This document shows, piece by piece, positions 1 through 64,000 of a DNA stretch of 64,000 bases (the first letter of the stretch is position 1; each line of letters starts with the position of its first letter). The position numbers and the translations under genes were made by a program. Origin of the DNA: Candidatus Saccharimonadota bacterium (GTDB lineage: Bacteria > Patescibacteriota > Saccharimonadia > Saccharimonadales > Saccharimonadaceae); contig JAFZBS010000010.1 of assembly GCA_017561575.1 (NCBI GenBank), forward strand, positions 62,001-126,000, in the 5' to 3' direction. The notes beneath the pieces were generated by a model. The model was not told where the DNA came from. It worked only from the letters and a program-made list of their open reading frames with translations, and ran no database searches.

Positions 1-914
1 TCTGGCGTAAATGCTTGGTTTTTGTCTGACTTCCCAACGTATTTATTGAATGTGGTAAAGAAAAGATTTAATAAATCCTGCCCAGCCGTACTCCTATCAT
101 TAATAAATGGGACTACATTGTCATCAATAAAGCTAATAATTTGTTTTAATTCGTCATATGTAAGGCTCGTTACATCCTGATCGTCTAGGACTTTGTTGCT
201 TAGAATAGCCAATTTGCTAGCCTTGTTTAAACTTCCGCTCTTTGCAAGTAATCCCTCTAGTATTTCTTTGATATTTTTAAGTAGTATTTTTTCCGGCAAT
301 ACAGTATTCCCAGTTTCTGGGTCAATCGTAGGTTTAAGCGATTTGTAAACTAAGCCATTTTTAAGCGCCAACAAGCATGTTCCAACAAATTGACTTCGCA
401 ATTTCTCATTTACGCCATCTGAATGAAGCATCTCATTCAGTAGTTTAATAGAGTCAACAATTTTGATTTTGTCATTTACTTTTCCGAAACAAAGGTCTTC
501 ATATTCTTTAAAACTTTTAATCACTCTCTCTGAATTGATTCGGTGTTCATCGTCTATAATTACTGATTGCCCATACCAGGTCCATACCCCATCGCCGTCC
601 GTCTCAGCAAGAATCGCCACAATCTTTTTGTCGGTATAATGCTTTTCGAACTTAACATAATCTTGCAGCTGCTTCTGTATTTTTGCTTTATCCCATCGAC
701 TAAAGAGACTCTTTGTTTCAACTAAGACAACTAGACGATCGTTTTCAAATCTAATGTCTAAAAAGTTGTGATTTGTGTCAGAATCGTTATTCTGAAGATC
801 TTTAATATTTACCCCAATCGAACTTAGGGCTTTCGCATAACTGAACTCTCCGTTTTCAGTATTGCCGGTTTGGTACTTGTCACCAATGGTTTGAATAATA
901 TCGAATCGTTTCAT
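1..914 (-). CDS. Restriction-modification enzyme, N-terminal part (nuclease plus start of N-6 methylase), cut by window edge
   Basis: From an ATG at 914 the frame stays open for 304 codons to the window edge, so the C-terminus is missing. Residues 53-68 hold LDIRF then LVVLVETK, the D...ExK pattern of a PD-(D/E)XK nuclease like the HsdR N-terminal domain (D53, E66, K68 as I count). The last visible residues contain FNKYVGKSDKNQAFTP, a sequence typical of N-6 adenine methylases just before their SAM-binding motif. Seen: nuclease-like and methylase-like parts in one frame. Inferred: a single-chain type IIG or type I-like restriction-modification enzyme. A consensus-like promoter lies just upstream, and AGGA precedes the ATG. 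The specificity part cannot be seen. Confidence 0.72.
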   Translation of the reverse strand, partial: MKRFDIIQTIGDKYQTGNTENGEFSYAKALSSIGVNIKDLQNNDSDTNHNFLDIRFENDRLVVLVETKSLFSRWDKAKIQKQLQDYVKFEKHYTDKKIVAILAETDGDGVWTWYGQSVIIDDEHRINSERVIKSFKEYEDLCFGKVNDKIKIVDSIKLLNEMLHSDGVNEKLRSQFVGTCLLALKNGLVYKSLKPTIDPETGNTVLPEKILLKNIKEILEGLLAKSGSLNKASKLAILSNKVLDDQDVTSLTYDELKQIISFIDDNVVPFINDRSTAGQDLLNLFFTTFNKYVGKSDKNQAFTP

Positions 915-937
915 TTTTATAATCCTATTTAACAATT

Positions 938-966
938 ATTATAGTTCAAAATGCTTATGTTTACAA
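938..966 (-). promoter_or_regulatory. Promoter of the restriction-modification gene
   Basis: On the minus strand TTGTAA (966-961), a 17-bp spacer and TATAAT (943-938) form a good sigma-70 type promoter. The spacer contains ACATAAGCATTTT. Nearly the same 29-bp block precedes the gene at 6641, and the 13-mer recurs near 2460. Confidence 0.65.
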
Positions 967-1096
967 GCCCATTGGGCACTTTTTTAAAATTGTAGCGTTC
1001 ATAATATGTAAACCTTTACCGTCTTATGTCAAGAAAAAATCCCACCCCTATTATCTGCACAATAACTTTCAAAACCCGATTGTGTCCAAGTGGATG

Positions 1097-1345
1097 CTAT
1101 CTATTGACGAATTGACAGAATGTTTTATTAGAATCGTCGCCGTAATGGTTGATATCTTCCGGTTCGGCCCAGAGCGAAAGCTTGTGAACGCGCCACTTAC
1201 CTATGAAAAACATCTGAACCATCGCGTCATTCACGTCGCGGTTATTTAGCGCGCGTGGAATGTATGCGAGGGAAAAGTAGTACCATTTGCCGTCTTCGGC
1301 GTCTAACCGTGCAAAAACGCGCTTACCGCGCCCAAAAAGGCGCAC
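1097..1345 (-). pseudogene. Downstream half of the UAG-interrupted small gene (82 codons from GTG)
   Basis: This frame is the direct in-frame continuation of the protein ending at 1355. Only the TAG stop and three codons separate the two. The only start available is a GTG at 1345 without a Shine-Dalgarno sequence, so independent translation is doubtful. The product is rich in aromatic residues (KWYYFSLAYIPRAL) and has no family I recognise. If the TAG were read through or reverted, the whole protein would be about 155 residues. Confidence 0.4.
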
Positions 1346-1354
1346 ATCGAAGCA

Positions 1355-1561
1355 CTACGCTAGTGTTTCTAGGGAATAAGTCTTTAATTCGTGGATCGCG
1401 TCACGAACGGGCGACTCTATTAGTTCCATGCGCTCGAACTTGTCGTAATCGCGCGAATTGAATCTACCATTATGTTCGAGCATAAAGCTTTCAAGTTGCC
1501 GAGCGGTAACTGGTATTGGCTCACCGGGTTTAGCTTTCTTGAATGGGTGGCGTTTTGCCAT
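1355..1561 (-). CDS. Small hypothetical protein, upstream half of a UAG-interrupted frame
   Basis: This 68-residue basic protein has a good start: GAGG lies a few bases before the ATG at 1561. I recognise no family. The frame ends in a TAG at 1357-1355, but the same frame continues open for another 85 codons directly after it. The two halves may therefore be one gene broken by a nonsense mutation. Base composition is visibly GC-richer than the neighbouring AT-rich genes, which may point to a separate origin. It could still be a short intact gene in its own right. Confidence 0.5.
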   Translation of the reverse strand: MAKRHPFKKAKPGEPIPVTARQLESFMLEHNGRFNSRDYDKFERMELIESPVRDAIHELKTYSLETLA

Positions 1562-1604
1562 TTTAACCTCGTTTCTCTAGAGGGTGCACAGTATGAAAGC
1601 GGTG

Positions 1605-2393
1605 TTACTTTTGACGAGAATACTTATTGAGGCTCATTATATCTCCGAATTCATAAAATTGATGATATACTTTTGGATACCTTCTATTTTTTAGTGGATT
1701 AATACCGTCAGCCCTTTCGATGAGTAGCTTGTATTTATATGTGGTTACTACGCCCGAGGTGCTAACTACGTCTAAATCAAATTCAATTCTATAGTATTTA
1801 TGTGCTTGGAATATTTCTAGATCGGAATGGATATCAGCAAAATAAAACCCCTCTGACTCACTATTCTTTTCGTGGTATGGAGTGAACTCTACTTGGATCT
1901 TCTTCTTTTCTTTTTGGATCCAAATTGACTCACTGGCTCCATCAACCTTATACATCTCAGAATATGGGATAAGAGCCATATTTTTAATATATATTTCTTT
2001 AAGCGGAGTATTGCGCGTATCGTAAAACTTAAGCTCGAAGATATTATTGTCTATTTTAATAATTTGCTCTTTACAGAACTTTATCAATGGATAGTTTTGA
2101 GCGACAATGGAGTTTTCTAGCTGTGCATCATTAATTTCCGCTAGCCGTTTGTTCTGTTCTATCGATACTATCCCTAGACAAATTGCCGCTATTGCTGACA
2201 CGAACGTGCATATTATCATAGCCCAATCAAAGCGTAGATGTATGTTAAGGGTGTCTGCTAAATTAAACATATCCCCAATTAGTATTGCAATAATGATTGC
2301 TGAAAAGATTCTCAAAATCCATACTAGTGGATAATATATACTGTTTTGAAGATCATTTTTCCCGTTGCCTTTGCTTTTATCCTTTTTGCGCAT
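1605..2393 (-). CDS. Membrane protein of unknown function with two N-terminal membrane segments
   Basis: The product has about 262 residues. A charged N-terminus (KKDKSKGNGKND) is followed by two hydrophobic segments at roughly residues 25-45 and 57-80, then a polar domain of about 170 residues rich in beta-like stretches. I do not recognise the soluble domain. I chose the ATG at 2393 over a TTG four codons upstream. No strong Shine-Dalgarno sequence is seen. A TGGTATAAT extended -10 at 2427-2419 would drive it. The upstream sequence belongs to the repeat shared with the region before the TfoX-like gene at 10444. Confidence 0.6.
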   Translation of the reverse strand: MRKKDKSKGNGKNDLQNSIYYPLVWILRIFSAIIIAILIGDMFNLADTLNIHLRFDWAMIICTFVSAIAAICLGIVSIEQNKRLAEINDAQLENSIVAQNYPLIKFCKEQIIKIDNNIFELKFYDTRNTPLKEIYIKNMALIPYSEMYKVDGASESIWIQKEKKKIQVEFTPYHEKNSESEGFYFADIHSDLEIFQAHKYYRIEFDLDVVSTSGVVTTYKYKLLIERADGINPLKNRRYPKVYHQFYEFGDIMSLNKYSRQK

Positions 2394-2418
2394 ATTAAAT
2401 TCCAAATTACTTATTACT

Positions 2419-2440
2419 ATTATACCATTGACATTGTATT
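2419..2440 (-). promoter_or_regulatory. Promoter block shared with the one before the TfoX-like gene
   Basis: A 22-bp block ending in TGTCAATGGTATAAT is identical here and at 10405-10426 on the plus strand. Each copy stands upstream of a different gene and downstream of the same repeat. The extended -10 (TGnTATAAT) is the recognisable core. Confidence 0.6.
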
Positions 2441-2501
2441 TTAATTATTTCATAAAATGCTTATGTCATCTTAGGCTGAAGCTACATTTGCTCTAATAAT
2501 C

Positions 2502-2674
2502 CTTAAAAGTTCGAATCTCTTTGCCTGTATATGTATACCTCAGAACTCGCAGGGCATCAGAATAGGGTAGTCCTTTTTAGGTATAACCTTGATCTTAGCC
2601 GTGTATTCGGGGTGGTCAATACACCAGTCCACCACCATGCAAAGCCGAGCAACAACGTCTGGTCGCCCCTCACC
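2502..2674 (-). repeat. Inverted-repeat copy 1 carrying a conserved 3' gene fragment
   Basis: This segment is a near-identical inverted copy of 10171-10342. It has a 45-codon open frame (2674 to 2540, ending TGA) with the start GEGRPDVVARLCMVV and the end PKKDYPILMPCEF. Against copy 2 the frame shows five silent differences and only two amino-acid changes (P/L, I/V), a pattern of coding constraint. No good start codon is seen, so it looks like the tail of a gene copied to two places. Similarity continues about 35 bp past the stop. It fills most of the gap between 2393 and 2725, where I see no other gene. Confidence 0.7.
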
Positions 2675-2724
2675 AAATGAAGAGCATCTCCATCAAATCT
2701 TTTAGCCACCTCATAGCTCAAAAG

Positions 2725-3147
2725 CTACTTCTTAAATCCATTCAAAAACTCCAACGCCTTCTTCGCCATCTCCGGATCTCTCGGTTTCATCAAGAAAAAC
2801 CCATCCAGCACATAATTCTGCTCTAACACCATCTTTTCGGATTCAAACAAATTATCATCAAACCATACAAAATCCGAATCCATATCTATCGCTTCAGTTT
2901 TCAATGCTCCCCACTCTGTTGGTAGAACCTTGCTACACAGCTCATTTACGAATTCATCATCAAACTCACCTCTTAGCGCAGCAGCCACATGATTCTCTCC
3001 GCCACGACAATGCGTCGTCAACCAATAAACCGCCCCCGGATAATTATCCAAGCAATATCTCAAAAAAGCGACAATATCTTCCCTTGGTGAAGCCACACCC
3101 CTAATAACCCCATCAATATCTAAATAAATTTTATCAACCTTTTCCAT
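2725..3147 (-). CDS. HAD-like hydrolase, small
   Basis: A 140-residue protein opening with YLDIDGVI, the DxD nucleophile motif of the HAD superfamily. WLTTHC follows around residue 43 (motif II position), and FVWFDDNLFE near residue 95 resembles the acidic motif IV. These suggest a phosphatase-type fold. There is no visible cap domain and the substrate is unknown. It is the last gene of a minus-strand operon starting at 5603, with 8 bp between it and the GrpB-like gene. Many such proteins are annotated only as hypothetical, so the family call is firmer than any function. Confidence 0.65.
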   Translation of the reverse strand: MEKVDKIYLDIDGVIRGVASPREDIVAFLRYCLDNYPGAVYWLTTHCRGGENHVAAALRGEFDDEFVNELCSKVLPTEWGALKTEAIDMDSDFVWFDDNLFESEKMVLEQNYVLDGFFLMKPRDPEMAKKALEFLNGFKK

Positions 3148-3155
3148 ATTTCAAT

Positions 3156-3689
3156 TTACTTCCCGCTGGATTTTCTTTCCTTTGCTCTCTCAAGCAACTC
3201 TTTCACATACACACTTTTTAACGCTTTATATTTCTTCCTGTCATATCCCGCCTCACGTGCAAACTCCAATTTCATCTTAAAATACTCTTGAGCCTCCTCC
3301 GGATGCGCCCTCAAATAATCGCGCAGTTTCAGCATATTCAAACATTCCTCGGAATCCTTCACCACAATATGCACATGATAGTCCCCCTCCCCAGTCTCTC
3401 TATCAACGCCATCGTCATCCTTTCGCCACGCCATAAAAATCCTATCCGGATGCGTATCGTGCCCTTCACGATATCCAGCCGACGCCAACAAATCACGGAC
3501 CACCGCCATCCTATCCGTAGAACCAACACCAACCAAAATATCCACGATATTTTTCCCGCCAATTCCTACCGCCGAGCTCCCCACATGCTCAATCACTACA
3601 TCGGACCCTAGGATTTCACGTAGCCTCTTCACCTCCGCATTAAATCGTTCTTTTAATTCTATGTTATACTCTTTAATATCAACGCTCAT
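3156..3689 (-). CDS. GrpB family protein (UPF0157), nucleotidyltransferase-like
   Basis: The 177-residue product carries IEHVGSSAVGIGGKNIVDI around residues 34-52, the hallmark of the GrpB/UPF0157 family, which has a nucleotidyltransferase-like fold. A conserved HVHIVV stretch sits near residue 105. The biochemical role of the family is not settled. In this operon it lies between a CYTH protein and a HAD hydrolase, which suggests work on nucleotides or phosphorylated small molecules. That is inference from context only. Length is normal for the family. Confidence 0.8.
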   Translation of the reverse strand: MSVDIKEYNIELKERFNAEVKRLREILGSDVVIEHVGSSAVGIGGKNIVDILVGVGSTDRMAVVRDLLASAGYREGHDTHPDRIFMAWRKDDDGVDRETGEGDYHVHIVVKDSEECLNMLKLRDYLRAHPEEAQEYFKMKLEFAREAGYDRKKYKALKSVYVKELLERAKERKSSGK

Positions 3690-3720
3690 CGTTTTTCGCC
3701 CTACAAATCATTCTAAAAAA

Positions 3721-4254
3721 TCACTTAATACCATCAACATTAATTCTTTTATACCCAAATCTCTCCAGCTCCCCCTCAATCTCTTCGTACTTTTTCCCCG
3801 CTAGCATCCCACCAGCAATAAACTCTTCCGGCGTCACATCTGCGAGCATACTTTCTGGCATCACAAACTCATCTTTCTCTCTAGCATTTGCAAATTCAAA
3901 CTCCACCAACACTAATCCAGCTAAATCACCATAAAACACGTCTACCTCTGCATCATGCCCATCAATCTTTGCATAATATCTTCTCTTTTCCACCCGTTTC
4001 TTACTGCACGAAGAAAGCGCCTCATATTCGCGCAAACTAAGCTTAATTGTTTGTTCCACCTGCTCCGAAGCATCGTCAGACACCACCGTCTTCTTCGTCA
4101 TAAAATACTTATCAGCCTTTTTCCTCAGCCGTAAACTAGCAAGGCCATCCCCCTCCGGAATATAAATATCCACAATCTCCACATAATCCGCCCCATCGAT
4201 TTCTTTGGGCAACTCTTTAGCTAGATAAGTCCGTTCTAATTCTAAACTATCCAT
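3721..4254 (-). CDS. CYTH domain protein (triphosphate tunnel enzyme family)
   Basis: The 177-residue product starts with ELERTYL, corresponding to the ExExK signature of CYTH enzymes but with T where the lysine is expected. Alternating charged strands follow (RLRKKADKYFMTKK, VEKRRYYAKIDG, VDVFYGDLAGLVLVEFEF), ending with the acidic strand that binds metal in this family. Members hydrolyse inorganic triphosphate, thiamine triphosphate or make cyclic AMP. Which applies here is unknown, and the changed signature may weaken catalysis. It overlaps the metal-dependent hydrolase gene by 8 bp, so the two are translationally coupled. Confidence 0.78.
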   Translation of the reverse strand: MDSLELERTYLAKELPKEIDGADYVEIVDIYIPEGDGLASLRLRKKADKYFMTKKTVVSDDASEQVEQTIKLSLREYEALSSCSKKRVEKRRYYAKIDGHDAEVDVFYGDLAGLVLVEFEFANAREKDEFVMPESMLADVTPEEFIAGGMLAGKKYEEIEGELERFGYKRINVDGIK

Positions 4255-4816
4255 TTTTCTTCATCACCTTCACCTTATCACCAAGCCCTGCTTCCTCACA
4301 CAAACTCAAAAACTCATCCACTGTCGCAATTTCCGGGTATCCGCTCACATCCGTCCGATAATGCATCGGAACAATGCACTTCGGCCGACAAGCTTCGCAA
4401 ATCTTCACCGCCATCTCCGCATCAATCGTATAATGTCCACCCACCGGAATTAACAAATAATCCGCATCCGAAATCGCCGCCATTTGTCCCTCGTTAGGAA
4501 AATGCCCCAAATCCCCAAGATGCACCAACTTCTCACCCGAAGCGGAAGTAATCACAAAAATCGTATTCGGCCCACGAAGCGTCCCGCCAACATCATCATG
4601 AAAACTCGCTACCTCAGAAACCTTCAACCCACAATCCCCCGGCACTATCTCCACACATTCCACCCCACTATGATCCGCATGCCCATGCGAACAAATCACC
4701 CGCACGCCAGTCGTGCGTAGAGGCGAAAGCCCCGGCACCGATCCATCCTTATACGGGTCAATTACCAAAGCATCGTCCAACTTAAAACACGAGTGTCCAA
4801 GATATTCTATTTTCAT
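4247..4816 (-). CDS. Metallo-beta-lactamase fold hydrolase, UPF0173-like
   Basis: The 189-residue product has the metal-binding signature SHGHADHSG at about residue 43, then HLGDLGHFPN, LLIPVGGHYTID and IVPMHYRT. Together these are typical of the UPF0173/YtkL-like branch of the metallo-beta-lactamase superfamily. It starts with MKIEYLGHSCFKL, the usual N-terminus of that group. A hydrolase acting on a small molecule or nucleic-acid bond is likely, but the substrate is unknown. AGGTTTAAA precedes the ATG. It belongs to the 5603-2725 operon. Confidence 0.85.
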   Translation of the reverse strand: MKIEYLGHSCFKLDDALVIDPYKDGSVPGLSPLRTTGVRVICSHGHADHSGVECVEIVPGDCGLKVSEVASFHDDVGGTLRGPNTIFVITSASGEKLVHLGDLGHFPNEGQMAAISDADYLLIPVGGHYTIDAEMAVKICEACRPKCIVPMHYRTDVSGYPEIATVDEFLSLCEEAGLGDKVKVMKKNG

Positions 4817-4831
4817 TTTAAACCTCCGTCG

Positions 4832-5299
4832 TTAATAAATCTTCTTCTCCATACGATTATATTCATCAAATAACTTAAGACAAATTTCTCTTTCCCTCTC
4901 CTCCAAAAATCCTTCCGGCAAACCACTCCTTCCACCCATCATCTTGTTAATCTCCACATCCCTAAACCCAATCCGCGCATTATCCTCAATCGTACATCCA
5001 TAATAAACCTTATCAATATTCGCCCACATAATCCCAGCAAGACACATCGGGCATGGCTCACCAGTCGTATACAGTTCGCAACCAGACAAATCATAAGTTC
5101 CGAGCTTCTGCTCAGCCTTCCTAATCGCATCAATTTCACCGTGACACGTCGAATCATTATTCGAAAGCACTCTGTTATGCCCCGAAGCCACTACCTCACC
5201 ATCTTTCACTATCACTGCACCAAACGGCCCACCATGGCCATTCAAAATCCCTTCCCTTGCCTCGTCAATCGCCATTTCCATGAACTTTTTATTGTACAT
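4832..5299 (-). CDS. Nucleoside/guanine deaminase of the cytidine deaminase superfamily
   Basis: The 155-residue product has the zinc motifs CHGEIDAI (around residue 57) and EPCPMCLAGI (around residue 84), plus GGPFGAVIVKDGEVV near the N-terminus. This arrangement fits guanine deaminase (GuaD-type), with the tRNA adenosine deaminase TadA as the close alternative. I chose the ATG at 5299 because AAGGGGG lies 7 bases upstream. A longer start at 5323 would extend into the preceding gene, which already overlaps by 11 bp. It would release ammonia from a purine base. Confidence 0.85.
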   Translation of the reverse strand: MYNKKFMEMAIDEAREGILNGHGGPFGAVIVKDGEVVASGHNRVLSNNDSTCHGEIDAIRKAEQKLGTYDLSGCELYTTGEPCPMCLAGIMWANIDKVYYGCTIEDNARIGFRDVEINKMMGGRSGLPEGFLEEREREICLKLFDEYNRMEKKIY

Positions 5300-5603
5300 T
5301 TTCGCCCCCTTTAAACATTGCATACATATTCCCTTTATAATTCAATATCAGATCATCATCTTTTTTTCTTTTCATCCACTCAGTAACATCAACACCAAAA
5401 TTTTTCTTTAATCCTGCTTCCTCATATTCAAGCTCAGACATATAATCTCGTTCCCAAACGCCATACAAGACACCGCCAGAATCCTCATAAAAATACAGCT
5501 CCTCGTCCGGTCCAGCATTAACTCGTCGCACAAAACGAAGCTCCGGCACCTCAAACTCCGCCAATATTTTTTTTAATCCATCTTCATCTTTATAATCAAT
5601 CAT
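5289..5603 (-). CDS. Small acidic hypothetical protein, first gene of the 5603-2725 operon
   Basis: The product has 104 residues, strongly acidic in the first half and lysine-rich near the end (EWMKRKKDDD). I recognise no family. It probably heads the operon: a perfect promoter (TTGACA, 17 bp, TATAAT) stands with its -10 exactly 6 bases before the ATG, predicting an mRNA starting on the initiation codon. The 3' end overlaps the deaminase start by 11 bp. Confidence 0.65.
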   Translation of the reverse strand: MIDYKDEDGLKKILAEFEVPELRFVRRVNAGPDEELYFYEDSGGVLYGVWERDYMSELEYEEAGLKKNFGVDVTEWMKRKKDDDLILNYKGNMYAMFKGGENVQ

Positions 5604-5609
5604 AAAGCC

Positions 5610-5638
5610 ATTATAAGTTGAAAAAGGGCCGGTGTCAA
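5610..5638 (-). promoter_or_regulatory. Perfect consensus promoter nested in a terminator
   Basis: TTGACA (5638-5633), 17-bp spacer, TATAAT (5615-5610), then 6 bases and the ATG at 5603. The -35 hexamer lies wholly in the loop of the terminator of the upstream gene, and the spacer is made of the terminator's 3' stem arm and T-tract. Confidence 0.8.
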
Positions 5639-5654
5639 ACCGACCCGGCCCTTT
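5621..5654 (-). terminator. Intrinsic terminator of the coiled-coil gene
   Basis: A 10-bp stem, AAAGGGCCGG (5654-5645) with CCGGCCCTTT (5632-5623), has a 12-base loop and runs into a short T-tract. It lies 16 bp after the stop codon at 5670. Confidence 0.82.
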
Positions 5655-5669
5655 CCACCCTTTTTGAGG

Positions 5670-6641
5670 TTATGCGTTATGTGTCGGCCTGCCGCGATCA
5701 TTGATCAGGTAATCGCTATGGTCCGTCCACGCATCGCGAAGATACGTCACATTTCCATACCGATCAATCACCGCGTGGCCATGGCCTAAACCATCACCAG
5801 CTTCAGCAAGCCCGGCAAAATAAACATCCGTCGCACCACTGCCATCATCGCGCGGCACCACCTTGGCATTGTGCCCAAAGATGCTTCCAAGATAAAACGG
5901 CTTCGTCTTCACGAGCGCCATATTGACCTTGTCGGTCATCCTACGCTCATTATCGCGCTTCGCCGCCTTGACTTCTTCAAGCCTCCGCCTGAATTCGTCC
6001 TTCGCCTTGAGATAGATGTCCTGATAGACATCAAATTCCTTCTTGCAGGAATCGCGCACCGCCTTCAGGCGCTTGAACTCCGTTTCCATGCTCTCGTGCC
6101 GAGACTTTGCCCTGTCAAACAAGGACCGGGCGCTACGATACGCCGAACTGTCAGTCTTAGAAGCCCGGCTTTCCGCGTTTCTTTTTGCTTCCTTGATTTC
6201 ACGGATTAGCTCACCGACTTCTTCGTTCAACGCGTCGCGCCGTTCCCTATGTGCATGGCCCTCTTCAGACAGGACCTTCGCTTCAGCCTTATCGCCATAC
6301 TGATAAGCAGCACCCGCACGCTCAAAGCAGTTCTTCATCTGCTGGTGCTCGTAGTCCGCCTCCTGGCGCAAAGATTCAATTCTGGGATTGTTTGTATCGC
6401 GAACAGTGCGAAATTCCTCCCAGATCCTACTATACGCCTCGCTTGAACTCTTCATCGCCTCGAATTCGCGATTCATCGTATCCCTAGCGGCGCATCTTTC
6501 TGCCCAAGCAGCCTGCATCCTATCGTATGCGGCACTTGCTTCCCCTCTCGCGCTTTCATAACGCGCGAACGCTTCCTGCTTCCTTCTGAATGCCTCTTCT
6601 TCGTGTTGACGGAGGACATCCAACTCGTAGTTGTGAGCCAT
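5670..6641 (-). CDS. Coiled-coil protein with a DUF1771-like segment
   Basis: The 323-residue product is almost entirely charged helix up to residue 235, as expected for a long coiled coil. Residues ~90-150 (RQEADYEHQ, AGAAYQYGDKAEAKVLSEEG, then HRERRDALNEE) match the DUF1771 pattern, usually found beside Smr nuclease domains. No Smr domain is present. The C-terminal ~80 residues are different and end with GHGHAVIDRYGNVTYL, a compact domain I do not recognise. The gene is visibly GC-richer than its neighbours, which may mean recent transfer. A GAGG-type Shine-Dalgarno and its own promoter precede it. Confidence 0.6.
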   Translation of the reverse strand: MAHNYELDVLRQHEEEAFRRKQEAFARYESARGEASAAYDRMQAAWAERCAARDTMNREFEAMKSSSEAYSRIWEEFRTVRDTNNPRIESLRQEADYEHQQMKNCFERAGAAYQYGDKAEAKVLSEEGHAHRERRDALNEEVGELIREIKEAKRNAESRASKTDSSAYRSARSLFDRAKSRHESMETEFKRLKAVRDSCKKEFDVYQDIYLKAKDEFRRRLEEVKAAKRDNERRMTDKVNMALVKTKPFYLGSIFGHNAKVVPRDDGSGATDVYFAGLAEAGDGLGHGHAVIDRYGNVTYLRDAWTDHSDYLINDRGRPTHNA

Positions 6642-6699
6642 GAATAATTCACCAACCTCATTTAAAAGTACAAGTCGTTTAAAAACTCGCCTAACATAT

Positions 6700-6728
6700 A
6701 TTATAACACAAAAAGCTTATTTTTACAA
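6700..6728 (-). promoter_or_regulatory. Promoter of the coiled-coil gene, near-copy of the one at 938-966
   Basis: TTGTAA (6728-6723), 17-bp spacer and TATAAT (6705-6700). Spacer and hexamers match the promoter of the restriction-modification gene at almost every position outside the last three spacer bases. The leader to the ATG at 6641 is about 50 bases. Confidence 0.65.
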
Positions 6729-6749
6729 CCCCCACAAACCCCATTAGGC

Positions 6750-7106
6750 CTATCCCACCCCAATTTTCACCGTATATTTATATAGCTTCTGTATATGATT
6801 TTCCAAAAAATAATAATGCTTTACATAAAACACCGTGAGCACTACCAAAATCAAAGTTACAATGTAGAGTGGCATAATTTCCAGCATTAACCCAAATTGT
6901 ATTACTGACCACATTGTAATCAAAACAAATTCCACTGCCATAAAAGCAAAGAATAGTGTCACCCTTAAATGTATCATTCTCTCATGTTGAAAATTTTCCA
7001 ACATCAACTGGTGCATTTTAAGTAATCTTTTTCTCTCAGCTGTTCCGTAGTCACGCTTTGCTTCACGCGCAATAAACTTCTCATAATCGCGAATCTTCTG
7101 CTCCAT
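6750..7106 (-). CDS. Small membrane protein with two membrane helices
   Basis: The 118-residue product has a charged helical N-terminus (~45 residues) and two hydrophobic segments around residues 47-67 and 73-95, with a short basic tail. I recognise no family. TATAAT stands 7 bases before the ATG, predicting a leaderless or nearly leaderless mRNA. It is transcribed divergently from murI. The start is well supported because the -10 would fall inside any longer version. Confidence 0.6.
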   Translation of the reverse strand: MEQKIRDYEKFIAREAKRDYGTAERKRLLKMHQLMLENFQHERMIHLRVTLFFAFMAVEFVLITMWSVIQFGLMLEIMPLYIVTLILVVLTVFYVKHYYFLENHIQKLYKYTVKIGVG

Positions 7107-7124
7107 ATCTTATATTATACTACA

Positions 7125-7153
7125 TAAACACCAACGCTATTATAGTGTATAAT
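7125..7153 (+). promoter_or_regulatory. murI promoter
   Basis: TAAACA (7125-7130), 17-bp spacer and TATAAT (7148-7153), then 7 bases before the murI ATG. The divergent gene's TATAAT overlaps the same short intergenic region. Confidence 0.6.
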
Positions 7154-7160
7154 AGTTACT

Positions 7161-7835
7161 ATGAAAATTGGCGCATTCGATTCCGGAATTGGTGGCACTA
7201 CAATCATGAATGAAGTAAAAAAACTTCTTCCAGACGAAGAATACTATTATATTGCCGACTCCAAAAATTGCCCCTACGGCAATAAATCAGACGACGAGCT
7301 TAAGATAATCGTCACCAAAAATGTCGAAGAATTAAGAAAATGGGGCGCTAAGATTATCATCATCGCCTGTAATACTGCTACTACTCGCTGTATTAATTTC
7401 CTTCGCCAAACTTATCCCAACATCAAATTTATCGGCACCGAACCAGCCATCAAGCTTGCGACAAGTACCGACACCAAAACAATTCTCGTTATGGCTACAC
7501 CTGGTACCATTGCTTCCGAACGCACCAAATCCCTACTCAAAGAAAACCAAAAACCAGGTCAAAACATTACCTTACTTCCTTGCCCAGGTCTCGCCGACAC
7601 TATCGAAAAGTACCTAAACACCAACGATGAACAAAAAATCGACGATAAATTAAACGAACTCTTAGCAAATCAAGCTGCACCAGACGCCATTGTCCTCGGC
7701 TGCACCCACTACTCACTTATCAAAGACCATATCAAAAGCATTTTTCCTAACTCAAAACTAATAGATGGCAACCTCGGCGTAGCGCGAGAAGTAAAAAAAG
7801 CCGTCTCTAATCTTTCTTCACTTTATCAGAAATAG
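7161..7835 (+). CDS. murI: Glutamate racemase
   Basis: The enzyme interconverts L- and D-glutamate to supply D-Glu for peptidoglycan. The 224-residue product shows AFDSGIGG at the N-terminus, IIIACNTATT with the first catalytic cysteine (~residue 72) and VLGCTHYSLI with the second (~residue 178). A slightly short but complete family member. TATAAT is 7 bases before the ATG, so the mRNA should be leaderless. Its 3' end overlaps the convergent LiaF-like gene by 29 bp. Its presence implies the cell makes or remodels its own wall. Confidence 0.93.
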   Translation: MKIGAFDSGIGGTTIMNEVKKLLPDEEYYYIADSKNCPYGNKSDDELKIIVTKNVEELRKWGAKIIIIACNTATTRCINFLRQTYPNIKFIGTEPAIKLATSTDTKTILVMATPGTIASERTKSLLKENQKPGQNITLLPCPGLADTIEKYLNTNDEQKIDDKLNELLANQAAPDAIVLGCTHYSLIKDHIKSIFPNSKLIDGNLGVAREVKKAVSNLSSLYQK

Positions 7836-8517
7836 ATACACCGCCAAACCCACCAGCTGCATCTAGATAAATCGTATATTTCCCCTTGCCAGAATCACTT
7901 TTTCTCTCATCCGAAATCCCGCCAAAGATAAAACCAGAATTAATTTTTACCTGCACATCCTCTGGCACTTTAATATCAATTCCACCAAATAGACAAAAAG
8001 CTTTAATCACAGTATCTTTCGTAAACTTAGCCTTTCTGAGATCTAAATCTACCCCACCAAATATTGCCATAAGGTTCGAGCCAGAAAATACCTCATCGCC
8101 ATATACTCTATCGTTTCCGGAAAAAATCGCCATCTGCGAATCCATATTTTTTTCATCTTTCAGTTCTTTAACCTTCTTTTCAATCTCTTTCTCGTTTTTA
8201 TTGTGGAACACTGCTTTTACAATTATCATTATCCCGGCCACCACCAAGAATATCGCGAGTATCACCTTCCACGCCACATCATAAGAAAAAACATTCTGTG
8301 CCGCTAATAACAAAACCACACCAGCCGCCAAAAATCCCAGTGAAGATAATTTTTCTTTTTCAGTAATTAAACTAATTACACTTGGTACTATAATAAATAG
8401 CGTCCACCAGCCATCAAAAAACACATTAAAATCAAACCAGCCAAGCGCATTACCGCCAAATATCACGCCTAATGCAACAATCGCAATCCCCCAAACAACT
8501 GGACTTACTTTTTTCAT
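7807..8517 (-). CDS. LiaF-like membrane protein with repeated FGG motifs
   Basis: The 236-residue product has four hydrophobic segments in the first ~100 residues, a charged linker (KNEKEIEKKVKELKDEKN) and a C-terminal beta-rich domain with AIFGGVDLDLR, CLFGGIDIKVP and FIFGGISDE. This matches the LiaF/YvqF type of cell-envelope stress protein, which in Firmicutes controls the LiaRS system. No two-component system is seen beside it. AAGGAG precedes the ATG, with a TGnTATAAT -10 further up. Family call good, role here inferred. Confidence 0.78.
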   Translation of the reverse strand: MKKVSPVVWGIAIVALGVIFGGNALGWFDFNVFFDGWWTLFIIVPSVISLITEKEKLSSLGFLAAGVVLLLAAQNVFSYDVAWKVILAIFLVVAGIMIIVKAVFHNKNEKEIEKKVKELKDEKNMDSQMAIFSGNDRVYGDEVFSGSNLMAIFGGVDLDLRKAKFTKDTVIKAFCLFGGIDIKVPEDVQVKINSGFIFGGISDERKSDSGKGKYTIYLDAAGGFGGVSISDKVKKD

Positions 8518-8552
8518 TTTACTCCTTATTTACAAACTAATTATATCACATA

Positions 8553-8903
8553 TTAACTTAGAACTTTTCGCTGCCAAGTCTTCTTGTGGCACTTTGGACA
8601 AGGCATCCGGCGCGTTCTGCCAAGATGCATCGACCACAAAACTTCATTATAAGTAGGAACGTGCTTATGACGACATTTGATACACTGATAATAACCCACA
8701 ATCTGTTCCATTTTAGTTAAACCAAGACAAACAACAAAGAAAGATAAAAATGACACTCCTATTATCAAACCAGCGACCGCCGGTTCTTTTTCAGCAATCA
8801 AAGCTGCAAGACCTACTACTACAATAAACATAATACTTGCAGCTATGCCAATCACGGCTTCTACAATAAATAATTCCTTATTAAATTTCTTTTCATTTTT
8901 CAT
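8553..8903 (-). CDS. Membrane protein with C-terminal zinc ribbon
   Basis: About 116 residues from the ATG at 8903. Two hydrophobic segments (roughly residues 12-35 and 42-65) are followed by a cytoplasmic-looking tail with CIKCRHKHVP and CPKCHKKTW, four cysteines set out as a zinc ribbon. Function unknown. I chose 8903 because TATAAT lies 9 bases upstream. A longer start at 8993 would include the promoter. Divergent from the small membrane protein at 8968. Confidence 0.65.
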   Translation of the reverse strand: MKNEKKFNKELFIVEAVIGIAASIMFIVVVGLAALIAEKEPAVAGLIIGVSFLSFFVVCLGLTKMEQIVGYYQCIKCRHKHVPTYNEVLWSMHLGRTRRMPCPKCHKKTWQRKVLS

Positions 8904-8967
8904 ACCATTTTTATTATATAACAAATCCACCCCAAATAAATGAAAAAGTCTATGGTATAATAAAACT

Positions 8968-9219
8968 ATGAAAAAAATTGAAACCACATCCATAAAATAT
9001 CTAATATTTCAAAGCCTCGCCATTGCGATTGCGGGCATTATAATTTGGCCTTTACTCGACCTCTTTATCTGCAATGTTATTACACACACTGAATTTGTTT
9101 ATTCGGTGACCGACCACATTATTGAACCAATTGTCTTTGGTTGTATCTTAGGTATCGTATTATGGGCTGTCGAACGCAAAGCTAATTCTAAAAAGGAGAA
9201 GAAAAATGGAAGAAAATAG
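8968..9219 (+). CDS. Small two-helix membrane protein
   Basis: The 83-residue product has hydrophobic segments at about residues 10-32 and 48-68 and a lysine-rich end (KANSKKEKKNGRK). No family recognised; related short proteins in other bacteria are annotated only as hypothetical membrane proteins. TGGTATAAT stands 6 bases before the ATG, so the mRNA should begin at the start codon. The 3' end overlaps the zinc-ribbon gene by 14 bp and contains that gene's Shine-Dalgarno AAGGAG. Confidence 0.6.
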   Translation: MKKIETTSIKYLIFQSLAIAIAGIIIWPLLDLFICNVITHTEFVYSVTDHIIEPIVFGCILGIVLWAVERKANSKKEKKNGRK

Positions 9220-9472
9220 CAAAATATGTCAAAGCTGCGCTATGCCACTCACGTCAGAAGATATGTACGCCACCGAAAAAGATGGCAGCGTCAACACCGA
9301 CTATTGTAAATGGTGCTACAAAGACGGTGAGTTCATTGAAAAATGCACAATGGAAGAATTTATTGATAAGTGTTCTCAATTCGGCGAGCAAGCCGGCATG
9401 ACCAACGAACAAATGAAAGAATACTGCACCAAAGTCTTCCCCACCCTCAAACGCTGGAAAACTGAAAACTAA
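9206..9472 (+). CDS. Putative zinc ribbon protein
   Basis: An 88-residue protein with CQSCAMPL near the N-terminus, DGSVNTDYCKWCYKDGEF at residues ~27-44 and a helical end. These match the small 'putative zinc ribbon' family (PF12674 type), often encoded alone or near regulators. AAGGAG lies 8 bases before the ATG, inside the preceding gene, so the two are co-expressed. Function of the family is unknown; nucleic-acid or protein binding is possible. Confidence 0.8.
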   Translation: MEENSKICQSCAMPLTSEDMYATEKDGSVNTDYCKWCYKDGEFIEKCTMEEFIDKCSQFGEQAGMTNEQMKEYCTKVFPTLKRWKTEN

Positions 9473-9552
9473 TATTTAATACACGCTAGCCACTCATCTA
9501 AATGCCATCGTTTTCGGTGGAATATGAACATTTTTCCGGCAAAAAGTAGCAA

Positions 9553-10110
9553 CTATTTAGCCGCAATTTTTTCATAATATTCTTGCTTGGCAGGTTCAAC
9601 AACAACCGTCTCTGTCCACGCTTTTTTTGCCGGGACATCGACCACCGTTTCATCCCAGGCAGGAGTGATGACATACGATTCGTTTCTATATTCATACCAC
9701 GGACCGCCACCATACCAAACTCCTCCGTGGTAACTACACGTGCCACGCCCAGTAGAACCAGAGTACTTCCCATCACGACAACGAGATAGGGCACAAGTGC
9801 CATTCTTGTAGCTAATATTAGTTCTTATACACCCAACCAATACCCTACGCGTGCCATAAACTGCATCATGATGTTTTACGTGCGTAACAGCTGGCTGAGC
9901 CGGATGCGTAATAGTCTTCGTTTTTTCAGATTCTGCCTTATGAAAAACAAATTTTGTATAGCGAATTCCATCATCACCAGTACAATTCGATGTTACTTCA
10001 ATTCCATCGCATGGACGAAGCCATTGCTGTTTTTCTTGATAAGCATTAACAAAAGAACCACATATGGCAACCGAGAGAACACCGGCAACAAAAATCCCAG
10101 ATTTAGACAT
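9553..10110 (-). CDS. Secreted protein with DUF3761 segment
   Basis: The 185-residue product begins with a signal-like segment (SKSGIFVAGVLSVAICGSFV). Around residues 105-130 it holds CRDGKYSGSTGRGTCSYHGGV, close to the DUF3761 pattern. Several cysteines suggest disulfides outside the cell. Valine- and proline-rich tail repeats (DETVVDVPAKKAWTETVVV) follow. I chose 10110 because TGTTATAAT is 6 bases upstream and a longer start would include the promoter. Function unknown. Confidence 0.68.
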   Translation of the reverse strand: MSKSGIFVAGVLSVAICGSFVNAYQEKQQWLRPCDGIEVTSNCTGDDGIRYTKFVFHKAESEKTKTITHPAQPAVTHVKHHDAVYGTRRVLVGCIRTNISYKNGTCALSRCRDGKYSGSTGRGTCSYHGGVWYGGGPWYEYRNESYVITPAWDETVVDVPAKKAWTETVVVEPAKQEYYEKIAAK

Positions 10111-10170
10111 AAATAAATTATAACATAAACAATCAAAAAAACAAGTCCCTACGGGACTTCTAATCATTGT

Positions 10171-10342
10171 GGTGAGGGGCGACCAGACGTTGTTGCTCGG
10201 CTTTGCATGGTTGTGGACTGGTGCATTGACCACCTCGAATACACGGCTAAGATCAAGGTTATACCTAAAAAGGATTACCCGGTACTGATGCCGTGCGAGT
10301 TCTGAGGTATACTTTTGCAGGCAAAGAGATTCGAACTTTTAA
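10171..10342 (+). repeat. Inverted-repeat copy 2 carrying the conserved 3' gene fragment
   Basis: Counterpart of 2502-2674 in opposite orientation. The 45-codon frame runs 10171-10305 and ends in TGA. It reads the same as copy 1 except for two residues. The sharp left boundary in both copies is GGTGAGGGGCG. Downstream the two diverge for about 60 bp, then share the promoter block at 10405. This segment and that block fill the gap 10111-10443; I see no complete gene there. A hairpin AAGTCCCTACGGGACTT lies at 10143-10159. Confidence 0.7.
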
Positions 10343-10404
10343 GAATATATGGCTTAACTGGAGCCGTAGAGGCTTAAAACAATGACAATGGAGAAAATAA
10401 AAGA

Positions 10405-10426
10405 AATACAATGTCAATGGTATAAT
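10405..10426 (+). promoter_or_regulatory. Promoter of the TfoX-like gene, shared block
   Basis: Identical over 22 bp to 2440-2419. The extended -10 TGGTATAAT ends at 10426; a leader of about 10 bases with AAAGGA then leads to the ATG at 10444. Confidence 0.6.
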
Positions 10427-10443
10427 TAATACAAAGGACTGAT

Positions 10444-10731
10444 ATGGCAAGCACCAAAGAATATCGAGATTTTATCTTAGAACAATTGTCGGAAGCGCCG
10501 AACATTACTTGTCGGCCAATGATGGGCGAGTTCTTGCTCTATTCTAGTAACGTCCTATTTGGCGGCATTTATGATGACCGTTTACTCGTAAAAATAGTTC
10601 CAGAAAACAAACAATACAAGATGACCGAAGAGATTCCGTACGACGGCGCAAAACCGATGTATTTTGTGGAAGATGTCGACGATAAAGAAAAGTTAGCAGA
10701 GATAGTAGAAGTAACCGTAAAGGGGCTATAA
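10444..10731 (+). CDS. TfoX/Sxy N-terminal domain protein
   Basis: A 95-residue protein with CRPMMGEFLLYSSNVLFGGI at residues ~20-40, the typical core of the TfoX/Sxy N-terminal domain. Full TfoX regulates competence in gamma-proteobacteria; stand-alone domains like this one are common elsewhere and their role is unclear. There is no C-terminal TfoX domain. AAAGGA precedes the ATG. Its stop lies inside the terminator of the converging tRNA-Lys transcript. Confidence 0.8.
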   Translation: MASTKEYRDFILEQLSEAPNITCRPMMGEFLLYSSNVLFGGIYDDRLLVKIVPENKQYKMTEEIPYDGAKPMYFVEDVDDKEKLAEIVEVTVKGL

Positions 10732-10750
10732 AAAACACCGCCTTGCGGTG
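10729..10750 (-). terminator. Terminator of the tRNA-Lys transcript
   Basis: On the minus strand CACCGC-AAG-GCGGTG is followed by TTTTTTA. It lies after both 66-bp repeats, so the repeats should be transcribed together with tRNA-Lys. Confidence 0.75.
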
Positions 10751-10769
10751 GGTTCAATAATTTCTTCTT

Positions 10770-10901
10770 TGGTGAGCCGGGTGGGACTCGATTGGAACAA
10801 CGATGTCCCGTTTTTTGTGCAATTCCGTTAGGAATTGGTGAGCCGGGTGGGACTCGATTGGAACAACGATGTCCCGTTTTTTGTGCAATTCCGTTAGGAA
10901 T
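10770..10901 (-). repeat. Two identical 66-bp repeats carrying the 3' end of tRNA-Lys
   Basis: Units 10770-10835 and 10836-10901 are identical. Each contains the last 22 bases of tRNA-Lys including CCA, joined to 44 bases of other sequence. In tRNA sense each unit can fold with GGGAC pairing to GTCCC of the T-arm remnant, plus an inner TCG/CGA. The units sit directly after the real tRNA and before its terminator. The same plan occurs beside tRNA-Ser at 49315. Confidence 0.85.
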
Positions 10902-10978
10902 TGGTGAGCCGGGTGGGACTCGAACCCACGACACCAAGCTTAAGAGGCTCGTGCTCTAACCAGCTGAGCTACCGGCCC
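10902..10978 (-). tRNA. tRNA-Lys (anticodon CTT)
   Basis: A 77-base cloverleaf with encoded CCA. Acceptor GGGCCGG pairs with CCGGCTC; anticodon arm CGAGC-CTCTTAA-GCTTG gives CUU; T-arm GTGGG-TTCGAGT-CCCAC. Its promoter is TTGTAA-17-TATAAT at 11020-10992. Followed by two repeats of its own 3' end. Confidence 0.95.
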
Positions 10979-10991
10979 GCTCACTCCGATA

Positions 10992-11020
10992 ATTATACCA
11001 CAAAAATCAAACTTTTACAA
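10992..11020 (-). promoter_or_regulatory. tRNA-Lys promoter
   Basis: TTGTAA (11020-11015), 17-bp spacer and TATAAT (10997-10992) with TG one base before it (extended -10), ending 13 bases before the mature tRNA. Confidence 0.7.
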
Positions 11021-11029
11021 TGGCGAATT

Positions 11030-11911
11030 TTAGACTTCCACCAGCTCATACTTCCGCGACCCAAGCCCCAGTGACTCCGCATACGGCAAAATCTCTCGCC
11101 CTAGTCGCGAATCAATTCTCTCCCGCAACGCATCGGCACCCGGGTCAGACGATGCCCAAATCATATCAATAAACGCCTGGTCATTCGCCACCGGATCAAG
11201 AGATGCCACAATCCCAAGATCTCCCATCACCGGATCGCCCTGCTTTGAGTCACAATCACAATCCACCGACAGTGCATTCATTACCGTAATATATACAATT
11301 TGCCGACCAGACTCTTTTAGATAATCCGCCACAGCCGTAGCCGCCTCCGCCATCGATTCAATAAAATCAATCTGCTCATGCTTGGACATCCAGCAAAGGC
11401 GTGGGCTTTTCGTCTTTCCACACGAATGAATATACGCTTTCCCATTTCTCGAAGCAAAACCAATTGACTGGTTCTTCAAACTTGCACCAAACCCGCCCAT
11501 CGTGTGACCTTTCCCATGTGCCAAATTCACAAAACTATCATAGTTATCAAAATGCGAACCAAGAAGATCGTATTTCAAATGTTTACCTTGTCGCACCGGG
11601 ATCTTTATCTCGCCTTCTGCATCCATAATATCCACTTCAGCAAACGAAGTAAACCCATGTTCCTCCGCCACCTTCATATGATCCGAGGCTTTGTTTCTTT
11701 CGCCTGGATACGCTGTATTGCATTCCACAATCACACCATTAAGCGACTTCACAAATGGCCCAATCAAATCAGCCTTGAGATAACCTTTCGCACCTTTTTC
11801 GCCCGTCGACACCTTCACTCCAATCTTCCCCCTCAAAGAAACACCAAGCGCCTCATAAACTCGCTTCAAACCCTCTGGCGTAATCTCTTTCGTAAAAAAT
11901 ACTTTTGCCAT
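11030..11911 (-). CDS. DUF362 domain protein
   Basis: The 293-residue product fits the DUF362 family: an N-terminal GKIGVKVSTGEKGAKGYL region, VIVECNTAYPGERNK around residue 80, LAHGKGHTMGGFGASLKN around residue 130 and DPVANDQAFIDMIW near 235. Many DUF362 proteins carry ferredoxin-like CxxCxxC clusters. I see none here, so the usual iron-sulfur part is absent. The biochemical role is unknown. AGGAG lies before the ATG, and it follows the CmpB-like membrane gene closely, so the two are probably one operon. Confidence 0.8.
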   Translation of the reverse strand: MAKVFFTKEITPEGLKRVYEALGVSLRGKIGVKVSTGEKGAKGYLKADLIGPFVKSLNGVIVECNTAYPGERNKASDHMKVAEEHGFTSFAEVDIMDAEGEIKIPVRQGKHLKYDLLGSHFDNYDSFVNLAHGKGHTMGGFGASLKNQSIGFASRNGKAYIHSCGKTKSPRLCWMSKHEQIDFIESMAEAATAVADYLKESGRQIVYITVMNALSVDCDCDSKQGDPVMGDLGIVASLDPVANDQAFIDMIWASSDPGADALRERIDSRLGREILPYAESLGLGSRKYELVEV

Positions 11912-11929
11912 TTTAGCTCCCTTCTCCTA

Positions 11930-12580
11930 TTATTTATACACCCAACCCCAACTTTCGTACAGATTCATTGCCGTTGGTAAACCCAAATTTTTCAAAGTAA
12001 GATTCGTAATATCATCCGCCATCACTGCCACAAACAAACTAATTGCAAGTGTTAAAAACGCCTTCTTTGACATATTTAGCGCCATCTTGACGCAAAACGG
12101 CAACAACAAATACATAAATAGCAGCGCGCCAATTCCAAAAATAGCTGCGCTCACCGGACAAACGAAACCGTTAATATTACCAAACCCCCACCATTTGTCA
12201 CTATAGTCCCAATATCTCGCACCATTATAAAATGTATATGCAACCCACCCACCAATCAGCTCAATTACACCGCAAACTAGTCCAGACACCACAAACACCG
12301 CCCAAGGATATTTACGTATTTTATAAGACACCGCCAAAATCGCTACTGCCCCGTACGCATATATATTAATCCACGGCAACAAATTACCACCTTTAATGTA
12401 AAAATGTTGAAATCCACCTTCAATCTCTTGTAAAAGAAACTCCCACACCCATCCAACAAAACCAGCCAGCACCCAAACCAAAAACAAGATTCCAATTTTT
12501 TGGTACGTTTTAAGCTTTATTTTACCATCCAAATACCGACGATAGACCTTTTTAAAACTCGTCTTTCTATCATTAGCCAT
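11930..12580 (-). CDS. Membrane protein of the putative ABC-transporter type IV (CmpB-like) family
   Basis: The 216-residue product has about six hydrophobic segments after a basic N-terminus. GFVGWVWEFLL near residue 45, GGNLLPWINIYAYGAVAIL near 70 and GFGNINGFVCPVSAAIFGIG near 135 match the PF06541-type family of small membrane proteins. Despite the family name, no ATPase is encoded beside it. The start at 12580 is preferred because TATAAT lies exactly 6 bases upstream; a longer start would contain the promoter. It leads the DUF362 gene. Confidence 0.75.
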   Translation of the reverse strand: MANDRKTSFKKVYRRYLDGKIKLKTYQKIGILFLVWVLAGFVGWVWEFLLQEIEGGFQHFYIKGGNLLPWINIYAYGAVAILAVSYKIRKYPWAVFVVSGLVCGVIELIGGWVAYTFYNGARYWDYSDKWWGFGNINGFVCPVSAAIFGIGALLFMYLLLPFCVKMALNMSKKAFLTLAISLFVAVMADDITNLTLKNLGLPTAMNLYESWGWVYK

Positions 12581-12611
12581 AACCTTATTATAACATGTCA
12601 ATCATCGTAAA

Positions 12612-13175
12612 CTATTTAAGCAAAACCTTAAGCCTTACTCTCGCCGTCATAGTTAAAAACATAATTCTATCTAAAACTACTTCAATTTCATCCTCTAAAA
12701 ATCCGTTCTTCCCCCATTCATACACCAGTCTCGCCACTTCGCTTGCGTAAACCACATAAATTAAATACGCATTTCGTGGTAATTTCATTTTCTTCATCAT
12801 TTGACTGTCTATCCCAATTATCATCTTGTAAAAAATTCTTTCTTCACAATATTTCATTAGAACCTTAAAAACATCCTCTTTGTTTATAACGAAATATAAC
12901 GTTTTCAAAAATATCAATCTCACCGATAAATGCGAATTCCTTTTTACCATCCTAATATATGACCTTAAAACAAAAACCTCATAATCGAGTACGATATTTC
13001 GCGCCGCTCTATGATGCCGATAAACTGTCGAACGCGTAACGCCTACTTTTTCTGCTAGTGTTTTCATCTCCAAACACTTTTCATCTTCAAAAAAGAGCCG
13101 AAGAATTTTTTCTTCGGTTCTTTTAAATCTCTTGTCAGCTAGTTTCTTTTCAGAAATCCCAACCTTAAAAGTCAC
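12612..13175 (-). CDS. TetR-like transcription regulator
   Basis: The 187-residue product has a helix-turn-helix at residues ~37-60 (MKTLAEKVGVTRSTVYRHHR) in the TetR/AcrR style, followed by an all-helical ligand-like domain without recognisable similarity. It starts 2 bp after the surface-protein gene ends and is transcribed with it, so it may control that gene or answer an envelope signal. No TetR-type operator palindrome is evident. The ligand is unknown. Confidence 0.7.
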   Translation of the reverse strand: MTFKVGISEKKLADKRFKRTEEKILRLFFEDEKCLEMKTLAEKVGVTRSTVYRHHRAARNIVLDYEVFVLRSYIRMVKRNSHLSVRLIFLKTLYFVINKEDVFKVLMKYCEERIFYKMIIGIDSQMMKKMKLPRNAYLIYVVYASEVARLVYEWGKNGFLEDEIEVVLDRIMFLTMTARVRLKVLLK

Positions 13176-13177
13176 GA

Positions 13178-14641
13178 CTATTTTCTCTTGCTAAGAACAA
13201 ACACCATCACACTTGTTGCGACAAACACAGCCCCGAAAATCGGAAGCGAAGCAGCTACGCTCGAAATACCGCCAATCTTTGAACCGGTATCCGGAGCGCC
13301 TGGTACTACTGTATCGTCTTCAGGTTCAGCTTCCCCACTTGGTTCTTCTTCATCTTCTGCTGGTCTCTCCCGCGATTCGGCTAAGATATAAGTCGAAAAA
13401 TGTGTAGTATCAAATACTGCATTATCACCAACTATCGTCGCTGGGTGCTCTTCGAGTTCACCGGTCTCGAAATTCTTCCAGAAAGCCGATATTTCCGAAA
13501 CATCCTTCAAAATCTCTGGCACTGGTATTGAAACTGTAAAACCTACTTCAGCATCCGAAATCATAGAATCAATCGATGCCGAATATAAACCGATTTCGTA
13601 TGCGTAAAACTTATCGCCAAAATCTTCCTTCATCCCCTCATCTTCTGAACCAAGATTTTCTGCATACGTTGCTGTATCGCCAGGCATATTTTCTGCTGGA
13701 GTCTTAATGTTAATATTAGTAAGAACATCAGTTGAATTCACACCAGACACCGTCTCAATCTTATCCGAATCTGCCACAATTGCAATCATATACGTATCAC
13801 CAAGCTGCCCTTGACTAATATTCATTTCGTACACAAACGCATCAAGATAATCTTTAAAATAATCATAAAACTCGTCACTCGAGTCAACAAAATCTCTCAC
13901 TTTTTGCCCAGTAGCTTGCATACCAACTGCATTTCTCGCCTCTTCACCATAAATCGCTACAAATCTGTTCATAAGAGACAACATCAAATCCTTTGAGCCA
14001 TCTTCTACAAAGAAAATATGTGGTGCCATTACCCTAGTTGGCTCTGAAGGGTTATTCAATACAGCATATAAAGTGTCATTATAGAAAACCTTCGCCTCAC
14101 CAATATTATGTGTCATAAGCGGGTCCGCTCCACCACCCCTCACGTCAACTACCAAATTAATATTGTAATTGCTAAGTGCCTCTTTGATTTTAGATGAAAC
14201 TGCAGCTAGATTATCGCCACCAAACGCCCAGTATTTCATAAGCTCCGCATCGTTTATAAAGAAACCACCCTCTGGGACTTTATAATCTTTAATAACAGAA
14301 TCAATCACCGTCTTTACAGTTGAGTCATACTCATAAATAATAGTATAAGCTTCATCCGTCCATTCCGTGCCATTATAAACTAATTTACATGAAGTATAAT
14401 CGTCATTACAGTTCCACTCTCCACCACTAGTTATTCCCCATCCCGGTGCTAATTCGTCAATTAATTCATTTAAAGCATACTTTTCTGAGTCGTTACTGGG
14501 TGGCACCATCCTAACATGGAAACCTCCATCCGCGTCCAGTCCTTCCCCGTCAAATTCAATTGCCGACGCACTACTAACTATTCCAAGAGAAGTTAATAAA
14601 AGTCCGCACGTTATTATTCCAATTTTATTATTTAGCGCCAT
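13178..14641 (-). CDS. Secreted surface protein with sortase-like C-terminus
   Basis: The 487-residue product starts with a signal peptide (GIITCGLLLTSLGIVSSASA). It ends with an acidic stretch (EDEEEPSGEAEPEDD), then GAPDTG, a hydrophobic helix and KRK. This is the layout of a sortase substrate with APDTG in place of LPxTG. The middle ~400 residues form an extracellular domain I do not recognise. AAGGAG precedes the ATG. Adhesion or host contact is plausible but inferred. No sortase gene lies in the window. Confidence 0.72.
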   Translation of the reverse strand: MALNNKIGIITCGLLLTSLGIVSSASAIEFDGEGLDADGGFHVRMVPPSNDSEKYALNELIDELAPGWGITSGGEWNCNDDYTSCKLVYNGTEWTDEAYTIIYEYDSTVKTVIDSVIKDYKVPEGGFFINDAELMKYWAFGGDNLAAVSSKIKEALSNYNINLVVDVRGGGADPLMTHNIGEAKVFYNDTLYAVLNNPSEPTRVMAPHIFFVEDGSKDLMLSLMNRFVAIYGEEARNAVGMQATGQKVRDFVDSSDEFYDYFKDYLDAFVYEMNISQGQLGDTYMIAIVADSDKIETVSGVNSTDVLTNINIKTPAENMPGDTATYAENLGSEDEGMKEDFGDKFYAYEIGLYSASIDSMISDAEVGFTVSIPVPEILKDVSEISAFWKNFETGELEEHPATIVGDNAVFDTTHFSTYILAESRERPAEDEEEPSGEAEPEDDTVVPGAPDTGSKIGGISSVAASLPIFGAVFVATSVMVFVLSKRK

Positions 14642-14695
14642 GAATATTCTCCTTATGCTTTATATTGTACATAATACAAGCATAAAAAGCAATAT

Positions 14696-16213
14696 TTATT
14701 TAGCGTACTCTACCGCACGAGTCTCACGTATTACATTAACCTTAATTATTCCTGGATAACTCATCGTCGCTTCAATCTTGTTCGCGATATCACGTGCAAG
14801 TTTTAATGCTGATAAATCATCAATTTGTTTCGGCTCCACAATCACCCGAATCTCACGCCCTGCCGAAATCGCGTATGCTTTATCAATCCCAGGGAATGAA
14901 GTTGCGATATTTTCAAGATCACGCATTCTCTCTGCAAAATTCTCCGCCGAAATATTCCTAGCACCCGGTCTTGCCGCGCTCATCGCATCACATATTTTTA
15001 CAATAATCGCTTCTGGCGTTGTCGGCTCAATATCATCATGGTGTGCCGCCATCGCATGTACAACAGCATCTGGCATACCATATTTCTTTGCAAGCTCAGC
15101 ACCAATCTCTGCATGCTTCCCCTCAATCTTATGTGTCACTGCTTTACCAACGTCATGAAGAAGAGCTGCCGTCTTTGCAATTCTTTTATCAGCTCCTATC
15201 TCCTCCGCAATCATACCAGCCACATGCGCCATTTCGATTGAATGAAGTAACACATTTTGCCCATATGAAGTTCTAAATTTAAGCTCGCCTAAAAGATGTA
15301 CAAGCTCACGCGGAATCCCCACAAGCCCAACCTCGCGCACTGCATCTTCGCCAGCTCTTACAACTTCCTTTTCAATTTCCTTTTCACCTTTGGCTACAGC
15401 CTCTTCAATCGATGCCGGATTAATGCGCCCATCTTTCATTAAACGCTCCAAAGCATACCTCGCCACCTGGCGGCGAATCGGATCAAACGACGACAAAACA
15501 ACCATACCAGGAGTATCGTCTACCATGATATCAACGCCGGTTGCACGCTGAAGCGCTTGAATATTACGCCCCTCTTTACCGATAATTCTACCCTTCATAT
15601 CATCATCAGGAAGTTTCAAAGCCGTCACGGTTCTATCCGCAGTCACTTCAGACGACATTCTTTCCATCGCCGTAAGAAGCATCGCCTGAGCAGCTTCATC
15701 CATATCATGCTTTATTTCTTTTTGTTGTTTCGCCACAAGACCAACCAAATCCTGCTTGATATCATTTTCCGTCATTTTCATTAGCTTGTCTCGCGCTTCA
15801 GCCTTTGACAAACCGGCTATTTTTTCAAGCTTTTCATGCTGCTTCTCCCGAATCTCTCGAATCTCACCCTTCAAAGAATCAATTTCTCTTTCTTCACGTG
15901 TAAGCTTCTCAGTTTTCTTTTCTAGCTGGTCCAACTTCGCATCAAGCGTCCCCTCGCGCTCCGCCAAACGATTCTCTGTCTTCTTCCATTCTTTGCGCCT
16001 CTCATTCTCTTCTGCTTGGCTCTTTTCTGCAACCTCAGCAGCTTCTTTTTTAGCAGCAAGCACAATATCCGAAGCCTCCCTTTTTGCTTTACGCACTAAA
16101 TCCTCAGCCTTATCTTTACCACCATTTTCATTATGTTTATTATATGCAAAAATTCCACCCGCGCCGGCAGCTATACCAATAACTGCAGCAATAATTGGGA
16201 TCACAATTTCCAT
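14696..16213 (-). CDS. rny: Ribonuclease Y
   Basis: Membrane-anchored endoribonuclease that starts mRNA decay. The 505-residue product has an N-terminal membrane segment (IPIIAAVIGIAAGAGGIFAY), a long charged coiled coil (~30-190), a KH domain with GRIIGKEGRNIQALQ (~215) and an HD domain with LLHDVGKA (~345) and AAHHDD. Domain order and length are those of RNase Y. GAAAGGGAAG precedes the ATG. It stands alone between the surface protein and a small uncertain gene. Confidence 0.95.
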   Translation of the reverse strand: MEIVIPIIAAVIGIAAGAGGIFAYNKHNENGGKDKAEDLVRKAKREASDIVLAAKKEAAEVAEKSQAEENERRKEWKKTENRLAEREGTLDAKLDQLEKKTEKLTREEREIDSLKGEIREIREKQHEKLEKIAGLSKAEARDKLMKMTENDIKQDLVGLVAKQQKEIKHDMDEAAQAMLLTAMERMSSEVTADRTVTALKLPDDDMKGRIIGKEGRNIQALQRATGVDIMVDDTPGMVVLSSFDPIRRQVARYALERLMKDGRINPASIEEAVAKGEKEIEKEVVRAGEDAVREVGLVGIPRELVHLLGELKFRTSYGQNVLLHSIEMAHVAGMIAEEIGADKRIAKTAALLHDVGKAVTHKIEGKHAEIGAELAKKYGMPDAVVHAMAAHHDDIEPTTPEAIIVKICDAMSAARPGARNISAENFAERMRDLENIATSFPGIDKAYAISAGREIRVIVEPKQIDDLSALKLARDIANKIEATMSYPGIIKVNVIRETRAVEYAK

Positions 16214-16320
16214 ACTTCCCTTTCTAATTGTTTTTGCCGATATTTTTCTTATACCAGCGGGTTAACAAATAACATCAAATTAAAAATTTTTAAATATCCA
16301 CCCTTAATTATACCACAAAA

Positions 16321-16548
16321 TCACAAAATACTTGCCGAAATCCGCATTTCTACCATGCCACTTGACACATTTCTCACCACCAAATCCACCCCATTGCACG
16401 CCCGCTCGATGCGATGCGTCACCCAACCGTTCGAATCGCGCACGACTAGCGAATTTGAAATTAAGCTCCCTTCAATGTATGAAGAAGAACCATCTGGCGC
16501 ACGATAAATCACGCCATTTCTGACCAACATTTCCTCTAAATATCCCAT
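16321..16548 (-). CDS. Small hypothetical protein, uncertain
   Basis: An open frame of 75 codons in an otherwise empty gap. The product (IYRAPDGSSSYIEGS, then VVRDSNGWVTHRIER) looks protein-like, with alternating hydrophobic residues as in small beta proteins. There is neither a clear Shine-Dalgarno nor a TATAAT at the 6-7 base distance used by neighbouring genes. No family recognised. It may be real but poorly supported. Confidence 0.4.
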   Translation of the reverse strand: MGYLEEMLVRNGVIYRAPDGSSSYIEGSLISNSLVVRDSNGWVTHRIERACNGVDLVVRNVSSGMVEMRISASIL

Positions 16549-16599
16549 ATTTCAATTTCAATATACGCTATGAGACGCGAAAAATCAAGCACTACCTTA

Positions 16600-18192
16600 T
16601 TATTTTATTTTTATTAGTGGAGCATCCCATTCTTTCGGATAATCCGACAAGCCAAGTAGCAAGGCAACTGTCGACGCCACATTTGAAAGACCAGGCTCAT
16701 TATACGCCGCCTCTCCCAAAACATACTTGCTGCGATTAATAGTATTATCATAAATAATAAATGGCACCTTATTTAAAGTGTGTGCAGTTTTCGGTTGACC
16801 ATATTCATCCAATAGTTCCTCCGCATTTCCATGATCCGCCACAATCACCAAAGCACCACCCAACTTATCTACTTCTGCCGCAATTCGCTTCAAAGATAAA
16901 TCCACCGCTTCCATCGCAACAATAGTTGCGTCCATGTCCGCTGTATGCCCCACAATATCGCCATTTGCAAAATTCGCTCTTATAAACTTATACTTATCCA
17001 TGTTTTCCAAAACCGCATTTGTAATTTCCGACACCATCATCCAAGGTCTCGCGGTCGGAGCATCCGAACTACCTTCAATTTCCAAAAATTCTTCTTTCTC
17101 CGCCTTGTTATAACTATTTCCGTTAAAGTAATAAGTAATATGCCCAAATTTTATAGTCTCTGAAACTGCAAAATCCGAAATCTTCTTCTCAGCCAAATAG
17201 TTATTCAAAGGATGATCAATTTTAATCGGCTCGACCAAACGGTGCTCTGGCACATGCGTATCGGAATTATATTCCATCATGCCTACAAAATACACATCGT
17301 CCGGCTTATAATCACCTCGATTAAAATATGGAAAATCCCAATATGTAAAAGCCTGCGCAATTTCAATTGCTCGATCTTTTCTAAAATCAAAATAAATAAA
17401 CGAATCACCTTTTTCTACCTTTCCTACAGGTCTCTCTTTCTCGTCAACAATTACAAAAGCCGGCAAATCTTGGTCTTGAATGCCAGGAGTAATTCGCCTA
17501 AGCATCTCAATCGCCTCTTCCGCCGATTTAAAATAATAATCTGCCTGCGCATTCACCATCATATCCCAACCACGCGCCACCACACTCCAATCATTCTCAT
17601 ATCTATCCGCAACCGTAGTTTGTCTACCACCACCAGAAGCTATTTTGATATCTGCATCCGAAAATCTCTCAGCAAATTTCTCAAATCTCCTAATATATTT
17701 CGGCTCAGATTGTGGAGGAGTATCACGTCCATCCAAAATCGCGTGCACACGCATCCGCCTTACGCCGTCAAGATAAGCACGTTCAATCATTTGTTCTAAA
17801 TGCGAAATATGGCTATGCACTCCGCCATCCGAAAAAATACCCGAAAAATGCAAAGTTCCACTATCAGTCACCCTTTTTACTGCTTCCTTCCAAGCATCGG
17901 TCTCAAACACTGAACCATCCTCAAAAGCCTCATTTACACGCAGAAAATCCTGTTTAATAATTTGCCCAGCTCCAAGCGTATTATGACCAATTTCTGAATT
18001 ACCAACCTGCCCGGGCACTAAACCCACATATTTACCAGAAGCATTCAAAGCAACATGCAAATAATCTCTTGCTGCCTTTCCGAGAAATGGCGTTCTTGCT
18101 TTAGAGACAGCGTTTCCTGGTGAATCTGGCGCAAGCCCCACCCCATCAAGTACCACCAAAACTATCGGCCCATCATACGACAATTTATCCAT
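16600..18192 (-). CDS. gpmI: 2,3-bisphosphoglycerate-independent phosphoglycerate mutase
   Basis: Glycolytic enzyme converting 3- to 2-phosphoglycerate with metal ions. The 530-residue product has VVLDGVGLAPDSPGNAVSKA at the N-terminus, GNSEIGHNTLGAG (serine nucleophile region, ~65), HAILDGRDTPP (~150) and VIVADHGNAEELLD (~445) for the metal site. Start at 18192: TGGTATAAT is 6 bases upstream, whereas a longer frame reaching 18264 would include the promoter. Together with pgi it supports a glycolytic lifestyle. A terminator of the upstream gene lies just before the promoter. Confidence 0.95.
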   Translation of the reverse strand: MDKLSYDGPIVLVVLDGVGLAPDSPGNAVSKARTPFLGKAARDYLHVALNASGKYVGLVPGQVGNSEIGHNTLGAGQIIKQDFLRVNEAFEDGSVFETDAWKEAVKRVTDSGTLHFSGIFSDGGVHSHISHLEQMIERAYLDGVRRMRVHAILDGRDTPPQSEPKYIRRFEKFAERFSDADIKIASGGGRQTTVADRYENDWSVVARGWDMMVNAQADYYFKSAEEAIEMLRRITPGIQDQDLPAFVIVDEKERPVGKVEKGDSFIYFDFRKDRAIEIAQAFTYWDFPYFNRGDYKPDDVYFVGMMEYNSDTHVPEHRLVEPIKIDHPLNNYLAEKKISDFAVSETIKFGHITYYFNGNSYNKAEKEEFLEIEGSSDAPTARPWMMVSEITNAVLENMDKYKFIRANFANGDIVGHTADMDATIVAMEAVDLSLKRIAAEVDKLGGALVIVADHGNAEELLDEYGQPKTAHTLNKVPFIIYDNTINRSKYVLGEAAYNEPGLSNVASTVALLLGLSDYPKEWDAPLIKIK

Positions 18193-18245
18193 AACCACAT
18201 TATACCATCTTTTTGATTCTGGCGGAATCAAAAAGTCATAAACAA

Positions 18246-18278
18246 AAATCGAAACGGAATTCACTTTCGTTTCGATTT
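18246..18278 (-). terminator. Hairpin after aguA, second of two
   Basis: AAAATCGAAACG pairs with CGTTTCGATTTT and runs into TTTTTG on the minus strand, between the aguA-proximal hairpin and the gpmI promoter. Confidence 0.7.
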
Positions 18279-18299
18279 TCTTACTGGCTTTTTTTTGCT

Positions 18300-18326
18300 A
18301 GACTTTTTTCCTCCGGAAAAAAGTCT
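18300..18326 (-). terminator. aguA terminator
   Basis: AGACTTTTTTCC with GGAAAAAAGTCT around a 3-base loop. The stem begins inside the aguA stop codon. Confidence 0.7.
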
Positions 18327-19419
18327 AAGCTAATGGTACCTGTTGTGTAATACAGTGAATGTTCCCACCACCAAGCAAAATCTCTCTTGCATAAATTGGT
18401 TCAATCACCCTATCCGGAAACAAACCTTCCAAAGTCTTAATTGCCTCTTCATCATGTGGATCATCAAACACCGGCAAAATTATTGCACCATTACAATTAT
18501 AATAATTAATATACGATGCCGGCAAACGATCTCCCTCGCGCCTTGGGAAAGTTCCTTCCACAGAATCTACCCCCTCGGCCTCTTCTTTTGTGATTGTAAC
18601 CGGATTTGGTACGTGAATCTTTATTATCTCTAGTTTACGACCCCTTGCGTCCGTTTCAGATTCAAGATATTCCAAATCCTTCATAGAACGCTCGTGCTGT
18701 GGGTCATCTACATTATCTTCCCACGCAAGGACTACTTTTCCTGGCGCCACAAACTGACAAATATTGTCAACATGACCATTTGTATCCTCATCACGATAAA
18801 CGCCATAAGGAACCCACAAAACTTTTTCTGCACCTGTGTATTCACAAAGCTTATCCTCAATCTGCTCACGAGTCATATCAGGATTACGGTCAGGAGATAG
18901 CAATGTTTCTTCAGTTACTAGCAAAGTCCCCTCGCCATCTGAATGGATTGAACCTCCTTCAAGAATAAAATCCGCTACCTCATAACGATCAACTTTTTCA
19001 ATATTCGCCATTTTGGCGCCAACATAATCATCAAAATCCCACGGATAATAAATACCGCCCTCGGTACCACCATACCCATTAAATCCCCAGTCCACCGCGC
19101 GCATTTCGCCGTAATCATTAATAACCATGGTTGCACCAGAATCGCGAATCCAAGAGTCATTATTCGAAATCTCAACCACAGACACATTTCGCATATTCAT
19201 TCCAAGCACATGTAGGTATTGGGACTGATTAACCCCCAAAACTACAGGCTCATATTTTGCAATTGTTTCCACGACTTGACGAAAAGCCTTTTGAGCAGGC
19301 TTTGCACCGTCCCTCCAGTTATCCGGCCTCTCTGGCCACAAAAGGTAAGTACATTTATGCGGCGCAAGTTCCGAAGGCATATAATACCCATCGCGTCGCG
19401 GAGTAGAGTTTAATTTCAT
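18325..19419 (-). CDS. aguA: Agmatine deiminase
   Basis: Converts agmatine to N-carbamoylputrescine and ammonia. The 364-residue product has NNDSWIRDSGAT (~90), DEDTNGHVDNICQF (~210) and the C-terminal LLGGGNIHCITQQ with the catalytic cysteine (~355), all typical of the family. Length is normal. AAAGGATG precedes the ATG. It lies downstream of the antiporter with a terminator-like hairpin between them, so its level may be set separately. With ptcA and the carbamate kinase it forms a full ATP-yielding agmatine pathway. Confidence 0.95.
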   Translation of the reverse strand: MKLNSTPRRDGYYMPSELAPHKCTYLLWPERPDNWRDGAKPAQKAFRQVVETIAKYEPVVLGVNQSQYLHVLGMNMRNVSVVEISNNDSWIRDSGATMVINDYGEMRAVDWGFNGYGGTEGGIYYPWDFDDYVGAKMANIEKVDRYEVADFILEGGSIHSDGEGTLLVTEETLLSPDRNPDMTREQIEDKLCEYTGAEKVLWVPYGVYRDEDTNGHVDNICQFVAPGKVVLAWEDNVDDPQHERSMKDLEYLESETDARGRKLEIIKIHVPNPVTITKEEAEGVDSVEGTFPRREGDRLPASYINYYNCNGAIILPVFDDPHDEEAIKTLEGLFPDRVIEPIYAREILLGGGNIHCITQQVPLA

Positions 19420-19429
19420 ATCATCCTTT

Positions 19430-19465
19430 CCAAAAAGCTCGCGAGCTCTAAAACCCGCGAGCTCG
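19430..19465 (-). terminator. Terminator or attenuator between aguD and aguA
   Basis: AGCTCGCG (19463-19456) pairs with CGCGAGCT (19443-19436) and is followed by TTTTT on the minus strand, directly before the aguA Shine-Dalgarno sequence. I see no promoter after it, so partial read-through is likely. Confidence 0.65.
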
Positions 19466-19472
19466 TTTTGCT

Positions 19473-20963
19473 TTAGCGTTTCAAAGCTCTTCTATTTTTT
19501 GACGCAAGCTTCTTATTACGATCCTTGCGTGCCATATTTAGAACTAATAGCTCGCCAATCACAATACAAACGACAGAAGAAATAATCAAAACGTTATTTT
19601 CCTCCCAAGTCAAAGCTAAATCGTCTGGATAGATTACCAAAGTAAAGAATAATGAAACTATGAGAAGTAGAAGTGGGACTATTCCCATCAACCAACGCAT
19701 AATTGGACCAATCTTCAACCAGTAACCATCCTTAACTTGCTTACCATTTTTGTGAAGTTTGATAAACGCCGCAAACATTGGAATGTATGAAAGAAGTAGA
19801 CATACCAACGATAGCGAGAAGAAAGCCCAGAACATGTTCGAAAACGCATCGAGCACCTCTTCATCCACGCCCATCTCAGGCATAATATAACCGATAAAGA
19901 TGCCAGCAAATGCAAGTACTGCTGCCACGATGCCAGTCCAGATGCCTACCATATATGGCACACCATCTTTATTACGCTTCTTCCAGGACTTCGGGAACAT
20001 TCCATCTTCTGCTGCATATGCAATTACAGAATAGACACCAAAGTTCCATGACGAAACATTCGAAATCAAAGTTACGATGAATAAACCACCGACTGCAATC
20101 AAAATTGCCTGAATTAATTCAGCCGATGCACCAGCATTCGCGAGCAGAATCTGCCATGCATCAAGAAGACCAGTATCGGTTGAAATTTCCGAGAATTGCG
20201 TACCTACACCAAGCGCAAAAGACGGCAAGATGTAAAAGATAGCAATCAAAATACCACCAAGAATAATTGCCTGTGGTATCTGCTTCTTTGGCTTATCCAT
20301 ATCGTCATAAAATGTACCAACCACCTCAAAGCCAAGCATATTAAAGATGATAAGTGACACAAACGAAATACCAGCCCAATCAAAGCCGCCATCCGCACCA
20401 ACAAGTGGAATAAAGTCAGTCCAAGATTCTACTGGATTTGCTGTACCTTGAGTAAACAAAATATAAAAACCAAGAAAACCAATCCCACCAAGGATTGCAA
20501 TCTTGATAATTGCACCGATATTTGCCACCCAGTCAGACTGCGAAATACGGAGCATACCAAGCACGGTTACTAGCAAAATATATACCGCCTGGATTATCAA
20601 TACTGCTGCCAGGCTAAGCTCAATCCCAAACATCGTCATAATAAGCGAAGTAATAAGATCAGCCAAGCTAGCAATCCAAAGTGGATAGTTTACCCAGTAA
20701 AACCACGCGACTCTAGAAGCCCACTTTTTACCAAAAGCTTTCTTTACCCAAGTATACATACCACCTTCAGATGGATACTGCGTACCAAGTTCCGCTGAAA
20801 TTAACGCATACGGTACAAAGAAACCGATTAGCATAATCGCCCACCAGAGATACTGGGAGTGTCCGATTGACGCTGTCGGGGCTACCGCATCCGCAACCAA
20901 AATTATACAGACCGTCGCCAGCACCGCCGAAAACAGCCTGAATTTATATTTCTTTTTTGGCAT
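19473..20963 (-). CDS. aguD: Agmatine/putrescine antiporter, APC family
   Basis: The 496-residue product has about twelve hydrophobic segments and APC-family features: VADAVAPTASIGHSQYLWWA near residue 25 and ELGTQYPSEGGMYTWVKKAFG near residue 60. The C-terminus is short and basic (RKDRNKKLASKNRRALKR). It would import agmatine and export putrescine; the specificity is inferred from its place between ptcA and aguA. AAGGAGG lies 5-6 bases before the ATG, the strongest Shine-Dalgarno in the island. Confidence 0.85.
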   Translation of the reverse strand: MPKKKYKFRLFSAVLATVCIILVADAVAPTASIGHSQYLWWAIMLIGFFVPYALISAELGTQYPSEGGMYTWVKKAFGKKWASRVAWFYWVNYPLWIASLADLITSLIMTMFGIELSLAAVLIIQAVYILLVTVLGMLRISQSDWVANIGAIIKIAILGGIGFLGFYILFTQGTANPVESWTDFIPLVGADGGFDWAGISFVSLIIFNMLGFEVVGTFYDDMDKPKKQIPQAIILGGILIAIFYILPSFALGVGTQFSEISTDTGLLDAWQILLANAGASAELIQAILIAVGGLFIVTLISNVSSWNFGVYSVIAYAAEDGMFPKSWKKRNKDGVPYMVGIWTGIVAAVLAFAGIFIGYIMPEMGVDEEVLDAFSNMFWAFFSLSLVCLLLSYIPMFAAFIKLHKNGKQVKDGYWLKIGPIMRWLMGIVPLLLLIVSLFFTLVIYPDDLALTWEENNVLIISSVVCIVIGELLVLNMARKDRNKKLASKNRRALKR

Positions 20964-21015
20964 TCCGCCTCCTTTCTTAAATTTAACTATCCCCCTGTTT
21001 TTTTACTAAAGCAAA

Positions 21016-22047
21016 CTACACCTGTGCTTCCCCACCCGCCTCCTTTTGTTCCTTTATATAATCAAGCGTTGTTTGGCCCATATTGTCAAAATAGAGCACC
21101 AAACCACGCTGTGCAGTTAAACGATTTTCTGCTTCATCCCACGCCGCCGAATGTGGACCATCCAGCACCGAATCAGTCACTTCTTCATTACGACTTGCCG
21201 GCAAACAATGTAAGAATTTCACATTTGGATTCTTAGTTGCTGCAATCATTTCATCATTCACCTGATACTTTGGATAGAAATCCTTCATGTATTCTTCTTT
21301 TGGTGTTTCTTTGTCATAAAGACCATACCACACATCCGTGTAGATAAAATCAGCACCTTCAAGACACGCTGGATCATCCGTCCAAATCGCCGAACCACCA
21401 TATTTCTTAGCATTTTCCTTGCCAATATTTAACCATTCGTCCGAAATCTTGTGATTCTCCGGACCATAATGAACAAAATGCATCCCCATTTTGGTCGACA
21501 TATCACAAAGCGTGTTACAAACCTGTGTCGCATCACCTACAAAAATTACCTTGATTTGATTCGAATGTTTTCCTGCCGGCCAATGATCAAAAATCGTAAT
21601 CATATCACCAACACCCTGCGTTGGATGACACCTATCGCTCATACCATTTATTACTGGAACTTCCGAATATTTTGCAAGCTGTTCAATCGAATCATGCCTA
21701 TCTACGCGCGACATAATCATATCGCACATTCTGCCAAGTACTCTTGCCGTATCTTGAATCGTCTCGTGTGCCCCAAGTTGTATTGCGCCAGGCGCCAAGT
21801 TCAAAGCATGACCGCCAAGCTGCAACATAGCAACTTCAAACGAAACTCTCGTCCGTGTTGACTTTTGCTCAAAAATCATCGCGAGTGACTTGTGGTACAT
21901 CGAATTCAGATATCCACCCTCCTTTATAAAGCTCCTCACAGTCCGTGATAGCCTAATAATATCTAAAATCTCAGACTGGTCAAAATTAGCTGTGTCGATA
22001 AAATCTTTTCTTGTTGGTGTTGTGTGTGTCAATGTATACCCATCCAT
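21016..22047 (-). CDS. ptcA: Putrescine carbamoyltransferase
   Basis: Phosphorolyses N-carbamoylputrescine to putrescine and carbamoyl phosphate. The 343-residue product has the carbamoyl phosphate site QKSTRTRVSFE (~60), the HPTQ motif (~140) and HCLPASRNEEV (~278). TDVWYGLYD (~240) is the signature that separates this enzyme from ornithine carbamoyltransferase. It has its own TATAAT 7 bases before the ATG, so it can be transcribed as a leaderless mRNA apart from the upstream kinase. Neighbours confirm the pathway. Confidence 0.92.
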   Translation of the reverse strand: MDGYTLTHTTPTRKDFIDTANFDQSEILDIIRLSRTVRSFIKEGGYLNSMYHKSLAMIFEQKSTRTRVSFEVAMLQLGGHALNLAPGAIQLGAHETIQDTARVLGRMCDMIMSRVDRHDSIEQLAKYSEVPVINGMSDRCHPTQGVGDMITIFDHWPAGKHSNQIKVIFVGDATQVCNTLCDMSTKMGMHFVHYGPENHKISDEWLNIGKENAKKYGGSAIWTDDPACLEGADFIYTDVWYGLYDKETPKEEYMKDFYPKYQVNDEMIAATKNPNVKFLHCLPASRNEEVTDSVLDGPHSAAWDEAENRLTAQRGLVLYFDNMGQTTLDYIKEQKEAGGEAQV

Positions 22048-22088
22048 AATGCCTATTATACATCATTATTTTTTTAAACACAAGCTTC

Positions 22089-23030
22089 TTACTTTTTCTC
22101 AACTATCGTTCCGGCTTTTCCAGCCAAAGCATCCTTAAGATTTAAAATGTCAGTAATAACTCCAACCCCTCCGTGCTTCGCAAAAGTCACTGCTGCTCTT
22201 ACTTTAGGCAACATCGACCCCGCTTTAAAATACCCTTCTTTAATATAATCTTCGGCTTGCTCAACGCTAACCCCTTCAAGCGCCTTTGCCTCGGGAGTTC
22301 CAAAATTAATATACGCATTCGGCACTGCAGTTACGCTCACAAAAATATCCGCCTTCACAAGCTCTGCCAATTTTTCTGCCGCAAAGTCTTTATCAATCAC
22401 CGCATCCACGCCCTTAAGTCTTCTAAGTATTTTCGTTCGATAAACTGGTATTCCACCACCACCCGCAGCAATCACAATAATTCCGTCCTCCACCATTTTT
22501 TCAATCGCTTTTCTTTCCACAATATCCACCGGTCTTGGCGAGGCCACCACGCGTCGCCATCCACGACCAGCATCCTCTTTCACGACCCAACCTTTTTCTT
22601 TCGCCAACTTCAAAGCTTCTTTCTCTGAATAAAATTGCCCGATTGGTTTTGTTGGATTCTTAAACGCAGTATCCTTTTTATCTACCACCACCTGCGTCAC
22701 AACAGTAGCAACTTTCGCCGTTTTGCCTTCTTTCAAAAAAGCATTATTAATCGCCTGTGTCAGCCAATAACCAATCTGTCCTTGGCTCATCGCCACCGCT
22801 GTTTCAAGTGGCATCGCTGGAGCCTTTTCCGTCGCCGCCGTCTCTTCATGTATTAAAATATTCCCCACTTGCGGACCATTTCCATGTGCCACAATCACTT
22901 CATAGCGTTTGCTAAGATCTGCTATCATTTCCCCCACATCCTCTGCAATCTTTTTCTGTGCCTCTGCCGTTGCCTCACCATCACGCTGCAAGGCATTTCC
23001 ACCAAGTGCAAGTACGATCCTCTTTTTCAT
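22089..23030 (-). CDS. arcC: Carbamate kinase
   Basis: Makes ATP from carbamoyl phosphate and ADP, releasing ammonia and CO2. The 313-residue product starts MKKRIVLALGGNALQ and contains VAHGNGPQVGN (~45), SQGQIGYWL (~84), GRGWRRVVASPRP (~155) and AAGGGGIPV (~190), all family hallmarks. Its ATG overlaps the pgi stop by four bases (ATGA), and GGAGGA lies within pgi. Coupling with pgi links sugar breakdown and agmatine fermentation. In an agmatine operon this gene is often named aguC. Confidence 0.95.
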   Translation of the reverse strand: MKKRIVLALGGNALQRDGEATAEAQKKIAEDVGEMIADLSKRYEVIVAHGNGPQVGNILIHEETAATEKAPAMPLETAVAMSQGQIGYWLTQAINNAFLKEGKTAKVATVVTQVVVDKKDTAFKNPTKPIGQFYSEKEALKLAKEKGWVVKEDAGRGWRRVVASPRPVDIVERKAIEKMVEDGIIVIAAGGGGIPVYRTKILRRLKGVDAVIDKDFAAEKLAELVKADIFVSVTAVPNAYINFGTPEAKALEGVSVEQAEDYIKEGYFKAGSMLPKVRAAVTFAKHGGVGVITDILNLKDALAGKAGTIVEKK

Positions 23031-24226
23031 TTTTCCTCCATTAGTTTTTTTAGTTCTACTTTATATGCTTCCACTCCCGGCTGATCAAAAGGATTTACAC
23101 CCATCAGCTTTGCCGAAATCGCACACGCCATTTCAAAGAAATAAATCAGCTCACCAAATCCTTTCTCATCATATGACGAAACGCTTATTTTTAAAACTGG
23201 AATCTTGCCCATCGTATGTGCCGCGCAAACTGCCGTCATAACCTTTTCATTTAACTCATCAGTCGGGTAATTAATAACCGTTTCCCACAAATTCCTTCTC
23301 CCATCCTGCATAAATTGTCCTAAAGAATGTAAATCGGTCGAATAAATAACCGATGCCGGCCAAATACCCTGTCTTCCTTTGCCTTCACTCTCGCCAAATA
23401 ATTGTTTCAGCCACTCATTAAAATACATCGTCGCCGGTTCGAAACTTGCAAACACTTCCGTATCATAATCGCGCTGATATAGGGCTTTTCTTATCCACGC
23501 ATACCGCACCATCGGGTTTTTTCTTATAATTTCATCACTCCTAACAGGGGTAGTAGCACCTTGATTTTTTATGTCGAGCGGGTTTTTTATTATACTTTCT
23601 GCCATTTCACGCGCACCCGAAAGCAACGCATCAATATCTACCCCAGCCACCGCAAGCGGCAATAAACCTACCACAGTCAAAACAGAATATCTCCCACCCA
23701 CATCGTCCGGTACTACGAATCGCGTATATCCATTTTCAACCGCTTCATCATGCAAAGTTCCTTTTTTTGCATCCGTCGTTGCGAAAATCCGTTTCTTCGC
23801 TTCTACCTCTCCATATTTTTCAACCAACTTTTTCTTAAAAACATCAAACGCAATTGCTGGCTCAAGAGTTGTACCAGACTTAGAAATTACATTTATCGCA
23901 AAATCTTTTTCACCCACCTCAGAAAGTGCAAATTCAAGCTCTTTTTTGCTCAAAGAATTTCCCGCATAAACAATTCTCACACCTTTTGGTCGCAAAGCTT
24001 CAATTATTGCCCGATGCCCGAGATACGAACCACCAATTCCGATACAAACCAAAATTTCAGCCTTGCTCTGAATATCCACCGCTGCCTTTTTAATTGTGTT
24101 TAGCTCTTTCTCATTTATCAAAAAGGGCAACACTGACCATCCACCCATCGGATCAGCCAATATTTCACCTAGTAATTCTCTTGTCTTGCCCACATTCACA
24201 TCAGATTCAAAATTAATTTCAATCAT
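23027..24226 (-). CDS. pgi: Glucose-6-phosphate isomerase
   Basis: Interconverts glucose 6-phosphate and fructose 6-phosphate. The 399-residue product has VCIGIGGSYLGHRA (~62), VISKSGTTLEPA (~115), VVPDDVGGRYSVL (~170) and the C-terminal NPFDQPGVEAYK. It is shorter than the ~550-residue proteobacterial enzyme but matches the compact Gram-positive type. GGAGGA lies before the ATG and TGGTATAAT further upstream. It heads the energy operon pgi-arcC-ptcA-aguD-aguA. Confidence 0.94.
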   Translation of the reverse strand: MIEINFESDVNVGKTRELLGEILADPMGGWSVLPFLINEKELNTIKKAAVDIQSKAEILVCIGIGGSYLGHRAIIEALRPKGVRIVYAGNSLSKKELEFALSEVGEKDFAINVISKSGTTLEPAIAFDVFKKKLVEKYGEVEAKKRIFATTDAKKGTLHDEAVENGYTRFVVPDDVGGRYSVLTVVGLLPLAVAGVDIDALLSGAREMAESIIKNPLDIKNQGATTPVRSDEIIRKNPMVRYAWIRKALYQRDYDTEVFASFEPATMYFNEWLKQLFGESEGKGRQGIWPASVIYSTDLHSLGQFMQDGRRNLWETVINYPTDELNEKVMTAVCAAHTMGKIPVLKISVSSYDEKGFGELIYFFEMACAISAKLMGVNPFDQPGVEAYKVELKKLMEEK

Positions 24227-24324
24227 GTCTCCTCCAACTTATACCACCATTATACCAAACCTTGCTACAAAGCACAAAAAATGCTATAATATTTTTAGAT
24301 TCAATCTTGGAGGAGGGAGAATGG

Positions 24325-24585
24325 ATGTACTCAATCATCGCATATTTAAACCCAGACTGTTCCGAAAGAATCAAAAAAGCCTTCCTCGAAAAAGGCTTCG
24401 TTCTCTACTACGTCAATCACGTTACCGGCGAAATGACTCGGGTCACTAGCGAAAAAACCATATTTCTCTTGAATGGCGAATTTGCTTCCATGTACGCGAT
24501 TAAGAATCTCACCACTTATCCAGACCCCGAAACTCACGCCCTCATTCAGGACCCCGAGGTCACCCGCCGCAAAATCGAAGATTGA
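24325..24585 (+). CDS. Small hypothetical protein
   Basis: An 86-residue product (MYSIIAYLNPDCSERIKKAF at the start) that looks like a small alpha/beta fold. No family recognised. I chose the ATG at 24325 because GGAGGAGGGAG lies upstream and TATAAT at 24281-24286 fits a short leader. A longer frame to 24262 would cover the promoter. The stop is followed by a GC-rich hairpin (CCTCGGG/CCCGAGG) ahead of the tRNA-Leu promoter. Confidence 0.62.
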   Translation: MYSIIAYLNPDCSERIKKAFLEKGFVLYYVNHVTGEMTRVTSEKTIFLLNGEFASMYAIKNLTTYPDPETHALIQDPEVTRRKIED

Positions 24586-24639
24586 CATTCTCCGCCTCGG
24601 GCTTTTACCCGAGGCGCACCCATGATATAATATTGACAT

Positions 24640-24726
24640 GCCCGCTTGGCGGAATTGGTAGACGCGCTAGCTTCAGGTGCTAGTGGTAGCAATACCATGA
24701 GAGTTCAAATCTCTCAGTGGGCACCA
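24640..24726 (+). tRNA. tRNA-Leu (anticodon CAG)
   Basis: An 87-base class II tRNA with encoded CCA. Acceptor GCCCGCT/AGTGGGC, anticodon arm CTAGC-TTCAGGT-GCTAG, long variable arm and T-loop TTCAAAT. TGATATAAT precedes it. No tRNA-tail repeats follow, unlike tRNA-Lys and tRNA-Ser. Confidence 0.95.
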
Positions 24727-24732
24727 AATAAT

Positions 24733-24755
24733 ACTCACTAAAAAGTGAGTTTTTG
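24733..24755 (+). terminator. tRNA-Leu terminator
   Basis: ACTCACT-AAAA-AGTGAGT followed by TTTTT. The promoter of the next gene starts immediately after. Confidence 0.82.
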
Positions 24756-24775
24756 TGTGGTATAATATAAGCAAT

Positions 24776-26011
24776 ATGCACAAGAATACACTTCCGAAAT
24801 TATTATTTCTCCTGCTACTATCCAGTTTAACTATTAATCTGTTCTTTAATATTGCTACCGTCAACGCTGGCAGCTGCGGCGGCGTTGAAACCGCCATTAT
24901 CAACTGCAATGAGAGCGAAAACGGTATCGGTCACATTCTAAAGCTTGTTATCGAAATCATGTCTATCGGTGCCGGCATTCTTGCCACCATCGGCATCGGA
25001 ATCTTTGGTCTACAATACTTGAAAGCTGGTGGCAACGAAGAGCAAACTAGAAAAGCCAAAAGACGCCTCATCGAAATCGTCATTGGGTTAGTACTTTTCG
25101 TCTTAATGGGAGCTCTAGCTAATTGGCTTATACCAAGCGGCGTGACAAACCCTGATGACATACCAGCATTCAACCCCTCCGGTAGTAGCAGCTCTGGCTC
25201 CGGTGGTTCCGGCAGTAGCGGCGGTTCCGGTTCCAATCCAAGCGGTTCAGGTGGTGGTTCTGGCTACAACCCAAGTGGCTCTGGCTCAGGTTCAGGTGGT
25301 GGTTCAGGTTCTGGCGGTTCAGGTTCCGGTAGTGGTTCAGGTTCTGGCGGCTCAGGTTCCGGTGGCGGTTCTGGTTCCAACCCGAGTGGCTCTGGCTCAG
25401 GTTCAGGTGGTGGCGGTAGTTCCAATCCAACCGGTTCAAGCATAGCTACACGTATTAACCAAACTGCCCACAAATTCTCTTGGCCAGTTGGTGATGAGCA
25501 CAACTACTTCAGCTACACACCAGCCGAAAGACAAATAGACGTATATAAACAGCTATTCAAAACACCAAACCCTGATTATTTTGATGCACTTAGCAAATAT
25601 ACAGTAGTCGGTTACAATCATATCTCTCAAAGCGACTTCGAAAATACCTCCGACGATTGGGGATTTTGGCGTCAAGGCGCCAGCTGCGACGTCTTCGTCG
25701 GTATGGTCGTCCGCGACGTTACGGGAAATATGGACTTTCCTTTCCGTAGCCCAGGACAACAACAGCAATATTGCCGTGATCACCCTGAAATGTTTACGGA
25801 AATTCAAAATCCATCCGTTAACAACCTTCAGCCCGGCGATCTAATGTTTGTCTACACATCAGATCGCCAACATGCTCAAATTTACTGCGGTACTACTAAC
25901 TATGGCGCACCAATTATTTGCCAAGCATCTTTTAGAGGATACACTGCCGCCGTCACCGAAGGTGGTACCATCGCCGGTTTCTCGGCATTTCGTTATACAG
26001 GAGATAAATAA
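24776..26011 (+). CDS. Pilin-like membrane protein fused by a Gly-Ser linker to a cysteine peptidase
   Basis: The 411-residue product begins with a signal peptide (~1-30). Two hydrophobic helices follow at ~50-125 with LQYLKAGGNEEQTRKAKRRL between them, matching the VirB2/TrbC-like pilins elsewhere in this window (compare GGVTYMTSxGDxxKxKKAK). A Gly/Ser linker of about 90 residues leads to a C-terminal domain of ~175 residues. There GASCDVFVGMVVRDV carries the probable catalytic cysteine, and LQPGDLMFVY plus HAQIYCG the histidine, as in NlpC/P60 or CHAP enzymes. Likely a wall-cutting enzyme held by a pilin-type anchor (inference). Start at 24776 because TGGTATAAT lies 9 bases upstream. Confidence 0.72.
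   Translation: MHKNTLPKLLFLLLLSSLTINLFFNIATVNAGSCGGVETAIINCNESENGIGHILKLVIEIMSIGAGILATIGIGIFGLQYLKAGGNEEQTRKAKRRLIEIVIGLVLFVLMGALANWLIPSGVTNPDDIPAFNPSGSSSSGSGGSGSSGGSGSNPSGSGGGSGYNPSGSGSGSGGGSGSGGSGSGSGSGSGGSGSGGGSGSNPSGSGSGSGGGGSSNPTGSSIATRINQTAHKFSWPVGDEHNYFSYTPAERQIDVYKQLFKTPNPDYFDALSKYTVVGYNHISQSDFENTSDDWGFWRQGASCDVFVGMVVRDVTGNMDFPFRSPGQQQQYCRDHPEMFTEIQNPSVNNLQPGDLMFVYTSDRQHAQIYCGTTNYGAPIICQASFRGYTAAVTEGGTIAGFSAFRYTGDK
25166..25440 (+). repeat. Low-complexity Gly-Ser coding repeat
   Basis: Short degenerate GGTTCT/GGCTCA-type repeats encode the Gly-Ser linker, broken by NPSGS/NPTGS units. Such tracts can vary in length by slippage. No CRISPR-like spacing is present. Confidence 0.85.
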
Positions 26012-26012
26012 C

Positions 26013-26552
26013 ATGGATAACTATAGTAATCAAAACGACAATCAAAATAACAACTATAACGCCAACACACCAAACGACAACATGATGGGTCAAGTTAATC
26101 CAGGAACTAACCCATACATTATGTCTAGCTCCAACCCGCTAATCGATTCCCCTAAAAAACCATCTAAAACCATTTTAATTGTCGCTATTTCAGTCATAAT
26201 CGTTATGTTCGGCGTCATTATTGCACTTCTCCTCATTTCTAAATCCACCCCGACTCCCGACTCTGGTTTTAACTACGAAGAATTTAACGAAGCCGAATCC
26301 GACCTAAGAGACCACTACGACGAAATGCAAAGCGACCCCATTTTCAGCATTACACCATATTCCGACCCAAACGGTAAATTTGAAATCAACGCCTGGTTTG
26401 TAGACAATGATTATTTCATCGCAATCACTCCAACCTGCGATGGTGAATCGTTTGATGAGTACATCAACCAAGCCAAAAACTATCTCACTACCAATCTTAG
26501 CACAGACTTATCCAAATATATAATCAAGACAACCGCTTGCCCGGCATCATAA
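26013..26552 (+). CDS. Single-pass membrane protein with asparagine-rich N-terminus
   Basis: The 179-residue product has a disordered N-terminus rich in Asn, Gln and Pro (~1-48), one membrane helix (~50-72) and an extracellular domain of ~105 residues ending in TACPAS. I recognise no family. Layout resembles the T4SS-locus protein at 32150. GGAGATAA lies before the ATG, 2 bp after the stop of the pilin-peptidase gene, so they form one operon and may act together at the cell surface. The 3' end overlaps the convergent aminopeptidase by 6 bp. Confidence 0.65.
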   Translation: MDNYSNQNDNQNNNYNANTPNDNMMGQVNPGTNPYIMSSSNPLIDSPKKPSKTILIVAISVIIVMFGVIIALLLISKSTPTPDSGFNYEEFNEAESDLRDHYDEMQSDPIFSITPYSDPNGKFEINAWFVDNDYFIAITPTCDGESFDEYINQAKNYLTTNLSTDLSKYIIKTTACPAS

Positions 26553-28943
26553 TTCTTTATCTAATTCTTTATAAATCGCTTCACGATCCGTTTCAATTAA
26601 CTTAAGGCGTGCCTCAATCTCGTTTTTACCCATTTCTACGGCTCTCGCCACCACCGGATCATTAGACATTGGTCCATAAAATTCCCACCAAGTGTCATAT
26701 TCGTCTTTTGTCCTTACTAAATTTGCCGTATATCTTGCATAATTGTCCAAAGACTTATCACCCATGAGGCTCTTTATATAATCCCAGTTTTCCTTAAGCC
26801 ACTTAAATACGTCCGCTTTAATCTCTGGATTTCTATAGAGATAAATAAACAAATGTAATTGATCCTGTGGCTTAACTATTTCTGGTTGATTTAAAAGTCC
26901 CATTATTTTATTAAGTACACCCTTTTCTCTTGGCAAAGTTACCGCAAACAACAACTCAATTTTTATTTCAGGATCAGCAGTATTCTTATAATTATCAAGA
27001 TACTTATCCACCATTTCTGGTTCCAAATACACTTTTGCATCAAGAATATCATTTCTAATTTCAAGGTCCAGCTTTGAATAATCTTCATTATACATTGAAG
27101 CTAGAGTCCTTAAATTTTCTTCATTTTCTGCAAAAAAGTCTAGTCCGAGCAAAATTGAACGAAGACGCATGATATTTTCGTCATCAGTCTCCAACGTCTT
27201 TAACCCAATCTCGTTTAACTTTGGCGCAACCAATTGTTTGACAAACATCCTAAACTTTTGCTCTTCTTCTGATTTATAATCAAAGAAAACTTTTAAGCCA
27301 GAAACGATACTAAGAATGACACTCCAAACTGCAGCACTGGATTCGTTTTTAAATTTAGAAAGCAAAGTCAGCAAAGACGCCGAAGATACCAAATCTGTCC
27401 TAGCCAAAAGATCGCGGTCAATCAAAAGTCTTAATTTTTCTTCTAACCCCAATTCATCAAATCGAGCAAGCCTATCCTCAAACTCATCTTCCGTCAACCG
27501 CAAAACATAATGGCCCCCCATGTCCTCAAATACCTCCGGAACCAGCCAATTAGACGTTGGCATTTCACCGTCTATCAAAAATCTTTTTTGCTTAAACGTG
27601 TCAAAATCAACGCCAGTGTTTTCTAACACTGGATAACCCGGCTTATCTATAAATGCGTGCATCATTTTCTTAACATCAAAACTCGCATAAGTATTCAAAG
27701 CCGTCCATAAATCATCGCCGCAAGTATTGCTATATTTATATTTCTCAAAATAATCCTTTACGCCTTTACAAAAATTATCCCACCCCATCGTCCGAATCAC
27801 CATGAGCATTAGTCTTGCACCTTTTGAATAAACAATCGCCGGATCAAAAAGTGTCATTATTTCTGCTGGATTTTCAACATTCTGATGTACTGATTGCACG
27901 CCAGAAAGGCAATCACGTTTTAGAGCCAACAGACAATCTCCCGTAAAGAAACCTTCCCAAATCTTAAATTCTGGGTAAATAGCATCCACCGCATAATACT
28001 CCATAATGGAAGCGAACGATTCATTCAACCATAAATCGTCCCACCATTTCATTGTGACTAAATCACCAAACCATTGATGCGCCAGCTCATGCGCCACCGT
28101 CAACGCCACACCTTTCTTCGTGTCAGTCGTCGCGCTCTCACCAGCTAGCATCATAGATTCACGATAAGTCACTAGTCCCCAATTTTCCATCGCCCCCGCT
28201 TCAAAATCCGGTAATGCCACCTGCGTACATTTTTTCAAAGGATACGGTACGCCAAAGTTGTCATCATAAAACTCAAGTGACCTCGCTGCAACCTCGTTAG
28301 CAAAGTCCACCGAATCTATATCTTGGTTCAAAGCCACATATGTAGTTATTTCCACACCATGGCTATTCACTATTGTTTTTCCATGGAATTTTCCCACTAC
28401 CCATGCAAGAAGATATACGCTCATTCTTGGTGTTGGCTCAAATGATACTGTTTTAAAACCAGCATCAACAGTCTGTTTTAGTATCGGCATGTTGGATAGT
28501 ACTTCGTCATCTTCTTCTGTTGTAAGTGTGAGTTCAAACACTGCCTTCGCTGCTGGTTCATCAATACATGGGAAAGCCTCCCTTGCATAGTGACTTTCAA
28601 ACTGCGTCGCAACTATTGTTTCTGTCTTGCCATTATAATCATACGTGGAAAGATATGCTCCCTCCATTTTTTCACTAAGTTTCCCTTGATATTCTATTGT
28701 AATTTTTGAAACCTCTTTTGGTACATTCTTGATTATTAGTGTTTTATCTTTAATCTCATACTCTGCATTTGTTCCATCTAGCAAAACACTATTTATCTCC
28801 ATGTCTACTGCATGAAATTTTATAATCTCACTTTCAACTTTGCCAATTATTCCAACCGTTCCACTAATTGTTTTTTCTTTTTTATTTAGTAATAAATTTA
28901 AACTATACCTTTCCGGCACAAAATAATCTAAAAGTCTTTCCAT
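26547..28943 (-). CDS. M1 family zinc aminopeptidase
   Basis: Removes N-terminal residues from peptides. The 798-residue product carries GAMENWGLVTYRE (substrate-binding motif, ~250) and HELAHQWFGDLVTMKWWDDL followed by NES, together the HExxH-18-E zinc site (~285-310). The C-terminal helical domain of ~400 residues is complete. There is no signal peptide, so a cytoplasmic role in using imported peptides is likely. AGGAG precedes the ATG, 9 bp after ftsH, which suggests joint expression in protein turnover. Confidence 0.93.
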   Translation of the reverse strand: MERLLDYFVPERYSLNLLLNKKEKTISGTVGIIGKVESEIIKFHAVDMEINSVLLDGTNAEYEIKDKTLIIKNVPKEVSKITIEYQGKLSEKMEGAYLSTYDYNGKTETIVATQFESHYAREAFPCIDEPAAKAVFELTLTTEEDDEVLSNMPILKQTVDAGFKTVSFEPTPRMSVYLLAWVVGKFHGKTIVNSHGVEITTYVALNQDIDSVDFANEVAARSLEFYDDNFGVPYPLKKCTQVALPDFEAGAMENWGLVTYRESMMLAGESATTDTKKGVALTVAHELAHQWFGDLVTMKWWDDLWLNESFASIMEYYAVDAIYPEFKIWEGFFTGDCLLALKRDCLSGVQSVHQNVENPAEIMTLFDPAIVYSKGARLMLMVIRTMGWDNFCKGVKDYFEKYKYSNTCGDDLWTALNTYASFDVKKMMHAFIDKPGYPVLENTGVDFDTFKQKRFLIDGEMPTSNWLVPEVFEDMGGHYVLRLTEDEFEDRLARFDELGLEEKLRLLIDRDLLARTDLVSSASLLTLLSKFKNESSAAVWSVILSIVSGLKVFFDYKSEEEQKFRMFVKQLVAPKLNEIGLKTLETDDENIMRLRSILLGLDFFAENEENLRTLASMYNEDYSKLDLEIRNDILDAKVYLEPEMVDKYLDNYKNTADPEIKIELLFAVTLPREKGVLNKIMGLLNQPEIVKPQDQLHLFIYLYRNPEIKADVFKWLKENWDYIKSLMGDKSLDNYARYTANLVRTKDEYDTWWEFYGPMSNDPVVARAVEMGKNEIEARLKLIETDREAIYKELDKEL

Positions 28944-28952
28944 TATAGGCTC

Positions 28953-30875
28953 CTATTTATGAAGTTTTACAGTTTCAGGTAGTTTTGCATCTACGAGTAA
29001 AGGCTCCAATTCTTTTTCCTCCAATGTTTCATGAGCCAGTAATTCCTCCGCCAATTTATCCAACACTTTCTTATTTACTTTTAATATTTCTTCTGCCCGT
29101 TTTGCAGCCTCATCGGATAGTTTTCTAACTTCTTCATCAATTGCCTCAGCAGTTTTTTCAGAATAAGGCTTACTGGTTGTAATAGTATAATACCCAGTAG
29201 CTTCATCTGGAAATACAATATTTCTAAGTCCTTCGCTCATCCCCTCTTCCACCACCATGGATTTTGCAAGCTCAGCTACATTTTTTAAGTCCGAAGATGC
29301 GCCAGTAGTAATTGCATCGGTTCCAAATATTATTTTTTCTGCCACTCTACCGCCCATTGCGCGCGCTAAAATATCTTTTAGTTCATAAATATTCTTGTAG
29401 CTTCTGTCTTCTGGTGGCAAAAACCAAGTCACACCGCCAGTTTGTCCTCTCGGGATAATAGTAACCTTATGCACCGGATCGGAATCTGGAAGCACATGCC
29501 CAACTATTGCATGTCCCGCTTCATGATAGGCCGTTATTTTGCGTTCCTTTTCATTCATAACTTTTGATTTTCTCTCCGGACCAATCGCTACTCGCTCAAA
29601 TGCTTCCGTCAAATCATGATTTGAAATCGCCTTATGCCCTTCACGTGCCGCCGTAATAGCAGCCTCATTTGCAACATTGGCAAGATCCGCACCAGACGAA
29701 CCTGCCGTCTTCTTTGCGAGCGCCTCAAGATCAACATCTGCTTCAACCGGCTTGCCTTTAAAATGCACTTTTAATATTTCTAGGCGATCCTTTCGTTCTG
29801 GCAAAGTCACATTTACGTGACGATCAAATCGCCCCGGACGAAGAAGTGCTTTATCAAGCATATCCACACGGTTAGTTGCCGCCATTACAATCACACCACT
29901 ATCATTATCAAATCCATCCATCTCCACCAAAATCTGATTTAAAGTTTGCTCATCTTCGCGTCCTGCTCCCCCTCTCGCATCACGTTTGTGCGCTACTGCA
30001 TCAATTTCATCAATAAGGATAATTGATGGGGCATTTTTCTTGGCCTTTGAAAACAAGTCGCGAACACGAGAAGCACCTACACCTACAAACATCTCCGCAA
30101 ATTCCGACCCGGAAATTGAAAAGAATGGCACATCCGCTTCGCCCGCCACTGCTCTAGCCATCAAGGTTTTACCAGTACCAGGGTCACCCGCAAGAAGCAC
30201 ACCACGCGGAATCTTCGCACCAAGTTTTTCGTATTTTTTTGGATTTTTCAAGAAATCCACAATTTCCGTCAAATCCTGCTTTGCCGCCTCGTTACCAGCC
30301 ACATCATTAAAAGTAACCTTCTTTTTATCTGGACCATAAAGCTGCGCTCTTGCCTTGCCAAAAGACATAGACTGATTGTTAGCTGCTGTCGCCTGTCGCA
30401 TCATCCACGACAAGAAAACTACAATCGCAACAATCGGAAGTATTGTCAGGGCCACATCAAACACAATCCCCCAAGCATTTACATCTTCCTTGTATTCAAT
30501 TGTTGGATACTTCTCCTGACATTTTGTCAATTCTTCTGCCTCCAGATTCTCACAATGATTTACTAAACCTTGGTCATACAAAGTGCCCGATGGGTCTTTC
30601 CTAGAGATTTCTGTTGCCTCAGTTTTGCCTTTTAGTGTAATATCTAGAACTTCACCGGTAACTGTTATTTTTGCAATATTACCATCAGGATCATTCGCAC
30701 GTTGAATCACATCAGAAATTGGCACTTCAGTCTTTTTATTCTTTTCATTACCATTCATATTTACAATAAAAAGACCAACTAGACATAGTATCAAGAGCGC
30801 AAAAATAAAACTTCTAATTGTATTAGAACGATTCGCGCTCATATTCATATTTATATTCGGTTTTTGTTCCGCCAC
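28953..30875 (-). CDS. ftsH: ATP-dependent zinc metalloprotease FtsH
   Basis: Membrane-bound AAA+ protease that degrades unstable and membrane proteins. The 640-residue product has two membrane helices (~20-40 and ~130-150) around an extracytoplasmic domain, Walker [14 protein letters not shown] (~215), Walker [10 protein letters not shown] (~270), the second region of homology with RPGRFDRHV, and the zinc site [10 protein letters not shown] (~430). The start is GTG at 30875 with AAGGAG ten bases upstream and TGGTAGAAT as the -10. Length normal. Confidence 0.97.
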
Positions 30876-30941
30876 TTTGTTATCTCCTTAATATATCTAT
30901 TCTACCATATTTTCGTTTTTTATGATATAATTAGATTATGC

Positions 30942-31017
30942 CTGGGTGTAGCACAGTTGGTAGCGCGCGACGTTTGGGACGTCGAGGTCGCAGGTTCAAG
31001 TCCTGTCACCCAGACCA
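30942..31017 (+). tRNA. tRNA-Pro (anticodon TGG)
   Basis: A 76-base cloverleaf with encoded CCA; acceptor CTGGGTG/CACCCAG, anticodon arm CGACG-TTTGGGA-CGTCG. TGATATAAT lies 10 bases upstream. First of three proline tRNAs in tandem. Confidence 0.95.
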
Positions 31018-31032
31018 TTTTTATTTTTATAC

Positions 31033-31108
31033 CTGGGTGTGGCGCAGTTGGTAGCGCGCAGCGTTCGGGACGCTGAGGTCGCCTGTTCAAGTCAGGTCAC
31101 CCAGACCA
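31033..31108 (+). tRNA. tRNA-Pro (anticodon CGG)
   Basis: A 76-base cloverleaf with encoded CCA; same acceptor as the first proline tRNA, anticodon arm CAGCG-TTCGGGA-CGCTG. No promoter of its own; likely processed from a joint transcript. Confidence 0.95.
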
Positions 31109-31117
31109 CAAAAACTA

Positions 31118-31192
31118 CTGGGATTGGCGCAGTGGTAGCGCGCACGCCTGGGGGGCGTGAGGTCGCCAGTTCGAGCCTGGTATCCCAGACCA
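31118..31192 (+). tRNA. tRNA-Pro (anticodon GGG)
   Basis: A 75-base cloverleaf with encoded CCA; acceptor CTGGGAT/ATCCCAG, anticodon arm CACGC-CTGGGGG-GCGTG. Ends 1 bp before the dnaJ stop on the other strand. The three tRNAs cover all proline codons. Confidence 0.94.
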
Positions 31193-31193
31193 T

Positions 31194-32102
31194 TTACCCC
31201 CAAAAACCGCGTTTTTTACTTTTCTTGAACTCTTCTAGGAGTTCTTTTTGTTTCTTAGATAAATTACTTGGCGTTTCGACAATCACAGTCACAATATGTG
31301 GCCCCCTGTCGCCATCCGCTCTAAACGGAACTCCATGACCAGATAGTTTAAATGGAGTACCCGATTGAGTTCCAGCTGGCACCTTCATCGTAATTTTACC
31401 GTCCACTGTTTCCACATCTATTTCACATCCAAGCGCCGCATCCACCATATCGATTTTTTGTTCAGACAGAATAATCGAACCTTCCCTCGTCAAAGATTTA
31501 TGCGGTTTCACTCGCACTCTCACGTACAAATCACCTTTTTCACTACTTCCCTCAGGAGCCGGTCCGCCCTTACCGCGTAATCTTACTGACATACCATCAT
31601 CGATACCGGCAGGAATTTTGACTTTAAGCTCCGTGCCATCTACCGATACTGTTTTGGTTGTGCCAAAAATCGCTTCCTCAAAAGTCAAAGTTACATTGGT
31701 TTGATAATCCGCTCCCCTTCTCGCACGACGCGCTCCCCCAAATCCAAATAAGCTTCCTAGAATATCATCAAATGCTCCGCCACCGCCAAAGTCAAAGTTA
31801 AATGTCTGGCCATTAAAGTTAAAGTTCCCGCCAGAAAACGGATTGCCAGAAAATCCACCACCAGCAGCCGAACCACCTACGCCAGCGTGACCAAACTGAT
31901 CATATCGTGCTCTTTTTTGCTTATCCGACAAGACCTCATGCGCTTCTGAAATTTCTTTAAATTTTTCCTCGGCCTCTTTATTCCCTGGATTCTTATCCGG
32001 ATGATACTTTACCGCAAGCTTCCGGTAAGCTTTTTTGATCTCATCATCTGACGCATTTTTACTCACGCCAAGCACTTCATAATAATCTCTTTTTCCTGCC
32101 AT
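31194..32102 (-). CDS. dnaJ: DnaJ/CbpA-type co-chaperone without zinc finger
   Basis: Stimulates DnaK. The 302-residue product has a J domain with HPDKNPG (~33) and the preceding KKAYRKLA, a Gly/Phe-rich stretch (~75-130) and the C-terminal substrate-binding domain ([13 protein letters not shown] onward). The CxxCxGxG zinc-finger repeats of classical DnaJ are absent, so it is a type II (CbpA-like) protein. AGGAAA precedes the ATG. A CIRCE operator overlaps its -35, so HrcA control is likely. Confidence 0.9.
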
Positions 32103-32142
32103 CTTAGTTTCCTATATATAATATATAGTATATTATATTATT

Positions 32143-32169
32143 TTAGCACTTAAGAGTCAAGAGTGCTAA
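32143..32169 (-). promoter_or_regulatory. CIRCE operator of dnaJ
   Basis: TTAGCACTT-N9-GAGTGCTAA, one base from the standard CIRCE inverted repeat bound by HrcA. On the minus strand TTGACT lies in its centre as the -35, and TATAAT follows after 17 bp at 32137-32132. The operator covers the last codons of the upstream gene. Confidence 0.9.
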
Positions 32170-33037
32170 TCTCCACTTCTTTTCCAGCTAGAGACAAAAT
32201 CCAATTTGATAAAACGTTCAGGGTATTTTCATCATTAGTTTCCACAAAACCAGCCACATCTTCCCCGTCATTCGCATAAATAGCTAAGTATTTCTCACCG
32301 AAAAACTCATCCATACGTACATCTATTATATATGCATATTCATCATTAACAATAACTTTAAATTGATAAACCAAATCCGTCCCGATACTTTCTCTCTTTA
32401 CAAGGCTCGTTTCGTCTAGCACCGCGCTAATCGCAACATCGTCAATCTTTTTCTTCCAATAATCACCAAGAGCATCAGTTATTTTGTAGGATGTTTTTAA
32501 GCCAAAGGTATAATCCAGCTGGTACTCATTTTCCCAGCTCACTGTCTTTTCAGCAAAATCCTTGCAAGAAAAGTTCTGATAAATCCGCTCCGCCTTCGGC
32601 ACACAAGACATCATCACCGGATAGCCACCCAAATACTCGCTATCAGCATCTGGCGACCATTCAAATTGCACACTATAAGATTGCTCAATCGTAGGAATAT
32701 CCACTATAAATTTACCATAATATACTTTTGTGCTCTTATTGTGTCTATATTCACTCGTTCCTTCCCTGACCACCGCACCATCTTTTGGAATCTCCCCCGA
32801 CATATTATTAGAAATAATAGTGTATAACTGATGGAAAATCAAATCCTTCTCATTTTGTGGAACATTATTAAAGTATGTTGTAAAATTATCAATTCTGACT
32901 TCATCGCCATACGCATTTGTCCTCAGTAAGTTTTTCAGTGTTATCACTAGTAATACAATTAAAACCACTCCTACAACAAAACCACCAATTACTAAAGGAT
33001 TAACTGGCTTTTTTATTTTTTCACTGCTTGGCTCCAT
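32150..33037 (-). CDS. Single-pass membrane protein at the T4SS-like locus, VirB8-like layout
   Basis: The 295-residue product has a short cytoplasmic N-terminus, one membrane helix (PLVIGGFVVGVVLIVLLVIT, ~14-34) and a ~255-residue extracellular domain with two cysteines (MSCVPKAER, FSCKDFAE). Topology matches VirB8 or its Gram-positive counterparts, but I see no diagnostic motif, so this is a guess from layout. It follows the wall hydrolase by 8 bp and ends inside the dnaJ CIRCE element. AGGAGG lies before the ATG. Confidence 0.6.
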   Translation of the reverse strand: MEPSSEKIKKPVNPLVIGGFVVGVVLIVLLVITLKNLLRTNAYGDEVRIDNFTTYFNNVPQNEKDLIFHQLYTIISNNMSGEIPKDGAVVREGTSEYRHNKSTKVYYGKFIVDIPTIEQSYSVQFEWSPDADSEYLGGYPVMMSCVPKAERIYQNFSCKDFAEKTVSWENEYQLDYTFGLKTSYKITDALGDYWKKKIDDVAISAVLDETSLVKRESIGTDLVYQFKVIVNDEYAYIIDVRMDEFFGEKYLAIYANDGEDVAGFVETNDENTLNVLSNWILSLAGKEVEISTLDS

Positions 33038-33045
33038 AAAACCTC

Positions 33046-34893
33046 CTAATTTCCTACCACATCGAGTAATTCACTCATATTCATTATGCCACTCAGATAG
33101 GTAAAGGAAACTCCATACTTATCATTCGTAAAGTAACTAATATCACGTTTTTTTACATAAGCTGGGGTTGAAGGATATGCCGCTTCCACAGTAGTTACCA
33201 CATCCCCATCTACCGCCACCACAATTCCAGTATGTCCGCATATGTATCCATCACTACACATTGTCGAACCAGCCGTCACCGAAAATACTGCAAACGGGCT
33301 GGGCTCCTCACCCTCCGACAAACCATTTGCCCTAGATAGATTATGTGCAACGTCTTTACCATTTCCCCAACCACGTGACGGATCTCTACCTATACTGGTA
33401 AATGCCTGCACAAAGAAGGCCGAGAAAGAAACACAGTTCGTTTTGCCAAACGGTAAGCCATAATAAGACGCATCTACCGCGCTACTATTATAATAATCTG
33501 CAAGTGCTTGAGCTTGCGCATCAGTCAACCCACCATTACTTGCAAGATAACCAGAACATGTCGAAACCATGTTTGACGACACTCCAACGGTGCTTGAAAG
33601 TACACTAGCAAACAATGCCTGCCCCTCAGCATTCGGATGTATCCCGTCACCGGCTAAATACATAGAAGACTGCGACTGCACAGCAGACTTCCAATCCGCA
33701 ATTAATACGTTGGAGTTGTCATTCTTCATTTTAGCAAACACATTATTGTTTGTCGTATAATCATTCTGAGTTGAATAATTCGTCACGAAAACAATTTTTC
33801 TTGAACTTCCAACCGTATCTACCACCTCCTGCGCCTCTCTTGAAGTAATGGTACTATTCGTACCAAGTGCATAAACAACCGTATCCCCTAGTTTCCCAGT
33901 ATCCGCCAGCTGTTTCAAAATCGTTATGCCACCTGGATTATCTGCTGTCCCCGTATAGAATTGTTTACTAGTTTGCGCATATATTTCAGCATTTGGCATC
34001 ATGCTTTTTATTGCAGACTCGCTACCAACAGTTATAGAGTCACCAATAATCGTCACGCCACTCCCATCGGCCGAACCAGCATTTGTCGGTCCGAATGAGT
34101 TACCACTAATACTCTGTGTAAATTCCAGCCAATGTTCCGCTCTTGCTCCACGTCCACTCGCCGCCGTTTCCTTATATCTAGGCCGCTCCATAATCCAAAC
34201 AAAAATTCTCGCCGCATCTTCAGGTGTTTTCGCTGCATCCATTGCTTCACGCGCAGTCATGTCATCACTAATATAATCAAGCCCCATCGTGCCACCCATA
34301 TTTCTATATGTTCCCACCTTGACATTCTCAAACTGACTACCTGGTCCAAAGAAATAATCTAGTTGCACTTCAAGCCAAGCATCAATAACTTCCGCCGGGA
34401 CCTGTTCCGTAGGATAACCCGTGCTTGAGTCATATTTTGTATATTTCACGTCAAAATAATCATTAAAGTAATTCGCGGTTCTTGGGTCCGATCTGAGTGG
34501 CTCTAAGATTGGCGAATTTGAAATACCACCATAACCAGTAAATTGTGCAATACCATAGCCAGGCCCACTCGCACTATCCCCCTCAAACCTGAACGGATTA
34601 AAACCCGACTCACCTTCAAAGTTAGCTAAGATGCCTGCTATCCCATTCTCAGACAATACATAATTCATCGGATTATTACCAGACAAATAGCTCACCACCT
34701 TAGCCATAATGGTATCGCCACTCATATTACTCACAAAACAGGATTTACGACCAGCCCCAGGATTATAAAAATAGATGCTACTTCGCGCAAAAAATTCCAA
34801 TTGTTCATCCGTCAACGCAGAAACGGGTACTGGAAAAGAAGTGCCTATTATTACCACCATCAATACAGCAACAAGTTTTCGTAAAACCTTCAT
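33046..34893 (-). CDS. Secreted triple-domain wall enzyme: lysozyme, SGNH hydrolase, CHAP
   Basis: The 615-residue product has a signal peptide (~1-26) and three domains. Residues ~60-260 resemble a phage-tail lysozyme (GILANFEGESGFNP, with YGIAQFTGYGG). Residues ~285-440 are an SGNH hydrolase (IIGDSITVG, ALGTNSTI, DGIHPNAEG). Residues ~460-605 are a CHAP amidase/peptidase (GKTNCVSFSAFFVQA with cysteine, CGHTGIVVAV with histidine). It probably opens peptidoglycan for the secretion machine, as VirB1 or the three-domain PrgK of plasmid pCF10 do, or attacks a host wall. It lies 18 bp after virB4. The SGNH part may remove acetyl groups (inference). Confidence 0.85.
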   Translation of the reverse strand: MKVLRKLVAVLMVVIIGTSFPVPVSALTDEQLEFFARSSIYFYNPGAGRKSCFVSNMSGDTIMAKVVSYLSGNNPMNYVLSENGIAGILANFEGESGFNPFRFEGDSASGPGYGIAQFTGYGGISNSPILEPLRSDPRTANYFNDYFDVKYTKYDSSTGYPTEQVPAEVIDAWLEVQLDYFFGPGSQFENVKVGTYRNMGGTMGLDYISDDMTAREAMDAAKTPEDAARIFVWIMERPRYKETAASGRGARAEHWLEFTQSISGNSFGPTNAGSADGSGVTIIGDSITVGSESAIKSMMPNAEIYAQTSKQFYTGTADNPGGITILKQLADTGKLGDTVVYALGTNSTITSREAQEVVDTVGSSRKIVFVTNYSTQNDYTTNNNVFAKMKNDNSNVLIADWKSAVQSQSSMYLAGDGIHPNAEGQALFASVLSSTVGVSSNMVSTCSGYLASNGGLTDAQAQALADYYNSSAVDASYYGLPFGKTNCVSFSAFFVQAFTSIGRDPSRGWGNGKDVAHNLSRANGLSEGEEPSPFAVFSVTAGSTMCSDGYICGHTGIVVAVDGDVVTTVEAAYPSTPAYVKKRDISYFTNDKYGVSFTYLSGIMNMSELLDVVGN

Positions 34894-34911
34894 ATTTTTA
34901 TTATAACATAT

Positions 34912-36735
34912 TTATTTTGCAGCGTTTGGATTTGTCGTAATTAAGCTTTCTTCGGTTTCACTGGCAATAATCTGAATATGCACATGGTTTTGCCCAGCAA
35001 AGAACAAACCCTGCCCAACTGGGAAATTCGCAAGCCTTCGTTTCTCTTCTTCTGTCAATTTAAATACATCCGACAAAACATCTACCGCCGATGCCGACTG
35101 CTTTAACAACAACTGCATTGACGAGTTAGCCACAATCGCGCGACCCATTTTAGAGCCCATGAAATCTTCCACGTCCTGTGTAATCGTTGTCAGACCAAGA
35201 TAATATTTCCTTGCACGCTTCGCCAAAGAGAATAGGAAATTAGAAGAATCTTCATATTTCATCAACTGCCACGCCTCATCCACAATCAGAAGACGTTTCT
35301 TTTGTTGTGCTCTCACCACATTCCAAATATGTGACAATACAATATACATTGCTACCGGACGCAACTCGTCCTCAAGATCCCGAATATTAAACACAACCAT
35401 CTGGTTATTGATGTCAACGTTACTCTGCTGTGAGAAAATACCAGCAAAAGTACCAGTTGTATATTTTCGAAGCCTTTGCGCGAGATCTGGACCAGTTCCG
35501 CCCATATGAAGTAAAGTATCGTATAAATTTGCAATTGTTGGCGGCATTGACTGATGCGTTAAAGGATCCGAAGTAATACCAGCTCGTGCATAAGTATCAA
35601 TCAACGCTTGGTCAAGATCCGCTTCTTCATTGGCTGTAAGCGCTGGGGCCACCTGACCACTTACATTAACTTGCTGAACGCCACCTAACATTAGCCTAAA
35701 CAACCCATGTAAAGTTACTAGATTTGCTCGCAAAGCGTCATTTGCATCTTCAGAATCAACCACCTTTGGCAAATCAAACGGGTTAATCCTTACATCCGAA
35801 TTGAGCGACAATCGGATATACGAACCGCCTACTGCATCACAAAGCTTTGCATATTCATTTTCTGGGTCAATAATTAACACCTCGGCGCCCACCATCATCG
35901 AACGGAGCGCCTCAAGCTTCACGGTAAATGATTTACCAGCACCAGACTTTGCAAACACTACCATGTTGGCATTCTCAAGGCTAAATCTATCAAAAATCAC
36001 CAAACCATTATTGTGCATATTCACGCCATACAAAATGCCCTTATCCTGCGTTAAGTCAGCTGACGTAAATGGGAAACTAGTCGAAATTGCACCAGTATTC
36101 ATGTTTCTACGAATTTGCAATTGGTCCGAGCATTGTGGCATGATTGAGTTAAGACCTTGCTCCTGTTGTGACGACGCAACCTTTGAAAAAATCATTTGAC
36201 GCCCAAAAATCGTCTCAACTTTTTGCTGTACAAATTTCAATTCGTCAAGCGAATCTGCCCACAAAGTTACATATAGTCCGAACCTAAAGAAACGCTCCGC
36301 GCCAACTTGAAGCTGATCGCGTAATTCTTCAGCATCATTAATGGCAGCCTCAAGTTCTGGGTCTCTCACCCTTCCTTTTTCAGCATTTAAATTCATTGAT
36401 GCCTCGAGCTGAGTCACCTTCGTTCTTAGGTTTTTCATCACCACCGCAGATTCAACTGGGTAAATGTACATCGACACATCAATTACTTCGTCCATATTAA
36501 TAATCGGCGAAATCCAACCAGTATACAAAGTTCTTGGATATCCATAAACATACATCGTTCGCCCATACTTCGTACCAAGTCTAAAATAATCTGAATGAAT
36601 TTCAATCGCTGACGGAGAGATTAAATCACGTAAAGTATTTGTACCTTGTTCAAACGCCTGCTGTATTTGTGCCATCTCAGCCGCTTCAGCCTGCGCCGCA
36701 ATCTCCGCCGGTGTTAATTGCTTCTTCTTAGCCAT
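34912..36735 (-). CDS. virB4: VirB4-like secretion ATPase
   Basis: Energises type IV secretion or pilus assembly. The 607-residue product has Walker A FAKSGAGKSFTVKLE (~261-275) and Walker B RLLIVDEAWQLMKYED (~485) within a VirB4/TraC-type ATPase, including the N-terminal half of the motor. The usual very N-terminal domain is supplied by the separate gene upstream, whose stop is 1 bp before this start. Typical single-chain VirB4 proteins are near 800 residues, so the split is notable. A Gln/Ala-rich N-terminus is likely disordered. Confidence 0.9.
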   Translation of the reverse strand: MAKKKQLTPAEIAAQAEAAEMAQIQQAFEQGTNTLRDLISPSAIEIHSDYFRLGTKYGRTMYVYGYPRTLYTGWISPIINMDEVIDVSMYIYPVESAVVMKNLRTKVTQLEASMNLNAEKGRVRDPELEAAINDAEELRDQLQVGAERFFRFGLYVTLWADSLDELKFVQQKVETIFGRQMIFSKVASSQQEQGLNSIMPQCSDQLQIRRNMNTGAISTSFPFTSADLTQDKGILYGVNMHNNGLVIFDRFSLENANMVVFAKSGAGKSFTVKLEALRSMMVGAEVLIIDPENEYAKLCDAVGGSYIRLSLNSDVRINPFDLPKVVDSEDANDALRANLVTLHGLFRLMLGGVQQVNVSGQVAPALTANEEADLDQALIDTYARAGITSDPLTHQSMPPTIANLYDTLLHMGGTGPDLAQRLRKYTTGTFAGIFSQQSNVDINNQMVVFNIRDLEDELRPVAMYIVLSHIWNVVRAQQKKRLLIVDEAWQLMKYEDSSNFLFSLAKRARKYYLGLTTITQDVEDFMGSKMGRAIVANSSMQLLLKQSASAVDVLSDVFKLTEEEKRRLANFPVGQGLFFAGQNHVHIQIIASETEESLITTNPNAAK

Positions 36736-36736
36736 T

Positions 36737-37633
36737 TTATTCCTCCTTCTCTCCCTTTTTCACATACATTGCCGTCACTTTATTAAAATCAACGAGCGGT
36801 TCCCTGACTGCCGTATCCGGATTATTAAAGTTATAGTAAAGTTCCGCTAGTTCCCTTGTATTCAACCTGACCGAATTAATACCAATTTGAAATAGACCAG
36901 AAATGACCGATTCCACTCTAGTATTTAACTCTGTTAAAGCCTTGTCGTACGTCGCCCTATCGATTCGTGTCACTTCCATCGGTTTAACTCTACTAAATGA
37001 TTTAAAGAAATTCTTCGTTTGCTGTAAAACTTTTTCAGCATCCGGCGAAGTATAATACGGTATCACGATAAAGAATGATTTATCCATAATATTAGCTTCC
37101 TGCGACAAAATATCAATAAAGTTAATATAATCATCCATTAATACACCAAGTAGCATATTGTCATTATTGCGGCGAATTTCACTTAACTTATCAATATAAG
37201 GACCAATATCAACTCTTTGCGACCTAATCAATATTTGCGTAGTAAATCTCAGAGAGTTTAAGAAATTTTGATAAGAATACTCTACTGCATCACGCTCGAT
37301 ATCACTCATAAGGTCAAAGTTAATCGACTTACAAGCCACTACAGCTCTAAATGAGCCGTCTTTCATAATCACCACATTATCACGAAGCTCGGAAATCAGC
37401 AGCGAAGCTTGCGTCGAAGTTGGGAGTTCTTTATTTGGTGAAACTGGTGCCGCCGCCTGAGCATTCATCGCCATCGCACCCAAATTCTGGGCCTGCATTT
37501 GTTGTTGCGTCATATTTTGACCCGGCATCATCTGCATGCCAGGTTGAGCGTTTTGCATTGGCATCCCAGGCATCATGCCAGCATTTGGCATATTTTGGTT
37601 TGGTAGTATTTGTTGTGGCTGTTGTGGATTCAT
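36737..37633 (-). CDS. TraC/VirB4 N-terminal-domain protein, separate from the ATPase
   Basis: About 298 residues. The first ~80 are rich in Pro, Gln, Asn and Met (QPQQILPNQNMPNAGMMPG) and likely disordered. The rest (PTSTQASLLISELRDNVV, then SFRAVVACKSINFDLMS and YIDKLSEIRRNNDNM) resembles the N-terminal domain of TraC/VirB4-type ATPases, without nucleotide-binding motifs. It immediately precedes the ATPase gene and probably docks on it and on VirB3/PrgI. The start at 37633 is uncertain; an ATG at 37672 also exists and would overlap prgI. Confidence 0.75.
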   Translation of the reverse strand: MNPQQPQQILPNQNMPNAGMMPGMPMQNAQPGMQMMPGQNMTQQQMQAQNLGAMAMNAQAAAPVSPNKELPTSTQASLLISELRDNVVIMKDGSFRAVVACKSINFDLMSDIERDAVEYSYQNFLNSLRFTTQILIRSQRVDIGPYIDKLSEIRRNNDNMLLGVLMDDYINFIDILSQEANIMDKSFFIVIPYYTSPDAEKVLQQTKNFFKSFSRVKPMEVTRIDRATYDKALTELNTRVESVISGLFQIGINSVRLNTRELAELYYNFNNPDTAVREPLVDFNKVTAMYVKKGEKEE

Positions 37634-37640
37634 TTTTTTT

Positions 37641-38525
37641 CTAATGTAGCGACACAAAAGCTTCGCTATCATCCTTTCTGTTTATTCGATTAGCTTCCTT
37701 CGCAATTGTCGCAACTGTATAATCGGAATTATTTGCTAATTCCATTATACTATTATTTACTGGTTTTGTAACTGGGTTTTCTGCTTGTGCTACAACTGGC
37801 TCCGGAGCAGTACGCTGTATAATTTCTACTCTATCTTGAACAAAATCTTGTCCGCTTTGGGTAGTATCAAGCCTTGGCCGTAGCTCAATTCCATGCCCCT
37901 TTACTATAGTTTCAGGTTCACTTGCAAAAGACGTACTATGACTTTGGATCGCCTCTCTCATCTCACGAATTGCCTCTTGATGCCTATCATCTTTTTCTTG
38001 GTCAACCGCCCTTGCTATAACACCAGATTGATAACTATCAAACATATCATTCATCGCATTCGCCTCTGCAATCAAATCTTCTCGCATTGAATTATTCACA
38101 GATCCTTTTATAGCAAAACCTTCGCTATCCACAATATCCGCCAAAAACGACAATCTATGCGTTGCTTCTTCACCAGAAATATTACGTGTCCTCACGTCCT
38201 CAACAATCTTCGGCGCTGTAATTAGAATTGTAGATTCTTTTTGTCCAGGTTTCCAAAGCCTTGTACGAGGTTTGATATAATATGAAACTACAGCAGCAAG
38301 ATACGTTTCCATCGGCTGATCTTTTTTAAGAGGCAAAGCCAAAGCCAAGAAAAACAAAGCAAACGGTATCGGCAATATTGCAACTAGCGGGAACAATTGG
38401 AATAACCCCACAGTTAGCGCAATCAACCCGCCCGCCACCAGAAGATAAACGAATTGACGGAAATTAAACGGACCTATTAATTTATCGTCCGCCTCAACAT
38501 CCTGAGGTACCTTATATTGCGCCAT
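37641..38525 (-). CDS. PrgI family (VirB3-like) membrane protein
   Basis: The 294-residue product begins YKVPQDVEADDKLIGPFNFR, the PrgI-family N-terminus, and has two hydrophobic segments at ~28-48 and ~52-72 followed by a long charged cytoplasmic tail. PrgI proteins take the VirB3 place in Gram-positive-type secretion systems. The ~200-residue tail is longer than in classical PrgI. TGCTATAAT stands 11 bases before the ATG with no Shine-Dalgarno sequence. It leads the prgI-virB4N-virB4-hydrolase-membrane protein operon. Confidence 0.85.
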   Translation of the reverse strand: MAQYKVPQDVEADDKLIGPFNFRQFVYLLVAGGLIALTVGLFQLFPLVAILPIPFALFFLALALPLKKDQPMETYLAAVVSYYIKPRTRLWKPGQKESTILITAPKIVEDVRTRNISGEEATHRLSFLADIVDSEGFAIKGSVNNSMREDLIAEANAMNDMFDSYQSGVIARAVDQEKDDRHQEAIREMREAIQSHSTSFASEPETIVKGHGIELRPRLDTTQSGQDFVQDRVEIIQRTAPEPVVAQAENPVTKPVNNSIMELANNSDYTVATIAKEANRINRKDDSEAFVSLH

Positions 38526-38570
38526 ATATAATATATATTATAGCATAATACCTAAAATAAACATAATCAA

Positions 38571-38598
38571 AAAACCGCCTTTTAAAGAGCGGTTTTTT
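38571..38598 (-). terminator. Terminator between virB6 and prgI
   Basis: AACCGC with GCGGTT around an AT-rich loop followed by TTTTTT on the minus strand, after the virB6 stop at 38602. Confidence 0.75.
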
Positions 38599-38601
38599 TA
38601 A

Positions 38602-41600
38602 TTAATAGCTCTCAGGATCCCTGAGTAATTCCTTCAGATATTCCCTAAGGACATAATTGTCTGCATATGGGTCATCTCTACGATATCGTCTATATTGCTC
38701 CGCAATATATGATTCCTTGCCAAGTTGCTCTTCGATATACTTCAATGACTCATCATAAAAACCTTCATCGTCATCCCGGAAATCTTGCCACAAATCGTCA
38801 ATATGTCCCACAAATTCATTTCTCTTTACCTCATCGTAAACCTCAGCTCTCGGTTCTTCTTCCGTAGCCGTATCGCCTTCGGTTGATTTTTTATCGGTCT
38901 TCGCCTTCACATATTCATCTTTCAACTTTTTACGATCATTTTCAAGCTTCTGAGTAATCACCACTTCGTTATCAAGATCGAGCCACTCACGCACCCAGTC
39001 TTTCGCATTGTTTGCTGCACCAGAACGACGAGTCCTATAAATCTGATTCAACTTGCCCTTAGCATCGAGCAATTGCCTAAATTGTGCCCCCGCCATTTTC
39101 TTTCTAAGCGCCGCCATATCCTTTTCACGCTCCGCTTTTGCCTGTTCTGGTGGCAAGTCACCATATCTAGTCTGAATTTCAGCTTCTTCCTTAATCAATT
39201 CTTCACGCTCCAAAATCGCTTCATCAGACCAATCCTCCATTTTGGTATTTTCATATTCACTCACGAGATGGTTAAACAGCGCATCGCGATAATCCGAACG
39301 AAGACCCAAAATCTGCGACGGAGTTTGATCCTGGATATATTTCATCGTCTTCTCGCGGAAATGCGCCTCTGCGGCCTTACTATGATACAATGGGTCCTCA
39401 CTATTCTCCCATCTTGGTCCTTTTTCCGCATCGTAGCCAGTCAAGAAACTTACCGCATTCTTGAGCTGCTCACTACCAGACAAATACTTAAGGCTTGCTG
39501 AAATAAACTGTGGCCCAATCGATGTTTCAATCTCTTTACGTTTCGCAAGATATGCTTCCTCATCAAACACACCATTCTTCGTGTAGGTTTTTATCAACAT
39601 CTGGTCCAAATTACCATACGCCGTCCTCTCCACATTATCAAGCGAAGTACCCTCAACCAACACTTTCATTGGGCGTTTTGACTTACGCATAAATTTATGC
39701 TCCGGATTACCATAATCCCAGTCTTCATATTCACCAGTAATGTATTCTTCAAGCGACAAATTAGCGTTCTGCCTTTTATTTTTATTATAAGTTTGCGCCG
39801 TCTCAAGATTAATATACTTTCCAAACCTTCTTAAGAATGGGTCATTATCTTTTACTTCAAACATCAAGAAGCTTGCAATTGCCTGCGAAGCATGCGTACC
39901 AAGCTGCACGCCCTTCTCGCTCTCCAAAACATTCTCTAGCTGTAAACGCAACAAATCTGTATCGCCACGTTGGTTCAAAATCCTAAGTCCTGCAATAATT
40001 GCATCGATATTCTTCGCTGGATCTGCTTTCTTTGTTAACTCAGCCAATCTATATTCCACGTCCCTAGTTGGAGGGGTCAACTCAAAATACTTCTGCATCT
40101 TATTTTCCACAATCTTCTTCTGCGTATCATATGCTTGCGCCGCAGATGCTGCTGCATACTGCACTGTCTGCTCATTTCCGTTCATGAGCTTAAACACTTC
40201 TTCATAACGCCTTTCCGCAGCCTCGCGGTCCGCAATTTCATGTCTCCTATAATCAGTCCTTCCCTCATTTTCTCTATCAAAATGAGAATTAATTGCGTCT
40301 TCATATCTCTTGTGCCTACCCATAGCATTACGATACTGAATATCCTCACCTCGTGCAACTTCTGCCGCAGCAAGATCGGACTCTCTTATCATCTCTCTAT
40401 CTAACGCATCGAGTCTTGCCTTTCTCGCTACATTTCCGCCACTTAAATCACCGACACCCTCTTGCATATTATCTTTGTGGCGATTCACAATCCTACCATA
40501 ACGAATATTCCTAATAATATTCCTATACGTCTCCTCACCTTCACGCGACAAAACTTTGCCATCCTTATCCCTATAATTTCGCATCGCGCCATATGCCAAA
40601 CCTCTATTTTTAATCACCTCATTATACTCTCTTGTTTCCTCTTCTCTAGCAATCTTCCTATCGCTTAAATACTGTCTGAGTTTCAAAGATGGCGTGTAAA
40701 CATTGTTAGCCGACAAAAACCTTGCATTTGTTGCCTGCCTACGCGACTCTGCCCAACTTCGGTTCATTGAAAGCGGTTTTGCCATAAAACCAGTAAGCTT
40801 TGAGTTGATCGTACCAAGCACAGTACCACTCATCTTCATCAACGACCACGCAAAGAAGAGTGGGAATATTTGTACTGCAATACCAAGTATTAGCCCAAAT
40901 GTGTCTCCCGAGCTTGCAATAATTGCCCAACCAGCAAGAGATGACGCGCCAAACAACAACGAGAACATCGGATAAAACACCAACATTCTAATCAGTAGCT
41001 GCTTCCATTTTTTAAACCATTGCTCCGTGTTTGGCAACATATATGCCACTATTGCCAGTGGGGAAACCATAATAAGAAGCGCCACCACCGCCTGCCTCAT
41101 TGCAATCGTAACAAGGCCAATCACTACAGCTGTAATTGCACCAAGCACCGTTGGTATTAACATCCAAATTGCACCAGTTTCAACCGCAATTACACCAGCT
41201 CCCACCGCCAATATTGTCCCATCCGCGAATGCTCCATATACGCTAGACATCTTAACTCCCCCAGCAATATTCGCCGTGCCAATCGTCGCTTCTTCAACAG
41301 CCGTAAACACGCCCCTAAGGCTACTACCAATAACGTTCGAAAAATCCACCGCCAAAAGACATACCACAAACGATAAATTCACCAAAATTGCCGTCACGAT
41401 TAACTTTGGCAAAGCCTTTTTTATGCCATAATTCGTTATTCCATACCCTGTTAATTGCGAAATTACCACCACTAGCAAAAAGATAACAAACACTATATTC
41501 GTTATGCCTCTTGCATACTTCCATATCTCGTAAATTGGCGTCCCGTCCTTCATCTCGACAGGATTAATCACCAAAATCGTTTCTATCTTGTCATACAAAA

Positions 41601-41940
41601 AGTCAATCGCCTCAGCAATTTTACCCGTGGTCGGACAAACCACCCATCCAATCGCTCCTAAACTTTCCTTACATGAACGTCCACCTTCGGAGGTCGTTAC
41701 CAAACTATCTGCATCAGCATCTGTTTCGTCTTCGACATCATTCTCTTCCTCTGGATTACTTTCAGTATTTTCCTCTGTAACTTCAACCTCAGTCGTTATA
41801 TTAGACTCATTTGGTACAGCATACGCTGGGGTTGCATTACTGGCTACACCAAACACCCCAAATAATAATCCCATAATACCAAAAAGACAACCAAAAATGG
41901 CTTTTTTCAATCTATTTTTTGGAAATCTTTTTGCTATCAT
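38602..41940 (-). CDS. virB6: VirB6/TrbL-like channel protein with a very large soluble tail
   Basis: About 1112 residues from the ATG at 41940. A signal-like segment (~15-40) ends in TPAYA. Six or more hydrophobic helices follow (~130-390), including TNIVFVIFLLVVVISQLTGY and MRQAVVALLIMVSPLAIVAY, the pattern of VirB6/TrbL. The remaining ~700 residues are highly charged helix (RRYRRDDPYADNYVLREYL near the end), far longer than in VirB6 itself. The tail may reach into the cytoplasm or serve as a cell-contact part. It has a consensus promoter and a hairpin-bearing leader. Start not certain: no Shine-Dalgarno seen. Confidence 0.82.
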   Translation of the reverse strand: MIAKRFPKNRLKKAIFGCLFGIMGLLFGVFGVASNATPAYAVPNESNITTEVEVTEENTESNPEEENDVEDETDADADSLVTTSEGGRSCKESLGAIGWVVCPTTGKIAEAIDFLYDKIETILVINPVEMKDGTPIYEIWKYARGITNIVFVIFLLVVVISQLTGYGITNYGIKKALPKLIVTAILVNLSFVVCLLAVDFSNVIGSSLRGVFTAVEEATIGTANIAGGVKMSSVYGAFADGTILAVGAGVIAVETGAIWMLIPTVLGAITAVVIGLVTIAMRQAVVALLIMVSPLAIVAYMLPNTEQWFKKWKQLLIRMLVFYPMFSLLFGASSLAGWAIIASSGDTFGLILGIAVQIFPLFFAWSLMKMSGTVLGTINSKLTGFMAKPLSMNRSWAESRRQATNARFLSANNVYTPSLKLRQYLSDRKIAREEETREYNEVIKNRGLAYGAMRNYRDKDGKVLSREGEETYRNIIRNIRYGRIVNRHKDNMQEGVGDLSGGNVARKARLDALDREMIRESDLAAAEVARGEDIQYRNAMGRHKRYEDAINSHFDRENEGRTDYRRHEIADREAAERRYEEVFKLMNGNEQTVQYAAASAAQAYDTQKKIVENKMQKYFELTPPTRDVEYRLAELTKKADPAKNIDAIIAGLRILNQRGDTDLLRLQLENVLESEKGVQLGTHASQAIASFLMFEVKDNDPFLRRFGKYINLETAQTYNKNKRQNANLSLEEYITGEYEDWDYGNPEHKFMRKSKRPMKVLVEGTSLDNVERTAYGNLDQMLIKTYTKNGVFDEEAYLAKRKEIETSIGPQFISASLKYLSGSEQLKNAVSFLTGYDAEKGPRWENSEDPLYHSKAAEAHFREKTMKYIQDQTPSQILGLRSDYRDALFNHLVSEYENTKMEDWSDEAILEREELIKEEAEIQTRYGDLPPEQAKAEREKDMAALRKKMAGAQFRQLLDAKGKLNQIYRTRRSGAANNAKDWVREWLDLDNEVVITQKLENDRKKLKDEYVKAKTDKKSTEGDTATEEEPRAEVYDEVKRNEFVGHIDDLWQDFRDDDEGFYDESLKYIEEQLGKESYIAEQYRRYRRDDPYADNYVLREYLKELLRDPESY

Positions 41941-41950
41941 AACCGACCAA

Positions 41951-41979
41951 TAGTAAAAACCGCCTCCCTTTTCAAGGCG
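41951..41979 (-). promoter_or_regulatory. 5' hairpin in the virB6 leader
   Basis: Right after the predicted transcription start, CGCCT pairs with AGGCG around a 9-base loop and is followed by GTTTTT. It could act as an early terminator/attenuator or protect the 5' end. About 10 bases of unstructured leader remain before the ATG. Confidence 0.5.
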
Positions 41980-41986
41980 TATCATA

Positions 41987-42015
41987 ATTATAGCACGCAT
42001 AAGCGTTTTTGTCAA
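41987..42015 (-). promoter_or_regulatory. virB6 promoter
   Basis: TTGACA (42015-42010), 17-bp spacer and TATAAT (41992-41987) with TG one base before it. A full consensus promoter, so strong constitutive transcription is expected unless the leader hairpin limits it. Confidence 0.82.
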
Positions 42016-42033
42016 GAGTATTCTCCCAAATAC

Positions 42034-42062
42034 TTGGTCTTTTTTGCTTTTTATGCTACTAT
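42034..42062 (+). promoter_or_regulatory. Promoter of the divergent pilin pair
   Basis: TTGGTC (42034-42039), 17-bp spacer and TACTAT (42057-42062) with TG before it. About 23 bases of leader to the ATG, including a three-codon open frame ATG GAT TTA TAA that directly abuts the gene's ATG. Confidence 0.55.
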
Positions 42063-42091
42063 AGTATTAACATAATAAAATGGATTTATAA

Positions 42092-42844
42092 ATGAAACAA
42101 TTTTTTAAAAAAATATTTACAATCCTTGCAATAATTTTTACCGTTTCTAGCGTTTCTCTTGCCATCTCCCCTAGCCAGCCTGCTTACGCCGCTCCGCCCG
42201 CCTCTGCAGGTACATGTCGCACTATCCTTGGACTTAAATCTTGGGATTGTAATACTAAGGCGTGGGATAGCGAAAACAATCTCAAAATGAACATTTGGAT
42301 TATCGCTACAAATATTGCTAACGATATCGTCATCATCGCCGCATATCTTGTTTTAGGATACGTAATCTACGGCGGCTATCTCTATATGTTCTCTTCTGGC
42401 GACGCCAATAAAGCAGCCACCGGCAAAAAGACACTCACTCGTGCTTTCATCGGTCTTGCTATTACCATGTCATCCACTATCATCGTCAACACAATTCATA
42501 TAGCTCTCCTCGGTAGTTCTGGCGCGTTTTCTGGAGACTGCGCAAGAACCCAGTGCGTTGATCCTAATGTCCTTGTCACCAATCTTATTCAATGGGTCGT
42601 CGGCATAGCTGGTGTCGTTGCAGCCGTCTTCGTTGTCATTGGTGGGGTTAGTTATATTACCGCATCCGGCGATGCAAACAAACTTCAAAAAGCCAAAACC
42701 ACCATCATTTATGCCGTCATCGGCCTCATCATTGTCGCTTTCGCTGAAATAATCACCGCTTTCGTCAGCAACGCAATTCGCGAAGCCAACACCGGTTATA
42801 ACGATTCAACAATAATAGCAAAGGAGCTCAATGAAAAATACTAA
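42092..42844 (+). CDS. VirB2/TrbC-like pilin with two pilin modules in tandem
   Basis: The 250-residue product has a signal peptide (~1-33, ending PAYAA) and two copies of a pilin module. The first (YGGYLYMFSSGDANKAATGKK) is degenerate; the second (GGVSYITASGDANKLQKAK) is close to its paralogues. Each module has two membrane helices around the GD-K loop. A cysteine pair lies between them. Likely a structural or adaptor pilin of the VirB-like machine. It overlaps the next pilin gene by 14 bp and diverges from virB6. Confidence 0.82.
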   Translation: MKQFFKKIFTILAIIFTVSSVSLAISPSQPAYAAPPASAGTCRTILGLKSWDCNTKAWDSENNLKMNIWIIATNIANDIVIIAAYLVLGYVIYGGYLYMFSSGDANKAATGKKTLTRAFIGLAITMSSTIIVNTIHIALLGSSGAFSGDCARTQCVDPNVLVTNLIQWVVGIAGVVAAVFVVIGGVSYITASGDANKLQKAKTTIIYAVIGLIIVAFAEIITAFVSNAIREANTGYNDSTIIAKELNEKY

Positions 42845-43223
42845 AAAAACGTTAACCACTTTAGTTGCATCCCTGTCTATGATGGGGCTAAGCGTCGTTA
42901 ATACCGCCACTACTCATGCGCTAAACGATATTTGCAGCAGCTCTGCTCCTCACGATGTCAAAGAGGCGGCCGGTTGTTTTAGCAGTGGCAATCTTAGTAA
43001 CGTTGTCGTTAACATAATCAATATCGTAATCGGCCTTCTTGGTATTGTTGCCGTAATCTTCATTATTGTTGGTGGCGTCACCTACATGACCTCCCGCGGT
43101 GATGCTGCTAAAACCAAAAAAGCCAAAGACACCATCCTCTATGCCTGCATCGGGCTCGTTGTCTGCGCTCTTGCCTTCGTCATCGTAAACTTTGCCATCA
43201 ATATTATTAATAGAGCTAATTAG
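42831..43223 (+). CDS. VirB2/TrbC-like pilin
   Basis: The 130-residue product has a signal peptide (~1-30) with a following cysteine pair (ICSSSAPHDVKEAAGC) and two membrane helices around GGVTYMTSRGDAAKTKKAKD. This is the standard VirB2-like layout. AAGGAG lies in the end of the preceding gene, so both are translated together. It converges on the glycosyltransferase-like gene with an 8-bp overlap. Confidence 0.87.
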   Translation: MKNTKKTLTTLVASLSMMGLSVVNTATTHALNDICSSSAPHDVKEAAGCFSSGNLSNVVVNIINIVIGLLGIVAVIFIIVGGVTYMTSRGDAAKTKKAKDTILYACIGLVVCALAFVIVNFAINIINRAN

Positions 43224-44604
43224 GCGTAAAAATATAATACCCTTTTCCTTCACCAATATAGTTTTTTGTCGGCATCGCACCAGCAAAAACATGTTCTATG
43301 TAACCCTTTTCTAAAAGTGCATCATAAATTTCCTTATACTCATAAAGATACCACTCACCAATTACAAAAACCGCATCCTCATTAAGAAGCAAACTCATAT
43401 CCTGCACATATCCATTATTCTTCTTAAACTGCCAAAAACACTTCTCCGAATTTTGGTTATTATAAATGTTATGATCAAAATATGGCTGAAGCGCCACTAC
43501 ATCAAACCCAAGACCATAAATCGTCTTAAAATCATTCTGTTTAATAAAACTTGCTGCATCCTTCGAACCAGAATAATTATTATTTATATCATAATTGATA
43601 CTCGCCCCAGACCAAAGAATTTGCACCAAACATATCGTTGTTAGCATTATTTTAATCACGGAATTCTTATTAATCATATTATTCATCATAAAGGCTGCAA
43701 AAATCAGAATTGTAATTATACCAATATGCCAAATCTCCGATTTTAAAAAGATGTGCTCCAACAAAACCGGCATGAACAGAATACTTAAATCAATTGTCTT
43801 TCTTACCGGATCCTTTTCCTTAGACAGCGCAACTCCCACAACCAAAAAGAATACTATCGTTATTATTACAGACCCCACCATAGATAATTTTTGACTACCC
43901 ACAGTCGCCTGATAAAAAACATTAAATATACTACTAGGGTGGTGCGGATTAAATATACAATCACTGCTCGGATAAATCACGATAAAAGTCCCTATCAAGG
44001 CAAAAAGCAACATAGACAAGACAGTAATCTCTCTTTTTTTAATTTTCTTTCGTCTTATTACATAAAGCACATCGATTAGCCACAATCCTCCTGCAATCAA
44101 CAAAGTATAAGAACAAATACTCATTAAAAAAAGTAGCGCCAAAGAATAAGAAATCCACTTTTTATCCCTTTCACGATAAACACTGATAGTCCACATCATC
44201 GCCGGGAAAACCATACAGTAACTTCGCGCCACCACCGTATACTGAAATAGTATAAAATAGGTAAACGGTAGCAACACCTTAATATACCAAGGAGCTTTTA
44301 CTCTAAATTCAAAAATCACCAACCCGATCACTGTAAAAATTAGCGGCAACAAAAAGAATGTTTCATAAGTCCCACCTATCGATATAAACATTTTGATAAT
44401 AATAAACCACGTCGGGGTAGTCCCTTCATATTTAGCCGTCTTAACTATTTCCACCAAAGAATTATCCCTAGCGATTAAAAAAGATTGCGCTTCGTCACTC
44501 CACGGTTCATGCACTCTCGACAAAAGCACCACAATCACCACAAACAATACTATTATAGTAATTTTGCCGAGTAACCTTATTCTGCGTTTTTTTACATCAT
44601 CCAT
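43216..44604 (-). CDS. Multi-pass membrane protein, GT-C glycosyltransferase-like
   Basis: The 462-residue product has about eleven hydrophobic segments. The first extracytoplasmic loop holds EPWSDEAQSFLIARDNSL, resembling the acidic motif in the first loop of GT-C glycosyltransferases (PMT/ArnT type). The C-terminal ~100 residues form a soluble domain. A role in decorating lipid-linked glycans or proteins is plausible but not proven. It overlaps the epimerase gene's end by 13 bp, so the two act in one operon. Confidence 0.65.
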   Translation of the reverse strand: MDDVKKRRIRLLGKITIIVLFVVIVVLLSRVHEPWSDEAQSFLIARDNSLVEIVKTAKYEGTTPTWFIIIKMFISIGGTYETFFLLPLIFTVIGLVIFEFRVKAPWYIKVLLPFTYFILFQYTVVARSYCMVFPAMMWTISVYRERDKKWISYSLALLFLMSICSYTLLIAGGLWLIDVLYVIRRKKIKKREITVLSMLLFALIGTFIVIYPSSDCIFNPHHPSSIFNVFYQATVGSQKLSMVGSVIITIVFFLVVGVALSKEKDPVRKTIDLSILFMPVLLEHIFLKSEIWHIGIITILIFAAFMMNNMINKNSVIKIMLTTICLVQILWSGASINYDINNNYSGSKDAASFIKQNDFKTIYGLGFDVVALQPYFDHNIYNNQNSEKCFWQFKKNNGYVQDMSLLLNEDAVFVIGEWYLYEYKEIYDALLEKGYIEHVFAGAMPTKNYIGEGKGYYIFTPN

Positions 44605-45641
44605 TTAAGCAACCTGATTATACCCATCTTCGCATTTTTCTTGTGCGCTGAAACATTCTCTCGTTTCTCTATTTCTTGTCTATTGTCGTGATAATACATA
44701 TATGCCTTATAAAGCATCTCCTCATTTGTCAAAGTTGGCTTAAACGAAAGTTCTTTTTTAATCTTCGTTGTGTCAAACACAAAACTTGACGAAATCATCT
44801 TATATTGATACGGCCCCAGCGGAGATATATGCAGCATAAAGCACGTCTTCATCGCTAAAACCATCGGAGCCTTCGGAAAATGAAACAATCTAGATTTAGA
44901 ACCAGATTTTTTTATCACATAACTATACACATCATTAAATGATTTAACATCCTCAGAACCAATGTTAAAAATCGTGGTCCCCTTGTAGTCCAAAGCTTTT
45001 TTCATTGCCGCGACCATATCCTTAGCATAAATAAACTGATATCTATTTTTGCCATTTCCAACTAATGGTATTTTTTTATTATCATCAATAAATTCAAATA
45101 ACAAACTAAGCAGCCCGAGTCTCCCTTCGTCAATAATCGTCGGGCTTCTAAAAATCACCGAATCAAGTTTGTCTTTATATTTTAATAATATCTTTTCCCC
45201 TTCCCATTTCGATTTTCCATAGATTTCCACTGGCTCTGGTTTTTCGTCCTCAGTCACCGGCGCGTCAAAACTTCTCCCCCACAAACAATTACTCGATATA
45301 AAGAATAATTTCTTACATTTATTCTGAATAGCAAACCTGGCAACATTTTCAGTACCGACTACATTTGAAGTCCACAGCTCTTTCTTATCCTTTACTTCAT
45401 GCGCCAGCAAAGCCGCACAATGAAAAACTGCATCAAACTTATATTCCTTATTAATCTTATTCAGTATTTTTTTATCACGAATATCACCACGTATAGGTGT
45501 AAAATTCTTATGGACAAAGTCATCCTCTTCTAAATCTATACTTACCACCTTGTTTCCATCCGCAAGTAATTCCTGCTTCAAGATACTACCAAAGAACCCT
45601 GCGCCGCCAGTCACGAAAAAACATTTACCTTCTCGACTCAT
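44592..45641 (-). CDS. NAD-dependent epimerase/dehydratase (SDR family)
   Basis: The 349-residue product starts with CFFVTGGAGFFGSILKQEL, the NAD-binding GxxGxxG motif of extended short-chain dehydrogenases. SSNCLWG near 125 and YGKSKWEGEK near 150 supply the catalytic Tyr-xxx-Lys. It probably modifies a nucleotide sugar; some relatives are sterol-type dehydrogenases. Start at 45641: TGGTATAAT lies exactly 6 bases upstream, so the mRNA should be leaderless. Operon with the membrane glycosyltransferase-like gene. Confidence 0.85.
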   Translation of the reverse strand: MSREGKCFFVTGGAGFFGSILKQELLADGNKVVSIDLEEDDFVHKNFTPIRGDIRDKKILNKINKEYKFDAVFHCAALLAHEVKDKKELWTSNVVGTENVARFAIQNKCKKLFFISSNCLWGRSFDAPVTEDEKPEPVEIYGKSKWEGEKILLKYKDKLDSVIFRSPTIIDEGRLGLLSLLFEFIDDNKKIPLVGNGKNRYQFIYAKDMVAAMKKALDYKGTTIFNIGSEDVKSFNDVYSYVIKKSGSKSRLFHFPKAPMVLAMKTCFMLHISPLGPYQYKMISSSFVFDTTKIKKELSFKPTLTNEEMLYKAYMYYHDNRQEIEKRENVSAHKKNAKMGIIRLLKWMM

Positions 45642-45700
45642 ACAATTATTATACCAGTTGTTTGTTATCACAATTCAATAATCTCTTCCAAAATTAAGTG

Positions 45701-45729
45701 TTGCATTTTTTAATAATTAGTTATACAAT
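45701..45729 (+). promoter_or_regulatory. Promoter of the single pilin gene
   Basis: TTGCAT (45701-45706), 17-bp spacer and TACAAT (45724-45729). AAAGGA then precedes the ATG at 45757. Confidence 0.6.
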
Positions 45730-45756
45730 TAAGTTAAGGTAATAAAAGGAATTAAA

Positions 45757-46053
45757 ATGAATAATCTTCTTACTAAATTAGCAGCAGCTAACATCCCAAC
45801 GTTTCAAAATGAAACGTCACAGTTTGATGTTAGCATTCAAAACATTCTTAATATCGTAATTGGTTTACTTGGTATCGTAGCTGTAGTAGTCATCATTATC
45901 GGTGGTGTCACTTATATGACTTCATCTGGTGACGCTGGCAAAGTCAAAAAAGCCAAAGACACCATCCTTTACGGCGTTATTGGTCTCGTCGTTGTCGCAT
46001 TGGCCTATGCTATCGTCAACTTCGTCATTACTGGCATCATCAACAAGAGCTAA
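45757..46053 (+). CDS. VirB2/TrbC-like pilin, short form
   Basis: The 98-residue product is the shortest pilin in the window. It keeps two membrane helices around GGVTYMTSSGDAGKVKKAKD but has no cleavable signal peptide, only ~25 residues before the first helix. It stands alone with its own promoter, AAAGGA Shine-Dalgarno and strong terminator, which suggests high expression; it may be the major pilin subunit (inference). Confidence 0.87.
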   Translation: MNNLLTKLAAANIPTFQNETSQFDVSIQNILNIVIGLLGIVAVVVIIIGGVTYMTSSGDAGKVKKAKDTILYGVIGLVVVALAYAIVNFVITGIINKS

Positions 46054-46069
46054 TTAAAACTAAGATTTA

Positions 46070-46098
46070 AAATCCCCTTTAAAAAGGGGATTTTTTAT
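46070..46098. terminator. Terminator shared by the pilin and the convergent membrane gene
   Basis: AAATCCCC pairs with GGGGATTT and is followed by a T-tract; the other strand has an A-rich side that also gives a short T-run. It overlaps the stop of the convergent gene at 46095. Confidence 0.78.
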
Positions 46099-47549
46099 TT
46101 GAGGCGCCTTAGCAATTTGAACCCCTCGTCTTCGTTAGAATAAAGCACCTCATAATCCTCACTCCTCATTTTATACATTCCCGCATCATGAGCATCCGCG
46201 AGCAAATAGTCAAAATCATATTTATTCAAGAATTCCTCGAGTTCCATTCTTCCTAATATAAAATTATTCCACTCCTTCAAAATATCATCTTTCAAAAATA
46301 CCTCCGCTCTTGGATCTAAAAAGGGTTTATATCCTCTATATTCCGCATACCCTCCCCAGTTATAACCAGTGTATATTTTTAAAGTATCCTTGTCTTCACC
46401 ATTTTGCTCAACTGAAGCATCCAATACGTCGATGGCTTCAACCAAAGCCATTCGGGGATGGTTTTCCACACTACTTGGTATTGTCAATAATAAAACCATT
46501 GCAACACATGTCGCCGTTATTCCACACCATGTCATCATTGCACGCCTCGCCTTAGCATCTTCAATCACTTTTTCTACTCTTACATTTTTATACATCAAAG
46601 CCATCGGTAGAAGCATCACGAGTATAAACTGGCTTAAACCCTTCACCGTGTTAAGCCCAAGCGCAAGAAACCCAAGATAAAGCAATATATACCTCACTCT
46701 AATCTGCTTTTTATTCCCAAAGAGATATAGCACCATGCTCGAAGCAATTGCTAAAAACAGTATTATATTATATGCCGATCTTAAATTAAACGGTCTCATT
46801 TCATCAACCATATTGACAATTTCTGTCGCTCCATAACTTGTAAAAATAAAAGTCACCATTTTATAGCCATACGGATTCAAAAAACCAACAAGAAAAGCTA
46901 TCAACCCCACAATTACAATTGGTTTCTTTCTATAACCCTGAAGATGCAATTTGGGTTTTTTAATGCCGTCTACAAAATATGCCCCCATTACTAAAAATAT
47001 CATCCACCACAACGAACCGTGCATATTGATTTGAATAAACGATAAAACTGGTATCCACCAAAGATATTTCATCTTATTCGTTTTAATATAAAGCTCCATT
47101 ACATAAATCACTGCAAGAAACACCGTGTAGCTCACCATTTGCGCTCTCGTAGTCACAAACCCTGGTATCAGCAGTAAATCAACCACTATCATAACAAGAA
47201 GCGACAAATTCACATTCTTATTACTAAGAAGCATGCAAATCTTATATATCAAAAACATTATCAAAATATTTAGCCCTAGCATCATTAAATATAACCCGAC
47301 CGGCCCCAAAGCCGAGTAAACCCACCAAAAAATCACGGCAAATCCATATTGTTGCACCGTAAGGTCAAGACCTTGGTGCATCGATAAAACATCCGTATAA
47401 AAAACTCCATTCTCGGCAATATATCTCCCCTCCGCCAGCACAAACCAAGTGTCATTATCCAAAGTTCCTACAAACATCAAAGTAAAAATCGTTGGTAAAA
47501 GAAAGGCTGCCAAATATTTTAAAACTGAACTAATTCTTTTCTCTTCCAT
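46095..47549 (-). CDS. Multi-pass membrane protein, possible GT-C-type glycosyltransferase
   Basis: The 484-residue product has about eleven hydrophobic segments and a soluble C-terminus of ~110 residues. The first loop holds LDNDTWFVLAEGRYIAENG, like the D-x-D-T-W motif of a bacterial membrane family thought to transfer sugars. Function unproven. Start at 47549 because TGATATAAT lies 7 bases upstream; its promoter follows directly on the terminator of the hsp20 gene. Confidence 0.62.
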   Translation of the reverse strand: MEEKRISSVLKYLAAFLLPTIFTLMFVGTLDNDTWFVLAEGRYIAENGVFYTDVLSMHQGLDLTVQQYGFAVIFWWVYSALGPVGLYLMMLGLNILIMFLIYKICMLLSNKNVNLSLLVMIVVDLLLIPGFVTTRAQMVSYTVFLAVIYVMELYIKTNKMKYLWWIPVLSFIQINMHGSLWWMIFLVMGAYFVDGIKKPKLHLQGYRKKPIVIVGLIAFLVGFLNPYGYKMVTFIFTSYGATEIVNMVDEMRPFNLRSAYNIILFLAIASSMVLYLFGNKKQIRVRYILLYLGFLALGLNTVKGLSQFILVMLLPMALMYKNVRVEKVIEDAKARRAMMTWCGITATCVAMVLLLTIPSSVENHPRMALVEAIDVLDASVEQNGEDKDTLKIYTGYNWGGYAEYRGYKPFLDPRAEVFLKDDILKEWNNFILGRMELEEFLNKYDFDYLLADAHDAGMYKMRSEDYEVLYSNEDEGFKLLRRLK

Positions 47550-47564
47550 AATACCAATTATATC

Positions 47565-47597
47565 AAAAAACAACTCCCTTAATGAGAGTTGTTTTTT
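47565..47597 (-). terminator. hsp20 terminator, abutting the next promoter
   Basis: AACAACTC pairs with GAGTTGTT, followed by TTTTTT on the minus strand. The -10 of the gene at 47549 begins right after the T-tract. Confidence 0.78.
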
Positions 47598-47603
47598 TGC
47601 AAA

Positions 47604-48098
47604 TTACTGGATAGCAATTTTCTTTGGCGCTTCTGTCTTTTCTTTTTCAAATGAGATTGTTAGAACACCATCTTTAAGCTCAGCTTTTACGCTATTTTCA
47701 TCTTCGCGTACAGGCACTGGTAAAGCAATCGTACGCGAGAATTCACCCCAATAACATTCCTGGATATGCCATTTAGTGGTTTGCTCTTCTTCGCCACCGG
47801 ACAATATACCTGAGATAGTCAAAATATTATCGGAAATACTAACATCAAGATCAGACTTTGAGATGCCAGCAGTCCTTGCTTTAACTACTAATTTGTCGGC
47901 GGTCTCATAGACATCTACAGCGAGTTGTCCTGGGAAGTCGTCGGCATTTTCCCACTCATCTTCTGTTGATTCGCTAACCGGAGCAGGTGCCTGTTCTTCC
48001 TGTGTTTCCGCTGGAGCCGCGAGTTCTTCATCTCCGCCCAGGAAAGCAGCAGCCAGGTCGTCTTCCATCAGCAAATCGTCACTGTTTGTACGAGCCAT
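47604..48098 (-). CDS. Small heat-shock protein Hsp20
   Basis: ATP-independent holdase chaperone. The 164-residue product has a long acidic N-terminus (~1-55) and an alpha-crystallin domain (~57-155) with QLAVDVYETADKLVVKARTAG and the closing DGVLTISFEKE. The C-terminal KKIAIQ supplies an I-x-I-like anchor. Start at 48098 because GGAGGA lies just upstream; a longer frame to 48284 would run through the promoter. A 19-bp palindrome centred on its -10 may be an operator. Confidence 0.9.
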   Translation of the reverse strand: MARTNSDDLLMEDDLAAAFLGGDEELAAPAETQEEQAPAPVSESTEDEWENADDFPGQLAVDVYETADKLVVKARTAGISKSDLDVSISDNILTISGILSGGEEEQTTKWHIQECYWGEFSRTIALPVPVREDENSVKAELKDGVLTISFEKEKTEAPKKIAIQ

Positions 48099-48119
48099 AT
48101 TTCCTCCACTTATATTGTT

Positions 48120-48138
48120 ATGCTTTATTATAAAGCAT
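48120..48138. promoter_or_regulatory. 19-bp palindrome between hsp20 and comF
   Basis: ATGCTTTAT-T-ATAAAGCAT is a perfect inverted repeat with a 1-base centre. It contains TATAAT for hsp20 on the minus strand and TATTAT on the plus strand, so one site could control both divergent genes. Confidence 0.55.
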
Positions 48139-48162
48139 TTTAGTAGTAAAATCAAGATAATT

Positions 48163-48846
48163 ATGAGTTTTATTGTAAAAAACACAACACTAATAAACCC
48201 CTTAGACCTCATCGCACCACATTCGTGTAGGGGTTGCGGAAGCCTAGGTGACCCACTTTGTAAATGTTGTAAAAAATACATCATTAATAATCACATCAAT
48301 ATTTGTCCGAATTGTAAAACCAAAATAAAACATAATAAATGTCCAAATTGTAAGAATCTGCCACCTACTTATACAATAGGTTTCCGAGAGGGTTTATTAA
48401 ATAAGCTCATCCATGACTACAAGTATCAACCCACACGCGCCCTAGGCAAAACTTTTGCCCATCTTCTAGACTCTATCCTGCCAAACATTAACGACGCAAT
48501 TCTCGTCCCCCTTCCTACCGCCACCAATCACATTCGAAGCCGCGGCTTCGACCATACCTATCTCATCGCCAAACATCTAGCTCGTCTTCGTAAGTACAAA
48601 GTAAAAAAACTCCTTCTTCGCACCAAAAACACCGTTCAGGTTGGCTCCGATAAAAAAACGCGCTTCCTTCAAGCTGAAAACGCCTTCACAATTAACCACA
48701 CAATTAAATCATCTCACCAATCCACCTACATTCTCTTTGATGACGTCTGGACTACCGGCGCATCTATGAAAACAGCAATCAAAAAACTAAAAGAAGCTAA
48801 TATTAAAAATATAGTAGTTGTGCTGTTAGCAGTGAGTAGAATTTAG
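48163..48846 (+). CDS. comF: ComF family phosphoribosyltransferase-like protein
   Basis: The 227-residue product has an N-terminal zinc-finger part with CRGCGSLGDPLCKCCKK and CPNCKTKIKHNKCPNC, then a phosphoribosyltransferase-like domain with LVPLPTATNHIRSRGFDHT (~105) and LFDDVWTTGASM (~195). ComF helps DNA uptake in naturally competent bacteria, possibly on the inner side of the membrane. It matches a cell that takes up foreign DNA. The ATG at 48163 is the first plausible start after the shared promoter region; no Shine-Dalgarno is clear. The 3' end overlaps the convergent pilin gene by 21 bp. Confidence 0.85.
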   Translation: MSFIVKNTTLINPLDLIAPHSCRGCGSLGDPLCKCCKKYIINNHINICPNCKTKIKHNKCPNCKNLPPTYTIGFREGLLNKLIHDYKYQPTRALGKTFAHLLDSILPNINDAILVPLPTATNHIRSRGFDHTYLIAKHLARLRKYKVKKLLLRTKNTVQVGSDKKTRFLQAENAFTINHTIKSSHQSTYILFDDVWTTGASMKTAIKKLKEANIKNIVVVLLAVSRI

Positions 48847-49233
48847 AATCAAGCTTGTTTCTTCGCTCTTTGGCAAAGCAGAAATTACAAAGTTTACAAT
48901 CGCAAAAGCGAGGAAACAGATAACCAACCCGATAATTGCATAAAGCACGGTATTTTTAGCATCAGTCACCTTCTTTGAGTCACCACCAGACACTACGTAC
49001 TTAATACCACCAATGATAAGCATAATTACAGCAATAATACCAACTATGTACAAAATAACATTCGTTACCTGGCGGAAAACACCTGTGTCACCAAAAAGCT
49101 CAGATGGACAACCATCACACTGTGCAGCCTGTGCCCCTTCCTGTAATGTCAAAGCCGAAGCGCTAGCAACGGTCACTACAGTAAATAAACCGCAAATTAA
49201 CACTGGTAAAACAATCTTTAATAATTTCTTCAT
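48826..49233 (-). CDS. VirB2/TrbC-like pilin
   Basis: The 135-residue product has a signal peptide (~1-28, ASASA), a cysteine pair (QCDGCPSE) and two membrane helices around GGIKYVVSGGDSKKVTDAKN, more divergent from the other pilins than they are from each other. The C-terminus ends in NSTHC. It lies about 6 kb from the nearest other VirB gene. Expression signals upstream are weak apart from TGATATAAT at about 49252-49244. Confidence 0.83.
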   Translation of the reverse strand: MKKLLKIVLPVLICGLFTVVTVASASALTLQEGAQAAQCDGCPSELFGDTGVFRQVTNVILYIVGIIAVIMLIIGGIKYVVSGGDSKKVTDAKNTVLYAIIGLVICFLAFAIVNFVISALPKSEETSLILNSTHC

Positions 49234-49314
49234 GCCTTAATTATATCACATATATAATTATTATGCAATAAGAAGTCGCGAAAACGCTTTTTGATTTTTT
49301 TGTGAAACAAAAAA

Positions 49315-49472
49315 TGGCGGAGGGTGGGAGATTCGATTCGAGCGAAGCGAGAACGATATCTCGTTTTTTGTGTGCCCCCCTCCGGGGCATGGCGGAGGGT
49401 GGGAGATTCGCATCAAGCGCTTTTAGCGCGAGATCCGACATCTCGCTTTTTGTTTTTTTGTGCAACAAAAAA
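49315..49472 (-). repeat. Two tRNA-Ser tail repeats
   Basis: The last 21 bases of tRNA-Ser, with CCA, recur at 49315 and 49390, 75 and 83 bp apart from the next copy. In tRNA sense each is preceded by an A-rich stretch and a segment where GAGAT can pair with ATCTC of the T-arm remnant, with inner TCG/CGA. The intervening bases differ between copies. This is the same plan as at tRNA-Lys. It fills the gap 49234-49472; no gene seen there. Confidence 0.82.
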
Positions 49473-49565
49473 TGGCGGAGGGTGGGAGATTCGAACTCCC
49501 GCTCCAGATCACTCCAGACTAACGATTTAGCAAACCGTCCCCTTCAGCCACTTGGGTAACCCTCC
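49473..49565 (-). tRNA. tRNA-Ser (anticodon GCT)
   Basis: A 93-base class II tRNA with encoded CCA; acceptor GGAGGGT/ACCCTCC, anticodon loop TTGCTAA, long variable arm, T-arm GGGAG-TTCGAAT-CTCCC. TGATAGAAT lies just upstream. Its tail is repeated twice downstream. Confidence 0.95.
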
Positions 49566-49630
49566 GTTCATTCTATTCTATCACAAAAACACATTTTTTG
49601 TTAAATAATAATCTATGTTATAATAAAGTT

Positions 49631-50098
49631 ATGGCAAAGACACTCAGTGCGGTTTCATGGGAAGCCGAAGAATACATAGTAAAAAAACATAATATTGGAT
49701 GGTATATCGGCCTCGCAATTATCACAATTGCATTCAGCGTCCTAGCGGTATTTTTACAGGGATGGACATTTCTCGCGCTGATAATTGTCAGCGCCATTAC
49801 AATCTTAATCTTCACCTCTCGTCCTCCCCGCAAAATCCACTACGAGCTCAGTAGCAAAGGTTTGACCGAAGAAAAAACCTTCCACTCCTACAGTGAATTT
49901 CGCGCCTTTGGTATTTTAAAAGAAGACAGCCATTATTCTGCAGTCCTAATTCCCAAAAAACGCTTTAGCCTCGGCGTCAAAGTCTACTTCCCTAAAGGCA
50001 GTGGTGAAGCTATCGTTGATCAACTCGGTCTTCACCTACCAATGGAAGAAATCAAACTAGACTTTCTAGACAAAATTGTAAACTTCTTGCGCATTTAA
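49631..50098 (+). CDS. Membrane protein with two helices and a PH-like domain
   Basis: The 155-residue product has two adjoining membrane helices (~25-65) and a ~85-residue soluble end (IHYELSSKGLTEEKTFHSY) that looks like the small beta-rich domain of bacterial PH-type membrane proteins. Function unknown. Start at 49631: TATAAT is exactly 6 bases upstream, and a longer frame from 49598 would cover the promoter. Predicted leaderless. Confidence 0.68.
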   Translation: MAKTLSAVSWEAEEYIVKKHNIGWYIGLAIITIAFSVLAVFLQGWTFLALIIVSAITILIFTSRPPRKIHYELSSKGLTEEKTFHSYSEFRAFGILKEDSHYSAVLIPKKRFSLGVKVYFPKGSGEAIVDQLGLHLPMEEIKLDFLDKIVNFLRI

Positions 50099-50146
50099 AA
50101 AAACTATGCTAAACTAAATATAAGTATAATAAGTAAAGGTGGGCAA

Positions 50147-50722
50147 ATGAACCAAAATGATGCAGTCGATAACGACTTACAAAAAGCAATTGATGATATA
50201 ACAAAAACTACTAATCAAGATCCGGTCTTCGCCGATCCAGTCGCGGCACCATCTTCTGTACCAGAAGGTGATAATGGCGAGTTAGCCGAGTCCGTCGGAC
50301 CATTCCCGGCGCCAAAGCCAATTCCGCGTCCACCGCGTCCACCACGTCCACCAATGCGCCCAGCTAGCTCGAGCTTTACTTTGCCAACCCCACCAGCACC
50401 AGCTGTACCTGATTTAACACCTATCGCTCCAGAGCCTCCAATGCCGGTCGCCGAAGAAACTACCGTAGTTGCCGAAACCGAATTTCAGGGTGGTCACAAC
50501 ATGAGAGAAGTCAAAGCCGCAGCTCTCCGCGACCTTGCTCCACTCGTTGGCAAAATGAATTTACCAGCTTCTCAAAAATTTAGCATTTACCGTGATATGT
50601 TCGAAAACCTTCACGATCACACAGTCATCGAGCCAGCCTACCAAGCCGCAAAAAACATTCAAGACGAAACAGAACGTGGCGAAGCCCTTCTTTACCTCAT
50701 TGAGTCAATCGACAATATGTAG
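50147..50722 (+). CDS. Proline-rich hypothetical protein
   Basis: The 191-residue product has an acidic start, a central Pro/Arg/Ala-rich stretch (PKPIPRPPRPPRPPMRPASS, ~55-75), a long Pro-Ala tail to ~110 and a helical C-terminal domain of ~75 residues (REVKAAALRDLAPLVGKMNL). The helical part suggests a protein-binding module; I recognise no family. AAAGGTGGGC precedes the ATG, with TATAAT further upstream. A strong bidirectional terminator follows. Confidence 0.65.
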   Translation: MNQNDAVDNDLQKAIDDITKTTNQDPVFADPVAAPSSVPEGDNGELAESVGPFPAPKPIPRPPRPPRPPMRPASSSFTLPTPPAPAVPDLTPIAPEPPMPVAEETTVVAETEFQGGHNMREVKAAALRDLAPLVGKMNLPASQKFSIYRDMFENLHDHTVIEPAYQAAKNIQDETERGEALLYLIESIDNM

Positions 50723-50727
50723 TTCGT

Positions 50728-50759
50728 CAAAAAAACAACCCCACCGGGGTTGTTTTTTA
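50728..50759. terminator. Bidirectional terminator between the proline-rich gene and groEL
   Basis: AACAACCCC pairs with GGGGTTGTT around a 2-base centre, with T-runs on both strands. Confidence 0.85.
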
Positions 50760-50776
50760 TTGGCCCAGATAATGAG

Positions 50777-52390
50777 CTAGTAACCCATTCCCATATCGGG
50801 TGTCGCTGGTTTCTCTTCTGGTATCTCACAAATGAGTGCCCCCATCGTAATCGCAGTTGCCGCAATTGATACTGCATTCTTAACTGCCTCTTTTGTTACT
50901 TTTGCCGGATCAATCACGCCAGATTTCTTTAGATCAATCATGCCCTTCTCCGGAGCCATAACATCTATACCAAATCCTGGTTTCGCATTCTCTACTTCAG
51001 CCAAAAGTGCTTGAGCATTTAGTCCTGCATTCTCCATAATATGCACAAAAGGAGACTTCAAAGCATTCTTTACAATCCTAGCACCCGCCTCCTTATCGCT
51101 GAGCTTAGTCGAAAGGTTGACAAGCGTCACCCCACCACCAGTTACGATACCTTCAGAAAGCGCTGCCTTAGTAGCTGCCACTGCATCATCAACACGGAAT
51201 TTCTTTTCGTCAATTTCCGTCTCCGTTGCACCACCGACTTTAATTACGGCAACCTTACCGGAAAGTGCCGCAGCTCGCTTCTCGAATTCTTCTCTTTCAT
51301 AATCCGTCTTCGCAAGCTTCGCTTGAGCATTTATTAGTTCAATCCTTGCACTCACGGCGCCTTTAGAACCAGCTCCCTTAATAATTGTCGTTGAATCTTT
51401 CTCAGCAATCACCTTTCCAGCCGAGCCCAACACTTCAAGACCAACTTCCTCAAGCTTTAAACCCTTGTCGGCCGACACCATAGTAGCGTCCGTCAAAATT
51501 GCGATATCTTCCATTATTTCCTTGCGTCTTTCACCAAATGACGGAGCCTTGAGCACCAAAGAGTTAAACACACCCTTTAGTTTATTTAACACGAGCAAAG
51601 ACAAAGCCTCGCCTTCAACCTCTTCGGCAATAATCACTAAATCCTTTTGCCCAGCTTGTGCACATTTTTCAAGAAGCGGCAAAATATCATTAGCTGCCGA
51701 AATCTTTTTATCCGTTACTAATACCAAGGGTTTTTCAAATACTGCTTCCTGCCTATTAACATCAGTAACAAAGAAAGCCGACGCATAACCCTTATCATAC
51801 GAAAAGCCTTCCACGATTTCCTGTTCCATCTCAAGACCCTGACCAGCCTCTACCGTCACAACGCCATCTTTACCAATCTTTGAAATAACTTCAGCAATCA
51901 GCTTGCCAATTTCAGCATCACCAGCTGAAATTGTTGCAACCTCAGCCACTTTGTTTGAATCACCCTCGATCTTCTCCGCCGACTTCTCAATTCCTGCTAT
52001 TATTTCGGCACCAGCTTTTTCGATCCCGCAACGAAGTTCCATTGGGTTTACACCGGCCGCAATCAATTTATTAGCTTCTGCCAATATATTATATGTTAGT
52101 ACCGTCACAGTAGTCGTGCCATCGCCAGCAACTTTGTTGAGCTTCTGTGCTGCGGTTTTAATTAACTTTGCCCCTACAGCTTCACCCAATCTATCATCCT
52201 TATTTGGTAGCTCCACGGCTTCCGCTACGGTTACTCCATCATGAGTAATCACCGGTGCGCCATAATCCTTCTCGATTATGACATTTTTACCCTTCGGGCC
52301 GAACGTCACTTTCACCGCATCGTATAATTGTTTTGCACCAGACAGCACTTTCTCACGCGCCTCTGCTTCGTAATAAATCTTCTTCGCCAT
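50777..52390 (-). CDS. groL: Chaperonin GroEL
   Basis: The large chaperonin ring subunit. The 537-residue product has KVTFGPKGKNVIIEK (~27), GDGTTTVTVLTYN (~85), VEGFSYDKGYASAFFVT (~190) and GIVTGGGVTLVN (~405). It ends in MGMGY and so lacks a long GGM tail. Length is normal. It follows groES by 3 bp and shares its CIRCE-controlled promoter. Needed for folding in a cell with little redundancy. Confidence 0.97.
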   Translation of the reverse strand: MAKKIYYEAEAREKVLSGAKQLYDAVKVTFGPKGKNVIIEKDYGAPVITHDGVTVAEAVELPNKDDRLGEAVGAKLIKTAAQKLNKVAGDGTTTVTVLTYNILAEANKLIAAGVNPMELRCGIEKAGAEIIAGIEKSAEKIEGDSNKVAEVATISAGDAEIGKLIAEVISKIGKDGVVTVEAGQGLEMEQEIVEGFSYDKGYASAFFVTDVNRQEAVFEKPLVLVTDKKISAANDILPLLEKCAQAGQKDLVIIAEEVEGEALSLLVLNKLKGVFNSLVLKAPSFGERRKEIMEDIAILTDATMVSADKGLKLEEVGLEVLGSAGKVIAEKDSTTIIKGAGSKGAVSARIELINAQAKLAKTDYEREEFEKRAAALSGKVAVIKVGGATETEIDEKKFRVDDAVAATKAALSEGIVTGGGVTLVNLSTKLSDKEAGARIVKNALKSPFVHIMENAGLNAQALLAEVENAKPGFGIDVMAPEKGMIDLKKSGVIDPAKVTKEAVKNAVSIAATAITMGALICEIPEEKPATPDMGMGY

Positions 52391-52393
52391 CTT

Positions 52394-52648
52394 TTATAAT
52401 GTCGCTAGGACATCCTCCTCTTTTAAAATAATATAATCCTTATCATCTAGCTTAACCTCAGTCGTAGAATACTCCTTATAAACGATTTTCTCGCCCTTCT
52501 TTACCGATTTTACCTCTGGTCCTACCGATTCCACTACTGCATAAGCCGGTTTTTCCTTAGCTTCGCCAAGCAAAATCCCCGATGAAGTTTTTTCAAGTGG
52601 CTTTTCCACCACAGCCACAATTCTGTCTTTTAATGGTTTGAGTGCCAT
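52394..52648 (-). CDS. groS: Co-chaperonin GroES
   Basis: The 84-residue product is slightly short for GroES (~95) but complete: PLKDRIVAVVEKPLEKTSSG at the start with the mobile loop, VVESVGPEVKSVKKGEKIVY and IILKEEDVLA at the end. AAAGGAG precedes the ATG, and TGCTATAAT with the CIRCE element lies upstream. Caps GroEL during folding. Confidence 0.95.
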   Translation of the reverse strand: MALKPLKDRIVAVVEKPLEKTSSGILLGEAKEKPAYAVVESVGPEVKSVKKGEKIVYKEYSTTEVKLDDKDYIILKEEDVLATL

Positions 52649-52686
52649 AAATTAACTCCTTTTCTAAACTTATTATAGCACATTAT

Positions 52687-52713
52687 TTAGCACTTACAAC
52701 ATTGGAGTGCTAA
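52687..52713 (-). promoter_or_regulatory. CIRCE operator of groES-groEL
   Basis: TTAGCACTT-N9-GAGTGCTAA, the same one-base variant as at dnaJ. On the minus strand TTGTAA lies in its spacer as a likely -35, and TATAAT (52677-52672) follows. HrcA-type heat-shock control is expected; hrcA is not in the window. Confidence 0.9.
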
Positions 52714-52717
52714 TTTT

Positions 52718-53296
52718 TTAACAATTTATGATTGCTAAGCTCTTAAATCTTTCCAAATTAAAACTGTGCCCGCCTAGCCATTCATCCACTGCTTTCCTTA
52801 CGCCAGGAAGCGCTTCATTATCATAATCGTGCACCACGATTAGACCACCCCGTACCATTTTGGATTCAACTAATCTCAAAGAATCACGAATTGAATCATA
52901 AAAATCACCGTCAAGAAACGCCAAAGCAATTTTCTCTGGTAAATCTTCATCCTTAAGCTCACTAAACCAAGCTTTCTTGATTACTGGCAATTTGAACCCA
53001 GCCCTCAAGAACCTCTCTTTAACTTCCCTCTTTGTCACTAGCAGTTCCCCCTTCTTAAAATCAACACCGATTACCGATTCGTCATAATCACTTTTATCCG
53101 GTAGCCCCTCAAATGAGTCATAAATCCATAACTTATGATTCACATTATTTTGGATTATTTCGGCAAGCGCAAGAGATGTATCTCCTCTGTAGCATCCAAG
53201 CTCAACAAAATCTCCCTCGCACGGGAGCATTTCGCGTGCGAGGGCAATTATTTTTTCTGTCTCTTCTCTTGATACCTGATCGTTTTTAAAACTCAT
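52718..53296 (-). CDS. SAM-dependent O-methyltransferase, TylF/MycF-like
   Basis: The 192-residue product has DFVELGCYRGDTSLALAE (~30, SAM site), KLWIYDSFEGLPDKSDYDES (~57), AFLDGDFYDS (~128) and GGLIVVHDYDNEALPGVR (~150), the motif set of TylF/MycF-like methyltransferases. Those methylate sugars of natural products or polysaccharides. A surface-glycan role fits the later glycan region but is inferred. It starts 1 bp after the acetate kinase stop. Confidence 0.85.
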   Translation of the reverse strand: MSFKNDQVSREETEKIIALAREMLPCEGDFVELGCYRGDTSLALAEIIQNNVNHKLWIYDSFEGLPDKSDYDESVIGVDFKKGELLVTKREVKERFLRAGFKLPVIKKAWFSELKDEDLPEKIALAFLDGDFYDSIRDSLRLVESKMVRGGLIVVHDYDNEALPGVRKAVDEWLGGHSFNLERFKSLAIINC

Positions 53297-53297
53297 C

Positions 53298-54491
53298 TTA
53301 AGCGTCCAAAAGTTCGCTAGCTTTCTTAATCATATAAGCCGCTTCGTTTGTCGGAATAACGTAGACCGGCTTTGAACCTTCTTCAGCCACATTGGTATAC
53401 CCCTTGGACTTATCCATTGCCGCATCATTTTTGAGTTTAAAACCCATAAATTCAAGTTTTCCAATAATTGAATTCCTTACCGGAATAGACCTCTCGCCAA
53501 TCGTTGCAGTAAAGACTATTGCATCAATCCCGCCCATCTTTGCAGCAAATTCACCAATCTTTCCAGCTACACCATCTATAAACATATTGTACGCGAGCGC
53601 GGCATCTTCATTACCTTCTTCTGCTCCAGCAATAATTTCGCGCATATCATTTGAACCAGCCAGTGCTTGCAAGCCAGACTGCTTATTCATCAGCTTAATC
53701 GCTTCTGCCGCACCTAACTTTTCGCCCAGCAAAGCCCCCACTGTTGGGTCAATCGAACCGGTTCTCGTCGAAGACATCAACCCCTCAAGCGGCGTCTCGC
53801 CCATCGATGTATATGCCGGTTCGCCATCAACCAGCGCCGTCACTGAACAACCCGAGCCTAGATGACAAACTACCATCTTCTTTTCAAGGATACCGAGATC
53901 CTTGATTTTACCCATCATATAGCCATAAGACGCACCGTGCGCACCCCAGCGACCAAGGTCAAACTCTTCAATTATCTCACGCGGCAACGCATATTCAGTA
54001 TCGCGCCTCGAATCTTTTGTCAAAGCCTCGGAATCACTCATAATTAACACCGGCACTCCAGCAAATGTCTCTTGTGCATTCTTTATACCCCTCTCGGTGC
54101 CAGGAACATGTAAAGGATTTGTTACCTGTACCTTCTCAAGTTCTTTCATAGTCTGCGCATCTACGATATGGTTTTTTGAGAAATACTTCCCAGCCGCTAC
54201 TACGCGCACCAAAATACCGTCTAAAGGATGTGCCTCGTTAATAAAGCCTTCCTTTTCAAAAATTGCCTTGGCCTCTTTAAATGCAACGTCGAGAGTGTCC
54301 CAAGTCTTATCAACCTTTTCTTCCGAACCATCTGCCCTTGTAATAGTACAGATAAACTTCTTTTTGCCATTCTCTTCAATACCTTCAAAATAAAGCGAGC
54401 AAACTTCATCTTCGCCTTCATAAAGCGAAAACTTCTCGCTTGACGATCCAGAATTAAGTACTAAAAATATTTTTGTGATATTTGTTGCCAT
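53298..54491 (-). CDS. ackA: Acetate kinase
   Basis: Makes ATP and acetate from acetyl phosphate. The 397-residue product has FLVLNSGSSSEKFSLYE at the start (N-terminal ribonuclease-H-like ATPase fold), AHGASYGYMMGK (~185), HLGSGCSVTALVDG (~210), MGETPLEGLMSSTRTGSIDP (~233) and the closing ATIGE. AAAGGAG precedes the ATG and TGGTATAAT lies further upstream. Second ATP-yielding route besides the agmatine pathway. Pta is not in the window. Confidence 0.94.
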   Translation of the reverse strand: MATNITKIFLVLNSGSSSEKFSLYEGEDEVCSLYFEGIEENGKKKFICTITRADGSEEKVDKTWDTLDVAFKEAKAIFEKEGFINEAHPLDGILVRVVAAGKYFSKNHIVDAQTMKELEKVQVTNPLHVPGTERGIKNAQETFAGVPVLIMSDSEALTKDSRRDTEYALPREIIEEFDLGRWGAHGASYGYMMGKIKDLGILEKKMVVCHLGSGCSVTALVDGEPAYTSMGETPLEGLMSSTRTGSIDPTVGALLGEKLGAAEAIKLMNKQSGLQALAGSNDMREIIAGAEEGNEDAALAYNMFIDGVAGKIGEFAAKMGGIDAIVFTATIGERSIPVRNSIIGKLEFMGFKLKNDAAMDKSKGYTNVAEEGSKPVYVIPTNEAAYMIKKASELLDA

Positions 54492-54565
54492 AAAAATAAC
54501 TCCTTTATACTATTATACCAGATTTCAAGAAATATGCCTATCCCCCCATTATATCACACTTATGC

Positions 54566-57499
54566 CTATTTGTCAAGATAAGCCCGCAAATACTCACCGG
54601 TGGGAGTTTTTGCACTCTTTGCCAAATCCTCTGGCGTGCCCTCGGCACACACTTCGCCACCCTTAAGCCCACCCTCCGGGCCCATATCAATCACCCAGTC
54701 TGCCGATTTAATCACATGTAGATTATGTTCAATAATAATCATCGAATTTCCACCATCCACTAGCTTATTCAAAATTCCAAGTAGCCTCTTGACATCATCA
54801 GTGTGGAGACCCGTCGTTGGCTCATCCAAAATATATAAAGTCTTGCCCGTAGACCTTCTAGCAAGCTCTGTCGCAAGCTTAATCCTTTGCGCCTCACCAC
54901 CACTAAACGTCGTCGCCGGTTGCCCCAATCTGATATAACCAAGTCCCACCTCTTGAATAGTTTTCAGCTTTCCCACAATCGCTGGGATATTTGCAAAAAA
55001 CTCCACCGCCTCATCAATTGTCATCTCAAGCACCTGCGAAATATCCTTACCCTTGTATTTAACTTCAAGTGCTTCTGCATTATAACGCCTACCATGACAG
55101 GCCGGACAAGTCACGTAAACATCTGGCAAAAAATGCATTTCGATTTTGTTCACGCCGTCACCCTGACAATGCTCACATCTCCCGCCTTTCACATTAAATG
55201 AAAATCTTCCTGCCTTATAACCCCGCAACTGTGCCTCCGGCTGCGCCGCATAAAGCTCTCGAATTGCGTTAAACACTCCAGTATAAGTTGCCGGGTTTGA
55301 CCGTGGCGTCCTGCCAATCGGCGATTGATCAATTACAATCACTTTATTGATTTTGTCAATTCCTTCAATCCTTTCATGTGTCCCAGATACTGTTTGTGCA
55401 CGATGTAGCCGCGCTAACAACTCATTCGCAAGAATTGTATTTACTAAAGTAGATTTTCCAGAACCAGATACACCAGAGACCACCGTCATTACCCCAAGCG
55501 GAAAATGCACATCAATATTCTTTAAATTATTTTCCCTAGCACCAACCACTACGAGCTCGTGCCCTTTACGAATTTTTCGCCTCTTTTTTGGTACCGGAAT
55601 ACTCTCCTTTCCTGACAAATATTTACCCGTAATCGAATTCGGATTTGCCGCCACCTCAGCCGGTGTACCACAAGCTACTAGCTTACCGCCATTCACACCT
55701 GCTCCCGGACCAATATCGATAATATAATCCGATGCCCACATCGTGTCCTCATCATGCTCCACCACTAGCACAGTATTATGTAAATCACGTAAATGTTTCA
55801 AAGTCGCAATCAGTTTATTATTATCTCTTTGATGTAAACCAATCGATGGCTCATCAAGTACATAAAGCACGCCAGTTAAACCCGACCCTATCTGCGTTGC
55901 GAGCCTAATTCTCTGCGCCTCGCCGCCAGACAATGTGTTCGCCGCCCTCCCTAGCTCCAAATAACCCAGCCCCACATCTTGCATAAACTTTACTCGTTCC
56001 TTTATTTCCTTCAAAATCGGTTTAGCAATCATCTCCTCCGACTCTGAAAAACCTAAATCTCGCGACAAAACGTCCAGCGTTGCATCCACATCCAAATTAC
56101 ACATGTCTACGATATTAAGATCGTGCACTGTCACCGCAAGCACTGCAGGTTTCAATCTTGCACCATGACAAGTCTGACACTCTCTCACCCGCATAAACCT
56201 CTCGATGTCGTGCTTCGTAAACTCCGAGACCTTCGGATCATTATAACGTCTCTCAAGCATTGGGATTACACCCTCGTAAGTCGTCTCGTAAACCGTCCCA
56301 TCTGCAAATCTACCAGACCCACTAATTCTCATTTCATACTTTTCTTCCCCCGTACCATACAATATTAAATGCTGAATATCTTCGGAAAGCTCTCCAATCG
56401 GTGTATATATATTAAAACCATGCTTTGCCCCCACTCCAGCCAATCGTTTAAGCCACCACGAATCCTGTTGCACGCGATTAAACGGTCGAATTCCACCCTC
56501 AGCAATAGTAAGATTTTTATTAAAAACTAATCCTGGGTCTACCTCCATCTTCGAACCAAGCCCCGTACAATCCGGACAGGCACCCTCTGGCGCATTAAAT
56601 GAAAACAACCTAGGAGTTAGCTCTGGAATTAGCTCATCTGGATGATCCGAGCAAGCATATCTTTGCGAATAAGTCAGAATTTCCGCATTGTCCGCCCCAA
56701 TTCGATTTTCCCCCACCGCCGTAGAACTATCTGTCACTCGAAGTAGCTTCACAATTCCCTGGCCAAGCTCCAAAGCCTGCTCAATCGAACCACTAATCCT
56801 AGAATAAAGATCCGGCGATAGCACAAACCTATCTACCACTATTTCTATATCATGTCTTTCATTCTTGTTTAGCTCCGGAAATTCGTCTAACGCATAAATA
56901 ATTCCATCTACCCTCACCCTCGAAAAACCCTTCGCAATGTATTGATCGGAAATATGCAAAAACTCACCTTTTTTTGAGGAAACGATTGGTGCAAGACACA
57001 TCAACTTTGAACCAAGCGGCAACTTCATCACTTCATTCACAATGTCCTCAACTGAGCGTCTTGACACCTCCTTATGACAAATCGGACAATGTGGCACCCC
57101 AACTCTCGCAAAAAGCAGACGCAAATAATCATACACCTCTGTCACCGTCGCCACCGTCGAACGCGGATTTCTCGACGTCGATTTTTGATCTATTGAAATT
57201 GCTGGCGAAAGACCCGTAATTGAATCCACCTCTGGCTTATCCATTACACCCAGAAACATTCTCGCATAAGACGACAGTGATTCCACATACCGTCTCTGCC
57301 CTTCGGCATAAATCGTATCAAAAGCCAAACTAGATTTTCCAGACCCAGAAAGCCCAGTTATAATCACCAACTTATCACGTGGTATATCAACATCAAGGTT
57401 ATCGAGATTGTTTTGTCGAGCGCCCCTCACCCTAATATAATTATCATTGCCAAAAATCTCCCCCTTGCTAGTTTTTTCTAAGCTCTCATCCATAACCAT
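54566..57499 (-). CDS. uvrA: Excinuclease ABC subunit UvrA
   Basis: DNA damage recognition subunit. The 977-residue product has two ABC ATPase halves: Walker [14 protein letters not shown] (~48) and [13 protein letters not shown] (~670), signatures [12 protein letters not shown] and [12 protein letters not shown], and the zinc pairs [23 protein letters not shown] and CPACHGRR. Complete. The N-terminus may start at the first Met or two codons later. TATAAT lies about 20 bases upstream without an obvious Shine-Dalgarno sequence. Confidence 0.97.
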
Positions 57500-57556
57500 A
57501 ATCTCGTTTAACTAAACATATATTATATACCAAAAGTCAACTTTTGTCCACCCCTA

Positions 57557-59122
57557 TTATTTACTCTCATGATATTCTTTTTCGGTATTTACATTCCAAA
57601 CATTTGATTTATCAACCACACCGCTAATAATATTTTTTACCGCCTCAAACGCTGTGCACATCGAATGATCTATATTATTATATCTATGCTGCCCATTCCG
57701 TCCCACGCAGTACAGATTTGGTATCTCGTCTAGATATGACCTTAGCTCATCAATCGATTCGTACGTATCAAAATATGCCGGATAGGCCTTTTTCACTCTC
57801 TCCAAATGGCTATCAAGCACCGTCTCATCTGCACTAAGTACCCCTATTTGCCTCATTTCTTTTATTGCCATCTTCGTAAAATCTTCGTCCTTCATTTTCC
57901 ACATTTTATCTCCTTCATTGCAAAAATACTCTAACCCCACCCATACAGTATTCTCAACGTCCTTCACAAGATATGGCGACCAGTTATTAAAAATCTGAAA
58001 TCTCCCCATTCTTACATTCTTATCATGCACGTACACCCAATCATCAGGCACCAGACCATTAAATGTTTTTATACTAGTTTCATTTTTTAACGCCAGTTTT
58101 GGCACCAACACTCCAACAGTCATATAATCACGGTAGGGCAGACCTTTTGCAATTTTAGCAATTTTTCTTGGCACATTATCCATCGCCCCCACCAAATCTT
58201 TAAGTGGCATCGAAGAAATTACAATGTCGCCACTTATAGATTTCTTTTTCCCGTTAAGTTCATATTTAACACTCGATATTTTATTGTTTTTATCTCGCCT
58301 TATTTCTACCACCTTTGCATTAAACAATATTTCTCCGCCCCTCCTTTTAATCTTTCTTGCTACTATCTCCCATAATTGCCCTGGACCGAGTTTCGGATAT
58401 TTAAATTCCTCAATAAGGGAGGTCTCCACCTTTCGGTTCTTCTTGCGAAATGCTTTTCCAAAAACATCTTTTAGAATTGCCGCTATCGATAATCCCTTCA
58501 CTCTTTGTGCTCCCCACTCTGGTGAAATATCCCGCGGATGTCTCCCCCACAAGTTTTCGGTATAGTTTTCAAAAAACATACTATAAAGTTTCCGCCCGAA
58601 CCTATTAATGTAAAAATTTTCCAGTGAATTCTCTGGCTTTTTTATTAACGCACTTTTTAAATAACTACAGCCAACCTGAATTGTTGTGATTAAACCCATA
58701 TCTTTTATTGTTGTCCATTTCAAAGATATTGGATAATCAAAAAACTTTGAATCAAAATAAATCCTTGATAATCTGTTCCTCTCCAGCATCACGCGGTCGG
58801 TTTTATCTGGGTCGGGGCCACCTTTTTTTACTTTTATTTTTCTCTTCAATTTTTTATCATCATATGCTGGCGCCCCTGCAGTTGGCAACATTTTTTCCCA
58901 CCATGCGTTTACTTCTGGTATTTTAGAGAAAAACCTATGCCCACCCATATCCATTCTATTACCTTTGTAATTAACTGTTTTTGCTATTCCGCCAACTGTA
59001 TTTGATTCTTCAAGTATTACAACCTCATATTTATCAGATTGTGACAGCAATTCATATGCCGCCGTCAGACCGGCCGGACCAGCGCCCACAACAATCACTC
59101 TCCTTGATACTTTCCTCGCCAT
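57557..59122 (-). CDS. FAD-dependent oxidoreductase, UDP-galactopyranose mutase-like
   Basis: The 521-residue product starts with [18 protein letters not shown], the FAD-binding GxGxxG motif, followed by [20 protein letters not shown] (~45), typical of amine-oxidase-like and mutase-like flavoproteins. [19 protein letters not shown] sits near 195. A second domain and a short C-terminal part follow. Its place next to GtrA/glycosyltransferase and exporter genes points to a nucleotide-sugar or prenyl-sugar reaction, but the substrate is uncertain. Start at 59122: TGATATAAT lies 10 bases upstream. Confidence 0.72.
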
Positions 59123-59164
59123 TGTTCCCATTATTATATCATAGAGTGTTATAATAATAGAGAA

Positions 59165-60475
59165 ATGAAAGCTAGTCGCACTATAAAATTCATCATAGTA
59201 GGAATTATTCTTACCTTAATTAATTTTACTATCTACACTTTCCTTGCACGTATAATCATGAATAGCAATGAGCTTCTTTGGCTCGATAGCCTACTATCCT
59301 GTTTCCTAACCACCTTCGCTGCATTTTTGCTCCACTCAAAAATTACCTGGCAAGAACGTCGTCCCACCGAGTTTGGCGTCATTAAATTCTTTCTCTGGAA
59401 TTTTCTCACTGCACTTTTAATTAGTCCGTTTCTAACTTGGTTCTTTAAGCTAATTACTCCACTTTATGAATCAATCTTCAATCTAACCTCCGCCATCCAT
59501 CTACCGTTTGATTATAATTTTATCGAAAGCACCGGTGTCTTTGTTCTTACCACCTGTGTCACTATGGTTCTCAATTTCCTTTTCTACGACAAACTTGTTT
59601 TCGGGAAAAAAACCGAATTAAAACCCGCCCCACTCGCTGCAAACGAAAAAGACAAAGTCTCCATTATTATTCCAATCTATAATACGGCAAAATATCTCAA
59701 ACCTTGTTTAAATTCTGTAATCAACCAATCCTATCATAATCTCGAAATAATCTTAGTTGACGACGGCTCAACTGACAACTCTGGCAAAATAGCCGACGAA
59801 TTCGCCAAAAAAGACCATCGCATTAAAGTCGTTCACCAAAAAAACCAAGGTCAATCTACTGCCAGAAACCACGGCTTAAAACTCGCCACCGGTGATTATA
59901 TTAGCTTTATTGATAGCGACGACAAAGTCGATCCAGACTTTATTTCCAAACTACTCGCCCCGTACGAAAATAACAATACTTGCGTTACAGTCTGTGGTCG
60001 TCATTATGAAATGCTCCACCAAAACTATCGCAAAACCGTTTATATATCATATATTCGTCCTAAAAAAACGCACGAATCTAAAAAAGCCTATATTCTTTAT
60101 CTTCTTACAATTGACGGACGCATGTATTCAGCAATCGATAAACTTTTCAAAGCAGAAATCGCCAAACAACTCCGTTTTAATGAATCGATCAATTTTTCCG
60201 AAGATACCAACTACGTTCTAGATTATCTTAAGAAATCCAAAGGCACCATCCATTTTGTAAGGGAACCACTTTATATTTATAATTATGGTACCGAAACAAG
60301 CACTATCAAAAAATCTTCAACCATCTGGAGCAATTGGCAAGCGGCTTACCTAAACCTCAAAAAGTGGCTAGGCAGCAAACCTAGCCTAAAAGAAAAATTC
60401 TGGCTTCACGCCGTTCATCTCCGATGGCGCGTATCATTCATTCGTTCAAAACGCCGTGCTAAAAAGGCGGCTTAA
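59165..60475 (+). CDS. GtrA-like membrane domain fused to a family 2 glycosyltransferase
   Basis: The 436-residue product has four membrane helices (~8-145) in GtrA style ([20 protein letters not shown] first), then a cytoplasmic GT2 domain (~160-390) with [35 protein letters not shown] and [12 protein letters not shown] (the DxD metal site). GtrA proteins usually flip lipid-linked sugars and are separate from their transferase. The fusion suggests one protein that makes and moves the sugar donor. TGTTATAAT lies 9 bases before the ATG. Confidence 0.87.
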
Positions 60476-61812
60476 ATGTAGTTAGCATATTTCTTTTCAA
60501 AATATTTTATTCTCTCTCTTATCCATTGTTTTAAGTAATCTATGTCGTCTTTATGGTTTCCTTTTTTCCAGATCTTTGCGTCACGCTCCGCCGCTATACT
60601 TATTTCCTTTTCTTTCGCATCAATATAATCCATTATTTCATCAATTCTTCCTTTCAATCTCTCACGGTATACTTCCCCCACCACTCTCTTAAAATAACTC
60701 CCTTCAGCAAATTGATATAACATTTGCGAAGTCTTCACGCCACCAGATCTTAGAGAGCCATCACCCATATGAATCATCTCAACCGTCGGCAAGTAGAATT
60801 CATCAACACACATGTCCTTTCCCCATTCACGATTACCAAACGCCGCATCAAAATCCCATGTTAGCCCAGCATGTATCTTATCTTTTGTTCCATCTTTATA
60901 CATAAACCAACTTGTCACATAGGCATCCGGATTAGCCGTAATCTCAGAAATAACAAAATATTCCGCAAAAGATTTAACATCCGCCAATTCCTCAACCTTT
61001 TTATAATCTTTTTTCTTTATTGACTCTTCAAGCGCATCAAAATCTTTTACAAACTCGTTCATTGCTACATCAGCATTATCATCAACCACCGCCGCCTTAA
61101 GCGTTAGGCAATTATCATCCGATGTAACATACCATTTGTCTTCTTCTTCACAATAAACATTATCTAATTCCACTAGTACGCCCATAGAATCATGCAAATC
61201 CACTGCGTTCTTTCCAATATCCATTGTTTGAATTAAATAATATAAACCGAGGTCTTCGCCATTGATTCTTAGATTAATATGTTTCCCACGAAAAGGATAA
61301 TCACCAACCACCATATCAGTCAGATAATATGCTATATCATTACGTAGCAAACTATTGTCTACGCTATTTGCAATAAGTGCCCACTTCTTTGTCTTTTTCA
61401 TATTTAGAAAACTTACTTTGCTATCAAGTTTTAACCTATATGATTTTTTATCCGCTGCCCACGAAAAATTCCCCCGCCCTTTAAACTCAACATCTTTATA
61501 TTCAACTCCGTCAACCTTCACGGTATTTCCATCATATTTCATATCCTTACCATTTTTGTGCACTTCATCTAGAGTTACATTCTCCAAACTTATTTCCATT
61601 ACGGGTATGCTCTCATTCTTAATTGCAAAAAAATCAATTTTGAGCACACTAAAAACAACCGCCACAATTACTAAAACAATCCAAGCGGCAATACAGACAA
61701 TCGCGATTGCAAACGTCCTAAAAGACTTCTTCTTTTTTGAAACAGCTACCTTCTTCCTAGCTACAGTCTTTTTTGTCGCCTTCCTAATCGTTTTTTTGGT
61801 CTTTCTTGCCAT
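60472..61812 (-). CDS. CotH family protein kinase-like, membrane-anchored
   Basis: The 446-residue product has a very basic N-terminus (KTKKTIRKATKKTVARKKVA), one membrane helix (~32-55) and an extracellular CotH domain with FKGRGNFSWAADKKSYRLKL (~110), WALIANSVDNSLLRND (~143) and GLTWDFDAAFG (~320, metal/catalytic acid motif). CotH proteins are atypical kinases first known from spore coats; here a surface role is likely. TGATAAAAT lies 6 bases before the ATG, predicting a leaderless mRNA. Confidence 0.85.
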   Translation of the reverse strand: MARKTKKTIRKATKKTVARKKVAVSKKKKSFRTFAIAIVCIAAWIVLVIVAVVFSVLKIDFFAIKNESIPVMEISLENVTLDEVHKNGKDMKYDGNTVKVDGVEYKDVEFKGRGNFSWAADKKSYRLKLDSKVSFLNMKKTKKWALIANSVDNSLLRNDIAYYLTDMVVGDYPFRGKHINLRINGEDLGLYYLIQTMDIGKNAVDLHDSMGVLVELDNVYCEEEDKWYVTSDDNCLTLKAAVVDDNADVAMNEFVKDFDALEESIKKKDYKKVEELADVKSFAEYFVISEITANPDAYVTSWFMYKDGTKDKIHAGLTWDFDAAFGNREWGKDMCVDEFYLPTVEMIHMGDGSLRSGGVKTSQMLYQFAEGSYFKRVVGEVYRERLKGRIDEIMDYIDAKEKEISIAAERDAKIWKKGNHKDDIDYLKQWIRERIKYFEKKYANYI

Positions 61813-61875
61813 AGTCTTATTTTATCATATTCTACCGCTCTCGCTAAATCCCCTAAAATATGCTAAAATATAAGT

Positions 61876-62685
61876 ATGAGTATCCCTCACGTTTTGAACC
61901 GCAAAAATCGAATTCTTTTAAAAGAACTTACCAAAACCGATTTTAAGCTCCGTTACCAAGGCTCAGTCCTAGGCTACCTTTGGGCGCTACTTCGTCCACT
62001 TATGATGTTTGCAATTCTTTACGTCGTCTTTGCCAAGCTTTTAAAAATTGGCGGCGACATTCCACACTATCCAGTCTACTTACTTTGTGGCACCACGATG
62101 TGGAGCTTCTTCACGGAATGTACCTCACAGGGTATTCAGGCGATTGTGAACCGTGGCGATTTGTTACGTAAAATCAGCTTTCCAAAATACATCGTTGTGG
62201 TATCCGCCACCCTCACCGCGGTAATCAATATGCTCATTAATGTAGTAGTTATAATAATATTCGCACTCATCAACGGAGTATCACCAAGCCCTACCTGGCT
62301 TCTAGCTATTCCTGCTATTTTAGAATTATATCTTTTGTCACTTGGTATTGCTTTTTTACTTGGTTCTATCAATGTCAAATATCGCGATATTACCTCAATC
62401 TGGGATGTTTTAATTCAAGCCTTATTCTATGCCGTGCCAATTATTTACCCCATCACCATGGTTGCATCAACTAGTGAAATTGCCGCCAAAATAATACTCC
62501 TAAATCCAATTGCTCAAGCCATTCAAGACATTCGCTTTGGTCTCATCACATCGACCACCATCACATCGTGGAATTACATTACTAGTCCACTCGTCATCAT
62601 TCCAATCATTCTCACCCTCGGTTTTCTTATCCTTGGCGCGACCGTTTTTCGTCGCAAATCTAAATTCTTTGCGGAGGAGGTCTAA
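61876..62685 (+). CDS. ABC-2 type polysaccharide export permease (Wzm-like)
   Basis: The 269-residue product has six membrane helices; the N-terminal LTKTDFKLRYQGSVLGYLWA with LLRPLMMFAILYVVF is typical of O-antigen/teichoic-acid exporters of the TagG/Wzm type. ISFPKYIVVVSA near 95 and NPIAQAIQDIRFG near 215 are also conserved. It pairs with the ATPase whose start overlaps its stop by 1 base (TAATG). TGCTAAAAT lies 6 bases before the ATG, so the mRNA should be leaderless. Confidence 0.92.
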   Translation: MSIPHVLNRKNRILLKELTKTDFKLRYQGSVLGYLWALLRPLMMFAILYVVFAKLLKIGGDIPHYPVYLLCGTTMWSFFTECTSQGIQAIVNRGDLLRKISFPKYIVVVSATLTAVINMLINVVVIIIFALINGVSPSPTWLLAIPAILELYLLSLGIAFLLGSINVKYRDITSIWDVLIQALFYAVPIIYPITMVASTSEIAAKIILLNPIAQAIQDIRFGLITSTTITSWNYITSPLVIIPIILTLGFLILGATVFRRKSKFFAEEV

Positions 62686-63461
62686 TGAAACGCACTCTAG
62701 GTACTCGCACCGAAATCAACGATTCAGATGCACCAGCCATCGCAGTCAAAAACCTCCACAAAAGTTTTCATCTTCCAACCGAACAAGCTTTTGGCCTAAA
62801 GCAAACTATTTTTAATCGCCTACGTGGCATTAAAGGTTACAAAGAGCAAAAAGTCCTAAAAGGTCTAAATTTCGAAATTAAAAGAGGCGAATTTCTTGGC
62901 ATCGTCGGACGCAATGGTTCCGGCAAATCCACACTCCTCAAAATCCTCGCCGGTATTTATTATCCAGAAAAAGGCAACGTAACAATCAATGGTGCCCTCG
63001 TACCGTTTATCGAGCTTGGTGTCGGTTTCAACCCCGAACTTACCGGTCGTGAAAATGTCTATCTAAACGGCGCATTACTTGGCTTTTCGAACGCCGAAAT
63101 GGACAAAATGTATGATGATATTTGGGAATTCGCCGAACTAAAAGAATTTGAAGATCAAAAACTTAAAAACTATTCTTCCGGTATGCAAGTTCGTCTCGCT
63201 TTCTCTATCGCTATTCGTGCCCGCGGTGACATCCTTCTGCTTGACGAAGTCCTTGCCGTCGGCGATGCTGCCTTCCAAAAGAAATGCGAAGATTATTTTG
63301 AAAATCTAAAGAAAAACAATCGCACCGTTATTTTAGTCACCCACTCAATGGACAACGTACGCAGATTCTGCACTCGCGCCATTCTAATTGACGATGGCAA
63401 AATCATTAAAGACGGCAAACCTGATAAGGTCGCCGACGCTTATCTTAAACTTTGGTCTTAG
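62685..63461 (+). CDS. Polysaccharide export ABC transporter ATPase (Wzt-like)
   Basis: The 258-residue product powers the neighbouring permease. It has FLGIVGRNGSGKSTLLKILA (Walker A, ~70), the exporter-type VPFIELGVGFNPELTGRENV (~110), NYSSGMQVRLAFSIAIRA (signature, ~165) and ILLLDEVLAVGDAAFQ (Walker B, ~185). The C-terminal carbohydrate-binding domain of some Wzt proteins is missing, as in TagH-like short forms. GGAGGAGG lies in the end of the permease gene. Confidence 0.93.
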   Translation: MKRTLGTRTEINDSDAPAIAVKNLHKSFHLPTEQAFGLKQTIFNRLRGIKGYKEQKVLKGLNFEIKRGEFLGIVGRNGSGKSTLLKILAGIYYPEKGNVTINGALVPFIELGVGFNPELTGRENVYLNGALLGFSNAEMDKMYDDIWEFAELKEFEDQKLKNYSSGMQVRLAFSIAIRARGDILLLDEVLAVGDAAFQKKCEDYFENLKKNNRTVILVTHSMDNVRRFCTRAILIDDGKIIKDGKPDKVADAYLKLWS

Positions 63462-64000
63462 CTTCTTTTATTCAAATAATTAATTGTGTCTCGCATGGCG
63501 TCTTCAATTGTCAACTTTGTTTTCCAGCCTAGTTCTTTGAATGCTTTTTCTGGATTCGCAAAAATTATTGCAAGATCGCCCGGTCTCCTACCCACAATCT
63601 TATAAGGTAATTTCTTGCCACTTTCTTTTTCAAACGCTGATATCATCTCAAGCACAGACGTGGCCTTGCCAGTTCCTAAATTATAGATTAAAACACCTGG
63701 CTTCATATGCTCTATCGCTGCCACATGTCCCTCCGCAAGATCAACTACGTGTATATAGTCTCTCATTCCGGTCCCGTCAACCGTATCATAATCGTCACCA
63801 TAAACCGACAATTCCGCTATCTCGCCAGTAGAAACCTTCATAATAATTGGCATTAGATTGTTTGGAATATCGTTTGGATCCTCACCAATTAAGCCAGACT
63901 CATGCGCCCCAACAGGATTAAAATACCGCAAGATTGTCACTTCATAATCCTTATCAGCTTCCGCCACGTCCTTCAGCATTTCCTCAATTATATGTTTTGT
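63458..64000 (-). CDS. galE: UDP-glucose 4-epimerase, C-terminal part, cut by window edge
   Basis: The frame is open to the right edge, so the N-terminal NAD-binding part lies outside; about 180 residues are visible. ILRYFNPVGAHESGLIGEDP, NNLMPIIMKVSTG and DGTGMRDYIHVVDLAEGHVA match GalE of E. coli closely, followed by YNLGTGKATSVLEMI. Makes UDP-galactose for surface glycan. Its stop overlaps the end of the ABC ATPase gene by 4 bp. Confidence 0.93.
   Translation of the reverse strand, partial: TKHIIEEMLKDVAEADKDYEVTILRYFNPVGAHESGLIGEDPNDIPNNLMPIIMKVSTGEIAELSVYGDDYDTVDGTGMRDYIHVVDLAEGHVAAIEHMKPGVLIYNLGTGKATSVLEMISAFEKESGKKLPYKIVGRRPGDLAIIFANPEKAFKELGWKTKLTIEDAMRDTINYLNKRS

Follow-up and report, generated by a model that had tools for sequence, protein, structure and literature searches.

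Why should a tRNA gene be followed by copies of its own 3' end, each of them joined to a segment that can pair with it? The question is raised by tRNA-Lys(CTT) in a 64,000-nt stretch of saccharibacterial DNA (the window, which here always means the whole stretch and not a single feature). An earlier note on this DNA took the copies to be either scars of repeated tRNA-targeted integration or a structured RNA or tRNA mimic made together with the tRNA, favoured the second, and knew of no described family like it.

Anatomy of the units behind tRNA-Lys(CTT)

Directly behind tRNA-Lys(CTT) lie two exact 66-bp direct repeats, and the tail of the tRNA is present three times, including in the tRNA itself, at a spacing of 66 bp (Table 1). 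Read in the sense of the tRNA, each unit is ATTCCTAACGGAATTGCACAAAAAAC-GGGACATCG-TTGTTCCAA-TCGAGTCCCACCCGGCTCACCA, and its final 22 nt reproduce tRNA positions 55-76 exactly, CCA included, as the earlier note had described. In the proximal unit, the spacer (X) comprises, in this order, a small hairpin (ATTCC-TAACGG-AATT), GCACAAAAAAC, the complement, and the loop. The complement, GGGAC-A-TCG, pairs with CGA-GTCCC, which is the T-loop and the 3' strand of the T-stem (positions 56-63); for the proximal GGGACATCG, the partner lies in the tail copy after it and the A is bulged. Reading of the sequence bears out this pairing in both units. We rejected the notion that the complement is a copy of the T-stem 5' strand, as it pairs with positions 56-63 and differs from that strand. 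Compared with dinucleotide shuffles, the array folds with a z of -4.1, and 0 of 200 shuffles fold as well.

The only terminator-like site in the region lies on the minus strand beyond both units, where the earlier note had placed it, and beyond it the units face a convergent gene (10444-10731, plus strand). The units would lie between the promoter and the terminator of the tRNA gene and, given this position, are probably co-transcribed with the tRNA and cut out during its maturation, as has been reported for E. coli RtT.

Table 1. Positions in the window of the two tRNA genes, their units, and neighbouring signals
Feature	Position	Strand	Basis
tRNA-Lys (CTT) with encoded CCA	10902..10978	-	ARAGORN and Rfam RF00005, 67.6 bits
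Spacer X of tRNA-proximal unit, 44 nt	10858..10901	-	exact repeat and type A covariance-model match
Complement segment GGGACATCG, proximal unit	10867..10875	-	read from the sequence; covariation across 41 distinct units
Tail copy 1, final 22 nt of tRNA-Lys including CCA	10836..10857	-	exact match
Spacer X of distal unit	10792..10835	-	44/44 identical to proximal spacer
Complement segment GGGACATCG, distal unit	10801..10809	-	same basis as proximal complement
Tail copy 2, final 22 nt of tRNA-Lys including CCA	10770..10791	-	exact match
Intrinsic terminator-like hairpin of the tRNA-Lys transcript, then T-run	10736..10750	-	terminator scan; beyond both units
Sigma-70-like promoter match TTGTAA-17-TATAAT upstream of tRNA-Lys	10992..11020	-	consensus match only
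tRNA-Ser (GCT), second tRNA with units	49473..49565	-	tRNA call
tRNA-Ser type A unit 1	49390..49472	-	exact 21-nt tail copy at 49390-49410
tRNA-Ser type A unit 2	49315..49389	-	exact 22-nt tail copy at 49315-49336

Units at other tRNA genes of the genome and genus

Screening all tRNA-bearing stretches of the genome with the own tail of each tRNA (36 tRNAs; 18-nt copies with at most two mismatches, at most 450 nt from the tRNA) revealed copies downstream of nine tRNAs and none upstream or on the opposite strand, so the tail copies are not due to chance. At distances above 450 nt, tail copies again occur downstream only (three cases in 0.87 Mb). One of these directly follows another tRNA-Arg, and the remainder are isolated units; integron-like arrays were rejected as an explanation, and we claim no cassette system.

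Type A units, which include those of tRNA-Lys, are about 66-83 nt long with a tail of 21-22 nt, and follow the plan (small or T-rich hairpin)-CAAAAAGC-(complement)-A-TCG-loop-CGA-(tail). In the same genome they also follow Val(CAC), Leu(TAG), Ser(TGA), Ala(GGC), Asn(GTT), where the tail is decayed, and, in degenerate form, tRNA-Tyr. The second tRNA for which the earlier note had seen the hairpin is tRNA-Ser(GCT); it carries two divergent units of this plan, with a different spacer in unit 2 than in unit 1. Type B units measure about 170 nt plus a tail of 18-19 nt and are found behind Glu(TTC), Arg(TCG), and Val(TAC). They have a terminator hairpin and then complement-GAACC..GGTTCG-helix-TAGGAGnnGAG-hairpin-CGAnnCGACGCC-hairpin-tail. 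Units of types A and B can be stacked behind the same tRNA.

Covariance models of both types, of the kind that the earlier note had proposed to build from the units, were searched in 100 relatives (60 congeners and 40 genomes of other families). Type A matched in 33 of the 60 congeners, type B in 48, and at least one of them in 51; neither model matched in the 40 genomes of other families. Nearly all type A matches inspected adjoin a tRNA 3' end and end in the tail of that tRNA, and most of the top type B matches also lie directly behind a tRNA with its tail. The search of tRNA 3' ends for partial copies, likewise proposed in the earlier note, yielded units in a complete genome of another family as well (G094; L317-L356, with 800 of 909 kb scanned). 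There, tail-copy units follow eight of 32 tRNAs (seven by the 18-nt, 450-nt test, all downstream, with 0 tail copies upstream or on the opposite strand), are mostly about 170-285 nt long, and share a third, different core (GGTGAGA..GCAAGGA..TTTCGGG.TCGC). Across 85,000 species, a pattern scan for the type B core gave matches almost exclusively in Saccharibacteria, mostly from ruminant-gut assemblies; 77 of the 120 matches in the loci retrieved, among which are a few chance hits in unrelated bacteria, lie at most 400 nt behind a tRNA. Viral contigs contained no type B core other than one GC-rich, chance-like match.

In alignments that were fitted to the structure, 93.5% of the cells in the complement-tail helix of 41 distinct type A units are paired and 8 of 11 pairs show double changes, with a covariation of 0.497 compared to 0.215 ± 0.017 in shuffles (0/500); for type B, alignments fitted in the same way give 96.5% of cells paired, double changes in 45 of 46 pairs, and a covariation of 0.723 compared to 0.197 ± 0.009 (0/500). 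Because of this fitting, an alignment-free test was added: 44% of spacers contain an exact complement, 7 nt or longer, of their own tail, and 6% contain one of the tails of other tRNAs. Conservation of the hairpin and covariation of the complement with the local tRNA show that the pairing is real; it is either maintained or regenerated. The earlier note had made its RNA reading depend on this covariation, which is present.

The same body can be found behind different tRNAs. Loop GTTCTCGCTTCGCTCGAA follows Ser(GCT) with the complement AGAT and Tyr with GGAC, and loop TTGTT..CCAA follows Lys(CTT) in the window with GGGAC and, in another genome, Gly(TCC) with GAGAA; in each case, the complement fits the local tRNA. 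Conversely, a single tRNA (Tyr, Ser) carries several bodies. Among 38 type A copies that were found without use of the tail of the local tRNA, 28 are identical to positions 59-76 of their own tRNA and 34 have at most one mismatch, and positions that vary between species follow the own tRNA in 91.5% of cases, compared to 48% for the same tRNA of other species. The spacers of type A units behind the same tRNA are only about 68% identical. Such perfect tails beside diverged spacers could stem from gene conversion with the tRNA or from selection as well as from target-site duplication.

Several other arrangements were observed at tRNA genes of relatives. A conserved sequence that is not a unit, ACAGGGGAACCTGTGGAAAACTCAGGTTC...AAATCACCCTTTTTTGTGCATCAATTTCGAGGTTCGAAACC, lies behind tRNA-Lys in three congeners (L051, L052, and L058), and similar pieces lie behind tRNA-Lys of others (L054 and L060). 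Genome G017 has two nearly identical tRNA-Gly type A units 1.2 kb apart (L134:247-1553), with a 2-hydroxyacid-dehydrogenase-like gene between them; only the first unit is behind the tRNA. Congener G008 (C19 L170:6760-13194) carries a 6.3-kb integrative element with a tyrosine integrase in the anticodon loop of tRNA-Lys(CTT), bounded by a 5' half-tRNA at one end and a full tRNA plus a 58-nt tRNA part at the other.

Probable mobility of the units and competing explanations

Comparison of loci between genomes suggests that the tRNA-tail repeats move. The type B spacer behind Val(TAC) is identical at 169 of 170 positions between the genome of the window and G017, and the flanks on both sides are unrelated (about 53%); the two tRNAs differ in the acceptor stem and the tail copies differ too, each matching its own tRNA. 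A tRNA-Tyr type B pair, with 98.8% identical spacers, gives the same picture, including tails that match the tRNA of the recipient. Near-identical spacers, unlike flanks, and own-matching tails together indicate that X travels and that the tail is the recipient's, gained through target-site duplication or later conversion. Between two species (L215 and L252), a shared stretch of 3.9 kb at 93% identity breaks off precisely at the CCA of the distal tail in a tRNA-Glu unit, beyond which the DNA is unrelated.

For type A, no near-identical spacer was found at unrelated flanks in two species. The evidence for its mobility is indirect and consists of the bodies shared behind different tRNAs and an empty site; the direct evidence of mobility is that of type B. 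The empty site is the orthologous tRNA-Lys locus of genome G002, which has the same convergent gene (protein 73.7% identical) and no unit, and most orthologous tRNA-Lys genes likewise have none.

Type B cores also occur away from tRNAs, both intergenic and in frame within conserved protein genes, among them those for QueA, GyrA, RecX, and Der. In QueA, the Pfam match is split into two stretches around the type B insert. The outer arms of the in-frame type B-like repeats (L195, L206, L211, L224, L228, L246, L247, L251, L271, L187, and L194) are inverted repeats of 15-25 bp that are different at each site. At three intergenic loci (L188, L262, and L267), the type B core lies between arms TTAGCACT/GAGTGCTAA that resemble the CIRCE heat-shock operator.

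We consider it probable that the units are structured repeats, mobile but not autonomous, which insert directly behind the CCA of tRNA genes and bear a tail copied from the target. The inserted part would be X, and the 21-22 nt behind it would be a copy of the 3' end of the target tRNA, with which the short complement in X would pair to form a closed hairpin; type B would be a larger sister repeat that does likewise. The Lys array would go back to one insertion, its second unit presumably having arisen by a tandem duplication of 66 bp, and the Ser array would consist of two different units. The type A units of the window would move as type B does, their tails would arise by target-site duplication rather than later gene conversion, and the mobilising enzyme would be supplied in trans. 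No mobilising gene is linked to the units, and no transposase candidate emerged: Phage_integrase and Cas1 had no match in the genome of the window (80% complete), and reverse transcriptases showed no association with units among the congeners. The units are short, non-coding, dispersed in many copies, and self-folding, as are mobile palindromic repeats (RPE, MITE, BIME), and like these they have an empty orthologous site (that of G002). The difference in tail length between type A (about 21 nt) and type B (18-19 nt) argues against a fixed staggered cut. A doubtful extension, which we put forward tentatively, is that the element is guided by nucleic acid: the complement, pairing as RNA or as single-stranded DNA, would be a 7-14 nt guide to the T-arm of one tRNA that directs insertion after the CCA and duplicates an 18-22 nt tail, with RtT in the same class. 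A changed guide would then retarget the same body to another tRNA.

A possible, though not likely, alternative to mobile repeats is a functional RNA: the unit would be a small RNA made together with the tRNA, like RtT, whose complement-tail-CCA hairpin is selected for the RNA or for tRNA processing, mobility being secondary. Strong covariation of the closing helix, tails that are kept identical while spacers diverge, and placement before the terminator are all consistent with this, as is E. coli RtT, which is annotated and reviewed as a product of the tyrT transcript (PMC4986893). It accords poorly with the lack of a unit at most orthologous tRNA-Lys genes, the decayed tail of the tRNA-Asn unit, and a spacer body that does not track tRNA identity, and a selfish repeat fits better with type B cores in frame inside protein genes. 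From the structured RNA of the earlier note, the conserved hairpin and its covariation with the local tRNA stand, but not the idea in its original form. Concerted evolution, which we regard as improbable, would dispense with transposition: old tandem duplications of the tail would be homogenised with the tRNA by recombination or template switching, and quasi-palindrome correction would perfect the complement. Template switching is known to perfect inverted repeats, the exact 66-bp tandem pair is an outcome expected of slippage, and the tails are far more conserved than the spacers. This leaves unexplained why spacers are 99% identical at unrelated flanks in different species, why the same body follows different tRNAs, and why cores lie far from tRNAs.

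It is very unlikely that the units are attachment-site scars of phages or integrative elements whose tyrosine integrases target tRNA 3' ends. An integrase element in tRNA-Lys does exist in the genus (G008) and synteny breaks at the distal tail, but examination of integrase neighbourhoods revealed a different mode, in which the G008 element splits the tRNA at the anticodon and not at position 56-59. Moreover, the spacers are conserved structured repeats of 40-245 nt rather than what random deletions would leave behind, the tail next to the tRNA is that of the recipient, whereas exchange at a T-loop attachment site would import the version of the element, and the genome of the window lacks an integrase match. 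No element or integrase was found between or near the repeats in the loci inspected, and in no close pair does a long element lie between the tRNA and the adjacent tail copy; the presence of full-length elements there is what the earlier note had said would defeat its RNA idea. Its integration scars find support as repeated precise insertions at tRNA 3' ends (the empty G002 site, the unrelated flanks, and the synteny that stops at a distal CCA), but not as remnants of long elements, given spacers of about 40-245 nt. Casposons target tRNA gene 3' ends and produce target-site duplications, and a casposon- or CRISPR-like insertion by a Cas1 family integrase would make the tails such duplications. 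The probability of this is close to negligible: Cas1 is absent from the genome of the window and the seven of 60 congeners that have it include none of the 33 type A carriers (Fisher p 0.002), a distribution that largely excludes it.

An antisense transcription barrier is highly improbable as well. On the opposite strand, the hairpin is followed by GTTTTTT and would act like an intrinsic terminator that guards the tRNA against convergent transcription; in eight aligned type A units of the genome, the A5-6 run ahead of the hairpin does not vary, and the Lys units do face a convergent gene. We rejected this explanation, as the terminator scan does not call the hairpin, the gene behind the Ser units is co-directional, and type B is without such a run. 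Two further candidates were dropped. The 18-nt copy of positions 59-76 recalls the primer-binding site of a tRNA-primed reverse transcriptase, but reverse transcriptases are common in the genus and not associated with units. A modification stop is not the reason for the extent of the copied stretch, since E. coli copies the same stretch and its tRNAs are, to our knowledge, without m1A58. The testable question that emerges is whether pairing with the tRNA brings about insertion (as a guide), is required by the RNA product, or results incidentally from template switching in DNA.

Relation to RtT and other repeats

Casposons and tRNA-targeting integrases also use tRNA 3' ends, but they are large and protein-coding, and their enzymes are absent or unlinked here. 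Rickettsia palindromic elements are non-autonomous palindromes that have spread between genes, into RNA genes, and in frame into protein genes (PMC2229807). The saccharibacterial type B cores likewise lie in frame in protein genes. We know of no tRNA tails or target-matching complement in the Rickettsia elements, and it is by these two features of the units, that is, by description and not by sequence, that we set them apart. In excerpts from the literature, YPAL/RU-2 of enterobacteria have target-site duplications of 3-26 bp and targets at or next to dyad symmetry (PMC2229807), and rtT-like sequences are reported among BIMEs (PMC2965389); these excerpts contain no description of tRNA-tail-directed insertion.

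The closest known thing to the units is E. coli tyrT/RtT (RF00391), a described family that shares the tail copy and the closing helix of complement and tail, contrary to what the earlier note had supposed. The tyrT locus has 178-bp units, each ending in an exact 19-nt tail copy (positions 58-76, with CCA), and the spacer segment GGGGAAGGAT is complementary to the tail copy and closes the structure; the RtT consensus in Rfam shows this helix. RtT is reviewed as an RNA processed from the tyrT transcript (PMC4986893), and the E. coli locus is annotated accordingly ('RtT sRNA, processed from tyrT transcript'). The units of the window are similarly downstream of a tRNA, end in its 3' end with CCA, and are closed by a spacer segment complementary to the tail. 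In contrast to the 178-bp units behind one tRNA in enterobacteria, they are 66-190 bp long and occur at many tRNAs. By reading of the sequence, type A is also without the GAGAACC..GGTTCG domain of RtT, whereas type B and the RtT-like units of L313-L314 have it.

RtT had no match in the window or its genome, type A giving none even at E 10, and none of the 60 congeners has a match at or above the 45-bit cut-off. Three of the four sub-threshold matches in congeners, the best three (35.2, 29.2, and 24.6 bits against the cut-off of 45), are tRNA-tail units behind tRNA-Gln and tRNA-Arg, and the type B model matches the E. coli units weakly (11.6 bits at best). Type A is RtT-like in plan and, by Rfam score, not a member of RtT; type B may be distantly related to RtT, and so may the RtT-like units of the genus.

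RtT had looked like a curiosity of one operon. The same architecture recurs at many tRNA genes in one saccharibacterial genus and, built on a different core, in a second family of that order, and its complement follows the adjacent tRNA. These genomes are only about 0.6-0.9 Mb in size, yet in the two that were counted at least a quarter of the tRNA genes have units behind them. RtT and the saccharibacterial units would make up a general class open to comparison, dating, and testing.
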